Below, piece after piece: positions 1-64,000 of a DNA stretch of 64,000 nt (positions are counted from its first letter, which is position 1; each line of letters begins with the position of its first letter). Where the stretch lies: NCBI RefSeq assembly GCF_039641995.1, contig NZ_CP087714.1:620001-684000 (forward strand), read 5' to 3'. The stretch comes from Geoglobus acetivorans (GTDB lineage: Archaea; Halobacteriota; Archaeoglobi; Archaeoglobales; Archaeoglobaceae). Below the pieces are notes generated by a model. That model searched no databases. It saw only the letters and a list, made by a program, of their open reading frames with translations, and was not told where the DNA came from. A program made the translations under genes and the position numbers.

Positions 1-2
1 GC

Positions 3-29
3 CTTGGTGTGGAGAAAATTAAAGGGTGA
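3..29 (+). CDS. 3' end of an upstream gene, probably rpoB'' (RNA polymerase subunit B'')
   Basis: Only the last eight codons are visible; they read LGVEKIKG and then TGA at 27-29. The stop lies inside the ribosome binding site of the next gene. In Archaeoglobales and many methanogens the B subunit is split and the B'' gene directly precedes B', so this tail is most simply the end of B''. Another frame is open to position 39 and cannot be excluded from so little sequence. Confidence 0.5.
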   Translation, partial: LGVEKIKG

Positions 30-35
30 TGTTTC

Positions 36-1850
36 ATGAAAAAATGCAGAGTTTATGTTAATGGTGCCCTTGTCGGATTTGTGGATGATGGTGGGAAACT
101 TGCTGACCAGATACGGGATCTGAGGAGGAAGGGCAAAATAAGCAATCAGATTAACGTGGTTTATTACTCAGACTCAAACGAGGTTAGGATAAATACTGAC
201 GCTGGAAGGGCGAGGAGACCCCTCATTGTGGTCAGAAATGGTAAACCCCTCGTAACTGATGAGGATATTGAAAAGCTGAAAAAAGGAGAGATAACTTTTG
301 ACGACCTCGTAAGGCAGGGTAAAATTGAGTACCTCGATGCAGAGGAAGAGGAAAACGCGTACATTGCCATAAGCGAAGATGCGCTAACGGAGGAACATAC
401 TCACCTTGAAGTTGATCCTGCACTCATTGTCGGTATCTGCACGGGCAGTCTTCCGTATCCCGAACACAACGCTTCTCCAAGAAACACAATGGGCGCTGCA
501 ATGATAAAGCAGAGCTTGGGTTTGCCATATTCCAATCTCAAGTTCCGGGCAGATACGAGAGGACACCTTCTGCACTATCCGCAGAAGCCAATTGTTGCCA
601 CTGACACCCAGATGGAAATAAGATTCGATGAAAGGCCTGCCGGGCAGAACTTTGTCGTTGCGGTTATAAGCTATGAGGGCTATAACATTGAGGATGCTCT
701 TATTTTCAACAAGGCCAGCATTGAAAGAGGACTTGGCAGATCCCACTTCTTCAGAACGTATGAAGCGGAAGAGATGAGGTATCCCGGTGGACAGGAAGAC
801 AAATTTGAGATTCCACCTTCAGACGTAAACGGTTACAGGGGTGCCGAGGCATACATGCATCTGGATGAAGATGGTCTCGTGTTTCCGGAAACCGAGGTCG
901 GTCCGGATGACGTGCTGATCGGAAAAACCTCTCCACCAAGGTTCCTTGAGGAACCCACTGAGCTTGGCATCTCTCCACAGAAGAGGAGGGAGACATCCGT
1001 AACCATGAGAAGTAACGAAAAGGGTATTGTTGATGCCGTTTTTCTTACGATCTCTGAAAACGGACAGAAACTCACAAAGGTCAGGGTCAGGGATCAGAGA
1101 ATCCCCGAGCTTGGAGATAAGTTTGCCTCAAGGCACGGACAGAAGGGAGTTATTGGGCTGATAGTGCCCGAGGAGGACATGCCGTTCAGCGAGTCCGGCA
1201 TAGTGCCGGATATGATCGTCAACCCCCATGCAATTCCTTCGAGAATGACTGTAGGGCATGTTCTTGAGATGATCGGCGGTAAGGTCGGCAGTCTTGAGGC
1301 AAGGAGGGTTGATGGAACGGTCTTCCATGGTGAAAAAGAGGAAGACCTGAGACAGACCCTGATAAAGTACGGTTTCAGCCATACGGGTAAAGAGGTAATG
1401 TATGATGGCATCACGGGCAAGAAAATTGTTGCTGACATCTTTGTTGGTGTGATTTACTATCAGAAGCTGTATCACATGGTGTCGAGCAAGCTTCACGCAA
1501 GGAGCAGAGGGCCAGTGCAGATTCTCACAAGACAGCCAACAGAAGGTAGAGCAAGGAAGGGAGGTCTCAGGTTTGGTGAAATGGAGAGAGATGTTCTCAT
1601 TGGACACGGTGCTGCTTTGCTGCTCAAGGACAGGCTGCTCGACGAGTCTGACAAGGTTGAGGTCTGGGTGTGCAACAAGTGCGGGCATGTGGCAACCTAT
1701 GATTTCAGAAGGAGGACTCCGTACTGTACGGTTTGTGATGATGACAGCGACATCCACAGAGTGGAGATGAGCTATGCCTTCAAGCTTTTGCTCGATGAGA
1801 TGAAGTCCATGATAATCGCTCCAAGGCTCCTGCTTGGAGATAGGGCGTGA
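36..1850 (+). CDS. rpoB1: DNA-directed RNA polymerase subunit B' (C-terminal half of split B)
   Basis: This is the catalytic-core second-largest subunit half, 604 residues, so B is split in this organism. Recognisable parts are the N-terminal segment with the [18 protein letters not shown] stretch, the block around [13 protein letters not shown] (residues about 213-225), and the highly conserved [12 protein letters not shown] near residues 359-370, which belongs to the hybrid-binding part of B. A C-terminal zinc-binding motif has CNKC near residue 546 and CTVC near residue 564. A GGGTGAT ribosome binding site at 24-30 supports the ATG at 36. The next gene, rpoA', begins nine bases after its stop, so both halves of the polymerase core are co-transcribed. 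Confidence 0.97.
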
Positions 1851-1859
1851 GGTGGTTGA

Positions 1860-5898
<4,039 letters not shown>

Positions 5899-5938
5899 AC
5901 CAATACTCTATACATTATATATTTTTGAGGGGATTTAA

Positions 5939-6358
5939 ATGGGAGTTAAGCTGTCAACTGAAAGTATAAGGTATATCGCTCTTTTTGAAAGCCTCACCGG
6001 TGCAAACGTGAAGGACTGTCTGATTTATGATGACAAGGTTATTTTTCTTGTGAGAAAGGGTGACATGGGGCTGGCCATAGGAAAGGGCGGAATAAATGTG
6101 GAAAAGGCAAAGGAGATAATTGGAAAGAGGGTGGAGGTTCTGGAGCACAGTGATGATCCTGTGGAGTTTATTCAGAACCTGTTCAGACCCATAAGAGTCA
6201 AAGTAAGTCTTGTTGAGAAGGAAGGAAAAAGAACGGCCATCGTTCAGGCCCCTGCACAGTATAAGGGGCTTGTAATTGGCAAGGGCGGAAAAAATATAAA
6301 CAAAGTCAAGGAGCTTGTGAGAAGACATCACGATATTGAAAATGTGATAGTGAAATGA
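5939..6358 (+). CDS. nusA: NusA-like transcription factor with two KH domains
   Basis: The archaeal NusA homolog is short, 139 residues here. It consists essentially of two KH RNA-binding domains and lacks the N-terminal polymerase-binding and S1 domains of bacterial NusA. Two GxxG loops are visible: IGKGGINVEKAKEIIGKRV in the first half and VIGKGGKNINKVKELVRRH in the second. It lies between rpl30e and rps12, the standard archaeal order. Its role is probably RNA binding linked to transcription termination or rRNA synthesis; the detail for archaea is inferred from the family. Confidence 0.94.
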   Translation: MGVKLSTESIRYIALFESLTGANVKDCLIYDDKVIFLVRKGDMGLAIGKGGINVEKAKEIIGKRVEVLEHSDDPVEFIQNLFRPIRVKVSLVEKEGKRTAIVQAPAQYKGLVIGKGGKNINKVKELVRRHHDIENVIVK

Positions 6359-6369
6359 GGTGAGGAGAA

Positions 6370-6798
6370 ATGGGAAGGGGCTTATTTGCCGCAAGAAAGC
6401 TCATCGAAAATAGAAAGGAGTTCAGGTGGAGCGATAAAAGGTACGTAAGGAGAGTACTCGATCTTAAAAGAAAGGCAGACCCTCTTGAGGGTGCACCGCA
6501 GGCGAGAGGTATAGTGCTGGAAAAGCTGGGTATAGAGGCAAGACAGCCCAACTCGGCTATCAGAAAGGCTGTGAGAGTTCAGCTCATCAAGAACGGCAAA
6601 CAGGTTACCGCTTTCACACCGGGAGATGGAGCAATCAACTATATTGATGAACACGATGAGGTAATCATTGAGGGTATTGGAGGCAGAATGGGAAGGAGTA
6701 TGGGTGACATTCCTGGTGTGAGGTACAAGGTTGTTAAGGTAAACAACACAAGCCTCAAGGAACTCTGGAAGGGTAAGAAGGAGAAGAGACTGAGGTGA
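6370..6798 (+). CDS. rps12: Ribosomal protein S12 (S23e)
   Basis: This decoding-centre protein of the small subunit has 142 residues. The signature [20 protein letters not shown] is present near residues 57-76, followed by [19 protein letters not shown], which corresponds to the loop that touches the A-site codon-anticodon helix. A GAGGTGAGGAG ribosome binding site precedes the ATG. It starts the S12-S7-EF2-EF1A-S10 (str-like) part of the operon. Confidence 0.98.
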
Positions 6799-6802
6799 TC
6801 TG

Positions 6803-7387
6803 ATGAAATACGGTCTTACCAACGAGGATTTGCTTGTATTTGGAAAATACGATGCCTCCGAAGTTGAGGTCAGTGATCCGGCACTGAAGAACTACATAAA
6901 CCTCAATCCGAAGGTAGTCCCGCATACGCATGGCAGGCACGCCAACACTCCTTTTGCGAAGCAGAATGTGTTCATCGTTGAGAGGCTTATCAACAAGGTG
7001 ATGAGGAAGGAGCACAACACCGGGAAGAAAATGCTTGCATACAGCATTGTTAAAGAGGCGTTTGAAATTGTTGCAAAGAAGACCAAGAAGAACCCGATTC
7101 AGATTCTTGTTGATGCTATCATCAACGCCGGACCGAGAGAAGAGGTTGTCAGGCTGAAGTATGGTGGTATCGCTGTGCCGAAATCAGTCGATACCTCAAG
7201 TTCCAGAAGAGTTGATATTGCTTTGAGGAATATTGCTGAAGGGGCAAGGAGGGCTGCCTTCAAGTCCAAGAGGAGCATTGCAGCCTGTCTTGCAGATGAA
7301 CTAATTGCTGCTGCAAATAACGAGAGCAGAAGCTATGCTGTTGCCAAGAAGGAGGAAATTGAAAGAGTTGCCAAGTCGGCAAGGTGA
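6803..7387 (+). CDS. rps7: Ribosomal protein S7 (S5e)
   Basis: This is the small-subunit head assembly protein, 194 residues. The segment [34 protein letters not shown] is the S7 signature, and a conserved end with [19 protein letters not shown] follows. It is four bases downstream of rps12 and six bases upstream of fusA, so the three are read from one message. Confidence 0.98.
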
Positions 7388-7392
7388 TGTAG

Positions 7393-9579
7393 ATGACAAG
7401 AGCGAAAAAAATGGTTGACAAGATAAAGGACCTGATGTACAAGCCGGAGAGGATAAGGAACATGGGTATCGTGGCTCACATTGATCACGGAAAAACAACC
7501 CTTTCCGATAATCTCCTTGCGGGAGCCGGAATGATCAGTGAAGAGCTTGCTGGAAGACAGCTTTACCTTGATTTCGACTCACAGGAGCAGGAGAGAGGTA
7601 TCACCATCAACTCTGCGAGCGTATCAATGGTGCACGAATACGGTGGTGAGGATTACCTGATCAATCTGATTGATACTCCTGGACACGTTGACTTCGGAGG
7701 AGAAGTTACGAGAGCGATGAGAGCAGTTGACGGTGTCATTGTCGTCGTTGATGCTGTTGAGGGAATAATGCCTCAGACCGAGACAGTTCTTAGACAGGCT
7801 CTCAGGGAGAACGTTAAGCCAGTTCTTTTCGTGAATAAGGTTGACAGGCTGATAAGGGAGCTCGAGGTTACTCCCGAGGAGATGCAGAAGAGGTTCATAA
7901 AGGTCATAGCAGATGTGAACAAATTCATAAAGGCCGTCAGGCCCGACAAATACGAAGAATGGAAACTCGATGTTTCCGACGGAAGTGTGGCCTTTGGTTC
8001 AGCCCTGTACAACTGGGCTGTAAGCGTTCCCTCGATGAAGGAAACGGGCGTGGGATTCAAGGAAGTTTACGACTACCTCAAGAGTGACGACTCGAAAACA
8101 CTTGCAAAGAAAACACCGCTGTTCAAGGTAGTGCTTGATATGGTTATCAGACACCTCCCACCACCTACAGAAGCTCAGAAGAGGAGGATCCCGACAATCT
8201 GGAAGGGAGACCTCGAATCGAATGTTGGCAAGGCGATGCTCAACTGTGATCCAAAAGGTCCGGTTGCACTCATGATAACCAAGATTGTCAATGATCCTCA
8301 TGCCGGAGAAATTGCGGTTGGAAGACTTTTCAGCGGTACGCTCAAGCCCGGAACCGAGCTGTACATTCTTGACAAGAAAACAAAGAACAGAGCCCAGACT
8401 GTTGGACTCTTCATGGGTCCAAAGAGGGTTGAGGTGGAGGAGATCCCCGCAGGCAACATTGTGGCTCTTGTCGGGCTTAAAGATGCATCTGCAGGTTCTA
8501 CATGCTCAACTGTTGAGAGCATGGAACCGTTCGAGAGCATAAAGCACTTCAGCGAACCTGTAGTTACAATGGCCATCGAGGCCAAGAACCCGAGAGACCT
8601 GCCGAAGCTCATCGAGGTGCTGAGAAAGCTTGCGAAGGAAGACCCCACCCTGCATGTTACGCTTAATGAGGAGACTGGGGAGCACCTCATCAGCGGAATG
8701 GGTGAACTCCACCTTGAGGTTAAGGTTGAGAGAATAAGAAGGGACTTCGGGCTTGAAGTCAAGACGTCTCCACCAATCGTCGTTTTCAGAGAAACCGTTA
8801 ACATGACATCTCCTGTAGTCGAGGGCAAGTCGCCAAACAGGCACAACAGATTCTACATAGTTGTTGAACCATGTCCTGAGGCAGTCATAGAGAAGTTCAA
8901 GGAGGGTGAAGTCGACCTGAAGATGGATAAGAAGGAGAGGAGGAAGCTTCTGGAGGAGGCAGGTCTTCCGGGAGACGAAGCGGCCGGTGTTCAGGAGTAC
9001 TACAGCGGAAACATCTTTGTGGACGTTACAAAAGGTATACAGTACCTGAACGAGACCATGGAACTGATCCTTGAAGGTTTCAGAGAGGCAATAAACGCTG
9101 GACCGGTTGCAAGAGAGCCTGTTTACGGGCTGAAGGTCAAGCTCGTTGACTGTAAGCTGCACGAGGATGCGGTGCACAGGGGACCTGCGCAGGTAATTCC
9201 TGCCGTTAGGTCAGCGATATTTGCTGCGATGCTCCAGGCAAAACCGGCTCTGCTTGAGCCATATCAGAAGGTGTATGTTACCGTCCCGCAGGAAATGATG
9301 GGTGCGGTAACAAGAGAGATTCAGGGAAGGAGAGGAGTTATACTGGAGATCAACTCCGAGGGGGATGCTGTTACTGTCATAGCCAAGGTTCCGGTCAAGG
9401 AGATGTTCGGATTCGCAGGCGCAATAAGAGGCGCAACATCAGGAAAAGCAATCTGGAGTGTGGAATTTGCAGGATTCGAGCAGGTACCTCAGAATCTGTT
9501 CGAACAGTTCGTGATGGAAGTCAGACAGAGGAAGGGATTGAAGCTTGAGATTCCAAAGCCCGAGGACTTCATCGGGTGA
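7393..9579 (+). CDS. fusA: Translation elongation factor 2
   Basis: This is the GTPase that drives ribosomal translocation, 728 residues. The G1 loop AHIDHGKTT starts near residue 29, DTPGH (G3) near residue 94 and NKVD (G4) near residue 148. The diphthamide target sequence DAVHRGPAQ is present, with His595 the residue expected to be modified to diphthamide in archaea. After the stop there is a T-rich stretch and then a separate promoter for EF-1A. Confidence 0.98.
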
Positions 9580-9581
9580 AA

Positions 9582-9594
9582 GTTTTATAAACCC
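9582..9594 (+). promoter_or_regulatory. TATA-box promoter for tef1a
   Basis: AGTTTTATAAACC is a good archaeal TATA box. Its centre is about 42 bases before the tef1a ATG, so a transcript would start near 9614 and carry a leader of about 15 bases with the strong AGGAGGTGG ribosome binding site at 9616-9624. This gives the very abundant EF-1A its own promoter in addition to read-through from fusA. Confidence 0.6.
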
Positions 9595-9596
9595 TC

Positions 9597-9609
9597 TAAT
9601 TTTTTTGTT
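9597..9609 (+). terminator. T-rich termination signal after fusA
   Basis: A run of seven T in CTAATTTTTTTGT follows the fusA stop and overlaps the tef1a leader. Archaeal polymerase terminates at oligo-T tracts, so partial termination here is likely. Confidence 0.4.
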
Positions 9610-9629
9610 CTGAGAAGGAGGTGGAATAT

Positions 9630-10901
9630 ATGGCAAAGGAGTTGGAACACATCAACGTCGTAATTATAGGGCATGTGGACCATGGAAAGTCAACAATGGT
9701 TGGAAGGCTTCTTTACGAGGCTGGAGAGATCCCAGAGCACATTATAGAGAAGTACAGGAAGGAGGCACAGGAGAAGGGTAAGGCAACATTCGAGTTTGCA
9801 TGGGTTATGGACAAGCTCAAGGAAGAGAGAGAAAGAGGTATTACAATCGATGTCGCTCACAGGAAGTTCAAGACAAACAAGTATGAGATCACAATTATCG
9901 ACGCACCAGGTCACAGAGACTTCATCAAGAACATGATCACCGGTGCATCACAGGCTGATGCAGCTGTCCTCGTTGTCGATGTTGTTGACTGCGTACAGGC
10001 GCAGACCAAGGAGCACGTGTTCCTTTCAAGAACACTGGGCATCAACCAGATAATTGTGCTCATCAACAAGATGGACAGAGTTGACTACAAGCAGGAAGAG
10101 TACGACAAGTGTAAGGAGGCAGTATCGAAGATCCTCAAGATGGTTGGATTTAAGGTCGACGAAATTCCATTCATTCCGACATCTGCTTACAATGGAGACA
10201 ACATCCTTAAGAAGAGTGAAAGAACAACCTGGTACAATGGTCCAACTGTGTTTGAGGCACTTGATGCACTCAAGCCACCAGAGAAGCTTGTTGACAAGCC
10301 ACTCAGAATTCCGATTCAGGACGTTTACTCAATCAGTGGTGTCGGTACCGTTCCTGTCGGGAGAGTTGAGAGCGGTATCCTGAAGGTTGGAGACAAGGTT
10401 ATCTTCAATCCTGCTGGTGTAACCGGAGAAGTTAAGAGCATTGAGATGCACCACGAGTCAATTCCGCAGGCAGAGCCAGGTGACAACATCGGTTTCAACG
10501 TGAGAGGTGTCAGCAAGAACGATGTCAGGAGAGGAGATGTTGCGGGTCACCCAGACAATCCACCTACAGTGGTCAGGGACTTCACCGCTCAGATTGTTGT
10601 CCTGCAGCACCCCACTGCAATCACTGTTGGTTACACACCTGTTGTTCACGCCCACACCGCACAGGTTGCCTGCCAGTTCGTTGAGCTGCAGAAGAAGCTT
10701 GATCCGAGAACCGGTCAGGCCAAGGAGGAGAACCCACAGTTCCTCAAGACTGGAGACGCAGCAATCGTCAAGCTTCAGCCCACAAGACCAATGGTTATCG
10801 AGAAGGTCAAGGACATACCCCCACTCGGCAGGTTTGCCGTCAGAGATATGGGTATGACCGTAGCTGCGGGAATGGTTCTCGACGTTACGCCAAGAGGCTA
10901 A
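9630..10901 (+). CDS. tef1a: Translation elongation factor 1-alpha
   Basis: This GTPase delivers aminoacyl-tRNA to the ribosome (423 residues). The G1 motif GHVDHGKST is near residues 14-22, DAPGHRDF near 93 and NKMD near 147. An in-frame GTG lies at 9621, but AGGAGGTGG overlaps it and is spaced correctly for the ATG at 9630, giving [11 protein letters not shown]. Codons end strongly in C and use few rare forms, as expected of a very highly expressed gene. T-rich sequence follows the stop. Confidence 0.98.
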
Positions 10902-10906
10902 ACCCA

Positions 10907-10920
10907 TTTTTTTCTTTTTT
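10907..10920 (+). terminator. T-rich termination signal after tef1a
   Basis: The sequence TTTTTTTCTTTTTT between the tef1a stop and rps10 fits an archaeal oligo-T terminator. The short distance to rps10 suggests that some read-through is kept. Confidence 0.5.
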
Positions 10921-10932
10921 GGGTGAAGTGTT

Positions 10933-11253
10933 ATGGCAATAAAGGGTTACAAGGCGAGGATTAGACTTTCTGGTCTCAATCCCAAGGATCTGGACAGGAT
11001 CTGCTCACAGATTAAAGAAATAGCAGTAAAGACCGGTGTGGAAATCAGCGGACCAATACCTCTGCCGACAAAGAGGCTTGTGGTTCCTGTAAGAAAAAGC
11101 CCCGATGGAGAAGGCAGTGAAACCTGGGATCACTGGGAAATGAGGGTTCACAAGAGGCTGATAGATATCGCGGCGGACGAGAGGGCGCTGAGACAGATAA
11201 TGAGGATCCAGGTTCCAAAAGACGTGAACATTGAGATAGTTCTTGAAAGCTAA
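10933..11253 (+). CDS. rps10: Ribosomal protein S10
   Basis: This small-subunit protein has 106 residues. It begins [20 protein letters not shown] and has the conserved core [19 protein letters not shown] and the basic segment [13 protein letters not shown]. It closes the str-like operon, its usual archaeal position after EF-1A. GGGTGAAGTG precedes the start as the ribosome binding site. Confidence 0.97.
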
Positions 11254-11258
11254 TTTTT

Positions 11259-12170
11259 ATGGATTTTAAAATCACTTTTCTCGGGACCTCCGGTACGGTC
11301 CCCACACCTGAAAGGAATACCTCATCTATTTTTGTTCAGTTTGGAGGGGAGAAGCTCCTCTTTGACTGTGGAGAAGGTACCCAGAGGCAGATGATGATTG
11401 CAAAAACCGGGTTCTCGATCAGCTCTGTTTTCATAACCCACATGCACACTGACCATTTCATCGGTCTTTTTGGCCTGATTGAGTCAATGAGTCTTAACGG
11501 GAGAGAAAAACCCCTGCATATATACTGTCCGGAGCCTGATTTTCTCAGAAAGCTTTTCAGAGAGTTTGGGTATGACAACCTTGATTTTAGGATAGTTGTA
11601 ACTGGTCTTAAAGATAGTGATGTTGTGAGGTTTGGCAATTTCAGCGTTGTGGCGTTCAAAACTGACCACATTGTCAGCAGTGTGGGTTATGCAGTTATTG
11701 AAGATAGCTTTCTCAGATTTTCTCCAGAAAAGGCTAAGGAACTGGGAATTCCTCCAGGACCTCTCTACAAAAAACTGGCAAACGGGGAAACTGTCTTTTT
11801 CAGGGGAAAAATGGTCTCTCCTGAAATGGTTACGGATGGAATGGTCAGGGGGAGGAAAATCGTTTACACCGGTGACACGAAACCAACTGAAAAGCTTGTT
11901 GAGATTTCCAAGGATGCTGATCTTCTAATACATGACTCGTCTTTCACCTCAGAGCTTTCAGAATGGGCAGAGTATACAAAGCATTCAACAGCTCTTAAGG
12001 CTGCCGAGGTGGCGAAAGAGGCGGGCGTCAGAAGGCTGATTCTCACACACATAAGTGCGAGGTACTCCAAGAATACGGAACCACTCCTCCTGGAGGCACG
12101 CAGGGTATTTCCAAACGTGGAAATAGCGAGAGATTTCATGGAGGTTGAGTTAAAGAGGAATCAGTCTTGA
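11259..12170 (+). CDS. rnz: Ribonuclease Z (tRNA 3' processing endonuclease)
   Basis: This metallo-beta-lactamase-fold enzyme cuts the 3' trailer from tRNA precursors (303 residues). The zinc motif THMHTDH lies at residues 60-66, preceded by the typical N-terminus FLGTSGTVPTPERNTSS and the segment LLFDCGEGTQRQM. HDSSF near residue 225 and LTHISARY near residue 264 complete the tRNase Z pattern. The gene follows rps10 by five bases, and its last 21 bases overlap the end of the convergent ccdA gene. Confidence 0.95.
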   Translation: MDFKITFLGTSGTVPTPERNTSSIFVQFGGEKLLFDCGEGTQRQMMIAKTGFSISSVFITHMHTDHFIGLFGLIESMSLNGREKPLHIYCPEPDFLRKLFREFGYDNLDFRIVVTGLKDSDVVRFGNFSVVAFKTDHIVSSVGYAVIEDSFLRFSPEKAKELGIPPGPLYKKLANGETVFFRGKMVSPEMVTDGMVRGRKIVYTGDTKPTEKLVEISKDADLLIHDSSFTSELSEWAEYTKHSTALKAAEVAKEAGVRRLILTHISARYSKNTEPLLLEARRVFPNVEIARDFMEVELKRNQS

Positions 12171-12782
12171 GAGAGAAAGCTCTATCTGAAGATACACTCC
12201 ACTTATCAGCAATGCGAGGAAGACGAGGATAATGTAACCAGAGATTTTCCTTATCTTTTCTCCGTATTTGAGGAACACCCTGCTTCTCTCTCCGAGTTTC
12301 AGAATGATCGCTATCCCTGTTGCTATGCCCAGTCCAAAGAATAGCATCGAGATCGTACCCTCAAACGTTCCTGATGAGATTGCATTAAATCCGAGCAATG
12401 CCCCGACTATTGGACCGATGCAGGGTGACCATATCAGACCGAGAAATGCTCCAAACAGAAACGAATCTGCGGGGACTCTGAGCCTTCCGGTAAATCTTGA
12501 TGTGAATGCAGAATACTTCATGTAAAGTTCGTCAGACACCAGGATAACTCCAAATACAAAAAGTCCCGCGTATGCGAGGTATCTGATCAAACTGACCTTA
12601 CCAAGGAGCGAAGCCAGTGTGCCGGCGAGCATGAAGAACAGAATCATTCCTGTTACAATAACCACGCTCCTCTTCCAGCTGCCCAGAGCACCAGCAAATA
12701 TTACAGGAATCATTGGCAGAACACAGGGTGAGAATATGCTTATTATTCCGGCGATGTATGACAGCAGTAATGAGACCATCAT
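12150..12782 (-). CDS. ccdA: CcdA-type membrane protein (DsbD transmembrane family)
   Basis: The 210-residue protein has about six hydrophobic segments. Its first reads LLLSYIAGIISIFSPCVLPMIPV, whose FSPCVLPMIP pattern is the mark of CcdA/DsbD. A second cysteine lies in LIWSPCIGPIVGALLG. The family moves electrons from cytoplasmic thioredoxin across the membrane, mainly to keep apocytochrome c thiols reduced. That suits an organism with multiheme cytochromes, two of which are encoded near the end of the window. The start overlaps the stop of the upstream ATPase gene by one base. Confidence 0.87.
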   Translation of the reverse strand: MMVSLLLSYIAGIISIFSPCVLPMIPVIFAGALGSWKRSVVIVTGMILFFMLAGTLASLLGKVSLIRYLAYAGLFVFGVILVSDELYMKYSAFTSRFTGRLRVPADSFLFGAFLGLIWSPCIGPIVGALLGFNAISSGTFEGTISMLFFGLGIATGIAIILKLGERSRVFLKYGEKIRKISGYIILVFLALLISGVYLQIELSLSRLIPL

Positions 12783-13423
12783 TACCTTATTCCCAGCTGA
12801 GCTTTTATGAACTGGTCAAGAACGTCCGGGATGGCAACATCATCCTTGGTTATTTTCATCTCACCAATCTCGGATTCAACATACTGTGATGCTCTCACTA
12901 TTTTGATCAATCTTCTGACAGAATCGCTGTTTATCTGTCTTTCAAGTTCGACTATGTTCTGGAATACAAGGGTTATTGATGTCTGGGTCTGAACGTCATG
13001 AGCATTTTTAACCAGGGTGAATATTCCGGAGCTGCCATCCGATTCCATCCTCACCACTATATTTCTGAGGAAGTGTATTATCTTCTGTGGCGTGTGGTAG
13101 AGGAGTAGACCAGATATCGAATCGAACACAACGAAATAATCCTTTTTTAGGTTGTCGAGAGCCTTGCCAATGGCAATGCTCACCTCGTTAAGGTTTAGGG
13201 GGTTGTTGACGATTATATCCTGCGGAGTCGTTTTCACCTGCTGATCCCAGGTGTGCGTATCAACTATCCAGATGTTTGAGTTGTGGTTATTGAATTTCCT
13301 CCTTACAGTTGGCGCACTTTCCGTCGTGGAAATCCAGAGAACTCTGTCAAAATACTTCATGTACTTGAGGATCAGCCTCGTTTTCCCTGTGCCAGGCTCT
13401 CCTATCAGCAGTATTGAACCCAT
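12782..13423 (-). CDS. RecA-superfamily ATPase of unknown role
   Basis: The protein (213 residues) has a P-loop GEPGTGKT at residues 7-14 and a Walker B-like YFVVFDSISGLLLYH near residue 95, so it belongs to the RecA/KaiC-like ATPases. It is only one domain long and lacks a KaiC N-terminal targeting segment. AGGAGGATTTGG precedes the ATG. It is translationally coupled to ccdA, which gives no clear hint to its job. Related but more degenerate proteins are encoded at 59115-61120. I can place the fold, not the function. Confidence 0.75.
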   Translation of the reverse strand: MGSILLIGEPGTGKTRLILKYMKYFDRVLWISTTESAPTVRRKFNNHNSNIWIVDTHTWDQQVKTTPQDIIVNNPLNLNEVSIAIGKALDNLKKDYFVVFDSISGLLLYHTPQKIIHFLRNIVVRMESDGSSGIFTLVKNAHDVQTQTSITLVFQNIVELERQINSDSVRRLIKIVRASQYVESEIGEMKITKDDVAIPDVLDQFIKAQLGIR

Positions 13424-13481
13424 CCAAATCCTCCTTCTTTAGATGATTTAAAAAATTTTTTGTTACTTCGTAAGTTAATTT

Positions 13482-14615
13482 TCAGTTATATGCGTTTCGA
13501 AATTCTTCAAGACGAACGAGCATATCCCTTATGTTCTCCATTGATGTTGCATAGCTCACTCTTACCCAGGTGGGGTAGCTCTTTCCGAACCCGGTACCGG
13601 GTGTTACAGCCACATAATACTCCTCAAGAAATCTTTTCGAGAACTCCTCGCCGTTTATTCCTGTGTCCATGAATACGTAGAAAGCCCCATCGGGTGGAGC
13701 AAACCTGTAACCGAGCTTTTTCAAACCTTTTAGCAGCACATCTCTTCGCTTTCCAAACTCTGACACCATGTCTTCCACACACTTTTGATCTCCTTTTAGT
13801 GCGGCAACCGCTGCGTACTGTGCAAATGTCGTGGGAGAACTCGTTGAGTGTGACTGTATCTTTCTCATTTTTGTGATTACATCATCGCTTGCAACAGCAT
13901 AGCCGATTCTCCATCCTGTCATGGAGTATGTTTTTGAGAGTGCGTTGATCGTGACGGTTCTGCTGTGCATTCCGTCGAACGAGGCGATGCTGCGGTGTTT
14001 TCCCTCGAAAATTATTTTTTCGTATACTTCGTCTGAGATGACGAACAGATTATGATCAATTGCGAGATCTGCAACTTTTTTCAGGAATTCCTTAGAGTAT
14101 ACTACTCCCGTGGGGTTGTTCGGTGAATTTACGACGATCATTTTTGTTTTTTCTGTAATTTGATCTTCAATGTTTACATCTCTGAAGTCGTCATCGTGTT
14201 TGACGAAGACGGGCTTTCCACCGGCAAGCAAAACGCTTGCTTCATAGCTCACCCACGCGGGTTCGAGCAGGATTACTTCATCGCCCTGTTCGATCAGAGC
14301 CTGCATTGCAAGGTATATGGCATACTTTGCTCCGGCCGTAACAATAACGCTGTTTTCCTGAACATCTATTCCATTCTCTTTCCTCATTTTCTCTGCTATG
14401 GCCTCCCGAAGCTCAGGTATGCCCTGAACGGGAGCATACTTGGTTTTTCCCTCTTTCAGGGCTCTGCATGCAGCCTCGACTATGTGGCTGGGAGTTGTAA
14501 AATCCGGTTCCCCAACACCCATGTCTATGACTGGCTTACCCTGTTTCCTGAGTTCCTTTGCTTTGTCGGATATGGCCATTGTGGCAGAGGGCTTTATTAA
14601 ATCAGCCCTGCTCAT
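13482..14615 (-). CDS. aspC: Aspartate aminotransferase-like class I/II aminotransferase
   Basis: This pyridoxal-phosphate enzyme has 377 residues. The NSPNNPTG segment near residue 163, SDEVYEK near residue 195 and the cofactor lysine in SKTYSMTGWRIGYA near residue 229 are all visible. Substrate is probably aspartate/2-oxoglutarate, but this subgroup also includes enzymes for other amino acids. Its start overlaps the end of ribH by 14 bases, so the two are one transcript. Confidence 0.9.
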   Translation of the reverse strand: MSRADLIKPSATMAISDKAKELRKQGKPVIDMGVGEPDFTTPSHIVEAACRALKEGKTKYAPVQGIPELREAIAEKMRKENGIDVQENSVIVTAGAKYAIYLAMQALIEQGDEVILLEPAWVSYEASVLLAGGKPVFVKHDDDFRDVNIEDQITEKTKMIVVNSPNNPTGVVYSKEFLKKVADLAIDHNLFVISDEVYEKIIFEGKHRSIASFDGMHSRTVTINALSKTYSMTGWRIGYAVASDDVITKMRKIQSHSTSSPTTFAQYAAVAALKGDQKCVEDMVSEFGKRRDVLLKGLKKLGYRFAPPDGAFYVFMDTGINGEEFSKRFLEEYYVAVTPGTGFGKSYPTWVRVSYATSMENIRDMLVRLEEFRNAYN

Positions 14616-15027
14616 ATTCTCTTAGCCTCCTCACGAGTTTTACTGCTGCCTCCACTGCTCTTTTGGCATAGTCTATCCTTTCCTGTGCGGCAATTCTTCC
14701 CATTCCAGGACCGCTTATTCCGAGAGTTACGGGAATGCCGTACTCCAGGCTGAGATCCATAATCTTTCTTGCAGCGTGCTGGGCAACAACCTCATCATGT
14801 TCTGTATCACCCTCAATAACGCTGCCGAGGGTAGCCACAGCATCCACATTGCCTTTTTCAAGAATTTTTTTAACCGCAATTGGTATGTCGAATACACCCG
14901 GAACTCTGAGAATTTCGGAAATCTCTGCTCCCAGAAATTCAGCATGTTCTTTTGCGAGAATCTCCATCATGTATGTTATGTCTCTGTTGAATTCCGCAAC
15001 AACAAGCCCGAGCCTAATTTTTTCCAT
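14602..15027 (-). CDS. ribH: 6,7-dimethyl-8-ribityllumazine synthase
   Basis: This enzyme makes the riboflavin precursor lumazine from a ribityl-uracil and dihydroxybutanone phosphate. The 141 residues contain the family marks: AEFNRDITYMM near the N-terminus, VPGVFDIPIAVKK, GSVIEGDTEHDEVV with the catalytic histidine, and GISGPG. It is short, as archaeal lumazine synthases are. It is followed by the overlapping aminotransferase gene. Confidence 0.95.
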   Translation of the reverse strand: MEKIRLGLVVAEFNRDITYMMEILAKEHAEFLGAEISEILRVPGVFDIPIAVKKILEKGNVDAVATLGSVIEGDTEHDEVVAQHAARKIMDLSLEYGIPVTLGISGPGMGRIAAQERIDYAKRAVEAAVKLVRRLREYEQG

Positions 15028-15095
15028 GCCCCAAATTGGACATTGAGTATATAATAATAACTACGTGTCAATACAAAAAAGAAAAGAGGGGTTGT

Positions 15096-16436
15096 TTAAA
15101 TCACACCGCCGAGATACAGGAAGTAGGCAGCGAACACCAGTGCCAGCACGTACATCAGCGGATGTACTTCTCTGTATCTTCCCGCGACGACCTTCAGGAT
15201 GACATAGCTTATGAATCCTGCACCAATACCGTCTGCGATTGAGTACGTGTATGGGATTGTAACAAGTACGAAGAACGCCGGCAGTGCCTCTGTGAGATCA
15301 TCAAAGTCGATGTCTCTAACAACCGTCAGCATGTAAAATCCAACTATCATCAGAGCTGGGGCGGTTGCCTGTGCAGGGATAACCTGCGCTATAGGTGAGA
15401 CGAAGAGACCGATCACGAGGAACATCAGTCCAACCACAAGTGCTGTCATTCCCGTCCTTCCGCCCTCCTCGATACCTGCTGCGCTCTCTATGTATGTTGT
15501 CACGGTTGAGGTTCCCAGCAGCGCACCAACCGATGTGCCTATAGCATCTGTCAGCAGGATTTTCTCACTGTCCGGTATGCTCCCATCCTCTCTCATGAAT
15601 CCTGCTTTGGCGCTAAGTCCGGCAACCGTTCCGAGTGTGTCGAAGAAGTCGACCATGAAGAATGCGAACACAACGCCTATTGCTCCCACACTCAGCAATC
15701 CTGAAAGATCGAGCTTGAAAAGCGTTTTATCGAGTGTAGGGGGAGCAATTATACTTTCCGGTGCAGGTGATACACCGAGAATTATAGCGAATATCGTTGC
15801 AGCAACGATGGAAAACAGAAGCGCACCGGGGATATTTCTGACCATCAGGAGAAACGCAACAACAAGTCCAATCATTGCAACCCAGAACTCAGGTTTTCCA
15901 AAGTTTTCGGCACCGAGGGTTATGAGTGTGGCGGGACTGTCAACAACAATGCCTGCAGCCTTCATACCTATGAGCGTCAGGAAGAGACCTATACCAGCAC
16001 CAATTGCGTATTTCTGTGACGGCGGGATGGCATTGATAACTGCAGTTCTGATTCCGGAAATGGACAGCACTATGAACAGAAGACCCTCAACGAAAACCGC
16101 AGCAAGAGCAACCTCCCATGAGTATCCCATTCCCAGCACAACACCGTACGTGAAATATGCATTCAACCCCATTCCTGGAGCAAGTGCAAATGGCTTTCTT
16201 GCATACAGTCCCATGATTATCGTGGCTATACCTGCTGAAAGTGCAGTTGCTGTTACAAGGCTCGGTATTGCATCTTTTCCAATCGCATCACTTAAGATCA
16301 GTGGATTCACGAAAATTATGTAGCTCATTGTCATGAACGTTGTAAGCCCTGCAATAACCTCTGTTCGCATGTCGGTTCCATATTTCCTGAATTCAAAATA
16401 GTCCTCTAACCCCATGATTCTGGCTTCAACGAGCAT
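15096..16436 (-). CDS. NCS2-family purine permease (AzgA type)
   Basis: A 446-residue membrane protein with 12-14 hydrophobic segments. The segment TTFMTMSYIIFVNPLILSDA is characteristic of AzgA guanine/hypoxanthine permeases, and GMGLNAYFTYGVVLGMGYSW and GALLGTSTVTTYIESAAGI correspond to the substrate-binding region. Proton-driven uptake of adenine, guanine or hypoxanthine is the likely role. The true start may be at residue 8 (MGLEDYFEFRKY), since neither start has a clear ribosome binding site. Confidence 0.88.
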   Translation of the reverse strand: MLVEARIMGLEDYFEFRKYGTDMRTEVIAGLTTFMTMSYIIFVNPLILSDAIGKDAIPSLVTATALSAGIATIIMGLYARKPFALAPGMGLNAYFTYGVVLGMGYSWEVALAAVFVEGLLFIVLSISGIRTAVINAIPPSQKYAIGAGIGLFLTLIGMKAAGIVVDSPATLITLGAENFGKPEFWVAMIGLVVAFLLMVRNIPGALLFSIVAATIFAIILGVSPAPESIIAPPTLDKTLFKLDLSGLLSVGAIGVVFAFFMVDFFDTLGTVAGLSAKAGFMREDGSIPDSEKILLTDAIGTSVGALLGTSTVTTYIESAAGIEEGGRTGMTALVVGLMFLVIGLFVSPIAQVIPAQATAPALMIVGFYMLTVVRDIDFDDLTEALPAFFVLVTIPYTYSIADGIGAGFISYVILKVVAGRYREVHPLMYVLALVFAAYFLYLGGVI

Positions 16437-16498
16437 AATTAAAACTTTACTGTTACTGGAATTCTACCGGGTTTTCCAGCATCGACATATCTGGCAGA

Positions 16499-16510
16499 AG
16501 ATATTTATTG
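16499..16510 (+). promoter_or_regulatory. TATA-box promoter for the LEA14-like lipoprotein gene
   Basis: GATATTTATTGG lies with its centre about 28 bases before the ATG at 16533, so the message is expected to be almost leaderless. No ribosome binding site is visible before the start, in agreement. Confidence 0.5.
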
Positions 16511-16532
16511 GTGGTCAACGTAAATTTATTTC

Positions 16533-17384
16533 ATGAGGAAGGTTCTGGCTGCCCTCCTTCTGCTCACTGCAGTATTTCTTTTCGGATGCATCGAACCAAA
16601 AATAACCAACGTCGATAAAAAGTGGGGTGCTGTAAATAACGACTATTCCGAGCTAATTGTGGGGATTGATATAGACAATCCGCTTCCGTTTCTTCCGTTA
16701 AAGGATGTGGAATCGAGCATTTTCGTAAATGGAATTCAGATTGCGTCCGGAAATGCTGAGAAAATATCAGCGAGCAGAATAACTCTCAGCATAAAAATCG
16801 ATAACGACAGGATAAAGGACTTCTGGATCAGTCATCTTGCCAACGATGAAAAAAGCACGATACTGATAAAGGCAGTTCCTGTAATCAATCTTTTTGTCAC
16901 TGAATACCGCTATCCTGTCGAGATGGAGCAGAATCTCGAAACGAATATTTTCGGAATGGATTTCGGAGACAGATCAATCGCTGTAGCTGGAAGAGAGATA
17001 TTCGCTCTCAAAGATATAAAAGCAGAGAGGGGCAAGGTTACCAGCGAATACACGGAGATACTTGTTAGGGGGACAGCAATCAACAATGCTCCGGCCAAAG
17101 TTGATATTGAAAAGCTGGAATACAAAATTACATTGAATGATGTGGTTGTGGGACAGGGAACGGCCAGGATTTCCAGAACACTCGAACCGGGAGAATCTGT
17201 TGAGCTGCAGGTGCCAATCATGATTGATAATTCTAAGATTCCGGAATGGTGGGTAACCCATGTGAAAAACGGAGAGAAAACTGTGGCAAAAGTCTCTGCC
17301 AAGCTTTACATAAAGACGGCTGGAGTCGGTTACAGCCTTGATTTTGGGGAAACGAGCGAATTCAGGACTCATCTGGCAGATTAG
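16533..17384 (+). CDS. Exported lipoprotein with two LEA14-like (WHy) domains
   Basis: The 283-residue protein begins with a signal peptide and a lipobox LFGC, so Cys19 is probably lipid-modified and the protein sits on the outside of the cell membrane. Two repeats of a beta-rich domain follow. Each has the LEA type 2 pattern: an opening such as SELIVGIDIDNPLPFLPL or SEYTEILVRGTAINNAPAKV, then a FVNG-like turn, then an IKDFWISHLAND or IPEWWVTHVKNGE helix. Such proteins are common in Archaeoglobales and methanogens, but their ligand is unknown. It is followed by the thioredoxin/VKOR pair. Confidence 0.8.
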   Translation: MRKVLAALLLLTAVFLFGCIEPKITNVDKKWGAVNNDYSELIVGIDIDNPLPFLPLKDVESSIFVNGIQIASGNAEKISASRITLSIKIDNDRIKDFWISHLANDEKSTILIKAVPVINLFVTEYRYPVEMEQNLETNIFGMDFGDRSIAVAGREIFALKDIKAERGKVTSEYTEILVRGTAINNAPAKVDIEKLEYKITLNDVVVGQGTARISRTLEPGESVELQVPIMIDNSKIPEWWVTHVKNGEKTVAKVSAKLYIKTAGVGYSLDFGETSEFRTHLAD

Positions 17385-17421
17385 CGAAAGATTTATTATA
17401 TTTCTTTTCCGTTTTTGATTC

Positions 17422-17817
17422 ATGAAAAAGAAGCCGGTTTTGTATTTAGTTACATTTTTGTCAGGCGTACTGATTGCCATGATGCTCTTTCTATCCGCCG
17501 GAGGCGAATACAGCAATCAAAAGCCGGAAGCCCTCGAGGGGGCAAAGATGTATTATTTCTATGCTGACTGGTGTCCTCACTGTCAGAAGGTCAAACCCTA
17601 TGTAACCGAGATGGCTAAGAGCTATGATATTGTTTTCTGCAACCTCACCGCCGGAGAAAATACGTTGAGTCAGGAGTGTCTGGAGATCGCAAAGCAGGTC
17701 CGGATCCCGGGAGTTCCCACCATTCTTGCGGTCAAGGATAATAAGGGGTATCTGTTCGTAGGAGAGGATCAGATCCTCAATCTCACAAGAGCTGCAGGGA
17801 TAGAGGTGAAGGAATGA
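17422..17817 (+). CDS. Membrane-anchored thioredoxin-like protein
   Basis: The 131-residue protein has one N-terminal membrane segment (residues about 5-25) and an extracytoplasmic thioredoxin fold with the active site WCPHC (Cys51, Cys54). The cis-proline region is IPGVPTILAV. A CPHC motif is DsbA-like, which suggests thiol oxidation. The gene overlaps the VKOR-like gene by four bases, so a redox couple is likely. A TATA box around 17389-17402 predicts a leaderless message. Confidence 0.87.
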   Translation: MKKKPVLYLVTFLSGVLIAMMLFLSAGGEYSNQKPEALEGAKMYYFYADWCPHCQKVKPYVTEMAKSYDIVFCNLTAGENTLSQECLEIAKQVRIPGVPTILAVKDNKGYLFVGEDQILNLTRAAGIEVKE

Positions 17818-18185
17818 TGTGGCAGGGTAACATGAAACGTGTGGGCGTGGTTCTCGGTGTTGCCGGGATTGCCGACTCACTATATCTTCTGTTTGCAGAC
17901 TCCATCTCGTGTTTTACTGATATCTGCGGCACACTCAGAATACCCTTCGTCCCGGAACATCTGCCAGCGATTTTTGGTCTGCTGTGGTTTGTGTTTTCAC
18001 TTGTGATTTTCTGGGGGAATCTTAAAAATAAAATATACATCGACCTCTGGCGGTTTTCCGGGATTTTTGGGATTGCCTTTCTCGGCACGTATGCTGTGGT
18101 TAACAGCTACTTCTGCCCATTCTGCTTCACTGCATACGCTTTTGGCATTGCACAGATAGCAATCTCTGAGAGGGTTTTCGGATAG
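17814..18185 (+). CDS. VKOR-family thiol oxidase-like membrane protein
   Basis: The 123-residue protein has about four membrane segments. It has a loop cysteine pair (Cys33 and Cys38 in SCFTDIC) and a C-terminal CPFC (Cys101, Cys104) preceded by TYAVVNSYF. This is the vitamin K epoxide reductase pattern, in which the CxxC accepts electrons for quinones and the loop cysteines exchange with a thioredoxin-like partner. The overlapping upstream gene encodes such a partner. Together they would make disulfides in exported proteins. GAGGTGAAGGA at 17803-17813 supports the first start. Confidence 0.8.
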   Translation: MMWQGNMKRVGVVLGVAGIADSLYLLFADSISCFTDICGTLRIPFVPEHLPAIFGLLWFVFSLVIFWGNLKNKIYIDLWRFSGIFGIAFLGTYAVVNSYFCPFCFTAYAFGIAQIAISERVFG

Positions 18186-18238
18186 CTGCTAGGTTCAACA
18201 AAAATCAATAAAAATCGGCACCTCAACCTAGCCATGGC

Positions 18239-18311
18239 AGCCCCGTGGTGTAGCGGTCAATCATGCCGGCCTTTGGAGCCGGCGACCGGGGTTCGAATCC
18301 CCGCGGGGCTA
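18239..18311 (+). tRNA. tRNA-Gln (anticodon TTG)
   Basis: The acceptor stem AGCCCCG (18239-18245) pairs fully with CGGGGCT (18304-18310). The anticodon loop CTTTGGA is closed by a CCGGC/GCCGG stem and gives TTG. The T arm is CGGGG-TTCGAAT-CCCCG. No intron and no encoded CCA is seen. A TATA-like CAATAAAAATC lies about 27 bases upstream and an oligo-T run follows. Confidence 0.95.
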
Positions 18312-18477
18312 TGGTTTTTTAACATCCATAACTCCCAGAACTTTCTAACCGGGTCATCTTTCATCTTCACCGCAGTTTGCTAAAATTTCATTCAGCAAGG
18401 CAACCCTTCCGGAGCCTCGTCTGAGGAATTGACGAAAACTCATAAAAAAATTCCTGAACCCAAAACGATTTGAGCAA
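18312..18477. other. Intergenic region between tRNA-Gln and tRNA-Pro
   Basis: This 166-base stretch has no convincing reading frame. Its only structure is a loose inverted repeat AGGAATT (18424-18430) / AATTCCT (18449-18455) around an A-rich loop. I see no C/D or H/ACA box set that would make it a guide RNA. Confidence 0.4.
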
Positions 18478-18551
18478 TGGGGCCGCCGAGATTTGAACTC
18501 GGGTCACGGGCTCCCAAAGCCCGAAGGATAACCAGGCTACCCTACGGCCCC
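18478..18551 (-). tRNA. tRNA-Pro (anticodon TGG)
   Basis: On the minus strand GGGGCCG pairs with CGGCCCC. The anticodon loop TTTGGGA, closed by CGGGC/GCCCG, gives TGG. The T arm reads CCGAG-TTCAAAT-CTCGG. A TATA box TTTTTAAACCC is centred about 26 bases upstream (near 18578). It shares its body with the second tRNA-Pro at 58838. Confidence 0.95.
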
Positions 18552-18610
18552 CTCTTTTCAGGCCTTACTGAATGGGTTTAAAAATTCTGCGATAGTTTAA
18601 TCTATTTTCG

Positions 18611-19777
18611 ATGCGAGATTTGGATGTGAAGAACATTCATGACTCCGTCCATGGCACCATCAGGCTTGAGGACTGGATGGTAGAGATTATCGACACTCCT
18701 GAATTCCAGAGGCTCAGGAGGATCAAGCAGCTTGGCTTTGCGGATCTCGTTTATCCCGGAGCCAACCACACTCGATTTGAGCATAGCATAGGAACGCTGT
18801 ATGTAGCGAAAATGCTCACCGATGATGCTGAGATCCTCGCCTCTGCCCTCCTCCACGATATCGGACACGCCCCTTTCAGCCATTCCGGAGAGGGCATCGT
18901 GAGGAAATATCTCGGAAAAGAGCATGAGGATGTTAGGGACATTCTGATGAACTCCAGAATAAGGGAGATTCTCGAGGAAAACGGAATGGATTGGAAAAAT
19001 GTTGCAAGAGGTATTTTGAAACCTCCGGTTTCGAGTGTGATCGATGTTGACAGGATAGACTATCTGATGAGAGATTCGCACTACACAGGAGTTGCTTACG
19101 GGATAGTGGATTTCGACAGGCTCATTAAAACGCTGGATTTCGATGGCGAAAACGTCTATGTCAGCATAAAGGGTGTGAGGGCGATTGAAAGCCTGCTGAT
19201 CTCCCGTTATCTAATGTATTCTGCCGTATATCATCATCACGTTTGCAGAATTGCCAAAAAAATGTTTGAGAAAGCCGTAGAATGGATGATCTCAGAAAAT
19301 GAGCTTGATCCCAGAAGACTCGTTGAAATGGATGATCATGATATAATCTCTGCAATGAGAAACTCGTGCGGATTTCCTAAGGAGATAGTTTCGAGACTTG
19401 ACTCCAGAAGACTGTACAAGAGGGCAGTATATGCTCCAAAACAGGATATTGGTATTAACATAGAGAAGATTGACACAAAAAGGGCAGAGAGAGAAATTGC
19501 CGAAGTTGTCGGACTGGATGAGCATGAGATCATAGTGGATGTGCCGGGATACAGAAGTGAGGAATATGACATTCCTGTTTACGTAAATGGGGAATTCGTG
19601 TCCGTTGAGGAAATATCTCCTCTTGTCAGGGCGCTGAAAAATGCACACATGCAGAACTGGAGAATGGGTGTGTACTGTCCTGCGGAGCATGTTGACTCCG
19701 TGAGAAAAACTTCTATAGATTACTTTGACATAAATACCTCCACACAGCAGAAACTATCCGATATTCTCGATCTCTGA
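18611..19777 (+). CDS. HD-superfamily phosphohydrolase (dNTPase/SAMHD1-like)
   Basis: The 388-residue protein has the full HD metal site: His58 in HTRFEHS, His82-Asp83 in LLHDIGHAPFSH, and an aspartate in SVIDVDRIDYLMRD near residue 145. This order and spacing match the dGTP triphosphohydrolase/SAMHD1 branch, which removes triphosphate from deoxynucleotides. The actual substrate cannot be told from the sequence. A TATA box GTTTAAAAAT at 18575-18584 puts the transcript start just before the ATG. Its 3' end overlaps the convergent aroE by 24 bases. Confidence 0.88.
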   Translation: MRDLDVKNIHDSVHGTIRLEDWMVEIIDTPEFQRLRRIKQLGFADLVYPGANHTRFEHSIGTLYVAKMLTDDAEILASALLHDIGHAPFSHSGEGIVRKYLGKEHEDVRDILMNSRIREILEENGMDWKNVARGILKPPVSSVIDVDRIDYLMRDSHYTGVAYGIVDFDRLIKTLDFDGENVYVSIKGVRAIESLLISRYLMYSAVYHHHVCRIAKKMFEKAVEWMISENELDPRRLVEMDDHDIISAMRNSCGFPKEIVSRLDSRRLYKRAVYAPKQDIGINIEKIDTKRAEREIAEVVGLDEHEIIVDVPGYRSEEYDIPVYVNGEFVSVEEISPLVRALKNAHMQNWRMGVYCPAEHVDSVRKTSIDYFDINTSTQQKLSDILDL

Positions 19778-20557
19778 TATTACAGCTTTTTTCATCACAT
19801 CGACCGGAGCTTTCTGTCCGGTAAATATTTCGAATGCTCTGGCACCCTGATATACGAGCATGTCAATCCCGCTGACGATCCTGCAGCCAAATTTTCTGCC
19901 AGCCGAAACCAGTGGTGTGGATGGCGGGTTGTAGACCATATCGAACACAGCAAGGGCTTTTTTGATCAGGCTCAGCGGTACGGGCATAGCGCTCTGGAAC
20001 CCCTTCATGCCCAGTGGGGTTGCGTTGACTATTAAATCGAATTTGTGCCTTTCCAGAGCATGTAATGGAACGAACTCAGCACCGAATTTTCCGGCAACCG
20101 CTCTGCCCTTCGTTTCTGTCCTGTTGGTTATGTAAACTCTGCTGGTATCTCTGAGAGCGTAAATACTGGCTTTTGCAGCTCCACCAGCCCCAACAATCAG
20201 CACTTTCAACCCATTGACTTCAATTTCTGCAGCGTTAATTGCTTCAAGTATTCCATAAACGTCTGTGTTGTAACACTTCCCGCTTTTCAGATCCACTGTA
20301 TTTGCGGCTCCTATTTCCTGAACTTCTTTTTCCGGATTGAAAAACTCGATGATTTTTTCTTTATGCGGGATAGTAACGTTTATGCCCTTGATGTTCAGTG
20401 ATTTCATGCCTGAAACTGCTGTTTCGAGCTCTTCAGGTTTAACTTCGAAAGGAACGTAGATCCCATCATAATTCAAACGCTTCAGTGCAGCATTGTGCAT
20501 AACGGGTGATAGAGAGTGCTTAATCGGAAATCCTATGACACCGAAAACGTCGGTCAT
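19754..20557 (-). CDS. aroE: Shikimate dehydrogenase
   Basis: This NADP-dependent enzyme of aromatic amino acid synthesis reduces 3-dehydroshikimate to shikimate. The 267 residues include HSLSPVMHN near residue 14, NVTIPHKE with catalytic Lys66, and the nucleotide-binding GAGGAAKA near residue 124. The start overlaps the end of nadK by four bases (ATGA). It is the last gene of the por-suhB-nadK-aroE run; its cofactor NADP is the product of nadK. Confidence 0.95.
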   Translation of the reverse strand: MTDVFGVIGFPIKHSLSPVMHNAALKRLNYDGIYVPFEVKPEELETAVSGMKSLNIKGINVTIPHKEKIIEFFNPEKEVQEIGAANTVDLKSGKCYNTDVYGILEAINAAEIEVNGLKVLIVGAGGAAKASIYALRDTSRVYITNRTETKGRAVAGKFGAEFVPLHALERHKFDLIVNATPLGMKGFQSAMPVPLSLIKKALAVFDMVYNPPSTPLVSAGRKFGCRIVSGIDMLVYQGARAFEIFTGQKAPVDVMKKAVISEIENIG

Positions 20558-21330
20558 TTCATTGACCTCATTTTTGCTACCATATCTGTTATTCTCGAAG
20601 ATTTTTCAAAAAATCTGGCTGGATTCTCAGACTTTTTGATTATAACTTCCTCCCCGGCTCCGACCTCCATTGATTTGTTTCCATCTGCTATTGCCAGTGC
20701 ATCTCTGAGTTCCGAGATTCTTATCTTTACCAGCCTTTCTGGGGACAGCACCCAGGGCCTCCATCCGATTCTGAATGGTGAAATCGGTGTAAAGCAGATA
20801 GCCTCTGAGTAGGGGTCGATAATTGGTCCACCCGCTGAAAGCGAGTAGGCGGTCGAGCCTGTGGGTGTCGAGAATATTGCCCCGTCAGCTCTCATGGACT
20901 CGATAAGCTCTCCATCTGCATAGACCTCGAACTCTATCAGTCTTGCCTGAACTGAGGAGACAACAGCAACCTCATTCAGGGCGGTAACTCGCACGTCCTT
21001 ATGTGATGCCTCAATCCTCATGAACTCCTCTATTCTGAGTTTACCCTCCGCAGCCCTGAGCAGCTCTGCGCCATAGTTTTCCGGGGATGCATGAGTCAGA
21101 ATACCCATCCTGCCTGTATTGATGCCAAATATGGGAGGTGGGTTTTTCAGTTCCTGCAGAGTCCTGAGAATTGTACCATCTCCCCCCACTGTAACGATCA
21201 TGCCGCAGTCTTCAAGTGCGCATGATGGTATGTGGTGCAGTTCTGCCTGGTATCCATATTTTTCGAGAAATTCTGCGACTTCTCTGGCGATTTCAACCGA
21301 GTCAAACTTGTAAACTATTCCGATTTTCAT
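20554..21330 (-). CDS. nadK: NAD kinase
   Basis: This enzyme phosphorylates NAD to NADP. The signature GGDGT lies at residues 49-53, followed by NTGRMGILTHA, and the second motif TPTGSTAYSLSAGGPI near residue 168. An open frame extends upstream to 21414, but the ATG at 21330 gives the usual N-terminus MKIGIVYKFDS and forms an ATGA overlap with the upstream phosphatase gene, so I choose it (258 residues). The coupling to an inositol monophosphatase-fold gene mirrors the fused NADP phosphatase/NAD kinase known from Methanocaldococcus. Confidence 0.94.
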   Translation of the reverse strand: MKIGIVYKFDSVEIAREVAEFLEKYGYQAELHHIPSCALEDCGMIVTVGGDGTILRTLQELKNPPPIFGINTGRMGILTHASPENYGAELLRAAEGKLRIEEFMRIEASHKDVRVTALNEVAVVSSVQARLIEFEVYADGELIESMRADGAIFSTPTGSTAYSLSAGGPIIDPYSEAICFTPISPFRIGWRPWVLSPERLVKIRISELRDALAIADGNKSMEVGAGEEVIIKKSENPARFFEKSSRITDMVAKMRSMK

Positions 21331-22094
21331 AACAGCTCGAGCAATTTTTTGTGCAGGGGTTTTCCGGAAACCACAACCCTGAACCTCTCTTCCATGGAAA
21401 TCTCTTTTTTCCAAATGCTGACACCGTCCAGATCCGTGATCTCTGCACCTGCATTTTTGGCGATGAATAGTGATGCAGCTATATCATACACCCTCAGATA
21501 CCCCCTCCCGTTTTCCGATTTTCTCAGGTCAATGAAGCAGTCGAAGGACCCATCGGCGACCATGCAGATTTCTAAGGAGGCACTGCCGAATATCCTCATC
21601 CTCCTGAATGGATATCTTCTAACAGGATAGTAAACTATTGCGTTGCAGTCCAGCCTCTCAGTCTCGCTGGCGTTTATCCTCTCTCCGTTTTTGTATGACC
21701 TTCCGTCAGAGTAGTATTCATCACCGGTTGCAAGGTTTTTCACATAGCTGAAAAATGTGTCTTCGAGCTTTATAGAGGATGAAAAGCACAGTGTTACAGA
21801 ATATAATGGAATACCATTCACCGCATTAAATGTCCCGTCTATGGGGTCGAGTGCGACGTATGTATCGCCTTCACCAACCACGCCTGCCTCCTCACTGACA
21901 ACCCTCACATCGTGCTGTAGGAGATATTCAATGGCTATTTTCTCTGCTATGACGTCTATTTTCTTGCTGGGCGTCCCATCCTTTCCGATACCAACTGTCA
22001 CTCCAGCTTCAGAAGTACCTGAAAGTTTTTTCACTTCTCTCTCTATTTCTTCAGCAACGCTCCTTGAAATCTCAAGAGCTTCTTTCGGGGTCAT
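21327..22094 (-). CDS. suhB: Inositol-monophosphatase-fold phosphatase (IMPase/FBPase/NADP phosphatase)
   Basis: The 255 residues hold the metal sites of the IMPase family: SEEAG at residues 67-71 and DPIDGTFN at 83-90, and a late YDIAASLFIAKNAGAEITD segment. Archaeal members hydrolyse inositol-1-phosphate and fructose-1,6-bisphosphate, and some dephosphorylate NADP. The four-base overlap with nadK makes a role in NADP balance attractive; that is inference. The gene starts 27 bases after porB. Confidence 0.9.
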   Translation of the reverse strand: MTPKEALEISRSVAEEIEREVKKLSGTSEAGVTVGIGKDGTPSKKIDVIAEKIAIEYLLQHDVRVVSEEAGVVGEGDTYVALDPIDGTFNAVNGIPLYSVTLCFSSSIKLEDTFFSYVKNLATGDEYYSDGRSYKNGERINASETERLDCNAIVYYPVRRYPFRRMRIFGSASLEICMVADGSFDCFIDLRKSENGRGYLRVYDIAASLFIAKNAGAEITDLDGVSIWKKEISMEERFRVVVSGKPLHKKLLELL

Positions 22095-22121
22095 AAAAAT
22101 TCGTTCAAAAAATGGGGGAAT

Positions 22122-22997
22122 TCAGGCGTCAAGCCCGTATTTCTTTGCGTTTTCATCAGCAACTCTCTGAAGCTCCTCTATAATTTCCTGACCTTTTGGA
22201 TGGCTGAACAGATGCCTGAACCTTCTCTGCAGCTTGAGGTATTCAGTTACGGGTTTTCGTTCTTTGATTTTTCTCACTCTAACAAGCTGCCCGTTCTCGT
22301 ATTCCACAAGTGGGTATAGTCCGGTCTCCACTGCGAGCTTTGCCACTTCCACTGTGAGCTTGCCATCTATTCCCCATCCCGTTACGCATGGGGAGTGAAC
22401 CTGGATGTATTTGGCTCCCTTAAATTCTGCTGCTCGTTTGACCTTCCTCTGAAAGTCTTTTGGATATGCTATGCTTGCGGATGCCACGTAAGGGATACCA
22501 TGGGCAACTGCAATACCAACCATGTCCTTCTTCCTTCCGACCTTCCCCGGAAGTATATTTCCGACCGGTGTGGTGGTTGTTGCCGCTCCCGTCGGAGTCG
22601 CCATACTTTGCTGATTTCCAGTGTTCTGGTAGGCCTCGTTGTCATAGCAGATGTAGATTACGTTGTGATTTCTGTCCATCATTCCTGACAGGGTGCCGAA
22701 GCCGATGTCGAAGGTTGCACCATCTCCTGCGAAAACGACAACATGGGCCTCATCTTCTCTTTTTAAGGCTCTCAGAGCAGCTTCAACACCTGCCGCAACT
22801 GCTCCAGCATTCTCGAAGAGGGAATGAACGTAAGGCACTCCCCATGTGTTCCTGTTGTACATTGAGCTTACGATTTCCAAGCAACCGGTTGAGTTGACCA
22901 CAATGGCCTTACCATCGAGAGCTTCCAGAGCGCCCCTTACTGCTATTGGAAAGCCGCATCCGGGGCAGGCTCCATGCCCGGGACCAAAAAGGTTCAT
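22122..22997 (-). CDS. porB: Pyruvate:ferredoxin oxidoreductase, beta subunit
   Basis: The TPP-binding subunit (291 residues). It begins with GPGHGACPGCGFPI, where the CxxC contributes to the proximal iron-sulfur cluster, and has the TPP motif GDGATFDIGFGTLSGMMDRN near residue 86, followed by YDNEAYQNTGNQQS. The enzyme oxidises pyruvate to acetyl-CoA with ferredoxin, or runs in reverse. Its start overlaps porA by four bases. Confidence 0.93.
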   Translation of the reverse strand: MNLFGPGHGACPGCGFPIAVRGALEALDGKAIVVNSTGCLEIVSSMYNRNTWGVPYVHSLFENAGAVAAGVEAALRALKREDEAHVVVFAGDGATFDIGFGTLSGMMDRNHNVIYICYDNEAYQNTGNQQSMATPTGAATTTTPVGNILPGKVGRKKDMVGIAVAHGIPYVASASIAYPKDFQRKVKRAAEFKGAKYIQVHSPCVTGWGIDGKLTVEVAKLAVETGLYPLVEYENGQLVRVRKIKERKPVTEYLKLQRRFRHLFSHPKGQEIIEELQRVADENAKKYGLDA

Positions 22998-24169
22998 GGT
23001 ATCACCTCTTCGAACTCGTTTAGACCTTCATACCTCTTTTCAGGGGTGATTTTTCCTTCTGCAACGTTTCTGACAATATCTTCTATGAGTTCTCTCGGTA
23101 TATCTCTGCCTCCAAGGCCTACCACCACCGGATACACTTCCAAATCCAGCCCGAAGAGGGCGGATTTGACGTCTGCTGTGACCGGTGGTTCGGCACCCAC
23201 AGACAATGCTCTGTCGAGAACGATAACCTTCTGGGCATTCTTGAGGCTCTCTCTGATATCCTCGGCAGGGAATGGGCGGTATGTTCTTATTTTGAGCAAA
23301 CCTACCTTCAGTCCCTCCTGTCTGAGCTGTTTTACGGCCTCCCTGACAAGGCTTACGATTGAGCCCATTGCGACAACGACGATTTCAGCATCCTCACAGG
23401 ATTCAGCAACAACGTGCCCACCCCAGTTTCTGCCCGTGATTTCATACCATTTATCGAATTCTTCGAGCATGATTTCCTTTGCCCTGTCCATTGCGTATTC
23501 CATCGCCACTCTGAACTCCATGTAGTATGGTGGTGGCGCATAGCATCCCATTGCAACCGGATTGTTTACATCAAGCTTGACTGGTGGTTTGTATGGTGGA
23601 AGGAACCTGTCAACTGCCTCCTGATCGAGCAGATCAATGGGTTCATATGCGTGTGTCAGCTTGAACCCGTCAACACATACCATGAACGGGAGAAGAACAT
23701 CTCTGTTTTCCGCAACCTTGAAAGCGAGAGGCACCATGTCGTGAGCTTCCTGATTGTTTTCGGCATAGAGCTGAATTATTCCCGCATCTCTAATGGATAT
23801 ACTGTCCTGAATATCGTTCCAGATGCTCAGTGGGGCTGAGATTGACCTGTTCGCCACGACAAGCACGACTGGCAGCCTCATTCCTGCAGCGTTGTAGAGA
23901 ACCTCGGTCATTAGAAGCAATCCCTGTGAGCTTGTGGCCGTAAACACTCTTGCTCCTGCTGCTGAAGCACCGAGAACCATTGAAGCAGCTCCGAACTCAG
24001 ATTCGGCTGTTATGTATTCGGTATCCCCGAGGTCTCCGTTAGCGTACATCTGTGCGAGATTCTCAACGATCTCAGTCTGAGGAGTTATTGGATAAGCGGC
24101 AATCACGTTTGGCTTTGAGAGCTTTACCGCATACGCTATGGCGTAAAAACCTCTTACAACTTTTCTCAT
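22994..24169 (-). CDS. porA: Pyruvate:ferredoxin oxidoreductase, alpha subunit
   Basis: The 391-residue alpha subunit binds the pyrophosphate side of TPP and CoA. The N-terminus VIAAYPITPQTEIVENLAQ and the AESEFGAASMVLGASAAGARVFTATSSQGL segment are standard. Gene order gamma-delta-alpha-beta is the archaeal POR order. A 2-oxoisovalerate enzyme has the same architecture, but size and motifs favour pyruvate. Confidence 0.92.
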   Translation of the reverse strand: MRKVVRGFYAIAYAVKLSKPNVIAAYPITPQTEIVENLAQMYANGDLGDTEYITAESEFGAASMVLGASAAGARVFTATSSQGLLLMTEVLYNAAGMRLPVVLVVANRSISAPLSIWNDIQDSISIRDAGIIQLYAENNQEAHDMVPLAFKVAENRDVLLPFMVCVDGFKLTHAYEPIDLLDQEAVDRFLPPYKPPVKLDVNNPVAMGCYAPPPYYMEFRVAMEYAMDRAKEIMLEEFDKWYEITGRNWGGHVVAESCEDAEIVVVAMGSIVSLVREAVKQLRQEGLKVGLLKIRTYRPFPAEDIRESLKNAQKVIVLDRALSVGAEPPVTADVKSALFGLDLEVYPVVVGLGGRDIPRELIEDIVRNVAEGKITPEKRYEGLNEFEEVIP

Positions 24170-24170
24170 T

Positions 24171-24464
24171 TCAGCACACCTCTATCTTGTAAATATCTTT
24201 TGTTTCCATTTCTATGGCACTGACGGGGCAGACGGTATAGCACACCCAGCAGCCTTTGCAGTAGTCATGGTTTACAACAGCAACTTTTTTCTCGTCTTTT
24301 TCCACAAGCTCAACGGCAGGTTCAGGGCAGAATGTAACGCACTGCCCGCATCCGATGCATTTTTCTTCATCAACAATCGCCAATTCCGTCCCCCAGTCCC
24401 CCGTTTTCATAGATGTGCTTAGTGGGGGATTGCTCGCACCGATATAAAGCTTGATTTTTACCAT
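24171..24464 (-). CDS. porD: Pyruvate:ferredoxin oxidoreductase, delta subunit (2[4Fe-4S] ferredoxin)
   Basis: The 97-residue electron-transfer subunit has two cluster motifs, [12 protein letters not shown] and [12 protein letters not shown]. An in-frame ATG at 24470 directly abuts GGAGGT, while the ATG at 24464 stands six bases from it, so the second is chosen ([11 protein letters not shown]). The gene overlaps the end of porG. Confidence 0.93.
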
Positions 24465-25027
24465 CCGCATACCTCCTTCATGTGATCATAAGCCTCCCTA
24501 ACAAGTCTAACATTCTTCTCGGCAATATCTTTATTTCCGAACCATTCCATAATCGTCTCTTCCACACTTTCGATTTTTACAATCCCTGTTGCCCCAACAA
24601 AAGCCCCAACCATTGCAGTGTTCGTGATCGGACGACCCAGGATTTCCATTGCCATTTTCGTGGCGTTGATCGCATGAACCTCAACATCCTTACCGAGCTT
24701 TTGCTTGAGATCCTCACTGCCCTTTGGATAGTTTATTATCGCAATACCGCCGTCTTTGATTCCGGCAAGGACGTCAACAACATCTACGAGAGACGGATCC
24801 ATCACAACAACGAAATCGGGGTTTTTAACCTCATCTCTGATTACAATTGGCTCGTCGGAGATTCTCAGGAAAGAGACAACCGGAGTACCTCTCTTTTCTG
24901 CGCCAAACATGGGAAATGACAGTGTGTAATAACCATCCTTAAATCCTGCAACTGCTAAGATGTCTGCTGCCGTAACTGCTCCCTGACCACCTCTACCGTG
25001 AAACCTAACTTCTTTTAGAATATCCAT
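24458..25027 (-). CDS. porG: Pyruvate:ferredoxin oxidoreductase, gamma subunit
   Basis: This 189-residue subunit has the opening [20 protein letters not shown] and the segment [16 protein letters not shown], typical of the gamma chain. It is the first gene of the porGDAB-suhB-nadK-aroE transcript. AGGAGGGG stands right before the ATG. Its promoter shares the 25028-25199 gap with the divergent glutaryl-CoA dehydrogenase gene, so one region can control both acetyl-CoA and glutaryl-CoA metabolism. Confidence 0.93.
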
Positions 25028-25138
25028 CCCCTCCTGAAATCTGTGTCATAGAATGGCAATTTTAAGGATATAATAAGTTTGTGGTATCTGGAAGATTGGC
25101 TGTTCTGTTTTCTCATGTCTCTAATCATTTTTATTTTA

Positions 25139-25152
25139 GGAAAACAAATTCC
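25139..25152. promoter_or_regulatory. Candidate NrpR-type operator GGAA-N6-TTCC
   Basis: The sequence GGAAAACAAATTCC is an exact fit to the GGAA-N6-TTCC inverted repeat recognised by the methanogen regulator NrpR. It abuts the purine-rich BRE and TATA box (25153-25166) of the glutaryl-CoA dehydrogenase gene, where a bound protein would block TFB/TBP. An NrpR-like gene stands at the end of the same gene run (32683-33645). The match and position are seen; the binding is inferred. Confidence 0.6.
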
Positions 25153-25166
25153 GAAAAATTAATAAA
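25153..25166 (+). promoter_or_regulatory. BRE/TATA promoter for glutaryl-CoA dehydrogenase
   Basis: CGAAAAATTAATAAA fits BRE plus TATA. Its centre predicts a start near 25189, which would leave a leader of about 11 bases holding the AGGTGAT ribosome binding site. Confidence 0.5.
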
Positions 25167-25199
25167 GAAAAATAATTAAAATTTTAAAAGGTGATAAAC

Positions 25200-26396
25200 G
25201 TGTCCAGACCAGCAGACTTCTACAACATCGATGAACTTCTAACAGACGAGGAAAAGCTTGTAAGAAGCTCAGTTAGGGAATTCCTGGAAAAGGAAGTCAG
25301 ACCTCTCGTTATAGATGCCTGGCATGAAGAAAAGCCCCTCAACTTCAGAGAACTCGGGAAGAAATTCGGAGAACTCGGCATGCTCGGGGCGTTCATCCCC
25401 GAGGAATACGGCTGTCCGGGAATGAACTACACCACATTCGGGTTAATCTGCCAGGAAGTCGAAAGAATCGACAGCGCTCTCAGAAGTTTCGTGGCCGTAA
25501 CATCCGGCCTCGTCATGTACCCAATATGGAGGTACGGCAGCGAGGAGCAGAAGAAAAAGTACCTTCCCAAGCTTGCGAGCGGAGAGATCATAGGCTGCTT
25601 CGGCCTCACCGAGCCAAACCACGGCAGCGATCCCGCAAGCATGGAGGCGAGATGCAAAAAAGACGGAGACGAGTGGATCCTCAATGGAACAAAAACCTGG
25701 ATTACAGAGGCTGACATAGCAGACATTGCAATCTTCTGGGCGAGAGACGTTGACGACGGCAGGGTGAAGGGATTCATAGTGGAGAAGGGAACCAAAGGCT
25801 TCCACCAGAGCGCATTGACTAAGAAAGGCTCAATGAGAGCAGGAGGCGTGGGTGAATTCTCGCTTGTCAACTGCAGAGTCCCGGATGAACAGAGGCTGCC
25901 TGAGGCAAAGGGCCTTGGCGCCCCTCTAAGCTGCCTCAATCAGGCAAGGTTCGGCATCTCCTGGGGAGCAGTAGGCATAGCCTTGGACTGCTTTGAGACA
26001 GTACTCAGCTATGTGAAGGAGAGGAAGCAGTTTGGAACCCCTCTCGCATCCTTCCAGCTCGTCCAGGAAAAGCTCGCCTACATGCTTATAGAGATCACAA
26101 AAGCCCAGCTCGTCGCATGGAGACTGGGCAGACTCATGGATGAGGGCAGGGCAACAACAGAACAGATCTCCTTGGCCAAAAAGAACAACGTCAAAATCGC
26201 AAGGGATATAGCAAGACTGGCAAGGGAAATGCTCGGAGCCAACGGCATAAGCCTTGACTACTCCCCGATAAGACACATGGCAAACATCGAGTCAGTCTAC
26301 ACCTACGAAGGCACAGACGACATCCACACCCTCATCCTCGGCAGAGCCATAACCGGAATCCAGGCCTTCAGAAGGGAGCTGAGGCTTGAAAAGTAA
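25200..26396 (+). CDS. gcdH: Glutaryl-CoA dehydrogenase (acyl-CoA dehydrogenase family)
   Basis: This FAD enzyme oxidises glutaryl-CoA, normally with decarboxylation to crotonyl-CoA. From the chosen GTG start (398 residues) Glu370 in TYEGTDDIH is the catalytic base and Arg95 in SALRS is the arginine that holds the distal carboxylate; both match human glutaryl-CoA dehydrogenase (mature numbering E370, R94). GCFGLTEPNHGSDP and LILGRAITGIQAF are also typical of this subfamily rather than of short-chain acyl-CoA dehydrogenases. An in-frame GTG at 25191 lies inside the AGGTGAT ribosome binding site, so 25200 is preferred. Codons end heavily in C, as in EF-1A, suggesting high expression. It heads the transport and CoA-transfer gene run. 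Confidence 0.85.
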   Translation: MSRPADFYNIDELLTDEEKLVRSSVREFLEKEVRPLVIDAWHEEKPLNFRELGKKFGELGMLGAFIPEEYGCPGMNYTTFGLICQEVERIDSALRSFVAVTSGLVMYPIWRYGSEEQKKKYLPKLASGEIIGCFGLTEPNHGSDPASMEARCKKDGDEWILNGTKTWITEADIADIAIFWARDVDDGRVKGFIVEKGTKGFHQSALTKKGSMRAGGVGEFSLVNCRVPDEQRLPEAKGLGAPLSCLNQARFGISWGAVGIALDCFETVLSYVKERKQFGTPLASFQLVQEKLAYMLIEITKAQLVAWRLGRLMDEGRATTEQISLAKKNNVKIARDIARLAREMLGANGISLDYSPIRHMANIESVYTYEGTDDIHTLILGRAITGIQAFRRELRLEK

Positions 26397-26441
26397 AAAT
26401 TTTTAAAGATTAATTATTTAAAATCTACTGAGGTGTTATGC

Positions 26442-27743
26442 ATGAAAAAAACTGCAGCACTGTTTGTGTTTGGTTTGCTGGCGCTGGCCCTGCTTTTTGC
26501 AGGATGTGCCCAGCAAGAACAGAAATCTGAGGAAACACCCAAGGCAGAAGTCCTCTATTTTGGGGCACCACTGAGTCTCTCAGGAAAATACTCCAAGGAA
26601 GGCCAGATGTCTCTGTGGGGAATGCAGGTAGCGATAAAGTGGATAAACGAGGTTCATGGCGGACTTAAGGTTGGAGACAAAGTCTACAAGGTTGAACTGA
26701 AATACTATGATGACCAGTCCAACAAAGAGGTCGTTCAGAGCCTGATTCAGAAGCTTGCAGACCAGGACGGCGTCAAATTCATCCTCGCTCCGTACAGCTC
26801 TGGTTTGACTCTGGCAGCGGCACCAATTGCTGATCAGAGAGGCGTTCTGATGAACAGCCATGGAGGTGCGAGTGACTACATATTCGAGCAGGGCTACCAC
26901 TATGTTGTCCAGACACTCAGCCCTGCAAGCAAGTACCAGACCGGGTTCCTCGACATGGTTAAATCGGTTGATCCTGAGGCAAAGAGAGTTGCGATGATAT
27001 ATGAGGACAATGAATTCTCAAGGGCTGTTTTCAAAGCTGCCGGAGAGTATGCAAAACAGCTTGGCTTTGAGATAGTATTTGACAAGACCTATCCAAAAGG
27101 AGTTCAGGACCTGTCTCCACTGCTAAATGAACTCGCTGCAGCTAAGCCTGATGTGATAATCGGTGGAGGTCATTTTGCAGACGGTCAGCTCCTCGTCAGT
27201 CAGCTTGCAGATATGAAGATCAATGTGAAGGCCGTTTCAATACTTGTCGCGCCGGCCCTTCCGGCATTCTACGACGCTCTCGGTACCAAGGCTGAAGGCG
27301 TTTGTGGCCCGGCTCAGTGGGAGATTGGAGTCAGCTATGGGCCTGAAGCTGCTAAGAAGCTCGGCATCGATTACTATGGTCCAACCCAGGATGAGTTCCT
27401 GAAGATGTTCAAGGAAGTTTCTGGCACTGATGAACCTCCAAGCTATCACGCTGCTGAGGCTGCGGCTGCAGTCCTCTCCTATGCATACGCAATTGAAAAG
27501 GCACAGAGCACAAATCCGGACGACGTCAGGGAAGCAATGAACACCATTGAGTTCATGAGCGTTTACGGAGTGTGGAAGATTGATCCAGAGACCGGAAAGC
27601 AGATAGGGCATGAGATGGTCATAATTCAGTGGCAGGGAGGCACAAAGAAGATAATATGGCCTCCAGAAGCCGCGAATGCGGATCCGTACTATCCAATGCC
27701 TACGTGGGAAGAAAAGGAGCAGGGCAAGCTTGCTACCAAATGA
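26442..27743 (+). CDS. LIV-type ABC transporter, substrate-binding lipoprotein
   Basis: The 433-residue protein has a signal peptide ending in the lipobox LFAGC, followed by a Periplas_BP_6 fold starting YFGAPLSLSGKYSKEG. Members bind branched-chain amino acids, amides, or aromatic and dicarboxylic acids. The mature chain is long (about 410 residues), as in archaeal carboxylate-linked members. The ATG at 26442 is chosen over a GTG at 26433 that lies in the GAGGTG ribosome binding site. Neighbouring acyl-CoA genes make an organic acid the likelier cargo. Confidence 0.88.
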   Translation: MKKTAALFVFGLLALALLFAGCAQQEQKSEETPKAEVLYFGAPLSLSGKYSKEGQMSLWGMQVAIKWINEVHGGLKVGDKVYKVELKYYDDQSNKEVVQSLIQKLADQDGVKFILAPYSSGLTLAAAPIADQRGVLMNSHGGASDYIFEQGYHYVVQTLSPASKYQTGFLDMVKSVDPEAKRVAMIYEDNEFSRAVFKAAGEYAKQLGFEIVFDKTYPKGVQDLSPLLNELAAAKPDVIIGGGHFADGQLLVSQLADMKINVKAVSILVAPALPAFYDALGTKAEGVCGPAQWEIGVSYGPEAAKKLGIDYYGPTQDEFLKMFKEVSGTDEPPSYHAAEAAAAVLSYAYAIEKAQSTNPDDVREAMNTIEFMSVYGVWKIDPETGKQIGHEMVIIQWQGGTKKIIWPPEAANADPYYPMPTWEEKEQGKLATK

Positions 27744-27773
27744 ATCCCTATCTAATTTTTTTGAGGTGATGGA

Positions 27774-28664
27774 ATGGTAGGTGACCACTTGGTCTCGAAT
27801 CTGTTCTACGGGGCGTTGCTTGGCAGCGTTTATGGTGTTGCAACAATGGGTTTAAGCATGATATTTGGAGTTTTGAGGATTGTTAATGTTGGGCATGGTT
27901 CTTTTGTTATGGTTGGGGCATTTACAGCCTTCTGGCTTTTTACGCTTTATTCGATCGCTCCGATTTTATCCATACCTGTTGCTCTTATTTTTGGTATCGC
28001 TCTCGGTTTTGTCATATTTCAGGCCGTAATGAAAAAGCTGGTTGACGCCCCAGAACTCTCCACTCTGCTTGCCACCTTTGCCATAGGCGTTTTTATCGAA
28101 GAAACTGCAAAATTCATCTGGGGGTCCGACTACGTTGGTTTCAGCTGGGACATTGGAACGCTGTACCTCGGGTCGATAACCGTCCCGTACACCAAGATCC
28201 TTGCGTTTGTAGCCTCGACAATAATAGCGGGGCTACTCTATCTGTGGTTCACAAAAACAAAGCTTGGAAAAGCAATAAAGGCTGTTGTTGAGGACAGGGA
28301 CGGTGCAGCGGTTTGTGGAATTGATGTAAACAGGATTTTCACTCTCAGCTTTGCTCTCGGAATTGGAGTTACTGTCATGAGTGGTGTTCTGGTAACGCTC
28401 TTCGTTCCGGTGGGAATCAACGTGTACATGGGTGCGGATTACACACTCAGGGCTTTCGTTATTGCCGTTCTCGGTGGTCTGGGGTCACCATGGGGCGCGT
28501 TTATTGCGGGATTCCTTTTTGGGCTTTTCGAAAACGGTTCTTACACGCTGCTTGGTATGATTCCAGGGGTTGAGCCGTTCGCCCTGACGAGATTCGTTGC
28601 GTTCGTGTTCCTGCTCGTGATTCTGCTTGTCAAGCCAACCGGTCTCTTTGGAGGTGAAGAGTGA
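27774..28664 (+). CDS. livH: LIV-type ABC transporter permease (LivH family)
   Basis: A membrane protein of 296 residues with about eight hydrophobic segments. The segments GLSMIFGVLRIVNVGHGSFVMVGAF and RAFVIAVLGGLGSPWGAFIAGFLFG are the N- and C-terminal marks of LivH. TTGAGGTGATGGA precedes the ATG. It pairs with the LivM homolog, whose start overlaps the end region. Confidence 0.92.
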   Translation: MVGDHLVSNLFYGALLGSVYGVATMGLSMIFGVLRIVNVGHGSFVMVGAFTAFWLFTLYSIAPILSIPVALIFGIALGFVIFQAVMKKLVDAPELSTLLATFAIGVFIEETAKFIWGSDYVGFSWDIGTLYLGSITVPYTKILAFVASTIIAGLLYLWFTKTKLGKAIKAVVEDRDGAAVCGIDVNRIFTLSFALGIGVTVMSGVLVTLFVPVGINVYMGADYTLRAFVIAVLGGLGSPWGAFIAGFLFGLFENGSYTLLGMIPGVEPFALTRFVAFVFLLVILLVKPTGLFGGEE

Positions 28665-28665
28665 A

Positions 28666-29652
28666 ATGCAGATGGGCAAGCTCAAGGCTCTCGTTCCAAT
28701 GGTACTCGTCTATGTCATACTGCTCGTCATCGGACTGACTGTTCCGGGAATGTGGCAGCCTGTGGTTTACTTCATGTTTTACGTGGCTCTCGGTCAGGCG
28801 TTTAACATATTTCTCGGACTTACAGGGTATGTTGACTTCGGATACGTGGCATTTCTCGGGCTTGGAGCGTACGGAATGGCGATCGCCCTCCAGAACTTCG
28901 CGCATCTCGGCCTCGTTGCAATTCCCATAGGCATAGTGCTTGCAGTTATCATGTCTGTATTGCTCTCCATGGCTGTTGGAGCGGTGGCTCTGAGGTTGAG
29001 GGGTGCCTATTTTGCCATTGCCACAATAGGTGTGAACGAAGGTTTCAGGTTTCTGCTTGTTGGAACAAAACTCTGGGGCGGCTCTGAAGGTATCGTGCTT
29101 TCCGGCTTCATGAGGAAGGCGTTTGGAAGAGAAATTGCAAACTATCTCTCTACCTTCGTCTCAGACCTGCTGTTATTTCTGGTAGCTTTTCTTGCAGCAC
29201 TCACAACAGTGGTGATTCTCAACAAAAAAATGGGTTATGCTCTGCTTGCTTTGAGGGAGGATGAGGATGCTGCCAGAGTGATGGGCATAAACGTAACAAA
29301 ATACAAGATAATGGCGTTCATAACCAGTGCGGCGTTTGCAGGGTTGATTGGGGCGATAGCCTGGACCCTGAAGTTAACCTATGTGTTTCCTGAGGACGTC
29401 TTTAACATACACTACACCGTTGAGGCTATCGTCATCGTGATGCTTGGAGGTGCCGGAACCCTTATTGGTCCGATGATTGGTGGTTTAATCTATGGAGTAC
29501 TCAAGTATTACCTTTCAGTGATATTTCCTGGAGTGCAGCTGTTGATTCTTGCACCTCTTCTTATCGTAACCATTGTGGCGTTCCCAGAGGGAGTTGCAGG
29601 GTATCTGATCAAGAAAACAAGGAACTCCAAGCTTGCAGAGTATTTGAGGTGA
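28666..29652 (+). CDS. livM: LIV-type ABC transporter permease (LivM family)
   Basis: The second permease, 328 residues from the chosen start. The blocks LGLTGYVDFGYVAFLGLGAYG and the EAA-like LLALREDEDAARVMGINVTKYK are standard for LivM. The frame is open upstream inside livH, but GAGGTGAAG at 28651 and the ATG at 28666 immediately after the livH stop give a normal start. Confidence 0.92.
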   Translation: MQMGKLKALVPMVLVYVILLVIGLTVPGMWQPVVYFMFYVALGQAFNIFLGLTGYVDFGYVAFLGLGAYGMAIALQNFAHLGLVAIPIGIVLAVIMSVLLSMAVGAVALRLRGAYFAIATIGVNEGFRFLLVGTKLWGGSEGIVLSGFMRKAFGREIANYLSTFVSDLLLFLVAFLAALTTVVILNKKMGYALLALREDEDAARVMGINVTKYKIMAFITSAAFAGLIGAIAWTLKLTYVFPEDVFNIHYTVEAIVIVMLGGAGTLIGPMIGGLIYGVLKYYLSVIFPGVQLLILAPLLIVTIVAFPEGVAGYLIKKTRNSKLAEYLR

Positions 29653-29656
29653 TAAA

Positions 29657-30385
29657 ATGCCACTCTTAAAGCTTGAAAACGTTACGAAGAGGTTTGGAGG
29701 TCTTGTTGCAGTCGATTCCATAAGCCTTGAGGTTGAGGAGGGTGAAGCGCTCGGCATTGTTGGACCGAACGGGAGCGGTAAAACCACGCTCTATAACCTC
29801 ATAAGCGGAGTGTATTACCCGGATGAGGGCAGGATAATCTTCAATGGAGAGGACATCACAAAACTTCCGCCGCACAGAAGAACACCCCTGGGGCTTGCAA
29901 GAACATTTCAGATTCCAAGACCATTTGGCTCAGCAACGGTGATAGAAAACGTGGCGATTGGTGCCATGTTTGGAGCGGGAAGGGATGTTGATTCTGCTCT
30001 CAGAGAGGCTGACGAAATGCTTGAGCTTGTAGGAATTGACCATCTGAGAGACAAGGAGGCCAAACTCCTCACACCTCTCGAAAAGAGGTTGATGGAGCTT
30101 GCGAGGGCTCTTGCGATGAAACCCAAAATGCTCCTTCTGGATGAGGTTATGGCTGGAATGAACCCCTCAGACATTAACAGGATACTTGACCTTCTGGACA
30201 GGATACGAAAGGAGGAAAAGGTGGCCGTGGTCTCGATGGTGGAGCATCTCATGCATGCCATAACCAGGTTTGCCGAGAGGGTCGTTGTGATGCATCAGGG
30301 TAAGAAACTGATTGAAGGCGAGACGTACGAGGTATTGAGCCATCCTGAGGTTATAGAGGTCTATCTTGGAAAGAAGGTGGTTTGA
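29657..30385 (+). CDS. livG: LIV-type ABC transporter ATPase (LivG family)
   Basis: The 242-residue ATPase has Walker A GPNGSGKTT near residue 36 and Walker B MLLLDEVMAGM near residue 158. The usual ABC signature is altered to LTPLEKRLMELARALA, as is common in LivG. The HRRTPLGLARTFQIPRPF segment after the Q-loop is also typical. Confidence 0.93.
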   Translation: MPLLKLENVTKRFGGLVAVDSISLEVEEGEALGIVGPNGSGKTTLYNLISGVYYPDEGRIIFNGEDITKLPPHRRTPLGLARTFQIPRPFGSATVIENVAIGAMFGAGRDVDSALREADEMLELVGIDHLRDKEAKLLTPLEKRLMELARALAMKPKMLLLDEVMAGMNPSDINRILDLLDRIRKEEKVAVVSMVEHLMHAITRFAERVVVMHQGKKLIEGETYEVLSHPEVIEVYLGKKVV

Positions 30386-31090
30386 ATGCTTACTGTAAAG
30401 GAACTTGAGGCAGGTTACGGAGAAATGCAGGTTCTGTGGGGCGTGGACCTGAAAGTGGGAAAGGGGACAATAACGGCAATCCTGGGGCCCAATGGTGCCG
30501 GTAAAACAACCACGCTGAGGGCCATCTTTGGACTCAACAGTCCCTGGAATGGAAGCATAGAATTTGACGGGGAGGATGTAACATTCCTGCCCCCGCACAG
30601 AAAGGTTGAGAAAGGACTCACGATGGTTCTCGAGGGCAGGCATCTCTTTCCCGGAATGACTGTGGAGGAAAATTTGGAACTGGGAGCATACACGAAAAGA
30701 GCCGAAGAGCGATTTGAAGACTCTCTTGAGCTGGTTTTCACCCTCTTTCCAAGACTCAAAGAGAGAAAAAAACAGAAGGCAGGGACGATGAGTGGGGGAG
30801 AGCAGCAGATGCTTGCTATTGCGAGAGCGCTGATGACAGCCCCGAAAATGATTCTGCTGGATGAGCCGAGCCAGGGTCTGGCACCCAAGCTTGTTGCAGA
30901 AGTTTTTGAGACGATTTCAAAGCTGAGGGATGAGGGTCTTACGATTCTTCTTGTTGAGCAAAATGTATTTGCCTCTCTGGACATAGCAGACTATGCGTAC
31001 GTTCTTGGAGAGGGAAAGGTTGTTACTGAGGGAACAGTTGATGAAATAAAGGATTCTGATGAAATTAAGAGGGTTTACGTGGGTGTTTGA
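30386..31090 (+). CDS. livF: LIV-type ABC transporter ATPase (LivF family)
   Basis: The second ATPase has 234 residues with Walker A GPNGAGKTT, the full signature MSGGEQQMLAIARALM and Walker B MILLDEPSQGLAP. The segment VLEGRHLFPGMTVEENLELG is typical of LivF. Its start directly follows the livG stop. With LivG it forms the heterodimer that drives the LivHM channel. Confidence 0.93.
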   Translation: MLTVKELEAGYGEMQVLWGVDLKVGKGTITAILGPNGAGKTTTLRAIFGLNSPWNGSIEFDGEDVTFLPPHRKVEKGLTMVLEGRHLFPGMTVEENLELGAYTKRAEERFEDSLELVFTLFPRLKERKKQKAGTMSGGEQQMLAIARALMTAPKMILLDEPSQGLAPKLVAEVFETISKLRDEGLTILLVEQNVFASLDIADYAYVLGEGKVVTEGTVDEIKDSDEIKRVYVGV

Positions 31091-31091
31091 T

Positions 31092-31481
31092 ATGATTGTG
31101 TGTGCGGTTGATGATTACCGGAGGATGGAGAAGCTTGTCAGATTTGCGGCAGAGGAGGCAAAATTTAGGGGAATGAAACTTCACATAATCCATTCCAGTC
31201 CAGGCGGGGATAAAACTGATTTGGAAGAGGTGGAATTCGGGGAGAAACTTCTTGCCGATGCAGAGAAAATAGCGGGAGAGTACGGTATTGAGGTGGAAAC
31301 GCACTTTCTCCTGAGGGGAAATGATCCCGCAAAGGACATTCTTCTCTTCTGCGAGGAGGTAAATGCAAAACTTGTCGTTATCGGGGTTAAAAAAAGAACT
31401 CCAGCCGGTAAACTGCTGTTCGGAAGTGTTGCGCAGCAGGTGATACTGCACGCCGAGATTCCTGTGATATGTATAAAGTGA
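31092..31481 (+). CDS. Universal stress protein (UspA family)
   Basis: The protein has 129 residues from the ATG right after the livF stop. The C-terminal nucleotide-binding pattern LVVIGVKKRTPAGKLLFGSVAQQVI has the glycines and serine of ATP-binding Usp proteins, although the usual GxxG is spaced as GVKKRTPAG. Usp genes next to transporters often regulate them; a role in gating or tuning this LIV transporter is an inference. Confidence 0.82.
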   Translation: MIVCAVDDYRRMEKLVRFAAEEAKFRGMKLHIIHSSPGGDKTDLEEVEFGEKLLADAEKIAGEYGIEVETHFLLRGNDPAKDILLFCEEVNAKLVVIGVKKRTPAGKLLFGSVAQQVILHAEIPVICIK

Positions 31482-31491
31482 GGTGAACTGT

Positions 31492-32682
31492 ATGTCGAAG
31501 CATCCACTTGAGGGTATAAAGGTACTTGAGCTGGGGCAGGCTGTTGCTGGGCCATATATCGGCACACTTCTGGCAGATCTTGGGGCGGAGGTAATTCACA
31601 TTGAGAGACCAAAGGTGGGAGACTTGGCAAGGCACTGGATTCCGATACGGGGGGACCTCAGCTTTTATTTTGCAGTAACAAACAGGAATAAGAAGTCCAT
31701 GACGCTCGACTTGAAAAAGGATGCGGGCAGAGAAATTTTCATGAAGCTTGCTGAAGAAGCCGATGTAATCATTGAGAACTTTGTTCCGGGGGTTGTGAAG
31801 AGACTGGGCGTGGATTATGAAAGCGTTAAGAAGGTAAATCCAGATATAATTTACCTGCACGTATCGGGATTCGGTCAGACCGGACCCTACCGGGATAGGC
31901 CTGCATTTGACCAGGTTCTTCAGGGGGAGACAGGGATAATCAGCTATACCGGGACTAAGGACAGTCCGTCCAAGGTCAATGTTCCCATAACTGATCTGCT
32001 GGCCGCCATGTATGGCGTTTATGCGGTTCTCGCTGCCCTCTATAACCGGGAGAAGTCAGGAGAGGGGATGGAAATTGACGTTTCGCTTTTCGACTGCGCT
32101 GTAACGTTGATGATGAATCTGATGAACATGGTGCTTGTTGAGGGAATGAAGGATGAGGAGCTTAGAATGGGTTCGAAGTACTTCCTTGCAACGCCTTATG
32201 AGCCGTATCCTGCTGGAGATGGCAGACTCGTCAACATAGTTGTTGCAACGGAGTGGCACTGGCAGGCATTTTGCAGGGCTGTGGGGCTTGAACACATACT
32301 GGATGACCCAAGGTTCAGGACGAATCAGGACCGGCTGAAGCACAGAGAGGAACTGGAGAAGATAATTGTTGAAAAGCTTAAGGAAAAAAGCAGGGATGAA
32401 TGGATAGAAATACTGCTCGAGGCAGGGGTGCCATGCGGTGCAGTGAATACGATTGAGGAGGTCGTAAATCATCCTCAGACGAAAGAAAGGAACGTGATAG
32501 TGGATGTGGAGTATCCCGGGCTCGGGAAAATAAAGCTCTTCAACAATCCTGTGAAGTTTTCTGGCTTTGAAATTGATGTGAGCAGACCTCCTAAACTTGG
32601 AGAGCACACTGAAGAAATTCTGAGGAGACTCGGTTATGGTAGCGAGGATATTGCCAGGCTGAGAGAAAGTGGAACGGTGTAA
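31492..32682 (+). CDS. Class III (CaiB/BaiF) CoA-transferase, SUGCT-like
   Basis: The 396-residue enzyme moves CoA between carboxylic acids. The conserved nucleophile Asp140 stands in RPAFDQVLQG, and the N-terminal GPYIGTLLADLGAEVIHIERP and TNRNKKSMTLDLK are standard. The C-terminal segment LGKIKLFNNPVKFSGFEID with RPPKLGEHT resembles human succinyl-CoA:glutarate CoA-transferase. That resemblance and glutaryl-CoA dehydrogenase in the same run make glutarate a good candidate substrate. The ATG at 31492 follows AGGTGAA; an upstream GTG lies inside that site. Confidence 0.82.
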   Translation: MSKHPLEGIKVLELGQAVAGPYIGTLLADLGAEVIHIERPKVGDLARHWIPIRGDLSFYFAVTNRNKKSMTLDLKKDAGREIFMKLAEEADVIIENFVPGVVKRLGVDYESVKKVNPDIIYLHVSGFGQTGPYRDRPAFDQVLQGETGIISYTGTKDSPSKVNVPITDLLAAMYGVYAVLAALYNREKSGEGMEIDVSLFDCAVTLMMNLMNMVLVEGMKDEELRMGSKYFLATPYEPYPAGDGRLVNIVVATEWHWQAFCRAVGLEHILDDPRFRTNQDRLKHREELEKIIVEKLKEKSRDEWIEILLEAGVPCGAVNTIEEVVNHPQTKERNVIVDVEYPGLGKIKLFNNPVKFSGFEIDVSRPPKLGEHTEEILRRLGYGSEDIARLRESGTV

Positions 32683-33645
32683 ATGACACTCAATAGAATT
32701 CATATTTTAATTCTTGAGATTCTCTCTGAAAGTGGAATTGCGAGCTCATACAAGATAGCCGAGGCTCTGAAAGCAAAGGGGATTCATCATGATGCCCGGA
32801 CAATACGATATCATATTGAAAAGCTTGCCAGAGACGGTCTCGTTAGAAAGCATGACAGGGGGGCGTCGATAACTGAAAAGGGTATAGAGGCGCTGAAGAG
32901 GCACAATGTGTTCGGCAGACTGGGGGAATTCTCTGAGAAAATCGAGTTCAATGTTTACAACTGCACCTTCAACCTGCTTGAGATGAAAGGGACTGTGCCG
33001 ACAGATATTGCAGTGATTGACAAAAAATGGTATGATACTACCAGAGAGATAATTCTGAAAATGGCTGAAGCTCCCTTTCTGATCTCGAACCTTGTAGTGC
33101 TGCGGGACGAGGGAGAGCTCCTCGGAGAGTTTGAAGTTCCGGAGGGGAGTTTTGCTCTCGTGGTGATCTCAAACACCCTTTTCGATGTAATAATGAGAAA
33201 TGCGGGTATCAATCTGTATCCGGAATTTGCCGGATTGCTCTACTGGAAGGATGGGTCGAGAGGTGTCAGTGAGATCATCAGCTACAGAGGAACAACCCTA
33301 AGCCCCGGATGGCTCTTTCTGAGGGCAGGCATGACAAGGGTATGGGATGCACTCAACGGAGAGGGCTACCTCATTGTTGCTATCAGAAGTTTCAGCAAGC
33401 ACGCAGTGGATATTGCCAGAATGGAAATCGAAATGGCTGAGGCTAAAAACATCCGGGGTGTGGTTGAACTATCTGAAGACAAAAACGGTTTTCCCTTTTT
33501 CGGCATGAAGGCCAGCATGACAGTTCTTGCCGGCCTGAACTACCTTGCACCGCTGTTTGAAAGTGGCATATCTGGCGAACTTATGGTCAATGATATCCTG
33601 GTTGACATCAGGGAATTTGCTGACCCTGAAAGGGTGTTCAGGTAA
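32683..33645 (+). CDS. NrpR-like transcriptional regulator with one NRD (DUF128) domain
   Basis: Residues 1-70 form a winged helix (ILILEILSESGIASSYKIAEAL... TIRYHIEKLARDGLVRK). Residues about 80-320 form one NrpR regulatory domain, with DIAVIDKKWYD, PGWLFLRAGMTRVWDAL and FPFFGMKASMTVLAGLN as recognisable parts. Methanogen NrpR represses nitrogen genes and releases DNA on binding 2-oxoglutarate. Here the regulator begins directly after the CoA-transferase stop, so it belongs to the transport and acyl-CoA run. A GGAA-N6-TTCC site lies before the first gene (25139). I infer local control, with 2-oxoglutarate or glutarate as effector. Confidence 0.8.
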   Translation: MTLNRIHILILEILSESGIASSYKIAEALKAKGIHHDARTIRYHIEKLARDGLVRKHDRGASITEKGIEALKRHNVFGRLGEFSEKIEFNVYNCTFNLLEMKGTVPTDIAVIDKKWYDTTREIILKMAEAPFLISNLVVLRDEGELLGEFEVPEGSFALVVISNTLFDVIMRNAGINLYPEFAGLLYWKDGSRGVSEIISYRGTTLSPGWLFLRAGMTRVWDALNGEGYLIVAIRSFSKHAVDIARMEIEMAEAKNIRGVVELSEDKNGFPFFGMKASMTVLAGLNYLAPLFESGISGELMVNDILVDIREFADPERVFR

Positions 33646-34348
33646 CGTCTCTGAATACAACCTTCATTCCGTTAAGCAGTATGTTCCTCGTGGACTCATC
33701 GAGGTCCTTCAGGAGCACTTCAAATTCCCGTATTTCGCTGTAATCTCCGCTTTCAGCCAGCCGTATCACTGCCAGAGGGTTCCTCGTTTTGCTCAGATAC
33801 TCATACACTTCTGAAACCCTGTTTCCGTTTATACCCATATTCTCCATAAGCCAAGTTAGCCACGCAGTTCTTGCCTCTTTTGAAGCTATGTCCACAGTTC
33901 TCTCTTCAAGCTCAAGCAGAACTTTTACGAGAATGAAGTAGAGTTCCAGTATATCCTCTTTTTTCCATTTTGAAATGTGTTTCAGCAGAACATCATCTAT
34001 TTTTCTCTGTATGTCTTTCATTCTGTAAACAATGTACATCAGGTCCTCGATTCCCTTGCTGAACTTGTACTCTTCATCCCGCTTGATCTCGAAAATCCAT
34101 ACTCTCCTCAGAACTTCGTTTATCGTTTTCATGTCGAGCTGTAGAAACTCCACCCTTGTTCTGAACATCTCTTCTATCTCAGCTCTGTTGGGGAGAACAA
34201 TGTCGTTTATCAGGCTTGACATTTCAACAAGCCTTGTAAAAAGTATGTAGAATACGGGATTGAAGATGTTTCCTGTTTTTTTCAGTTTTACGGCTCTTAT
34301 TACAAAATCCTCGTCGAATATTTCCCGTATCTCTTCTTCAAACTCCAT
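33638..34348 (-). CDS. Uncharacterised helical protein
   Basis: I do not recognise this 236-residue protein. It is charged and predicted almost wholly helical, with no membrane segment, no cysteine cluster and no nucleotide-binding loop. It overlaps the start of nothing but shares 11 bases with the end of the upstream flavoprotein gene, so it is probably co-transcribed with it. Its 3' end overlaps the convergent regulator gene by eight bases. Confidence 0.7.
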   Translation of the reverse strand: MEFEEEIREIFDEDFVIRAVKLKKTGNIFNPVFYILFTRLVEMSSLINDIVLPNRAEIEEMFRTRVEFLQLDMKTINEVLRRVWIFEIKRDEEYKFSKGIEDLMYIVYRMKDIQRKIDDVLLKHISKWKKEDILELYFILVKVLLELEERTVDIASKEARTAWLTWLMENMGINGNRVSEVYEYLSKTRNPLAVIRLAESGDYSEIREFEVLLKDLDESTRNILLNGMKVVFRDVT

Positions 34349-35105
34349 ATTTCTCCCTTAGCCTTGCAAGTACCTCTCTCTGTTCAATAAATTTTTCCTT
34401 GAATCCCCTAAGCACGCCGTAGTGCTTTACCATCCAGTCGTATGATAGAACATCTCCCGTCTCCACGACCTGAAGATCATCTGTCAGCTTTGATCTGCAC
34501 ACTGTGCATTCCAGCTTACCCTCCTTTGCCCTGAAAACCTCCGAAAGGCAAACAGGACACTGTCCATCTAACTTCAGCCTTTCTTCTTTCCGAATCGCCT
34601 CCGCAAGCAGATCGAGTTTTTTCACGTTTTCCTCTGTGAGCGCCTCTCCGGGCAGAGCGGCGTGGATTGGCAGAATGGCGAGAGGTTCTATGCCCAGAAC
34701 TCTCAGCAGGATGTTGTACGTGTTGGCACCCCACCCTCTGAGTTCTTCAAAGCCGTAGAAGTAGATCACAGCTCCCTTCTTCCTGCTCAGCTCTTTCATG
34801 TGTGGGAGAGCCATGAACATCCTGTCCAGAAGAGCTTTCATCATTCCGGTCGCGTCAAGCCAGTAAATTGCAGACGATATCAGAACGAAATCTGCCTCTA
34901 AAAGCTTGCTGAACACGAAGTTTACGTCATCATCTATCATGCACTCCTGGCCAAACAGGCAGGCATAGCAGGCCTTGCATGGCTCAATCTTGAGTTCTGT
35001 GACATTCAGAATATCAAGCTCGGCATTCAACTTTTTCGCAATATATTTTGCTGCGAGAATGCTGTTGCCCTTCCTTTTGGTTCCTGTAAGCGCAAGAATT
35101 TTCAT
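34338..35105 (-). CDS. Iron-sulfur flavoprotein / NADPH-dependent FMN reductase-like protein
   Basis: The 255 residues start with a flavodoxin-like FMN site (LALTGTKRKGNSILAAKYI) and then the compact cysteine motif CKACYACLFGQEC typical of iron-sulfur flavoproteins, near residue 43. The segment SSAIYWLDATGMMKALLDRM is also standard. A C-terminal zinc ribbon CPVCLSEVFRAKEGKLECTVC is an addition to the common family form. Such proteins take electrons from ferredoxin and can reduce oxygen or peroxide in anaerobes. Confidence 0.85.
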   Translation of the reverse strand: MKILALTGTKRKGNSILAAKYIAKKLNAELDILNVTELKIEPCKACYACLFGQECMIDDDVNFVFSKLLEADFVLISSAIYWLDATGMMKALLDRMFMALPHMKELSRKKGAVIYFYGFEELRGWGANTYNILLRVLGIEPLAILPIHAALPGEALTEENVKKLDLLAEAIRKEERLKLDGQCPVCLSEVFRAKEGKLECTVCRSKLTDDLQVVETGDVLSYDWMVKHYGVLRGFKEKFIEQREVLARLREKYGV

Positions 35106-35155
35106 CGTTATTTTGCTCGGTAATTAAATTTAATAAGTATTTCTATTTATTGTTT

Positions 35156-35401
35156 CTATTCTTCGAAGTCTCCAAAATATTCGTCGTCCTCAAACTCTTC
35201 TTCGTCGTCAAAATTGCTCTCGTCTTCGTACTCTTTTTCAAGGTCTTCGGGATCAAATTCCTCATTTGTATCGAGGAGTATGAACTTTCCGTTTTCATAC
35301 AGCAAAACTGCACCGCAGAGATCACACTCGATTTCAACACCCTCGAAAAGATCCCTGATTTCGATTTCCTCTCCACAGGACGGACATGCTATGAGCTTCA
35401 T
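35156..35401 (-). CDS. LysW-like zinc-ribbon protein with long acidic tail
   Basis: The 81-residue protein opens with a two-CxxC zinc ribbon (CPSCGEEIEIRD ... VEIECDLCGAVL), which resembles LysW amino-group carrier proteins. A tail of about 35 residues follows, mainly Asp and Glu, ending in FGDFEE. LysW proper ends in EDWGE, so the carrier function is uncertain. The ATG at 35401 is chosen because GGGTGAT lies four bases before it; the frame is open to 35422. No lysX or argX homolog is beside it. Confidence 0.72.
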   Translation of the reverse strand: MKLIACPSCGEEIEIRDLFEGVEIECDLCGAVLLYENGKFILLDTNEEFDPEDLEKEYEDESNFDDEEEFEDDEYFGDFEE

Positions 35402-35422
35402 TGCAATCACCCTTCCGGGCAA

Positions 35423-35526
35423 AAATATAAATTTTTCCCTGTGTCAATGCGATTCACGGTCTGGAGAACTATTCCCGGGTTCTATTCACATCCAGATAGA
35501 TTCAAGATAGATAATTCCAAAAATAG
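35423..35526. other. Short gap before the flippase remnant
   Basis: I see no gene here. The A/T-rich part just after 35423 probably holds the promoter of the zinc-ribbon gene on the minus strand. Confidence 0.3.
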
Positions 35527-35868
35527 AATATTACTGTTCTGAATTATTTCTTCATTCTTGCTTACGGGATTGTGGGTGCGGCCATTGCCACGGTTGTGTC
35601 CAATGCTGTCACCTGGGTTGCGATGGCAGTTGCATCCAGAAGACTTCTTGGCATATTCTTTGATCATGGGGACCTGGTGAAGCCGTTAATTTCTTCCGCA
35701 GTTATGGTTATTCTTCTTAGCCTGACGGAGTTCACATCACTTTTGGATGCTGTTTTGAAAGTTGCTGGCGGTGCCATACTGTATTTCATCATTCTGTTTT
35801 TGCTAAGGGGTATTGGAAAAGAAGATGTGATGTATTTGCGGAAGGTGCTTGCGGGGCAGCAGAAATAA
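35527..35868 (+). pseudogene. C-terminal remnant of a polysaccharide flippase (MATE/RfbX type)
   Basis: From 35527 the frame reads NITVLNYFFILAYGIVGAAI and onward, following a TAG at 35524. The pattern LNYF-YGIVGAAIATVVSNAV is the last conserved block of polysaccharide exporters of the RfbX/Wzx group. Two more hydrophobic segments and a normal-looking C-terminus follow. There is no N-terminal part (normally about 400 residues) anywhere near, and no start codon before GTG at 35572. It is therefore a decayed fragment. Confidence 0.72.
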
Positions 35869-35902
35869 AAATATGTTTTATAAAAATATGTTCTGTTTCT
35901 GT

Positions 35903-36928
35903 TCAGTAGGGAGTCATCCAGCTTTCGTCGTCCTTGTAGACGGCCTCGTTTATTACCATCCTTCCCTTTACAAGTGGCTCGGGTTTTTTAACCGCCTCAA
36001 TTCTGAAGAGTGTCGATGTGTAGAAGTTGTGGTCAATTCTCGCTCCAAATTTTTGAACTACTGGTAGTTTGTCCTGAAATCTGAAAAAGTTCTTTTCCTC
36101 GTCCGGATATACGTTGAATTTCCTTCTAAGATCTGTAATAACAAAACCCATATCATATATCATTCTCTGTATCTCATACCATTTCTTCCTCGATGCTTCG
36201 AGAGTTGTTATTCCGAAGTATCCGGAGCATCCCTCTCCTTTTAATGCTGAAACTCCTCTGCTGAGAAAGAGTTTCAGACCAGGGATGGTTTCGACAGGGT
36301 CGGTAACAAACACGTCGTATTTGCCTCTGAACTTATCTGGCAGCTCATTCTGGACATCGCAGGTTTCTGCCTCTACGCAGAGCCCGTATTCCTCAGCAGT
36401 TCTGTTTATGAAATCTATGAGCCTTTCATCAGCGTCAATCACACTAATTTTTTCAGGCATTCCTGTCAGGGCCGCTGCTATGCTGAGCAAGTCATCATCG
36501 CCAACCACAAAAATCCTCGACCTCAGAAGGTCACCTCTTTCATAGATGAATTCGACCCTCCTTATGACTCCTTCCGGGCTTATGAATCCCTGGTCAAAAA
36601 CTTCAACCGTTTCAGGTCGTTTCTCTGCTATTTCCTTGTACTTTTTCAAAATCTCTTCAAAGTCCTTGGATATCACGTATCCTGTACCTTCGCAGCTCTT
36701 GCACCTTGTATCTAGGTTTATCGCTCCGAGTTCGTTTATCAGTCTCCTTGCCTTCTCTGTCGGGATTACGTTTCCATTCTCAATTCTGATTATATCTTCG
36801 TTAATAAGTTCGTCTACCAGCTGGAAAAACTCTGGCAGGCTGGCATCCTGCATATCTATAAGCCTGTAAACGGAAACAGGGCCTGAAGAAAGAGCCTGGA
36901 GTATCTGATTCCGTATTCTCCTCATCAT
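35903..36928 (-). CDS. bpsA: N4-bis(aminopropyl)spermidine synthase
   Basis: This enzyme adds two aminopropyl groups to spermidine and makes quaternary branched polyamines of hyperthermophiles. The 341 residues have an N-terminal winged helix, the CKSCEGTGY segment, and the catalytic GDDDL motif in RIFVVGDDDLLSIAAAL (near residue 143). DVFVTDPVETIPGLKLFLSRG is also characteristic. It lies 43 bases downstream of speD, which supplies the aminopropyl donor. Confidence 0.9.
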   Translation of the reverse strand: MMRRIRNQILQALSSGPVSVYRLIDMQDASLPEFFQLVDELINEDIIRIENGNVIPTEKARRLINELGAINLDTRCKSCEGTGYVISKDFEEILKKYKEIAEKRPETVEVFDQGFISPEGVIRRVEFIYERGDLLRSRIFVVGDDDLLSIAAALTGMPEKISVIDADERLIDFINRTAEEYGLCVEAETCDVQNELPDKFRGKYDVFVTDPVETIPGLKLFLSRGVSALKGEGCSGYFGITTLEASRKKWYEIQRMIYDMGFVITDLRRKFNVYPDEEKNFFRFQDKLPVVQKFGARIDHNFYTSTLFRIEAVKKPEPLVKGRMVINEAVYKDDESWMTPY

Positions 36929-36971
36929 GTTTTGGTTCTCGACGGAAAATTTATTTAAAATTTTTTATGTG

Positions 36972-37310
36972 CTAACCACGGTCAAGGACGTAGTGTCTGT
37001 AGGATTCCGGTTTGAACTTCTCCAAAAACAGCTCAAAAGCTTTATCGGTCTTTCTCGTATCTCCACATGTGAAGATGTCGAGATTCACAAGCCCGTGTTC
37101 GGGCCAAGTGTGTATCGAAATGTGGCTTTCGGCTATCAGCACAACACCCGTAACACCGTATGGCTCAAATTGCTTGTAATGAGAACTGATTTTTGTCAGT
37201 CCCGCCTCCTCAACAACGCTCTCCACAATGTCTCTTACCCTGCCCTCATGGGATATCAACTCCTCGGCTACACCATACAATTCTGCGATTATATGTTTGC
37301 CTACGATCAT
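36972..37310 (-). CDS. speD: S-adenosylmethionine decarboxylase proenzyme
   Basis: A pyruvoyl enzyme that makes decarboxylated S-adenosylmethionine. The self-cleavage site is Glu61-Ser62 in IAESHISIHTWPEHG, typical of the small prokaryotic class. Three in-frame starts exist (37319, 37316, 37310). GGTGAT at 37320-37315 stands four bases before the third, so I choose 37310 (112 residues). With bpsA it forms a short polyamine operon. A related archaeal form decarboxylates arginine instead, but the pairing with bpsA favours SAM. Confidence 0.88.
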   Translation of the reverse strand: MIVGKHIIAELYGVAEELISHEGRVRDIVESVVEEAGLTKISSHYKQFEPYGVTGVVLIAESHISIHTWPEHGLVNLDIFTCGDTRKTDKAFELFLEKFKPESYRHYVLDRG

Positions 37311-37319
37311 CTTCATCAC

Positions 37320-37674
37320 CTGCTCCCATTTCTGGCATCGTAAACACCCCTAAACTACTGGAAATCGGGATTTTTTGAAGTTTCAGACCAATTTAATATT
37401 GAATCGCTGGTAATACAAATTGATTTTTAAAGTTTTCGCAAAATGTGGGGAATATTAAACTCCATTTCTAAAACAAAAAGGAAATTATAGGCCAATTTGA
37501 GTTTATTCAGGAATTTATTTGCCATTTCTGGTTAATTCCAAAAATTTCCGGTTTTTTTGTTTATCAATCAATCAGCCTTAATATCTATGTATGCGAATAA
37601 TTACATATTGACGGACATCAGAACCAGGACATCAAAAATATTTTAAACCCACTTTTAAAGTCAAGGCTGATAGT
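37320..37674. other. AT-rich intergenic region between speD and rpl1
   Basis: This stretch of about 355 bases has no gene that I can support. It contains the divergent promoter for speD and, at its right end, two TATA candidates for rpl1 (37637-37647 and 37652-37660). The middle has scattered A/T runs and no clear repeat. Confidence 0.5.
37637..37647 (+). promoter_or_regulatory. TATA box for the L1-L10-L12 operon
   Basis: AATATTTTAAA predicts a transcript start near 37668, just upstream of the leader hairpins. A second candidate, CTTTTAAAG at 37652-37660, would start the RNA near 37682 and leave out the first hairpin arm. Confidence 0.45.
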
Positions 37675-37722
37675 CTACGGAGGAATCCGTAGGAGGCGCA
37701 AGCCGCTGCACTACGGGGTGAT
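37675..37722 (+). promoter_or_regulatory. Structured rpl1 leader: candidate L1 operator with a competing hairpin
   Basis: Three segments can pair in two ways. Arm A CTACGGA (37675-37681) and arm B TCCGTAG (37686-37692) form a 7-bp stem capped by GGAA. Arm B can instead pair (CCGTAG) with arm C CTACGG (37711-37716), enclosing a GGC-GCAA-GCC hairpin (37695-37704). Arm C directly touches the GGTGAT ribosome binding site (37717-37722). The B-C form, with GTAGGAGGC on one side and GCCG then ACTAC on the other, looks like the L1-binding site known from methanogen L1 mRNA. Feedback by L1 is the natural reading. Confidence 0.65.
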
Positions 37723-37725
37723 AAA

Positions 37726-38373
37726 ATGCTGGTTGAGAAAAGTTTGCTTGAAGAGAAAATCGGAGAAGCAATAAATGGCGCAAAGCCAAGGAAATTCACA
37801 GAGACAGTGGAAATGGCAGTGAATCTGAGAAATCTTGACATGAAGAAACCGGAAAACAGACTTGACTCTCTTGTTCTGCTGCCAAAAGGTCTTGGAAAGC
37901 CGAGGAAGATTGGTGTTTTTGCAAGGGGTGAAACTGCGCTCAAAGCTAAAGAGGCCGGAGCTGATGTGGTCGTTTCTCCGGAAGAGATTGATGAACTTGC
38001 CAAGAACAAGAGGGAGGCAAGAAAGCTTGCGAATAAGGTGGATTTCTTCATAGCTGAGGCTCCGCTGATGCCTGAAATTGGTAAGAAACTCGGTCAGGTT
38101 CTCGGTCCGAGGGGTAAGATGCCTCAGCCATTGCCTCCTGGAGCAGACCCCGCACCGCTCATCGAGAGGCTCAGGAATTCTGTAAGGGTGAGGACGAGAG
38201 ACAAGCTCACGTTTCACGCGCCCATAGGGACAAGAGACATGGATGCTGCAGATATTGCAGAGAATGCGATGGAAATCCTTAAGGTTGTTGAGAACAAATA
38301 TGATAATGCACAGCAGATTGTTAAGTCTGTATATGTTAAGACAACAATGGGTCCTGCAGTGAGGGTGATCTGA
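37726..38373 (+). CDS. rpl1: Ribosomal protein L1
   Basis: The 215-residue protein forms the L1 stalk by binding 23S rRNA helices 76-78. The signature region MPEIGKKLGQVLGPRGKMPQPLP is present near residue 113, and the C-terminal KSVYVKTTMGPAVRV is standard. In archaea L1 also represses its own operon by binding a copy of the rRNA site on the mRNA; the structured leader ahead of this gene is a good candidate for that site. Confidence 0.97.
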   Translation: MLVEKSLLEEKIGEAINGAKPRKFTETVEMAVNLRNLDMKKPENRLDSLVLLPKGLGKPRKIGVFARGETALKAKEAGADVVVSPEEIDELAKNKREARKLANKVDFFIAEAPLMPEIGKKLGQVLGPRGKMPQPLPPGADPAPLIERLRNSVRVRTRDKLTFHAPIGTRDMDAADIAENAMEILKVVENKYDNAQQIVKSVYVKTTMGPAVRVI

Positions 38374-38374
38374 A

Positions 38375-39388
38375 ATGTCCGCAGTAAGGGGAAAGGTTCC
38401 ACAATGGAAAGTGGATGCTGTTGAGGAAATTAAAAGGCTCTTCAGGGAATACCCTGTTGTTGGTATAGCGGGATTCAGGGGAGTACCCTCTTCTCAGTTT
38501 CAGAGTGTGAGAAGGGACCTCAGAGATGAGGTGGCGATAAGAGTTGTGAAGAACACTCTGCTCAAGCTTGCTCTTGAGTCTCTCGGCGGAGATTACAAGA
38601 AGCTTGAAGATTACATTGAGGATCAGGTGGCTGTCGTTGCATCCAAGCTGAACCCCTTCAAGCTCTTCAAGAAGCTTGAAAATACGAAAACTCCGTCACC
38701 ATTGAAACCAAATCAGGTTTCACCTGTTGACGTTGTTGTTGAAGCTGGACCAACCAATTTTCCTCCCGGCCCAATTCTTGGAGAAATTCAGGCTGCGGGG
38801 ATTCCTGCGGCGATTGAGAAGGGCAAAATTGTCGTGAAAAATACGGTTACTGTTGTCAGGGCCGGAGAGGTTGTTAAGCCTGAAGTTGCAAGAGCGCTCA
38901 ACCTTCTTGAAGTTAAGCCAATCAAAATAGGGCTTGACACAAAGGCTCTGATGGAAAATGGAATAGTTTTCACTCCTGCAGATCTCGCAATTGATGAGGC
39001 ACAGGTCTTTGAGGACTTCATTGAGGCTGCAAGGAAGGCACTCAACCTGGCGGTTAATTCGGCATACGTTACAGAGGAGACGGCTGAGATACTCATCCAG
39101 AAAGCATTCCTTGATGCAAAGAACCTTGCAATAAATGCTGCAGTATTCGAGAAGGAAGTCATGCCGGATATACTTGCAAAGGCATACTCGGAGATGCTTG
39201 CGGTTGCAAATCTGCTGAGTGATGAGGCTCTTGATGAAGATCTGAAGGAAAGGCTTAGCGGTTTGAGTGTTGCTGCCCAGCAACCTGCTGCGGAGCAGGT
39301 TGACGAGGCGAAGGAAGAAGAGGAAGAGGAGGAAGAAGAGCCCAAGGAAGAGGAGGCTCTTGAAGGTTTGGGTGCGTTATTCGGTTAA
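38375..39388 (+). CDS. rpl10: Ribosomal protein L10 (P0)
   Basis: This 337-residue protein is the base of the ribosomal stalk. The N-terminal rRNA-binding half has VVGIAGFRGVPSSQFQSVRRDLR. Helical spine segments that carry L12 dimers follow. The C-terminus ends in a charged hinge of Glu/Lys and the peptide [11 protein letters not shown], the same as in L12, which binds translation factors. The gene starts one base after the rpl1 stop. Confidence 0.96.
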   Translation: MSAVRGKVPQWKVDAVEEIKRLFREYPVVGIAGFRGVPSSQFQSVRRDLRDEVAIRVVKNTLLKLALESLGGDYKKLEDYIEDQVAVVASKLNPFKLFKKLENTKTPSPLKPNQVSPVDVVVEAGPTNFPPGPILGEIQAAGIPAAIEKGKIVVKNTVTVVRAGEVVKPEVARALNLLEVKPIKIGLDTKALMENGIVFTPADLAIDEAQVFEDFIEAARKALNLAVNSAYVTEETAEILIQKAFLDAKNLAINAAVFEKEVMPDILAKAYSEMLAVANLLSDEALDEDLKERLSGLSVAAQQPAAEQVDEAKEEEEEEEEEPKEEEALEGLGALFG

Positions 39389-39404
39389 TTGAGAGGTGAT
39401 GAAA

Positions 39405-39722
39405 ATGGAGTATGTGTATGCTGCGTTGTTGCTACATGCTGCTGGAAAGGAAATAACAGAGGAGAATGTAAAGGCTGTGCTTGAAGCTGCTGGAATCGAG
39501 GTCAACGAGGCGAGAGTTAAGGCACTGGTTGCGGCTCTCGAGGGTGTGGACATTGAGGAGGCTGTGAGCAAGGCCGCATTTGCCGCTCCTGCCGTCGCAG
39601 CCGCACCGGCTGCAGCTCCTGCCGAGGGAGCAGCAGAGGCAGAGGAGAAGAAGGAAGAGGAAGAAGAGGAAGAGGCCAAGGAAGAGGAAGCCCTCGAGGG
39701 ACTCGGGGCACTCTTTGGCTGA
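39405..39722 (+). CDS. rpl12: Ribosomal protein L12 (P1)
   Basis: The acidic stalk protein has 105 residues, with the dimerising helix domain [20 protein letters not shown], an Ala/Pro-rich hinge, an acidic stretch and the terminal [11 protein letters not shown] shared with L10. GTG at 39396 and ATG at 39399 are also in frame, but they lie within the GAGGTGAT ribosome binding site. The 39405 start gives the canonical [11 protein letters not shown]-rich sequence after the stop probably ends the transcript. Confidence 0.96.
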
Positions 39723-39726
39723 ACAA

Positions 39727-39744
39727 CAATTTTTTCTTCTTTTT
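39727..39744 (+). terminator. T-rich termination signal after rpl12
   Basis: CAATTTTTTCTTCTTTTT lies between the rpl12 stop and the next ATG. It fits an archaeal oligo-T terminator, and the next gene has no ribosome binding site in this stretch. Confidence 0.5.
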
Positions 39745-40338
39745 ATGAAAAAGGAGCTTGCCATAATTCTTGAGAAGCTTGATGTTTTCAGGAATCCGAA
39801 AATACAGCTTGAACAGTATCCAACGCCGTCTGGATTGGCAGCGGAGCTTGCAGTCAGGGCCAACCTGATCGATTCTCACGTGGGCAGGTTTATTGACCTC
39901 GGATGCGGGACGGGGATACTCTCTATTGCTTTTTCCCTTGTGGGCTTTGATGTTTTTGGCGTGGACAGGGATAGAGAAGCTCTGCTTATTGCAAGATCCA
40001 ACAGTGGAAAAGCTGGAGTCTCTGTTGATTTTGTTCAGCAGGACGTCAGGTTTCTTGAAGTCAAAGAACGGACGGGAGTGGTCATGAATCCCCCGTTTGG
40101 AATTCAGAGGAGAAACGCGGACAGAATTTTTCTTGAAAAAGCTTTTGAGATCGGGAATGTTGTGTACTCCGTGCATTCCGCTGGATCGGAAAAATTTGTG
40201 GAGAAAATTGCCGGAGATAATGGATTTAGCATCACTCATCTCTGGAGATACAGCATACCCCTTAAACGGCTTTACTGGTTTCATGAAAAACCATATAAAT
40301 TGATAAACGTAGAGGTATTCAGAATGGAGAGGATTTAG
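39745..40338 (+). CDS. METTL5-type adenine methyltransferase
   Basis: The 197 residues hold a class I SAM-binding motif (FIDLGCGTGILSIAFSLVG) and the N6-adenine catalytic motif NPPF (VVMNPPFGIQRRNADR near residue 113). YPTPSGLAAELAV upstream is a METTL5 trait. Eukaryotic METTL5 makes m6A in 18S rRNA; a small-subunit rRNA substrate is likely here but inferred. The frame is open back into rpl12, but the ATG at 39745 gives the family N-terminus. The next gene follows with no gap. Confidence 0.85.
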   Translation: MKKELAIILEKLDVFRNPKIQLEQYPTPSGLAAELAVRANLIDSHVGRFIDLGCGTGILSIAFSLVGFDVFGVDRDREALLIARSNSGKAGVSVDFVQQDVRFLEVKERTGVVMNPPFGIQRRNADRIFLEKAFEIGNVVYSVHSAGSEKFVEKIAGDNGFSITHLWRYSIPLKRLYWFHEKPYKLINVEVFRMERI

Positions 40339-40875
40339 ATGTTTGTGTTGCCAGGAGATTTCTTGGGATATGCGGAAGAGTATATGCCCGGAAAAGGTGT
40401 TTATGAGGAGGATGGAAAGCTTTTCGCGGCAACAGCCGGAAAAGTCAGAATAGAGGAGAAGACCATAAGTGTAGAAACTGTAAAGGAGATACCTGAGCTG
40501 GGAAAAGATGATGTTGTCATAGGCAGGGTTGTGGATACGAGGAACAGCTTTGCCATGGTGGAAATTGCAAGAAAAAGAGGGAGTGAGAGAGCTTTGAGGC
40601 ACTATGACAGGGCTTTGCTTCACATCTCCAACATGAGCAAGGATTACATGAAAAACGTCGATGATGCCGTCAAATACTGGGATATTGTGGTTGCAAGGGT
40701 GATAGACAACAGCCTGAGGCTTTCCATAAAGGAAAAAGACCTCGGAGTGGTGAGGGCAATCTGCAGTAAATGTGGTTCAAGACTTGATGTTAAGAAGGAT
40801 AAACTTAAATGTCCGGAATGTGGTAATGTCGAGAAAAGAAAAGTTTCAACAAATTATGGCAAAGGAGAGTGGTGA
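40339..40875 (+). CDS. csl4: Exosome RNA-binding subunit Csl4
   Basis: The 178-residue cap protein of the archaeal RNA exosome. It has an N-terminal domain starting FVLPGDFLGYAEEYMPGKGVYEEDG, an S1 domain (residues about 60-130, with VVIGRVVDTRNSFAMVEI) and a C-terminal zinc ribbon CSKCG ... CPECG. It recruits RNA to the Rrp41/Rrp42 ring, which is not encoded here. RpoL follows by three bases. Confidence 0.93.
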   Translation: MFVLPGDFLGYAEEYMPGKGVYEEDGKLFAATAGKVRIEEKTISVETVKEIPELGKDDVVIGRVVDTRNSFAMVEIARKRGSERALRHYDRALLHISNMSKDYMKNVDDAVKYWDIVVARVIDNSLRLSIKEKDLGVVRAICSKCGSRLDVKKDKLKCPECGNVEKRKVSTNYGKGEW

Positions 40876-40878
40876 CCA

Positions 40879-41139
40879 ATGGAAGTAAAGATCGTGGAAC
40901 TGGCTGAGAACTATGCGAGGTTGATGGTCAAGGGTGAAGATCACACATTTCTGAATCTGCTTCAGCATGAGCTTGTAAATGATGGTGGTGTCGTGCTTGC
41001 GAAATACAACATAACTCACCCTCTGAGGGATGAGGCTGAGCTGATGATTAGGACCTCAGGAAAGGACCCGCTCGAAGTTCTCAAGGAAGCGAATCAGAGG
41101 ATAATTTCGAAGATTGACGAGGTCTTATCTCAGCTTTAA
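40879..41139 (+). CDS. rpoL: DNA-directed RNA polymerase subunit L
   Basis: The 86-residue Rpb11-like assembly subunit has the conserved GEDHTFLNLLQHELVNDGGVVLAKYNITHPL. It dimerises with subunit D to start polymerase assembly. The csl4-rpoL order is common in Euryarchaeota. Its end overlaps the convergent methyltransferase gene by 15 bases. Confidence 0.95.
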   Translation: MEVKIVELAENYARLMVKGEDHTFLNLLQHELVNDGGVVLAKYNITHPLRDEAELMIRTSGKDPLEVLKEANQRIISKIDEVLSQL

Positions 41140-41706
41140 TTTTAGTGCATAGAGTTCCTCGAAAAATAGCTTCTTTCTTTTGATAATCTTCCATACGTAT
41201 TCTGATTTTTCGAGATATTTCTCCAGGGTGGCGTGTGTGTGGGATGAAGAGATGATTATTATCCTTCCGTTATCCAAGAGGTTATGTTTAATCTCTTCGA
41301 GGAATTTTTCAGTTATTTCTGTACCATTTTTTCCGCCGTCAATTGCTTTTTCAAGCCAATCTTCTTTTTTTTCCCACTCTTCAAGTTCTAAGTAAGGTGG
41401 GTTGAACAAGATGAGGGAAAATCTGGTCCTTATACCTCTGGCGAGGTAGGTCCTTATACATTCTATTCCCATTTTCTTCATGCATTTTACCGCATATGGG
41501 TTGATGTCTGTCGATAGCAGGTATCTGCATCTGTCTTTCAGGAAGTACGAGACATACCCGCTCCCCCCACCAACTTCAAGCACCACATCATCTTCGTTAA
41601 TCTCTACAAGCGCCGCCTCAAGAAGCAGATCGGAGTCCTCTGCCGGCTCATAAACGTTTTGACAGTTCTGCAAAAACTTCCGGTGGAATTCTTTCAGGCC
41701 TCTCAT
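41125..41706 (-). CDS. HemK2-family (release factor/protein glutamine) methyltransferase
   Basis: The 193-residue protein has NVYEPAEDSDLLLEAAL, the SAM motif VLEVGGGSGYVSYFL and the catalytic NPPY (LILFNPPYLELEEWEK near residue 98). This is the HemK2/Mtq2 group, which methylates the GGQ glutamine of release factor aRF1. Its start lies 59 bases inside ksgA; the ATG fits family length, so the overlap appears genuine. Confidence 0.85.
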   Translation of the reverse strand: MRGLKEFHRKFLQNCQNVYEPAEDSDLLLEAALVEINEDDVVLEVGGGSGYVSYFLKDRCRYLLSTDINPYAVKCMKKMGIECIRTYLARGIRTRFSLILFNPPYLELEEWEKKEDWLEKAIDGGKNGTEITEKFLEEIKHNLLDNGRIIIISSSHTHATLEKYLEKSEYVWKIIKRKKLFFEELYALKLKLR

Positions 41707-42379
41707 TTTTCAGGTCCTCCGGCACATCTATTCCGAGTTTTTCTGCAGTTTTCCCAAACTTCTTTCTTCTGCTGGAAAATGCCTCTCTGACAAGCTTCTC
41801 GAAACTTTCCATGTTTTTTACATTTATTTCCGGGATGGGCTTTATGATGACGATTGAAGAATCAACCTTCGGTTTGGGCCTGAAGGCTTCAGCCTTCACG
41901 TGTTCGAGGATTTTTATGGTGGCGTAGGCCCGGGCAACAACGCTAAGCCTTCCATACTTTTTCCCGCTTCTTGCAACGAGTCTTTCTGCAAATTCTTTCT
42001 GGTACATAACCACTGCAAGTTCGTATTTTCTTTTCAGCAGTCTGAATGTAAGCTCTGAGGAGATCTGGTATGGTATGTTGGATACGAATTTGTTAAATTC
42101 AGGCCATTCGACCTTGAGAGCATCCCCTTCAATCAGTACAAACTTTCCCTCGTTGATCTCCCCCAGAAATTTGTTTTCCAGGAGCTTGACAAACCTTTTG
42201 TCTTTTTCTATTCCGTATACCTTGCCAGCATGTTTGAGAAGCTGTTCTGTTAGAATACCTGTTCCGCAGCCAACTTCAAGAACAGTATCTGTTCGTTTGA
42301 GTTCTGCATATCTTATGATTCTCGAAACAACTCCTCTGTCTATCAGAATGTGCTGACCGAGCTTTTTGGAGAATTTCAT
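41648..42379 (-). CDS. ksgA: 16S rRNA dimethyladenosine transferase
   Basis: The 243-residue enzyme dimethylates two adjacent adenines near the 3' end of 16S rRNA. It has the opening KKLGQHILIDRGVVSRI, SAM motif VLEVGCGTGILTEQLL and the catalytic NIPY (KFVSNIPYQISSELTF near residue 98). It is preceded by the DUF655 gene by eight bases, the same order as in many archaea. Confidence 0.95.
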   Translation of the reverse strand: MKFSKKLGQHILIDRGVVSRIIRYAELKRTDTVLEVGCGTGILTEQLLKHAGKVYGIEKDKRFVKLLENKFLGEINEGKFVLIEGDALKVEWPEFNKFVSNIPYQISSELTFRLLKRKYELAVVMYQKEFAERLVARSGKKYGRLSVVARAYATIKILEHVKAEAFRPKPKVDSSIVIIKPIPEINVKNMESFEKLVREAFSSRRKKFGKTAEKLGIDVPEDLKNERPERIPPEVFAELSKRL

Positions 42380-42386
42380 AAAAAAA

Positions 42387-42953
42387 TTATGCTGTAAAAA
42401 GTCTGTATTTTATTCTGGGGTCTTTAAGCTCGTCTATTATTCTTGAAACGATGGTCTTTTCAGGATGTGCCAGCCCCTTCACCCTGCCGGCAAGGTCTTC
42501 GAAGCTTTTGAAAGGCTCTTTTTTTCTCTCCTCGAGTATGTTCCACATCAGCTTCTTCCCTATGCCCGGCAGAAGCTCAAGCTGGTGAAGTCTGGTTGTA
42601 ATCGGTCCGGCATTGTTGAAGAAATCCACAAACCTCTTTTCCTGCTCTTTGACAATTTTTTCCAGAACAAAAGGCAGTTCGGATTTGGCTGTTGGAGTGA
42701 GGTCTTCGTATCTGAGTCTTCTCTTTATTTTGTTCACAACATCTCTCCCCTCTTTTCCGATATACACCTTGTCTCCAATGAGCGGGTTTTTATCCCGTCT
42801 GATGCTAACTTCCAGAAGTGTGAAGTAATTTTCTCCTATCACCTGGGCCAGTGGCTCCCTTTTGTGGATGGGTGCCTTGCTGTCGGGATGGCCGTATGGC
42901 ATGAAGTCCAGCACATAGGCATAATCTTCTAATTTTTTTCTGTCTGCTGTCAT
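42387..42953 (-). CDS. DUF655 RNA-binding-like protein
   Basis: The 188-residue archaeal protein has DYAYVLDFMPYGHPD at its N-terminus, an OB-like middle part and a helix-hairpin-helix LELLPGIGKKLMWNILEERKK. The combination is DUF655, a family found next to rpoF and ksgA in archaea and presumed to bind nucleic acid. GGAGTGAT supports the ATG at 42953 over the upstream GTG. Confidence 0.87.
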   Translation of the reverse strand: MTADRKKLEDYAYVLDFMPYGHPDSKAPIHKREPLAQVIGENYFTLLEVSIRRDKNPLIGDKVYIGKEGRDVVNKIKRRLRYEDLTPTAKSELPFVLEKIVKEQEKRFVDFFNNAGPITTRLHQLELLPGIGKKLMWNILEERKKEPFKSFEDLAGRVKGLAHPEKTIVSRIIDELKDPRIKYRLFTA

Positions 42954-42997
42954 GGTAATCACTCCTTATTTTAAAAAGAGAAGTATATAATTTTTTC

Positions 42998-43348
42998 TCA
43001 ATGTTTATATTTGGCGACTATATCAAGAATCTCCTGAATCTGTTCGGGGGTCAGGGTTATTCTTTCCTTTGCGTAAATAACTCTAATTTCGTCGGGGATG
43101 TCTGGAAGAATATCCGCAATTTTTATTGCTATTTCGGTTGAAACATGTGGAAGTTTCTCAAGTTCTTCAACAAGTTTTCTTGAGGTTTCGGCATCAAGTT
43201 TTGTGACGGCATTCAGATAATTGAGGGTTTTTCTAGTCTCAAAGCTAAGCTCAGCAACTTCCTTTCTTTTTTCAACTATTTCCGAGAGCTTCTCCTTTGC
43301 TTCAGCTAAGGTGAGATATTGGAAATCAAGAACTTCTTTGAATGTCAT
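42998..43348 (-). CDS. rpoF: DNA-directed RNA polymerase subunit F (Rpb4)
   Basis: The 116-residue stalk subunit has YLTLAEAKEKLSEI near the N-terminus and the C-terminal HRDC-like helix bundle with KLDAETSRKLVEELEKLPHV. It pairs with RpoE to form the polymerase stalk. It starts one base after rpl21e. Confidence 0.93.
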   Translation of the reverse strand: MTFKEVLDFQYLTLAEAKEKLSEIVEKRKEVAELSFETRKTLNYLNAVTKLDAETSRKLVEELEKLPHVSTEIAIKIADILPDIPDEIRVIYAKERITLTPEQIQEILDIVAKYKH

Positions 43349-43349
43349 C

Positions 43350-43646
43350 TCAGGCCCCCTGAGGCTTCAGATGTTCAGGCCGTGCGAAGATTATCTTCTT
43401 CTTACCCCCGTCTGTTATTTCCACGAGGTAAGCTCTCCCCCTGATTCCAACTATCTTCCCGGTTCTTCCCTGAAATCTCGGATGGGGCATCCCTCTGTGT
43501 GATGCCGGTTCGATGTCGATATGAACGGTCTGACCGATTTCAAATGTCTGAATCACTTTTCTTATTTTAATGCCCCTTTCTCTCACTCTTTTTCTGAGCT
43601 TCCTACCCGACTTGAATCTGAACCCGTGTGATTTGCTATATCCCAT
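43350..43646 (-). CDS. rpl21e: Ribosomal protein L21e
   Basis: The 98-residue protein has the standard start MGYSKSHGFRFKSGRKLRKR and the core IDIEPASHRGMPHPRFQGRTG. It lies between pus10 and rpoF, a well-conserved archaeal order. GAGGGTGATTCG precedes the start. Confidence 0.96.
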   Translation of the reverse strand: MGYSKSHGFRFKSGRKLRKRVRERGIKIRKVIQTFEIGQTVHIDIEPASHRGMPHPRFQGRTGKIVGIRGRAYLVEITDGGKKKIIFARPEHLKPQGA

Positions 43647-43669
43647 GACGAATCACCCTCTCAGCCTGA

Positions 43670-44791
43670 CTATGCGGGATTGTATTTAAGATTTCCGTCC
43701 TCAAGCCCACCATTTATTGATAACACATCAAGTTTTTCAACCCTGCAATCCACGCCTAGGAGTTCGCTCAGGCTTGGTGTTGTCCTGCCTTCATCACCGC
43801 TTATAAGTTCCTTTATGTACAGTCCGCTTTCGGCATGAATTGTTACAACGGCCTTCCTTCCTTTTTTCAGAAGGAGTCTGATAGAGTACACCTTTCTTTT
43901 CCTGACCTTGTCTGCCCTTCTGTGTTCGACCCTTTGGGGAGTCCTCTGAGATATTTCATGCTCTTCCAGCTTTTTGAGTGCCTTTTCGAGCTTTTCAAAA
44001 TCCACATCTCCCTCCAGACTTATTATCGCTCTGTATGTTTTCGAGTAAGCTGCTTTTTTTATCTTCTCGACTGCTCTTCTCTCTGTGTAGAAAAAGAACT
44101 CCACCTCGATTTTTCCGCCGGCATTTTCATTGATCGCTGTTTCAAGCTCGTTTAGATCGACCTTCCTTTTTTTTGGGGACTCTATTTCAAGAATGAACGG
44201 TCTCCCCGTTCCGAGCATTCTGGCATCAACATCCTCTCTTCCTGATCCGTGGAGAAATGCATTTTTGCCTTTAAAAAGCTCGAGTGCAGGTTGAATTATC
44301 AGATCTTCAACGCTGAGATATTTCCTGCCGGTGTAATTGCACCTTTCACAGCCCTTACCCCCACAATCTCCGCACAGCCATCTTGTCTGGGAAAGGAATC
44401 TGACTCGTTTTTTGTATCTTCCGTAAATAAAAACTGGGGATATTTCTATGCTGTAGCTAAGGTTTTCGAGATTCACGATTACGTTTATGTCTCCACCAAT
44501 CTTTCTTTTTCTGCCAGAGATTTCGGAGAGCTTCCTTATGAATTCTGATCTGAAGTGTTCTTTCAGTGTGTCCTCCACTCCAAATTTTTCTCTGAGAAAA
44601 TCCTGCATAGCTTTTGAGCTTCCATAGAGCCTGATACCCGCATCAAACGTATCGAATTCGTATTCTTCAAGCTCATCGAGGATTTTTCTGGCTAAGCTTT
44701 CGATCTGATCAAATGCGTTGCAGCATACCGTGCATTTGCCCTCTCTGCCGAAACCAATCCTTTTTTTGCATTGATTACATACTTCTATCAT
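43670..44791 (-). CDS. pus10: tRNA pseudouridine synthase Pus10
   Basis: This enzyme makes pseudouridine at tRNA position 54 (and 55 in many archaea). The 373 residues start with a zinc-binding region (CNQCKKRIGFGREGKCTVCC) and a THUMP-like part. The catalytic aspartate is in SGREDVDARMLGTGRPF near residue 188. Its start overlaps the end of trmY by 17 bases; TrmY methylates the product of this enzyme. Confidence 0.95.
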   Translation of the reverse strand: MIEVCNQCKKRIGFGREGKCTVCCNAFDQIESLARKILDELEEYEFDTFDAGIRLYGSSKAMQDFLREKFGVEDTLKEHFRSEFIRKLSEISGRKRKIGGDINVIVNLENLSYSIEISPVFIYGRYKKRVRFLSQTRWLCGDCGGKGCERCNYTGRKYLSVEDLIIQPALELFKGKNAFLHGSGREDVDARMLGTGRPFILEIESPKKRKVDLNELETAINENAGGKIEVEFFFYTERRAVEKIKKAAYSKTYRAIISLEGDVDFEKLEKALKKLEEHEISQRTPQRVEHRRADKVRKRKVYSIRLLLKKGRKAVVTIHAESGLYIKELISGDEGRTTPSLSELLGVDCRVEKLDVLSINGGLEDGNLKYNPA

Positions 44792-45371
44792 GTTCTCTCC
44801 TGTCCAGAATGTAGTTAAGTACAGTTACACACTGATCGGCCTGATAGGCTGTTTCTCCAAGAGATATCACGTCTTCTGACATTGCCAGCACCGACTTTTC
44901 ATCTTCTTCCGAAACGCCGAGATGGTCTCCAATTACAAATACGGGTTTGCTTATCTCCACATTTCCAATGTCTTTACCGGTCTCTTTGAGATAGTAAATG
45001 TTTCTGGCTGATATCTCTTTCAGAACATCGTCAAGTTCCTTTGATGATATGAATATTCCGGGAGACACCCTTGTCCACTCTTTTCCGACGTCGCTTTTGA
45101 GAGCTTTGTTTATCATTCCCGCAATGTTTCGTTCGTCGGGAGCCAGATACCTTACCTGGGTACCCTCCACCCTGATGCTCTTCACAGGGTCCGGTGGGCC
45201 CTTTAAAATGACGTATGTGGTTACGTTTTTTCTGATACCGTGGGAAACAAATAAGGATTGTGAAATGAATCTGCACACTATGTCCATTCTTCCTGCCGAT
45301 CCGGGGAGGTCGTTGAGGTTGAATGGGGCAGTTACAGCCCTGTTGGCGATCAGAACAAAGACTCTGTCCAT
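44775..45371 (-). CDS. trmY: tRNA (pseudouridine-54 N1)-methyltransferase
   Basis: The 198-residue SPOUT enzyme converts pseudouridine-54 to N1-methylpseudouridine. It has the family start VFVLIANRAVTAPFNLNDLPG and the knot region FVIGDHLGVSEEDEK followed by ISLGETAYQADQCVTVLNYILD. A TTG at 45374 is in frame, but the ATG at 45371 shares one base with the upstream stop and is preferred. Confidence 0.94.
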   Translation of the reverse strand: MDRVFVLIANRAVTAPFNLNDLPGSAGRMDIVCRFISQSLFVSHGIRKNVTTYVILKGPPDPVKSIRVEGTQVRYLAPDERNIAGMINKALKSDVGKEWTRVSPGIFISSKELDDVLKEISARNIYYLKETGKDIGNVEISKPVFVIGDHLGVSEEDEKSVLAMSEDVISLGETAYQADQCVTVLNYILDRREHDRSM

Positions 45372-45592
45372 CAAAGTCTCTGTTCGACCTCCTTTTTTAA
45401 TCTTTTTCGGGGAAGCTCATCTTCGCATACCGGGATTACCGTAACGTAATCCTTGTAAAGACCCCTCATCCAGGTGCCTATGTAGTGTATGTCGTCAAAA
45501 CAAACAGGTTCCTTGCATATGCTGCATTTTCTCCAGGTTATGCCTTCATCACCCTCTTTCAGTTCCTTTCCGCACGTTTTGCACTTCAGCAT
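45371..45592 (-). CDS. Small zinc-ribbon protein, unknown function
   Basis: The 73-residue protein has CKTCGKEL and CSICKEPVC, enough to bind one or two zinc ions, then a basic C-terminus. GGTGATT before the ATG at 45592 argues against the open frame further upstream. It lies between the CBS protein and trmY and overlaps trmY by one base, so a link to tRNA modification is possible but unproven. Confidence 0.75.
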   Translation of the reverse strand: MLKCKTCGKELKEGDEGITWRKCSICKEPVCFDDIHYIGTWMRGLYKDYVTVIPVCEDELPRKRLKKEVEQRL

Positions 45593-45597
45593 CACAA

Positions 45598-45966
45598 TCA
45601 CCTGCCAGAAATTGCCCTCACAAGGTCGCTTGCAGTGAAAATTCCGACTATTTTCTCTCCTTCGGCAACAACAAGCCGTCTTATCTTCATATCAGCCATT
45701 ATTTTCGAAGCCTCGCGAATGGTATATTCCGGGCGTACTGTTATGAGGGGTGATGACACAAAATTTGACACAGGATTTTCGAGACCCTCGTTCAGAACGG
45801 CCTTGGAAAAGAAATCACGCTCCGTAAAAATCCCGTAGGGTTTGCCATTCTTTGTAACGATTACGCTACCTATCCTTTTCTCTCCCATGATTCTGGCTAC
45901 CTCATGCACCTTGGTTTTCTCGTCGACCATCACCACATTCTTCTGCATGAATTCTCCAATTTTCAT
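45598..45966 (-). CDS. CBS-domain pair protein
   Basis: The 122 residues are two CBS motifs: KVHEVARIMGEKRIGSVIVTKNGKPYGIFTERDFF, and TIREASKIMADMKIRRLVVAEGEKIVGIFTASDLV. Such pairs bind adenosine nucleotides and act as sensors. It heads the nine-gene minus-strand operon that ends with the HemK2-like gene at 41125. Confidence 0.88.
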   Translation of the reverse strand: MKIGEFMQKNVVMVDEKTKVHEVARIMGEKRIGSVIVTKNGKPYGIFTERDFFSKAVLNEGLENPVSNFVSSPLITVRPEYTIREASKIMADMKIRRLVVAEGEKIVGIFTASDLVRAISGR

Positions 45967-46017
45967 AATTGTTAATTGTTGTGAAAAAGATATATTTCTT
46001 CCTCTCCCATCTCATGT

Positions 46018-46872
46018 GTGAAGATCGTTCCGCTGGCATTTGATTCGATGGGTGTCAGAAGCATGGCGACTTTCGTGAAAACCAAGGACGTCTCCATAAC
46101 CATTGATCCTGGAGTTGCTCTGGGTCCAAGACGGTATGGTCTGCCCCCACATCCTTTAGAAATTCAGCAGATGGATTTGCTGTGGGAGACAGTAAAACGC
46201 TACGTGGAAAAATCTGAAATTGTTGCTGTAACTCACTACCATTACGACCATCACAACCCTAAGGAGCCGGAAATTCTGAAAACAAAGCGAATACTCCTGA
46301 AACATCCTGAGATGAATATAAATTTCAGCCAGAAGAGGAGAGCAAGGCACTTCCTGTCTCTTCTGGAGCGGGACAGTGTCGGCACCTCGGATGGGGCCAG
46401 ACTTGTGGAGGGAAATACGATCATTGAATTCTCAAACGCCGTGCCTCACGGAACTGACTCAAAGCTCGGTTACGTAACAATGGTTTTCGTAGATGATGGG
46501 TCAAAAACCTTTGTTCACACAAGCGATGTTGAGGGTGCAAGTCTTGAAGAGCAGATAAACTGGCTTCTGAAAAAAGATGCTGAGGTTGTTATAATGGATG
46601 GTCCCATGACCTATATGCTCGGCTACAGGTACTCACATGAAAGCCTGAACGGGAGCATTGAGAACCTGGAAAGGCTCATGCAGGGAAATCTGAAAGTACT
46701 TGTGATTGACCATCATCTTGCAAGAGACCTGAAATGGAGAGACAACGTGTCAGAGGTCTTTGATAAAGCCAGAGATTATGGGGTGAAGGTGCTGTCTGCC
46801 GCAGAGTTAGCAGGTTTGAGAGAGAACCTGCTTGAAGCAAGAAGAAGAGAACTTTATGAAATGGATATCTGA
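46018..46872 (+). CDS. UPF0282 metallo-beta-lactamase-fold protein
   Basis: The 284-residue protein has a HxHxDH-like zinc motif THYHYDHHNP near residue 77 and a conserved HTSDVEG. It belongs to an archaeal family without a known substrate. The GTG start is supported by a TATA box GATATATTT at 45989-45997, whose distance predicts a leaderless message. Confidence 0.85.
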   Translation: MKIVPLAFDSMGVRSMATFVKTKDVSITIDPGVALGPRRYGLPPHPLEIQQMDLLWETVKRYVEKSEIVAVTHYHYDHHNPKEPEILKTKRILLKHPEMNINFSQKRRARHFLSLLERDSVGTSDGARLVEGNTIIEFSNAVPHGTDSKLGYVTMVFVDDGSKTFVHTSDVEGASLEEQINWLLKKDAEVVIMDGPMTYMLGYRYSHESLNGSIENLERLMQGNLKVLVIDHHLARDLKWRDNVSEVFDKARDYGVKVLSAAELAGLRENLLEARRRELYEMDI

Positions 46873-46920
46873 GTAGAAAAAGAGATATATACCGAGCATG
46901 TCAGACAGCATACAGCGGAT

Positions 46921-46993
46921 GGCCCGGATAGGGTAGTGGTCATCCTCTGGGACTGTGGATCCCAGGAGCCGGGTTCGAATCCCGGTCCGGGCC
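46921..46993 (+). tRNA. tRNA-His (anticodon GTG)
   Basis: G46921 is the genome-encoded G-1, opposite C46993 as position 73. GCCCGGA (46922-46928) pairs with TCCGGGC (46986-46992). The loop CTGTGGA gives GTG. The T arm is CCGGG-TTCGAAT-CCCGG. The integrase gene of the accessory island begins 62 bases after its 3' end. Confidence 0.95.
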
Positions 46994-47055
46994 CTCAAAA
47001 ATTAGTTTCGGGGCAGGGATTAATTTTAATAGTTTCATTTTGTCTTTTTGGGTTC

Positions 47056-48249
47056 ATGATACATGATTTCAATAAGAGGATGGATAGAGCTCTAAAAAGG
47101 CTTGATGATATTTGTGAAGAAAATCGGCGAATAATCTTGAGGTTCAAAAGCTACTGCTTTGCTAATGACCTTTCCCTCGCAAGAGTTTCGAAGCTTATAG
47201 AGCAGCTTGTCAAGATCTCCGAAATAGTAAACAAGCCGTTCACAGAGTGGACGAGAGAGGATGTTGAAATTGTGCTCGAATGGGTTGATGAAAGGGTGAG
47301 AAAGGAAGGCCTCTCGCAGTGGACGAAAAGAGAGTATAAAAAGACGCTCAAGAAGTTTTTCAAGTGGTTGGGCAAGAAAGAGCTTGTTGACTGGTTTACA
47401 ATTGGAGAGGTAAAATCAAGAAAATTCCCTGATGAGCTGATAACTGAGGGGGAAGTAAAGAGGATGCTCGAAGCATGTAAGAATCCAAGGGATAGGGCGT
47501 TAATTGCGGTTCTCTGGGAGTCTGGATGCAGAGTTGGGGAACTTGGCAACATGAGAGTTCGAGATGTTGAGTTTACAGAAAATGGTGTATGGGTTAGACT
47601 TTACGGCAAGACCGGTGAAAGGGTTGTGCTGCTACCTTTTTCTACGATCTACCTATCCGAATGGATAAATGCTCATCCAGATCCACGTCCAGACAACTGG
47701 CCGTGGGTCACTCTTGGAAGAGAAAATTATGGGTCGCAGATGGATTATGACGCGATAAGGATGCTTTTGAAAAAGATAGCAAAGAGGGCGGGAATCAAGA
47801 AGAAGGTAAACCCTCACATCTTCAGGCACACGAGGGCAACAGAGCTGGCAAAGGCGGGATGGAGCGAGGTTGAGATGTGCCTGTACATGGGATGGGAGAT
47901 CGGGAGCAAGATGCCACGGACCTACATCCACATGGTCGGGAGAGACATAAAGAGGAAGATAAAGGAGCTCCACGGGCTTGCTGAGCCTGAGGAGTACGAG
48001 AGGGAGTTAAAGGCCCTGAAGTGTCCGAGGTGCTTCAAGCTCGTGAACAACCAGAGCAACTTCTGTCCGGGGTGCGGTTACCCTCTAACAGCGGAGGCCT
48101 CGATGAAGGTGCAGGAGTGGAACATGCTGAAGGACAGAGTTTTAAACGAAGTATCGCTGAATCCGGAGTTTATGAGATACATAGCATCGCTGGAAATGGA
48201 AATCGAGAACCTCAAGAGGATTTTGAAGGATTATGTAGGTAAAAGTTAA
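47056..48249 (+). CDS. Tyrosine recombinase/integrase with C-terminal zinc ribbon
   Basis: The 397-residue protein has an N-terminal SAM-like DNA-binding domain (TKREYKKTLKKFFKWLGKKEL) and a catalytic domain with Arg in ESGCRVGELGNMR, HxxR in HIFRHTRATELAKAG, and Tyr in PRTYIHMVG. The C-terminal CPRCFKLVNNQSNFCPGCG zinc ribbon is seen in archaeal integrases. The open frame extends back into tRNA-His; the ATG at 47056 (MIHDFNKRMDRALKR) is the sensible start. All catalytic residues are kept, so it may be active. Confidence 0.9.
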   Translation: MIHDFNKRMDRALKRLDDICEENRRIILRFKSYCFANDLSLARVSKLIEQLVKISEIVNKPFTEWTREDVEIVLEWVDERVRKEGLSQWTKREYKKTLKKFFKWLGKKELVDWFTIGEVKSRKFPDELITEGEVKRMLEACKNPRDRALIAVLWESGCRVGELGNMRVRDVEFTENGVWVRLYGKTGERVVLLPFSTIYLSEWINAHPDPRPDNWPWVTLGRENYGSQMDYDAIRMLLKKIAKRAGIKKKVNPHIFRHTRATELAKAGWSEVEMCLYMGWEIGSKMPRTYIHMVGRDIKRKIKELHGLAEPEEYERELKALKCPRCFKLVNNQSNFCPGCGYPLTAEASMKVQEWNMLKDRVLNEVSLNPEFMRYIASLEMEIENLKRILKDYVGKS

Positions 48250-48326
48250 GCGAATATAAACTTTACTTTCATGGCACGGTTAAGATTTAAATCGCATATC
48301 TCAATCTGACATTTTGGGTGGGAGTA

Positions 48327-48584
48327 ATGCAGGACTACAGGTTCAGGGCGTTAATTAAAAGCGGGAACGGGAAGGATCACGCCGTGGCAGTAGATGCGAG
48401 GAAAATAGCTCTGAAGAACAACATTTCGAAGGTCAATGGAACATATAAGCTCGATTTGGAGCAGATAACGGTAGAGATGGGAGAGGATCTTGTGATGGAG
48501 TTCTGGGAGATTTTGATGTACATGCTGCCCTTGGAAAAGGTTAAAAGAGCTATTGAAGAGTTTGCAGAGCGAACTGGATTCTGA
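48327..48584 (+). CDS. Small uncharacterised protein of the accessory island
   Basis: I do not recognise this 85-residue protein. It is soluble, mixed alpha/beta in appearance and has no cysteine. A TATA-like AGATTTAAATC lies near 48282-48292 and GGTGGGAG precedes the ATG; a GTG at 48318 is also in frame. It is followed at once by the DUF4258 and DUF2283 genes, so the three probably form one transcript. Confidence 0.6.
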   Translation: MQDYRFRALIKSGNGKDHAVAVDARKIALKNNISKVNGTYKLDLEQITVEMGEDLVMEFWEILMYMLPLEKVKRAIEEFAERTGF

Positions 48585-48598
48585 GGTTGATGATAGAT

Positions 48599-48850
48599 AT
48601 GATCAGATTCTCAGGCCATGCGCTGAGGAGAGCTGAAGAGAGGGGAATAGACCCAGAACAGGTTGAGCTTGTAATTCGAGAACCAGCAGAAGTAATCCAT
48701 GTAAAGTTCGGAAGAAAAGCAGCTTTCAGGAAGTTTGGGGAGAAATACGTCGTTGTAATCTACGAGGAACGAAATAATGAAATAGTTGTGGTCACAACCT
48801 TAAAGGTAGATAAGGAGAGGCTGATAAGGTATGGTTTCGGTGGAGTTTGA
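48599..48850 (+). CDS. DUF4258 protein, possible toxin
   Basis: The protein has 83 residues with the DUF4258 pattern MIRFSGHALRRAEERGIDPEQVELVI and a late VTTLKVDKERLIRYGF. The fold is thought to resemble RelE/BrnT-type RNA-directed toxins. ATG codons at 48590 and 48599 are both usable; GAGGTTGAT fits the second. It overlaps the DUF2283 gene by 20 bases, the usual arrangement of this pair. Confidence 0.7.
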   Translation: MIRFSGHALRRAEERGIDPEQVELVIREPAEVIHVKFGRKAAFRKFGEKYVVVIYEERNNEIVVVTTLKVDKERLIRYGFGGV

Positions 48851-49037
48851 TCCTGAAGTCAACGCCATGTTCATAAGGTTCAAAAAGGGGAAGGTGTCGG
48901 AGTCGGAGCCGCTGGCAGACAATGTCATCGTGGATCTGGACGAGAACGGGGAAGTGATCGGGATAGAGATCCTTTTGCCAAAGCTTGCGGAGGAACAGAG
49001 GGAGTTCGTGGCGAGGTTGATGAAGGCTAAGGTTTGA
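48831..49037 (+). CDS. DUF2283 protein, possible antitoxin partner
   Basis: This 68-residue protein shows the DUF2283 pattern SVEFDPEVNAMFIRFKKGKV, then VIVDLDENGEVIGIEIL. DUF2283 genes often stand directly after DUF4258 genes in archaea and cyanobacteria, and the pair is suspected to be a toxin-antitoxin system. The 3' end overlaps a convergent membrane-protein gene by 11 bases. Confidence 0.75.
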   Translation: MVSVEFDPEVNAMFIRFKKGKVSESEPLADNVIVDLDENGEVIGIEILLPKLAEEQREFVARLMKAKV

Positions 49038-49479
49038 ATTTTCCATTTACATCTTTCAATAGCTCTCTTCCAGTTTTTAGTAAATATTCATAAATCTCTC
49101 TCAGAGGCTTCTCTTTCCTGTCATAGAGCGGAACAGCATCTCCGGAGAGATAAATTGTCAGGATGAACCTGCGCAGATACCACCAGTAGGCGATCGTGAT
49201 AACTCCGAAAACAATCAGGAAAAAGCTCCCCGCCGCAATCAGGAACTTAAGAAATTGATCGGTGATTTTCAAAGAGACTGCTATCTGATCAACGTTCAAC
49301 ATTAGCAGAGTCCCCGGAACTGTTAAGATGATTCCGCCGATAAGATACCTCCACGCTGGATCCCTTTTCAGCTCTATGGAGTTGATGTGCTGGATGAAAA
49401 CAGTCTTTCTCAGGTGTTTGGACTCTATTTCAAGCCTGTTTTGAACGATCTCTACCTTATAGGCCCCTTCCAGAACCAA
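49027..49479 (-). CDS. Two-pass membrane protein, unknown
   Basis: The 150 residues begin with a short beta-rich part resembling the start of a bacterial PH domain (YKVEIVQNRLEIESKHLRKTVFIQHINSIEL). Two membrane helices (residues about 45-65 and 78-100) and a soluble C-terminus follow. I know no function. Its opposite strand to its neighbours suggests independent entry into the island. Confidence 0.6.
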   Translation of the reverse strand: MVLEGAYKVEIVQNRLEIESKHLRKTVFIQHINSIELKRDPAWRYLIGGIILTVPGTLLMLNVDQIAVSLKITDQFLKFLIAAGSFFLIVFGVITIAYWWYLRRFILTIYLSGDAVPLYDRKEKPLREIYEYLLKTGRELLKDVNGKFKP

Positions 49480-49607
49480 TAACCCAACCTCTTTTATTAC
49501 TCCTTCAAATCATCAACAAACGATCAACAAACCTCCCCATCAAAAGAGACATTACAAAACACCTCTGCAAAAGAAACAGAGCAATATAAAACCGAAAAGA
49601 TTATGTA

Positions 49608-49629
49608 GGAGGAGGCATAAGCCTCCTCC
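49608..49629 (+). repeat. 9-bp perfect inverted repeat upstream of the transposase
   Basis: GGAGGAGGC and GCCTCCTCC are separated by ATAA. The stem ends ten bases before the ATG at 49640 and directly abuts the GGTGG ribosome binding site. The TATA box predicts a start near 49613, inside the hairpin, so the stem would form only in transcripts that enter from outside. Confidence 0.7.
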
Positions 49630-49639
49630 GGTGGTTTCA

Positions 49640-50727
49640 ATGCAAATCCCTCTCGTAGTCGACCAGAGCGACTACAGATGGAAGCTGTTGTCAAAAATAC
49701 TTAACATTTTCGATTTCTTCAGCGAAAGCTGAAGGACAGTAAAACGAAGTTTTACGCTTTAAGGAAAGTGAAGAGAATAGTGGCAAGGTACACAAAGCTG
49801 AAAGCAATTCCTGTGTTGAAGATAGCCATCACTTCCATGTTCTTCTCAATCAGAATCTCTCATGTCATCAGAGAAATAAGGCAGAGAAAAGAGCTAAGGG
49901 AGTTTATGGAGATAAGAGAAGAGGACGTACCTGAAGAAAGCCACATCTACGCTTTCCTCTCCAAGTTCAGCTTAAACGGTTTTGTAAACATGATTCTCAG
50001 GACTCTGAATGCCATTACGAAGAGAAGAGCCAGAAACTCCAAGCTCATTGTGGATTGCACTGACGTAAGCGTAGACGTAAACTGGTTCAGAAGGCGTGTT
50101 AAACAGAAGGATCTGCAAGGAAAAGACTACAAATGGGGATACTCAGCCAAAGGGAAGTTTATTGGCATGAAGCTGACTCTGGTTCTGGAATATCCATCTC
50201 TCAAACCCCTTCTCTTTCTATTGCACCCAGCAAACAGGCATGAGGCAAGGATATTCAGAGAGGTCATGGAAGAGCTTAGAAGGAGGAGAATAATCAGAAG
50301 GGAAGACACTGTGATCATGGATAAGGGATTCTATGCCTACAGGAACCACCTGGTTGGGATTAATGAATACAGAATTGTTCCTCTGATTTTTCCTCGAAGC
50401 AACTTCGATATTGAAAGGCTGGATGGATTGCTGAGCTACCCTTTGAGTATTTTTGATTCTAAGAATTTGAAGAAGGAAATGAAGCTGTTTAAAAGTTTAA
50501 AGGCTAAGCTGATGAATTTGCTGCAGAGATGGGAGAGTTTTAAGTCTGTGAGATCTGTGATTGAAGATGTTTTTAAACTCGCTAAATCATTCAGTTTGAG
50601 GAAATTACATAGATATACGATGAGATCTGTGTATAAGTTTGCAGCTCTGAATGTCCTTTTGATTGGGATTGTTGTAGCTTTCGGTTTTAGAGAAAAGAAG
50701 GTGTTGCAGAAGTTAGCTGAGGGTTAG
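49640..50727 (+). pseudogene. DDE-type (IS4/IS5 superfamily) transposase with an 11-base frameshift
   Basis: The first part (ATG at 49640) reads MQIPLVVDQSDYRWKLLSKI and ends at TGA 49730-49732; the second part, 319 residues open from GTG 49768, holds the catalytic D-D-E (VDCTDVSVD, VIMDKGFYAY, SVIEDVFKLAKSF). Removing 11 bases, GAAAGCTGAAG at 49724-49734, joins both into one frame of about 358 codons passing through FFSDSKTKFYALRKVKRIV. Those 11 bases are exactly the loop and second arm of a perfect hairpin. The gene looks inactivated, or else is read by frameshifting. Confidence 0.75.
49717..49734 (+). repeat. Perfect 7-bp hairpin (GAAA loop) at the transposase frameshift
   Basis: CTTCAGC (49717-49723) and GCTGAAG (49728-49734) flank GAAA. 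A further hairpin, GTAAAAC-GAA-GTTTTAC, follows at 49739-49755, and GTAGTCG/CGACTAC lies at 49655-49675. Confidence 0.75.
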
Positions 50728-50728
50728 T

Positions 50729-51397
50729 TTGGTAAGGACCCTACCAGTTAGAGTTAAATGCGTGGATTTTATACCCTCAGAAAAATATAAAGAAATACAC
50801 CCTACTGAAAAGCTACATGAAGGGAGAGAAAGTGGAGAAGTGCCACAAGCTGTACGTTTACGTACCTTATTTGGAGCCAAGGGCAAACTTATACCTCCAA
50901 ATCAAAAAATAAAAGTTCCAGATAAGGGAAAAGGAGATGCAGATATAACAGTTCCGGGAGTTTTGAAGATAAAAGCATCAAACTAGTATTTTCCGGATCT
51001 TGTTCTCGAATATGAGTATGATGTAGGCTCTGGGGAAATCAACAAGATTAAAGAAAATCCGAAGAGTAATTCTGGAGAAGGAAAGAATGAACACAACGAA
51101 GTTACAACAGACGATGAAGCTGTGGAGAACAATAATGGGAGAAGAAACCTCTTAGAAGTTTATTACGAACATACAAAGAAAGTTGCGCCATATCTAACTG
51201 TTTATTCAGCCCTGATAACTGTATCGGCAATTTTTTTAGTATTTGCAAACCAATTAAAGTCTATTGATCTGCTTATGGTATATGCATTAAAGCTCTCAGG
51301 GGTTTTCTTTGGGTTTTCTGGATTTTCAGGGATCTCTGCTTCCCTAATCTACATTTATTGGAGAGGGGAGTTGCCAAATTGGAAAAAGATATTGTAA
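50729..51397 (+). pseudogene. Membrane-protein gene interrupted by an in-frame TAG
   Basis: A single frame runs from just after the transposase to 51397, broken only by TAG at 50984-50986. The part before it ends GVLKIKASN; the part after it starts YFPDLVLEYEYDVGSGEINK, has a hydrophilic Asn/Glu/Lys-rich stretch, and then two or three membrane segments around residues YLTVYSALITVSAIFLVF and LLMVYALKLSGVFFGF. There is no start codon just after the TAG. The gene has probably lost its 5' end to the insertion sequence and gained a nonsense codon. I do not recognise the family. Confidence 0.6.
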
Positions 51398-51531
51398 ATG
51401 GATTTATTATCGCATCATTCGCCTTCTTTATCCTTGGGCTGGTTTTGTTTTTCGCATTTGGGATAAGTTCGCTATTTAATACTGGGGCCCAAATAATTCA
51501 ATATTTCAGCAACGTATCAAATTCTGGGTGA
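51379..51531 (+). CDS. Possible 50-residue membrane peptide
   Basis: A TTG-started frame overlaps the end of the broken gene and encodes a short protein with one clear membrane helix (FIIASFAFFILGLVLFFAFG) and a polar tail. GAGAGGGGAG stands upstream as a weak ribosome binding site. It may be a real small gene of the island or chance; there is no homology I can name. Confidence 0.35.
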   Translation: MEKDIVNGFIIASFAFFILGLVLFFAFGISSLFNTGAQIIQYFSNVSNSG

Positions 51532-51542
51532 ACTCTTCTTTT

Positions 51543-51604
51543 TGTTCCTATCCCTATATATACCACCACTGCCCTATATGTTCCACATGGAACAAGGTGG
51601 AACA
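51543..51604 (+). promoter_or_regulatory. Promoter with GGAACA/TGTTCC half-site array
   Basis: TATATATA (51555-51562) predicts a start near 51585. Three half sites follow at exact 10-base steps: TGTTCC (51579-51584), GGAACA (51589-51594) and GGAACA (51599-51604). A further TGTTCC lies at 51543-51548. The array covers the transcript start and the ATG at 51587, which suits an autoregulated repressor. Confidence 0.55.
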
Positions 51605-51892
51605 CACTCTGAATCGACATCTATAAAGGAGCTTCCAGCGAAAAACAGCCAGCAGAGAGTTGATTTGCACATCCGAATTTCAAAAGAAAATTATATATTT
51701 TTAAAAGAAAATTTTAGAAATCGCTTTTCTGAGGTAATTGATAAGTTATTGGACTCTTTGAGGACTGAGAAGTCTGTTGAGGTTCAAACTCTTAAAATAG
51801 AGTGGGTCCGCCCGGATTCGAACCGGGGATCACTGCCTCGTAAGGGCAGCGTCATAACCACTAGACCACGGACCCCCCTGCAAGGTGTCTGA
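51587..51892 (+). CDS. Ribbon-helix-helix-like DNA-binding protein, frame running into tRNA-Val
   Basis: From the likely leaderless ATG the 101-residue frame holds RVDLHIRISKENYIFLKENF followed by RNRFSEVIDKLLDSL. That is a strand plus two helices as in ribbon-helix-helix repressors of archaeal plasmids and viruses. From about residue 70 the frame reads through the whole antisense strand of tRNA-Val, so the original C-terminus has been replaced or the gene happens to overlap. ATG codons upstream (51578 and an alternative at 51542) are possible starts. Confidence 0.55.
   Translation: MEQGGTHSESTSIKELPAKNSQQRVDLHIRISKENYIFLKENFRNRFSEVIDKLLDSLRTEKSVEVQTLKIEWVRPDSNRGSLPRKGSVITTRPRTPLQGV
51803..51875 (-). 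tRNA. tRNA-Val (anticodon TAC)
   Basis: On the minus strand GGGTCCG pairs with CGGACCC. The anticodon loop CTTACGA closed by CTGCC/GGCAG gives TAC. The T arm is CCCGG-TTCGAAT-CCGGG. Its 3' end faces the accessory island. Confidence 0.95.
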
Positions 51893-51951
51893 ATGAGCTT
51901 GGGAATAAGAATTTTATGATAGTAAGCACTATAGATTTATGGTGATGGCTC

Positions 51952-52131
51952 ATGTTAGGCTCAAGAATTGAGAAACTGGGTATTGGTATAAAGAAAGTAT
52001 ATCCTGAAGACTGCCAGCTCTGCATCTCAGGATACACCGGAAAAAAGTGTAAATATCTGAAAAAAATTGGCAGAGAATTCTACTGTGTTAAGGATGCCGT
52101 AAAAGACTTTGACAACCGTTTGCTATTCTGA
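51952..52131 (+). CDS. Short cysteine-containing archaeal protein
   Basis: The 59-residue protein has four cysteines in DCQLC, GKKCKYL and FYCVK, enough for a metal site. GGTGAT at 51941-51946 lies five bases before the ATG. A TATA-like CTATAGATTTAT lies close upstream, between tRNA-Val and the gene. I do not recognise the family; the codon pattern and ribosome binding site make it credible. Confidence 0.6.
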   Translation: MLGSRIEKLGIGIKKVYPEDCQLCISGYTGKKCKYLKKIGREFYCVKDAVKDFDNRLLF

Positions 52132-52136
52132 TTTCC

Positions 52137-52164
52137 AAATATTTATATCCTCCTGACCTTCAGG
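52137..52164 (+). promoter_or_regulatory. purB promoter with small inverted repeat
   Basis: CAAATATTTATATCC is a TATA region whose distance to the ATG at 52172 predicts a leaderless message. Between them is CCTGA-CCT-TCAGG (52152-52164), a possible operator. Confidence 0.45.
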
Positions 52165-52171
52165 TTCAACC

Positions 52172-53530
52172 ATGCACATTGTTCATCCCATTGACTACCG
52201 GTATGGGACACCGGAAATGAAAAGAATCTGGAGCGAGGAGAGCCGTATACGCAGGATGATCTGGGTAGAACTTGCGCTTCTGAAAGCACTTGCTGGTAAG
52301 GGCTTTCTCAGCCATCAGGATTACGAGATGGCGAGAAGGAACTCCCGTAATGTGTCTCCAGAGCGGGTTAAGGAGATTGAGGCGGAGATAAAGCACGATG
52401 TTATGAGTCTTGTTAGGGCTGTATCGGAAGTGGCAGGCAGTGCAAGCAGATGGGTTCATTTCGGTGCCACATCCAACGACATCATAGATACTGCCGTGGC
52501 GACCCAGTTGAGGGATAGCATAAAGATTTTCGAGGTTAAGCTCGCCAGGCTGATAAGCATTCTGGCAGATAAGGCTGAAGAGCATAAGAAAACCATCTGT
52601 CTCGGCAGAACGCATGGACAGCCGGCACTTCCAGTAACTTATGGATTCAGATTCGCCATCTGGGCTTCTGAATTGATGAGGCATCTTGAAAGAATGGAAG
52701 AACTGAAGAAGAGACTTCTCGTGGGTCAGCTGAGCGGGGCTGTTGGCACTCAGGCGGCCTTCGGTGATGATGGGATCGAAATTGAGGAAAGGGTCATGAA
52801 CTATCTGAATCTCACCCCCGCAGAAATCTCTGCTCAGATTATTCCGAGAGATGTTTACTGCGAGTATGTGGAGTGGCTTGCAAATCTATCAACAACTCTC
52901 GAAAAAATTGCCCTCAACATCAGACTGTGGCAGAGGAGCGAAACTCAGGAAGTTTTTGAAAGCTTTGACACCGAAAAGCAGGTGGGAAGCTCCACTATGC
53001 CCCATAAGAGAAATCCGATTGACAGCGAACAGATATGCGGGCTTGCAAGGATTGTGAGGGGATTTGTGGAACCACAGCACCAGTCTGCCCTGCTGTGGGA
53101 GGAGAGAGATCTTTCCAACTCCTCTGCTGAGAGAATAATTCTTGTGGAGGCAACGATTCTGGCGGACCACATCCTCACGAAAACGATAAGGTTGCTGAGA
53201 AATCTCCAGATCGATGAACAGAGGGCGAGAGAAAATCTCGAGAGGTGGAAAGGGGTAAACCAGAGCGAGGCGGTGATGATTGCCCTGACGAAAAAAGGCG
53301 TATCAAGACAGGTTGCTCATGAATTGCTCAGGAAGAATTCGATGAAGGCTTATCAAACAGGAAAAAGCCTTGTGGAGCTTTTGATTGAGGACGAGGAATT
53401 GAGAACTTATCTGACGGAGGACGAGGTTGGGGAACTGCTGAAACCAGAGAATTATCTTGGAACCTCTCTTTTAAAGATCTCCCGTGTGGTCGAGAAGGCC
53501 AGAACAGTAGCTGAAAAATATCTCGGCTGA
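52172..53530 (+). CDS. purB: Adenylosuccinate lyase
   Basis: The 452-residue enzyme acts twice in purine synthesis, releasing fumarate from SAICAR and from adenylosuccinate. The fumarase-superfamily signature SSTMPHKRNP lies near residue 273, and GRTHGQPALPVTYG and HFGATSNDIIDTA are the other two conserved regions. The N-terminus MHIVHPIDYRYGTPEMKRIW is typical. Confidence 0.96.
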   Translation: MHIVHPIDYRYGTPEMKRIWSEESRIRRMIWVELALLKALAGKGFLSHQDYEMARRNSRNVSPERVKEIEAEIKHDVMSLVRAVSEVAGSASRWVHFGATSNDIIDTAVATQLRDSIKIFEVKLARLISILADKAEEHKKTICLGRTHGQPALPVTYGFRFAIWASELMRHLERMEELKKRLLVGQLSGAVGTQAAFGDDGIEIEERVMNYLNLTPAEISAQIIPRDVYCEYVEWLANLSTTLEKIALNIRLWQRSETQEVFESFDTEKQVGSSTMPHKRNPIDSEQICGLARIVRGFVEPQHQSALLWEERDLSNSSAERIILVEATILADHILTKTIRLLRNLQIDEQRARENLERWKGVNQSEAVMIALTKKGVSRQVAHELLRKNSMKAYQTGKSLVELLIEDEELRTYLTEDEVGELLKPENYLGTSLLKISRVVEKARTVAEKYLG

Positions 53531-53705
53531 TCTGTAAAAGTGAGGCAGTTGATCGTTTTTTTATTGATTTCTTAAGCAACCACTTCAATTTTTCCGGGAT
53601 CGATCTGGGCCTGACCGGCTGTTATTCATGCATCCAGAATTGGTCCTGACCACATCCTGGTTTTGCCAATAGTTTTATAAATCGATAAAGTGGGTTAATG
53701 CAGGA

Positions 53706-53780
53706 GGGCCCGTGGCTCAGCATGGATAGAGCGACGGCCTTCTAAGCCGTAGATCCCGGGTTCAAATCCCGGCGGGTCCG
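53706..53780 (+). tRNA. tRNA-Arg (anticodon TCT)
   Basis: GGGCCCG pairs with CGGGTCC (one G-T). The loop CTTCTAA closed by ACGGC/GCCGT gives TCT. The T arm is CCGGG-TTCAAAT-CCCGG. AGTTTTATAAATC is centred 26 bases upstream as the TATA box. Confidence 0.95.
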
Positions 53781-54036
53781 CTCTTTAATTATTTTCTTAG
53801 CTGCTTTCTAAATTCATTTTTTCTGGCGGCTGGGAAAATTCTTTAAAACGTGTCTGATACGTTTGAGGGTATGACAGGGGATGGGAGAGCAATTCTGCGC
53901 TTCTCACGAATTCCTGCAGATAAGAGTTCGTAGAACTCTGAAATGGTGTGTAAAAGTAGAGAGCGTTCAGAAATTTTCATACAGCTGGTTTCAATGTCCG
54001 GTTAAGTTTTAAATAATCTCTGCCGGAAATGCATCT
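53781..54036. other. Intergenic region with inverted repeats, possible small RNA
   Basis: No gene longer than about 20 codons is visible. Two repeats stand out: AAACGT (53846-53851) / ACGTTT (53859-53864), and a perfect hairpin AGAGTTC-GTA-GAACTCT at 53923-53939. TTCTTTAAAACG near 53840 could be a TATA box for a short RNA. A second TATA (TTTTAAATAATC, 54006-54017) serves the next gene. Confidence 0.35.
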
Positions 54037-54666
54037 GTGGTTGGGCAGAAGGCATGGGTTATTCTGATCGCAGCAATTCCTGTGCTTGTGATACCTTTAC
54101 TCGGTATTACGTGGCTGAACTTCTCGGTATTCATGTTCGTATATTATTTCAGAGAACGTGTCCAGAGGTGGTATGTCGGTCTTAATGCCCCGATTCATCT
54201 CAAGCTTTTGATTTCTGGAATGGCGTTCTCTTATCTCACAGAAATTCTTGCGATTGCAGATAATCTTCCAAAACCGCCATCTGAGAGGATTCTCCTCAGT
54301 CCAGATCCATTTACGGACCTTTATCTGGCTCTTGGATATTATCTGCCGTTCATATTACTGTGGTCGGTGCTTGTGGTGAGATATCGTTACAGCGCAAGGG
54401 ATGTGTTTTTGATTGGAGGCATTGCAGGAATCTTTCTGGAGCAGGCAGGTGCTGTGTTTCTGTCCATGAACCCCTTTGCCTGGTTGTATGTCTTTCTCGT
54501 TTACGGGTCGTTCAAGGCCTTTGCGGTGCTCCTCGCCGAGGGAGAACTGGGTGTCATGAACAGAAAAGCAATTTCCAGATCAAAAAAGGCTATTCTGGGC
54601 CTGATCTCCGAATTTACAGCGACCATACTTGCTGTGCTTCTTATGAAAGCTCTGGTGTATTTTTAG
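54037..54666 (+). CDS. Polytopic membrane protein, unknown
   Basis: The 209-residue protein has about six membrane segments and no recognised motif. The GTG start is 26 bases after the TATA centre, so the message is probably leaderless. It ends a few bases before tRNA-Leu, which is on the other strand. I cannot propose a function. Confidence 0.6.
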   Translation: MVGQKAWVILIAAIPVLVIPLLGITWLNFSVFMFVYYFRERVQRWYVGLNAPIHLKLLISGMAFSYLTEILAIADNLPKPPSERILLSPDPFTDLYLALGYYLPFILLWSVLVVRYRYSARDVFLIGGIAGIFLEQAGAVFLSMNPFAWLYVFLVYGSFKAFAVLLAEGELGVMNRKAISRSKKAILGLISEFTATILAVLLMKALVYF

Positions 54667-54676
54667 AATTCACGGA

Positions 54677-54761
54677 TGCGGGGGGTGGGATTTGAACCCA
54701 CGAACCCCTGCGGGAGTGGATCTTGAGTCCACCGCCTTTGGCCTGGCTCGGCAACCCCCGC
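54677..54761 (-). tRNA. tRNA-Leu (anticodon CAA)
   Basis: On the minus strand GCGGGGG pairs with CCCCCGC. The loop CTCAAGA closed by GTGGA/TCCAC gives CAA. A long variable arm (CTCCCGCAGGGG region) marks it as a class II tRNA. Confidence 0.94.
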
Positions 54762-54802
54762 TCAAAAAGGCTTTTTAAAAATTGTGTTTATTTAATTTAT
54801 GG

Positions 54803-56083
54803 TTATTTTTTCAGAGCTTCCTTAACTGTCTTTATAGCGCATAAATCGCCGCACATGCTGCACGTTTCGCTCGATGGCTTGACTCTCGTGTGTATCTCCA
54901 TTGCCTTTTCTGGGTCTGGCGAGAGCATGAATTGCTTTTCCCAGTCAAAATCCCTTCTTGCCACGCTCATTTCATAGTCCCTCTTCCTTGCTCTTTCTTT
55001 CTGACCTTCCTTCACGAGATCAATTGCATGGGCTGCGATTTTTGCCGCAATAACGCCCTCTTTCACGTCCTCTATTGTGGGCAGTCCGAGATGCTCGGCG
55101 GGAGTAACATAGCATATAAAATCTGCTCCATGCATGCCTGCTATTCCCGCACCGATTGCGGCAGCGATGTGGTCGTAACCAGCAGCAGCATCAGTCACAA
55201 GCGGGCCGAGCAGGTAGAGCGGAGCACCTCTCGTGGCGTATTTCATTGCCTTGACACTGGTTTCAATCTGGTCCATTGGAACATGTCCTGGGCCTTCGAC
55301 CATTGCCTGGACACCGTTTTGCCTGCAAATCTCGACAAGCTCTCCGAGAATTATAAACTCTGTGAATTTAACTCTGTCGCTCGCATCGTGGATGCATCCT
55401 GGTCTGAACGCATCTCCAAGGCTTATGGTAACGTCATACTCTTTGAGCAGTTCGAGAAGGTAATCAAAGTTTTTGTAGTATGGGTTCTCGGAATCGTTCT
55501 GTTTCATCCAGGCAATTGTCAGGGAACCGCCCCGGCTCACAACTCCCAGCAGCCTGTTGCTCTTTTCCAGCCTCTCGATGGATACCCAGTTCACTCCAGC
55601 GTGAATTGTCATGAAATCCACGCCATCTTTTGCATGCTTTTCAACAACCCTGAAGAAATCGTCTTCGTCGGCATCGAGAATGTTTTTCTCTCTTGCAAGC
55701 TGGTACACTGGCACGGTACCAAAAGGAACATCGACAACATCCATTATCCTTTTCCTTATGTAGTCCAGATCGCCCCCACTGCTCAGATCCATTATTGCGT
55801 CTGCCCCGAATTTCTGGGCGATGATCGCCTTTTCTATCTCTTCTTCAAGGTTGACATAATCTGCGGAAGTGCCGATGTTAGCGTTTATCTTCGTGGACAT
55901 GTATTCTCCTATCGCTCTCGGTCTGAAAGAATCGTCATTTTTGAGAATATTTTTTGGAATTACGATTTTGCCTTCAGAGATCAGCTTGATTATTTTTTCA
56001 AGCCTGATACCCTCATATTTTTCCACATTCTTTAACCATTCTGGATATTCTCCTTTTCTGGCCATTTCCATGAGTGTTTCCAT
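54803..56083 (-). CDS. thiC: Phosphomethylpyrimidine synthase
   Basis: This radical-SAM enzyme makes the pyrimidine half of thiamine from aminoimidazole ribotide. The 426 residues include ANIGTSADYVN, DLSSGGDLDYIRKRIM and VEGPGHVPMDQIE. The C-terminal cluster ligands are Cys408, Cys411 and Cys415 in TCSMCGDLCAIK; spacing is CxxCxxxC, one residue shorter than the bacterial CxxCxxxxC. I saw no TPP riboswitch upstream. Confidence 0.94.
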   Translation of the reverse strand: METLMEMARKGEYPEWLKNVEKYEGIRLEKIIKLISEGKIVIPKNILKNDDSFRPRAIGEYMSTKINANIGTSADYVNLEEEIEKAIIAQKFGADAIMDLSSGGDLDYIRKRIMDVVDVPFGTVPVYQLAREKNILDADEDDFFRVVEKHAKDGVDFMTIHAGVNWVSIERLEKSNRLLGVVSRGGSLTIAWMKQNDSENPYYKNFDYLLELLKEYDVTISLGDAFRPGCIHDASDRVKFTEFIILGELVEICRQNGVQAMVEGPGHVPMDQIETSVKAMKYATRGAPLYLLGPLVTDAAAGYDHIAAAIGAGIAGMHGADFICYVTPAEHLGLPTIEDVKEGVIAAKIAAHAIDLVKEGQKERARKRDYEMSVARRDFDWEKQFMLSPDPEKAMEIHTRVKPSSETCSMCGDLCAIKTVKEALKK

Positions 56084-56181
56084 GAAATTTGATTTGATAA
56101 GTCAGTAATAAAAATATTGTGTGTTTTACTGCCTGTTCCATTTCCGGTAAATTTAGAGGTATGTGCTTCCAACAGTTTTTG

Positions 56182-56230
56182 TTCCCTTATTTTGGGAATA
56201 TTCTCATAATATGAGCAAAAGCTTATATAC
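56182..56230 (+). promoter_or_regulatory. trpB2 promoter with two inverted repeats
   Basis: GCTTATATAC (56221-56230) is a TATA box that predicts a start at about the ATG (56251). Just upstream are CTCAT-AAT-ATGAG (56203-56215) and TTCCC/GGGAA (56182-56186 and 56194-56198), either of which could bind a regulator. Confidence 0.45.
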
Positions 56231-56250
56231 TTGGATTTAAAAGTTGAGGT

Positions 56251-57531
56251 ATGGACAGAAAAATACACCTGGATGAAAATGAAATGCCCGATCGCTGGTA
56301 CAATATTCTGCCGGATCTGCCGGAGCCATTGCCTCCTCCGCTTGATCCTGAGACGAATGAACCGGTTAAACCGGAAAAGCTTGGGGCAATATTCCCAAAG
56401 GAACTGATAAGGCAGGAAATGAGCGATGAGAGGTATATAAGAATACCTGAAGAGGTTCTCGAAATCTACAGGTTGTGGAGGCCAACGCCCCTCATCAGGG
56501 CGACAAGGCTTGAAAGGTATCTGAAAACCCCAGCGAAAATCTATTACAAGTATGAGGGTGTTTCACCCCCCGGTAGCCACAAGCCCAATACGGCGGTTGC
56601 CCAGGCATATTACAATGCGAAAGAGGGTGTGGAGAGACTGACCACAGAGACAGGTGCAGGACAGTGGGGTTCAGCCCTCGCGTTTGCAGCGAACCTGTTT
56701 GATATGGATTGCAGGGTTTACATGGTGAAGGCGAGCTATTACCAGAAACCATACCGCAGGGTTTTGATGGAGCTATGGAATGCGGAGGTCATACCGAGTC
56801 CGTCAAATCTGACGGAGAGTGGCAGGAGGGTTCTTGAGAACGATCCAGACAGCCCTGGAAGTCTCGGTATAGCGATTAGCGAGGCTGTGGAGGATGCGGT
56901 AAAGGATGATGGGACGAATTACAGCCTGGGCAGCGTCCTCAATCACGTTATGCTTCACCAGACCATCATAGGTCTCGAGGTGAAGAGGCAGCTTGAGATT
57001 GCTGAAGAAAGTCCGGACGTAATGGTGGGCTGTGTGGGTGGAGGAAGCAACTTTGCAGGTCTCGTGTATCCCTTCATAAAGGACGATGGCGTGGAATTCA
57101 TAGCAGTGGAACCGGAATCATGTCCCACACTGACCAGAGGAGAATACAGATACGATTTCGGAGATATTGCAGGCTTTACACCTCTGCTCAAGATGTACAC
57201 TCTCGGAAAGGATTTCATCCCGCCACCGATACACGCCGGAGGGCTGAGGTATCACGGAGACGCTCCAACTCTTAGCCTGCTCGTGAAGTCAGGAATTGTG
57301 GAGGCAAGGGCAGTCCCTCAGATAGACACATTCAGGGCAGGAAAGATTTTTGCGGAGACTGAAGGTGTCGTTCCCGCACCAGAATCAACACATGCAATTA
57401 AAGTGGTGATAGATGAGGCGTTGAAGGCAAAGAAAACAGGCGAGGAAAAAACAATAGTGTTCAATCTCAGCGGCCATGGACACTTTGATTTGAAGGCCTA
57501 CCAGGACTTCATGGAGGGTAAACTTGCATGA
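56251..57531 (+). CDS. trpB2: Tryptophan synthase beta chain-like protein TrpB2
   Basis: A pyridoxal-phosphate enzyme of 426 residues that joins indole and serine. The cofactor lysine is Lys111 in [16 protein letters not shown] follows, and [10 protein letters not shown] is the phosphate loop. The long N-terminus ([21 protein letters not shown]) is the mark of the TrpB2 type, which usually works without TrpA. No trpA is adjacent. Confidence 0.93.
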
Positions 57532-57735
57532 TCACCTCTTTATTTTTCCCAGCAGAAATACTGCGGTTATGATCAGCCCCGCATCCAGAATTATTCTGAT
57601 GAGTGTTGCCTTTCTGTAGTCAAAGAACATGCCGATTGCCGAATTGATGTTCAGGTAAAGTCCCACTATACCGACAAATGCAAGTATTCCTGCGATTATC
57701 TGAATCAGTCTCCCATAATCCTTTTCCTCAGCCAT
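57532..57735 (-). CDS. Small two-pass membrane protein
   Basis: The 67-residue protein has two membrane helices (residues about 10-30 and 44-62) and charged ends. Its start overlaps the end of the PGF-CTERM protein gene by 31 bases, so it may be co-expressed with it. Its function is unknown. Confidence 0.55.
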   Translation of the reverse strand: MAEEKDYGRLIQIIAGILAFVGIVGLYLNINSAIGMFFDYRKATLIRIILDAGLIITAVFLLGKIKR

Positions 57736-58643
57736 AGGATTGCACCTCCTGATATCAGGGCTGTTAACAGCTCAAAACCCGGAGCCGCTCTGGGCATGTA
57801 TGGTGGTGGTGTTGAAACGGGTGTTCTCAGTTCCTGTTCTCTAATAAAATCCTCCACCCTGAATGCATCTCCTTTCGAACTTTCCTCCTTGAAAGTTTTA
57901 GGGTTGAACTTCACGACGTCTTTCCTCTTCCCGGTGATGTAATTCTTGCTCCACACTTCGAGAACAATCCTGTAGTTGTATTTATCGGGCAGTGTGAGAT
58001 TGAACTTGATGAGGTTGGTCTTTCCGGATTCCACTTTTCTCTCGGCCCAGAACTCATCTGCAAGGAGGTTTGACTCAAGCTGCACCGCCTTGACCCTGAA
58101 TCTGACCCCCTCGTAGGTCTCAAGGCTCTCGATGTAGTATGTCGCCGTTATGTTCACCCTGTCACCTGACTTCCCGGTGACCGTGAAGTCAGCATCTTTT
58201 ATCGTAATCTCCAGTTTTTCATCATCTGGCGGTATTGTGGAAAGCCCGAATATGCGGATTTCCCGGGTTGAATAGATTCGTCCATCCCTCTCAAGGGTGA
58301 TTTTCACCCTGTAATCGTGATTTTTTGCGATGGTGCATGTCAGACTCTCTGAATGATACTCTTCCGTTTTTTCGGGTATTTTTCTGGAGAATTCGTTGAG
58401 GAGTAGGTTGGTTGAGGCGTCAAAGAACTTTATTCTCAAATACAGCCCATCAATTTTCTTCGATTTTGTCATTTTTATGGAGAAATTCAGTTCTGCATGG
58501 GTTGAGTTGACATTCTCCGCTCTCGTTTCGACGTCTGTTATGTATGCGAATGATGATTTTTCCTCTTCCATCGGGATGGCCGCTATGATTGCTGAAAGAA
58601 TGACCAGGAGTGTTACCGCAATTGCAAAATGAAGTGTTTTCAT
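57705..58643 (-). CDS. Exported surface protein with PGF-CTERM anchor
   Basis: The 312 residues start with a signal peptide (LHFAIAVTLLVILSAIIAAIP), continue with two beta-rich repeats of the DUF7490 kind, and end in a Pro-rich linker, APGFE, a hydrophobic helix and a basic cluster (LRKR). PGF-CTERM tails are cut by archaeosortase A and joined to a lipid. The protein should therefore sit on the outer face of the membrane. Confidence 0.78.
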   Translation of the reverse strand: MKTLHFAIAVTLLVILSAIIAAIPMEEEKSSFAYITDVETRAENVNSTHAELNFSIKMTKSKKIDGLYLRIKFFDASTNLLLNEFSRKIPEKTEEYHSESLTCTIAKNHDYRVKITLERDGRIYSTREIRIFGLSTIPPDDEKLEITIKDADFTVTGKSGDRVNITATYYIESLETYEGVRFRVKAVQLESNLLADEFWAERKVESGKTNLIKFNLTLPDKYNYRIVLEVWSKNYITGKRKDVVKFNPKTFKEESSKGDAFRVEDFIREQELRTPVSTPPPYMPRAAPGFELLTALISGGAILWLRKRIMGD

Positions 58644-58837
58644 ATTGAAAATTGTAGTATCTGGAATTATATATACTTTTTCAGATTCTGTAACTTTATC
58701 TGATATTGCAAAATTCCAGATTGCTTTGAGTGATTGTTTTGCTGGAGTTCAGCAAAAAATAGGGCCTTCCTGCCACGGTGTGCTTCTGAAATCGTCAGCA
58801 TTCTGAAAAAGATTTCGCGAAGAGGTTGTTGGAAGGA

Positions 58838-58911
58838 TGGGGCCGCCGAGACTTGAACTCGGGTCTCCACCCCCCCAAGATGGAAGGATAACCAGGCTAC
58901 CCTACGGCCCC
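58838..58911 (-). tRNA. tRNA-Pro (anticodon GGG)
   Basis: On the minus strand GGGGCCG pairs with CGGCCCC. The loop TTGGGGG closed by CCATC/GGTGG (with one T-G pair) gives GGG. Outside the anticodon arm it is almost the same as the tRNA-Pro at 18478. Confidence 0.93.
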
Positions 58912-58971
58912 CTGTTGAAGTTCAAACTGAACTGGGTTTATATAATCTACGTTTGGTGTATTTTTGCCGAT

Positions 58972-59109
58972 TATTTTAAATACTACAGTATAAATTTTTT
59001 AGCGATGGTTCATGCTATAACACGACATGGGGCAAACACAACGAATGGCCCGTCGAATGTGGGAGTTATGCAGGGCAATCGTGCCCGCCGCCTCTCAGCG
59101 TGGGGTTGA
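58972..59109 (+). other. Promoter and possible 34-residue leaderless peptide before the RecA-like cluster
   Basis: ATTTTAAATA near 58972-58981 predicts a start at about 59005, exactly on an ATG. A frame of 34 codons, beginning MVHAITRHGANTT and ending at TGA 59107-59109, then leads into the next gene, which starts six bases later. A small hairpin GGGCA-ATCG-TGCCC lies at 59073-59086. It could be a leader peptide, or simply an untranslated leader. Confidence 0.35.
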
Positions 59110-59114
59110 CGGAT

Positions 59115-59690
59115 ATGTCTGAGCTGTCCGTGAACTCTGTCAAAGCTCTCGGAAATAAGCTTTTCAGCAATATAAAGTCGGAAAAAGAAGTTGTCCTGCT
59201 GAATGTAGCGCCGTTTCTATACTTCAAAGCTTTAAACGAGGTCATGAGGCTCTTAACGGCGGCGGGGGAGGGCATATATATTGCTCTCAATAAGCCCTGT
59301 GCCTCTCTGGATAAACAGCTCAGGAAAGCCGGGATTTTCACGGAAAATATCAGGTATGTTGATTGCAATACAAGGCAGTTTGGAGGGCATGAGCTGGAAG
59401 ACCCGAGATATGTTTTTCTGGACTCCCCCAACCCAGTTCAGGTGATAGTGACGGTTGACAGACTTCTCAGGGAGCTAAATTCGGATTTCAAGTTCGTTTA
59501 TATAGATTCCCTTTCGACATTTACGCTGTACAAGTCTCAGGAGTCGCTGGTTAAGTTTCTGAGGCAGCTTACCGGGAAAACAAGAATTCACGGAACGTTC
59601 TGTGTCATTACCGTTCTGGAGAATGAGATCGATCCCCAGCATCTCTCTCAGCTCTCTCTTCTCTGTGATTCGCTGATTGAGGTGAGATAA
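59115..59690 (+). CDS. RecA/KaiC-fold protein without a P-loop (first of three)
   Basis: The 191 residues follow the RecA-core pattern (EVVLLNVAPFLYFKALNEVMR, then FKFVYIDSLSTFTLY as a Walker B-like strand), but there is no GxxGxGKT. It therefore probably does not hydrolyse ATP. The frame is open to a GTG at 59100; the ATG at 59115 is preferred. The next gene begins at the following base. Confidence 0.65.
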   Translation: MSELSVNSVKALGNKLFSNIKSEKEVVLLNVAPFLYFKALNEVMRLLTAAGEGIYIALNKPCASLDKQLRKAGIFTENIRYVDCNTRQFGGHELEDPRYVFLDSPNPVQVIVTVDRLLRELNSDFKFVYIDSLSTFTLYKSQESLVKFLRQLTGKTRIHGTFCVITVLENEIDPQHLSQLSLLCDSLIEVR

Positions 59691-60434
59691 TTGTTCAGGA
59701 CTGGCATAGAGATAATTGATCGATTTGGCGGATTGAATGAGGGGCTTAATTATATTATCGAGGAACCGGGGGCAGGAGGAGAGGAATTTGCATATTACTT
59801 GCTGATGAAAAATACTGACAAGAACCTCAAGATAATCTCGATATCCGAATCCGAGGAGGAGATTTTAAAAGAGCTTGAGATGAATCTCTCGAATGAAAAC
59901 TTCGACAGAATTGCGAAAAAGCTCCAGATCGTAAGTCTTGACAGGTTCTACTTCAAGGGTACATGCATACCTGTAAGGTGGGTGCTTGGCAAGGAGCCGG
60001 ATCTGGAGGATTTGAAAGGAGAAGGTGACCTCTTGAGCGAACTGGCGAATCAGGTTGATGCGATTGAGGAAAATACCGTGCTTGTTCTGAACTCACTCAC
60101 GGACCTTCTCAGAATTCCTGGAAAGTATGACGTTGGAGACATCCTTGCCATGATACATGGCTTGAGAAAAATCGCCTTGAGAAAGAACGTTCTGGTGCTG
60201 ATTTTGATGACGAAGGGCGTCATTTCTGAGCAGTATCAGAACCTTTTCCTCAGCATCTCTGATGGAATAATGTTCTTTGAGTGGAGTAAGCAGGGAAGCA
60301 TGGAAAGGTGGCTGTATTTCAGAAAGCTCTCCGGTCTTTTGCCACATCTCGAGAGGGAAAATATCACCCGCATGAAAATAAGGTTTGATCCTGTGGCGGG
60401 CTTCATGGTTACTCAGTATGAGAGGGTGCTGTGA
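59691..60434 (+). CDS. RecA/KaiC-like protein with degenerate P-loop (second of three)
   Basis: The 247-residue protein begins FRTGIEIIDRFGGLNEGLNYIIEEPGAGGEEF, the KaiC layout. The P-loop reads EPGAGGEE where the lysine should be, so ATP turnover is doubtful. Walker B-like TVLVLNSLTDLL follows. The start is TTG with GGTGAGAT upstream. It overlaps the third gene by one base. Confidence 0.7.
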   Translation: MFRTGIEIIDRFGGLNEGLNYIIEEPGAGGEEFAYYLLMKNTDKNLKIISISESEEEILKELEMNLSNENFDRIAKKLQIVSLDRFYFKGTCIPVRWVLGKEPDLEDLKGEGDLLSELANQVDAIEENTVLVLNSLTDLLRIPGKYDVGDILAMIHGLRKIALRKNVLVLILMTKGVISEQYQNLFLSISDGIMFFEWSKQGSMERWLYFRKLSGLLPHLERENITRMKIRFDPVAGFMVTQYERVL

Positions 60435-61120
60435 TGAGGTTGCTTTCCACGGGCATACGGGGACTGGATGCCATGCTCGGAGGGGGAATCCCTGAAGGCT
60501 ATTTTGTTTCAGTAATTGGCTTTTTTGGAACTGGAAAAACGACCTTGGGGTTGCATTTTATAAATGAGGGGTTCTCGGAGGGCGATAGCTGTCTGATCAT
60601 CAGCTTCGACGAGGACGAGGAAAGCATTCTGGCCACAGCGGAGAACTATGGTATGGACTTTTCACCGGGCAATGGGAGTATACAGGTTATAAAACTCGAC
60701 CCCCTCGAGGTCAAGAAGAGGTTTGAAAGTTTTGAAAATGAACTCAGACACATGTTCGAAAAGATAATGCCAGCGAGAATACTTGTAGACTCCATAACCG
60801 TTCTGGAGACACTCTTCGACGATGCCGGAAGGTATTCTTTCCTCTCAAAACTAAGAGGCCTTCTGAAATCTATAAACGCTACTGCAGTGGTCACGTCCGA
60901 GTGCGATAAGGACAATCCTCTCAGGTCAAAGTTCGGTATTCTCGAATACGTTTCTGATGGCATGATCTCCATGAGAATCTACAGGGAAAATGAGCTTGAA
61001 GAAGCCACACTGGCCATTGAGGTTCTGAAAATGAGGCGAAGAGCGCACATGCGCATTCCGAGACCGTATGCAATAACCTCTTCGGGGATAGAGGTATTTC
61101 TTGAATCGGAATTGATCTGA
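60434..61120 (+). CDS. KaiC-like RecA-superfamily ATPase (third of three)
   Basis: The 228 residues start RLLSTGIRGLDAMLGGGIPEGY, then a complete P-loop GFFGTGKTT near residue 29 and Walker B RILVDSITVLETL. It is the only member of the tandem set that keeps ATPase residues. The ATG shares one base with the preceding stop. Single-domain KaiC proteins of archaea act in signalling or motility (ArlH is one), but this one lacks archaellum genes nearby. Confidence 0.82.
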   Translation: MRLLSTGIRGLDAMLGGGIPEGYFVSVIGFFGTGKTTLGLHFINEGFSEGDSCLIISFDEDEESILATAENYGMDFSPGNGSIQVIKLDPLEVKKRFESFENELRHMFEKIMPARILVDSITVLETLFDDAGRYSFLSKLRGLLKSINATAVVTSECDKDNPLRSKFGILEYVSDGMISMRIYRENELEEATLAIEVLKMRRRAHMRIPRPYAITSSGIEVFLESELI

Positions 61121-61226
61121 AGGGGCAGCGGAAGACCGGGTGCGGAGGCTTTTCCGAGCTGGTCATCCAGCCTGTCATTGATTAAATAGCGCAATGTTAA
61201 TATATATCTCACTTACAGTTATCATC

Positions 61227-61811
61227 ATGAAGAGAAGAATTGTTATTCTCTTGGCTCTCTTTGTGCTGGGCGTTCTTGTTCTCGGCTGTGCCCAGCAGGA
61301 GGAAGCAAAGACAACTCCAACTCCAGCAAAAACTGCAGAGAAAACTCCAACTCCGAAACCAAAGGAAGAGAAGACACCTAAACCAACTCCAACCCCTGAG
61401 AAGAAGTCCACACCGAAACCGACACCGACACCCAAGAAAGTCGAAGCAAGCTCACCACTGGTGGAGTGTACGGTCTGCCACACCAAATCAACAGATTACA
61501 AGCCCCACGTCAATGGTGGTCAGTACTGTGCTAACTGCCACGGCAGCAACCCGCACACCATACACGTTGGGCCAGGAACGATCAACCTTGAGTGCAGCGT
61601 CTGTCACGGTCCTCCCGACAACATACAGATACCCAAGCCCATCGAAGAGGGCAGAACCGTCTGTGAGAACTGCCACGCCTATCCAGATGCCACAAAGCCA
61701 AGCTACGGCAACCTTGTGAACATCCACCTGCCAAGAGGCAAGTACTGTACGGTCTGCCACGGAACGGATGTCTCCGGTCTGCATACGGCAGCAGACTCCT
61801 TTGTGGAGTAA
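61227..61811 (+). CDS. Five-heme c-type cytochrome lipoprotein
   Basis: The 194 residues begin with a signal peptide and lipobox VLGC. A 50-residue Pro/Thr/Lys-rich linker follows, then five CxxCH heme sites (CTVCH, CANCH, CSVCH, CENCH, CTVCH) with extra histidines for bis-His ligation. It should be anchored outside the membrane by lipid, with the linker as a spacer. The following gene encodes a sister with the same layout. Electron transfer to external acceptors such as iron(III) is the likely role. Confidence 0.88.
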   Translation: MKRRIVILLALFVLGVLVLGCAQQEEAKTTPTPAKTAEKTPTPKPKEEKTPKPTPTPEKKSTPKPTPTPKKVEASSPLVECTVCHTKSTDYKPHVNGGQYCANCHGSNPHTIHVGPGTINLECSVCHGPPDNIQIPKPIEEGRTVCENCHAYPDATKPSYGNLVNIHLPRGKYCTVCHGTDVSGLHTAADSFVE

Positions 61812-61827
61812 TCTCAGAGAATAGAGT

Positions 61828-62403
61828 ATGAAACGAACCACTCTTTTATTTTTTGTCATCGCACTCGCAGTTATTGTGCCAATGTGTTCTCAGAGCTATG
61901 AAAAAGCTCCAGAAAAAACCCCTGTGCCAGAACAGACTCCTTTCAGTGATGGTCAGAAGTCTGTAACCTCAACCCCTGTTCCAGAGACCGGTACAGACTA
62001 TGGAAGCACTGCTCCGGAACTGGAAGGTCCGGTATGTGAGAACTGCCATCTGAACAGCAAGAGACAGTATGTTCCGCAGGCGGACAAGATAGAGGGACAC
62101 CTGGATGGCACAAAATTCTGCCAGTACTGTCATGTTAAGGGAGATGACGTGGTCAGAGAGCTGGGCAATCTTCATCACTCAAAATACTCGGACTGCAGCA
62201 AATGCCATGTGAATTACGATCTCGAAAAAATGGACTGCGGTTCATGCCATGCATATCCTGACCCCTTCGAGCCGAGCAATGGTAATTTGCTGAAGATACA
62301 CCTGAGCAGGGGTGTGGGCTGCAAGGACTGTCATGGAACTGATTTCCTCAGAATACATCAGGACAAAAAAATCTTCCCCGACAAATTTGGCATTGAAAAC
62401 TGA
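61828..62403 (+). CDS. Second five-heme c-type cytochrome lipoprotein
   Basis: The 191-residue protein has a signal sequence ending in VPMC (a less typical lipobox), a Pro/Thr-rich linker and five CxxCH sites (CENCH, CQYCH, CSKCH, CGSCH, CKDCH). The last two sites align with the last two of the preceding protein: the stretch HAYPDxxxPSxGNLxxIHLxRG is shared. The two genes are 16 bases apart and clearly arose by duplication. Confidence 0.86.
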   Translation: MKRTTLLFFVIALAVIVPMCSQSYEKAPEKTPVPEQTPFSDGQKSVTSTPVPETGTDYGSTAPELEGPVCENCHLNSKRQYVPQADKIEGHLDGTKFCQYCHVKGDDVVRELGNLHHSKYSDCSKCHVNYDLEKMDCGSCHAYPDPFEPSNGNLLKIHLSRGVGCKDCHGTDFLRIHQDKKIFPDKFGIEN

Positions 62404-62491
62404 AATGGCAGTGTAAAACAATTCATACCTTATTTTTTAACGCTTCTGAACTTTTCTGTTGGCTTCATTTGCTCCATGACAAAAACCCGAG

Positions 62492-64000
62492 TCACCCCTC
62501 TTCATCATATTTTGCATTGAAGAAACTCCAGATTTTTTCGGCTGTCTTATCTCCCACCTTCGGCACTTTTTTCAGCTCTTCCACATCAGCGTTGGCCAGG
62601 TTTTTCAAAGTCCTGAAGTGGCTGAGCAGATTTTTAGCAATCACCGGCCCGACATCCGGGATGGCTGAGACCACGTATTCAAGCTCCTCTCTCAGACTCC
62701 TTTTAGTTTTATCCGCATGCAGGCTGATTTCCCTTTTCTTAATTTCCTGCTCTCTTTTTGCAATTGCAGTTAGAAATTCTGCAGTTTCGTCCTCGTTTCT
62801 TGTGAAAATTACCGGAATACCGAAATCCACCGTTATGCTCGCTATCGCCCCCCTTATGGCGGCAGGACTGACCATACGTCTTCCGTAGAGGTTTTCGCCT
62901 TCTATAATCAGAAGTGGCCTCTGATAACTTTTTTTGAGGTTTATCAGCTGGGAAAACAGTCTTTCCTTTCCAATCAGGCTATTCACAAAATCCTCTGCGG
63001 TTTTTCTCTCTACCGCAACTCTCTCGCTCAGAACATAATCTGCGACTTCAAGGCTCTTTATTTCGATTTTCACTCCTCTGTCTCTCAGTTTCTTGACAAC
63101 TGAAGATCTCATCTCCCTGCTGTCCGCAAATATGGTCACTCTCTGATCTTCTTCATAGTCTATGTATCTTGCTAAGCTCTCCTCACTCTTTCTCTCTGCG
63201 AGCTCGTCTTTTATTCTGTAAAGCATGTTGTACATCATTTTTTCCTTTCTAACGCTCGCCCAGTAATACGCTTCATCTCTCGTCCCCCTGGTTATGAGGA
63301 CTGCAATTCTTCCCTCTCTTCCTCTGCCCGTTCTGCCCTTTCTCTGTATCGCTCTTATCTCTGAAGGAACTGCCTCGTAAAAGATGACCAGATCCGTGGC
63401 AGGTATGTCAAGCCCCTCTTCTCCAACGCTGGTGGATACCAGGACATTGATTTCACCAGCTCTGAAAGAGTCCAGAACTTCAATCTGTTTTTTCTGGCTC
63501 ATTCCTCTGTCGTCCTCTCTGTTGGCCTGGCCTATGAATTTTTCTGCCCGAAAGCCTTTTTCTCTCAGTATCTCTGTAATTTTGTCTGCGGTATCTCTGA
63601 AGTTGGTGAAGATGATAATCCTGGATTCGGGATTGTTCTTGAGCTGTCCTTTTAGAATTTCAAGCAGTTTTTTTACCTTCGGATGTTCGATGTTTATCTT
63701 CATGGCTTTGATCATGGCCTCTCTGAAAACAGGGTCCTCGAAAAGTGATTTCGAGGCTCTGCTCCCTCTGCCCTTTGCCTCCCTGAACAGTCTTTTCAGA
63801 TATTTTTTCAGAGCTTCCAGTCCCTGAGTTTCAATCAGCTCAATGGCGTGCTGTATTTTCATTATTTCAGCGAGAATTGACAGTGCCTCAAAATAAACCT
63901 GCTCTCCGCTCTCCCCTGCCTGGGTTTGAAGTGCCTCCTGCAAACCGAGCATCTCTTTTTTGGATAGACCTTTCAGATCTATTTCAAGCCCGAGACGTTC
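62492..64000 (-). CDS. hef: Hef helicase/nuclease (C-terminal part; start beyond the window)
   Basis: The visible 503 residues contain the second helicase domain (IIIFTNFRDTADKI, STSVGEEGLDIPATDLVIFY, QRKGRTGRGREG), the XPF nuclease motif VERKTAEDF and a double helix-hairpin-helix end (AIPDVGPVIAKNLLSHF). The frame stays open to the window edge, so the DEAD-box half lies outside. Hef processes stalled replication forks in Euryarchaeota and works as a dimer with PCNA. Confidence 0.94.
   Translation of the reverse strand, partial: ERLGLEIDLKGLSKKEMLGLQEALQTQAGESGEQVYFEALSILAEIMKIQHAIELIETQGLEALKKYLKRLFREAKGRGSRASKSLFEDPVFREAMIKAMKINIEHPKVKKLLEILKGQLKNNPESRIIIFTNFRDTADKITEILREKGFRAEKFIGQANREDDRGMSQKKQIEVLDSFRAGEINVLVSTSVGEEGLDIPATDLVIFYEAVPSEIRAIQRKGRTGRGREGRIAVLITRGTRDEAYYWASVRKEKMMYNMLYRIKDELAERKSEESLARYIDYEEDQRVTIFADSREMRSSVVKKLRDRGVKIEIKSLEVADYVLSERVAVERKTAEDFVNSLIGKERLFSQLINLKKSYQRPLLIIEGENLYGRRMVSPAAIRGAIASITVDFGIPVIFTRNEDETAEFLTAIAKREQEIKKREISLHADKTKRSLREELEYVVSAIPDVGPVIAKNLLSHFRTLKNLANADVEELKKVPKVGDKTAEKIWSFFNAKYDEEG

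Follow-up and report, generated by a model that had tools for sequence, protein, structure and literature searches.

A putative L1 operator in the rpl1 leader of Geoglobus acetivorans, and a lineage-specific hairpin that may compete with it

In Methanococcus, the L1 site on the L1 mRNA lies inside the coding region; a leader-position site is said to have been described by Kraft and colleagues in 1999 in A. fulgidus and in halophiles. Autoregulation by uL1 is present in archaea, with mRNA sites that mimic the binding site on 23S rRNA (PMC10931766, a review). The rpl1 leader considered here, part of a window of 64,000 nucleotides (the whole stretch of DNA analysed), carries an element of this already known kind. 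A sequence-only reading of the same DNA had proposed a two-state leader, in which one strand (arm B) pairs either with an upstream arm A or with a downstream arm C, the B-C form being an L1 site and the A-B form a hairpin that frees the ribosome-binding site. The operator-type site has held up under comparison with related genomes; the conserved switch has not, for want of an arm A outside the window genome and one sister species (G000 and G025).

The operon in the window is rpl1-rpl10-rpl12, with the L1 gene first (Table 1). The rpl10 ATG sits one base past the rpl1 stop, and rpl10 is probably co-regulated with rpl1 through translational coupling. Divergent from rpl1, on the minus strand at 35903-37319, is a polyamine pair: an S-adenosylmethionine decarboxylase (PF02675) adjoining a branched-chain polyamine synthase (PF01861). 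When the sequence was re-read, the arms, loop, GGTGAT and ATG all had the letters and positions first assigned to them. The operator itself consists of two helices parted by an asymmetric loop with a GAGGC/GCCG core.

Table 1. Features of the rpl1 leader and operon, numbered from the first base of the window.
Feature	Positions	Strand	Remarks
Predicted BRE/TATA box CAAAAATATTTTAAA	37633..37647	+	Resembles tRNA-Pro promoters; predicted start about 37668-37671
Second TATA-like stretch TTTTAAAG	37653..37660	+	Start near 37683 would exclude arm A
Arm A, CTACGGA	37675..37681	+	Lineage-specific complement of arm B; only G000 and G025
Arm B, TCCGTAG	37686..37692	+	5' strand of L1 operator helix; CCGTAG identical in 52/53 Archaeoglobales leaders
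L1 operator core, CCGUAG-GA-GGC-GCAA-GCC-GCUGCA-CUACGG	37687..37716	+	Covariance model and helix covariation
Arm C, CTACGG	37711..37716	+	3' strand of operator helix
Shine-Dalgarno, GGTGAT	37717..37722	+	Abuts operator helix; SD-like stretch right after operator in relatives too
rpl1 (ribosomal protein L1/uL1)	37726..38373	+	PF00687, E 5e-55; ATG at 37726
rpl10/P0	38375..39388	+	PF00466 and PF17777
rpl12/P1	39402..39722	+	PF00428; last gene of operon

Taken in isolation, the B-C form beats its dinucleotide shuffles by no more than a modest margin (z -1.8 to -1.9); conservation and covariation across leaders put it far beyond chance. A covariance model (R1) of 50 Archaeoglobales leaders has a sole significant site in the window genome, at 37686-37724 (E 2.5e-10; next match E 0.69); of 59 Archaeoglobi genomes, 55 have a single match. 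Three of the four genomes missed (G045, G054 and G024) lack a complete L1 in the protein search, while the fourth, G048, has the only Archaeoglobales L1 leader read (L049) without a recognisable operator; L1 autoregulation has possibly been lost there. In the other 52 of the 53 Archaeoglobales L1 leaders read, the arrangement CCGTAGGAG-(variable)-ACTACGG stands directly 5' of the Shine-Dalgarno (SD) sequence. In a sample of 197 genomes from across the phylum, 64 have an R1 match, and all 27 of the matches fetched from outside Archaeoglobales lie just 5' of an L1 gene. Outside Archaeoglobi, 59 named L1 loci were compared: most have a plus-strand match before L1, many of these matches being weak, and at most of the loci the motif is recognisable by eye; among others, Methanoperedens, Methanothrix, Methanomassiliicoccales and Aciduliprofundum have the operator in the same place.

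The outer helix does not vary inside the order and can show no covariation there; beyond the order, the variants include CCGUAG/CUACGG, UUGUAG/CUACAA, UGCAG/CUGCA, CCAUAG/CUAUGG and GUGUAG/CUACAC, plus G-U mixtures, with covariation at four of the six pairs of the B-C helix. In a table anchored on conserved letters alone, without using complementarity at pairs 1-4, 481 of the 496 cells for these pairs do pair, where shuffles reach at most 455, and four non-pairing rows look mis-anchored by the regular expression. The inner helix covaries as well, from GC to AU, in the model-fitted alignment. On this comparative reading the B-C form is a real and ancient structure, an element before L1 across related euryarchaea; the covariance model, the position before L1 genes and the covariation all bear out its identification as an L1-operator-type site beside the L1 SD. 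A scan of the leader against Rfam 15, at gathering and permissive thresholds, matched no family.

The L1-stalk region of this genome's 23S rRNA also has the GGAGGC...GCCG core (GGCGGGAGGC ... GCCGUCGAUGAGACACCGCC, compared by eye). The covariance model returned only noise from the 23S rRNA and did not detect the L1-stalk region, so that the case for mimicry rests on this by-eye match of the core. In L1 itself the residues TTMG, which we take to be RNA contacts, are invariant. The proposed mechanism is as follows: the hairpin would copy the L1-binding site of 23S rRNA; L1 in excess over free rRNA would bind it; the bound hairpin, whose 3' strand ends at the SD GGUGAU, would block ribosome entry; and repression of rpl10 and rpl12 would follow by coupling. 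Structure, covariation, place 5' of L1 genes and abutment on the SD are directly supported; L1 binding, repression and coupling we infer. With that distinction made, it is very probable that 37687-37716 is an autogenous translational operator of rpl1-rpl10-rpl12.

The standing of the A-B hairpin depends in part on where the transcript begins. The TATA element at 37639-37647 (TATTTTAAACCCA) resembles the same genome's tRNA-Pro promoters within the window (TTTTTAAACCCA and TATATAAACCCA), and all seven leaders from the genus keep the upstream BRE/TATA box. An order-wide TATA matrix scores this box poorly, since the promoter of the genus differs, and the tRNA promoters of the window were used as the comparison instead. 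The similarity puts the start near 37669, and from this predicted start arm A is probably transcribed; a start downstream of 37681, which would have told against the two-state leader, looks unlikely. Another possibility is that arm A belongs to the promoter or the start site and stays outside the mRNA, matching arm B by chance: the second TATA-like stretch could set a start that leaves arm A out, although this stretch, degenerate in one species of the genus (CTTCTGAAC in G027), is judged the less likely promoter of the two, and the tRNA-like upstream TATA places arm A inside the transcript. The same possibility draws some support from the g12 species, where a copy of arm C, CACTACGGGCTGAAAG, holds a constant distance to the TATA box and not to the operator and, by prediction, is left out of the transcript. 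On balance, arm A as promoter DNA is unlikely.

The g12 element also deserves description in its own right. It is a 16-nt sequence that closely follows the L1 TATA box (G039-G044, L116-L121), kept in six species while the next spacer diverges, each genome having a single good copy. It was rejected as an independent arm A: its TATA distance is fixed, the predicted start falls after it, and one pair is lost in G042. Most Archaeoglobi genera have, separately, a strikingly conserved CCG[AT]TAACTTAAAATACC box at a constant distance of 22-24 nt from the operator, on its 5' side, which would put the operator right at the beginning of the transcript.

As a structure, the A-B hairpin is well formed, with a perfect 7-bp stem and a GNRA-type tetraloop (GGAA, 37682-37685). 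Against dinucleotide shuffles it has a z of -3.6, and one of 200 shuffles is equally good; its helix score is reached by 0.13% of 18-nt shuffles for one leader; for the Archaeoglobales leaders together, the figure is 1.9% of 40-nt shuffles. The match is thus unusual for a single leader and not strongly so given several dozen leaders. The sequence-only reading had itself counted a lack of conservation of arm A against the switch, and arm A proves to be confined to two near-identical species, which are letter-identical over 37630-37725. In the 60 nt before the operator, CTACGG is found only in these two and, at a different distance, in g12; in the other five species of the genus, a search for CTACGGAGGAATCCGTAGGAGGC gave no match within three mismatches. 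A-B can show no covariation, because the two carriers are identical there and the other species are without arm A. The sister genomes have no substitutions in 37661-37685 although their four-fold sites differ by about 13%, an outcome expected by chance about 3% of the time at the four-fold rate and about 22% at the distal intergenic rate of 5.8%; the stretch includes the likely start site, and the missing substitutions are weak evidence for a switch.

Could the hairpin serve some purpose unrelated to L1? It sits only a few bases from the predicted 5' end, and its pairing spans GGAGG-like sequence; it might protect the mRNA or hide the SD-like GGAGG stretches upstream of the true SD, but it is not conserved in the genus, and relatives keep the AGGAGG of the operator without any A-B pairing; a role of this kind is highly improbable.

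In a transcript of 37669-37740, the computed probabilities of A-B and B-C are 0.94 and 0.002 at 37 °C, 0.74 and 0.10 at 60 °C, 0.31 and 0.26 at 80 °C, and 0.15 and 0.20 at 88 °C, the last being the optimal growth temperature of the cultured Geoglobus G. ahangari (PMC4600277). The two folds are mutually exclusive and of comparable stability at 80 °C, with computed free energies of -5.24 (A-B) against -5.11 (B-C) kcal/mol, from nearest-neighbour parameters whose extrapolation to 80 °C is uncertain and which omit the non-canonical L1 loop. Neither dominates near growth temperature, so that even a modest L1 binding energy would decide between them. Arm A does lower the computed operator fold in its two carriers. 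As for the idea that A-B frees the ribosome-binding site, the prediction runs the other way: at 37 °C, SD positions 37718-37719 are paired with a probability of 0.96 in the A-B fold and 0.11-0.21 in the B-C fold, with little difference at 80 °C, and GGTGAT is adjacent to the B-C helix, mostly outside it.

The near-equal energies, together with the perfect stem and GNRA-type loop, the probable presence of arm A in the transcript and the absence of substitutions between the sister species, are what a bistable switch would draw on. Both forms would then be functional in this lineage, with A-B forming first during transcription and keeping the L1 site unformed, either raising the L1 threshold or making repression dependent on temperature. 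Against this are the five congeners without arm A and the identity of the two carriers, which leaves no room for covariation; most other genera, moreover, have a conserved CCGWTAACTTAAAATACC box that predicts a start 0-2 nt before the operator, and thus no room for an arm A. No competitor for arm B conserved across relatives was found, and those present elsewhere differ in sequence and place. One relative (G001, L021) has an extra CTACGG within the operator loop, absent from the rest of its genus, which is predicted to capture arm B at 37 °C and to yield to the operator fold at 80 °C: competitors for arm B evidently arise and are tolerated. Stretches of g2 and g4 that are predicted to be untranscribed compete equally well when folded. 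Given all this, a functional bistable switch is quite unlikely. A more specific version, in which a recently evolved arm A has made the leader of these two species a temperature-tuned switch, L1 deciding at growth temperature and the operator being locked off in the cold, has little probability.

The leaders were also compared for an excess of upstream sequence that disrupts the operator. The ranks of g1 and g3 are low, but so are those of g2 and g4, where the stretch is predicted to be untranscribed, and those of g12 are not; the result was rejected as support for a conserved switch. Other short complements lie just upstream of the operator 5' strand in leaders of Aciduliprofundum type (CCCTACC...GTAGG; L142-L144) and, likewise, of Methanoperedens type (CTCCCTA...TAGGAG; L149, L151, L153, L169, L200 and L204).

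The A-B hairpin is most likely a lineage-specific, probably transcribed but incidental pairing, at growth temperature a weak competitor at most, which L1 binding could displace. The switch may be regarded as an unproven, lineage-specific possibility, not as a conserved regulatory device. There is a more general caution here: for organisms that live above 80 °C, folding competing hairpins at 37 °C can give a misleading result. For the operator, covariation documents an L1 leader element in Archaeoglobi, in other lineages of the same phylum and in Thermoplasmata, for which the 50-sequence model could seed an Rfam family.

Among known systems, the motifs of Eckert and Weinberg (2020; PMC7247131) include autoregulatory r-protein leaders, one of them from Archaeoglobi (L4); no L1 motif was found in the portions of its Table 1 and text that were covered. 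The bacterial L11-L1 operon leader has the same effector and the principle of rRNA mimicry that is proposed here (PMC10931766), and differs in belonging to another operon (rplK-rplA) and another domain of life. In the L1 site of this genome's own 23S rRNA (helices 76-78), the GGAGGC...GCCG core is likewise flanked by a helix, whereas the mRNA version is shorter, has a different outer-helix sequence, and has a 3' linker from GCCG to the outer helix of about 5 nt against about 11 nt in the rRNA. The archaeal L1 operator of MvaL1 type is similar in both structure and context: the L1 mRNA carries a hairpin whose asymmetric loop has the GAGGC/GCCG core, a putative mimic of the 23S site, and the L1 gene stands first in an L1-L10-L12 operon; in the Geoglobus version the hairpin belongs to the untranslated leader and immediately precedes the SD.
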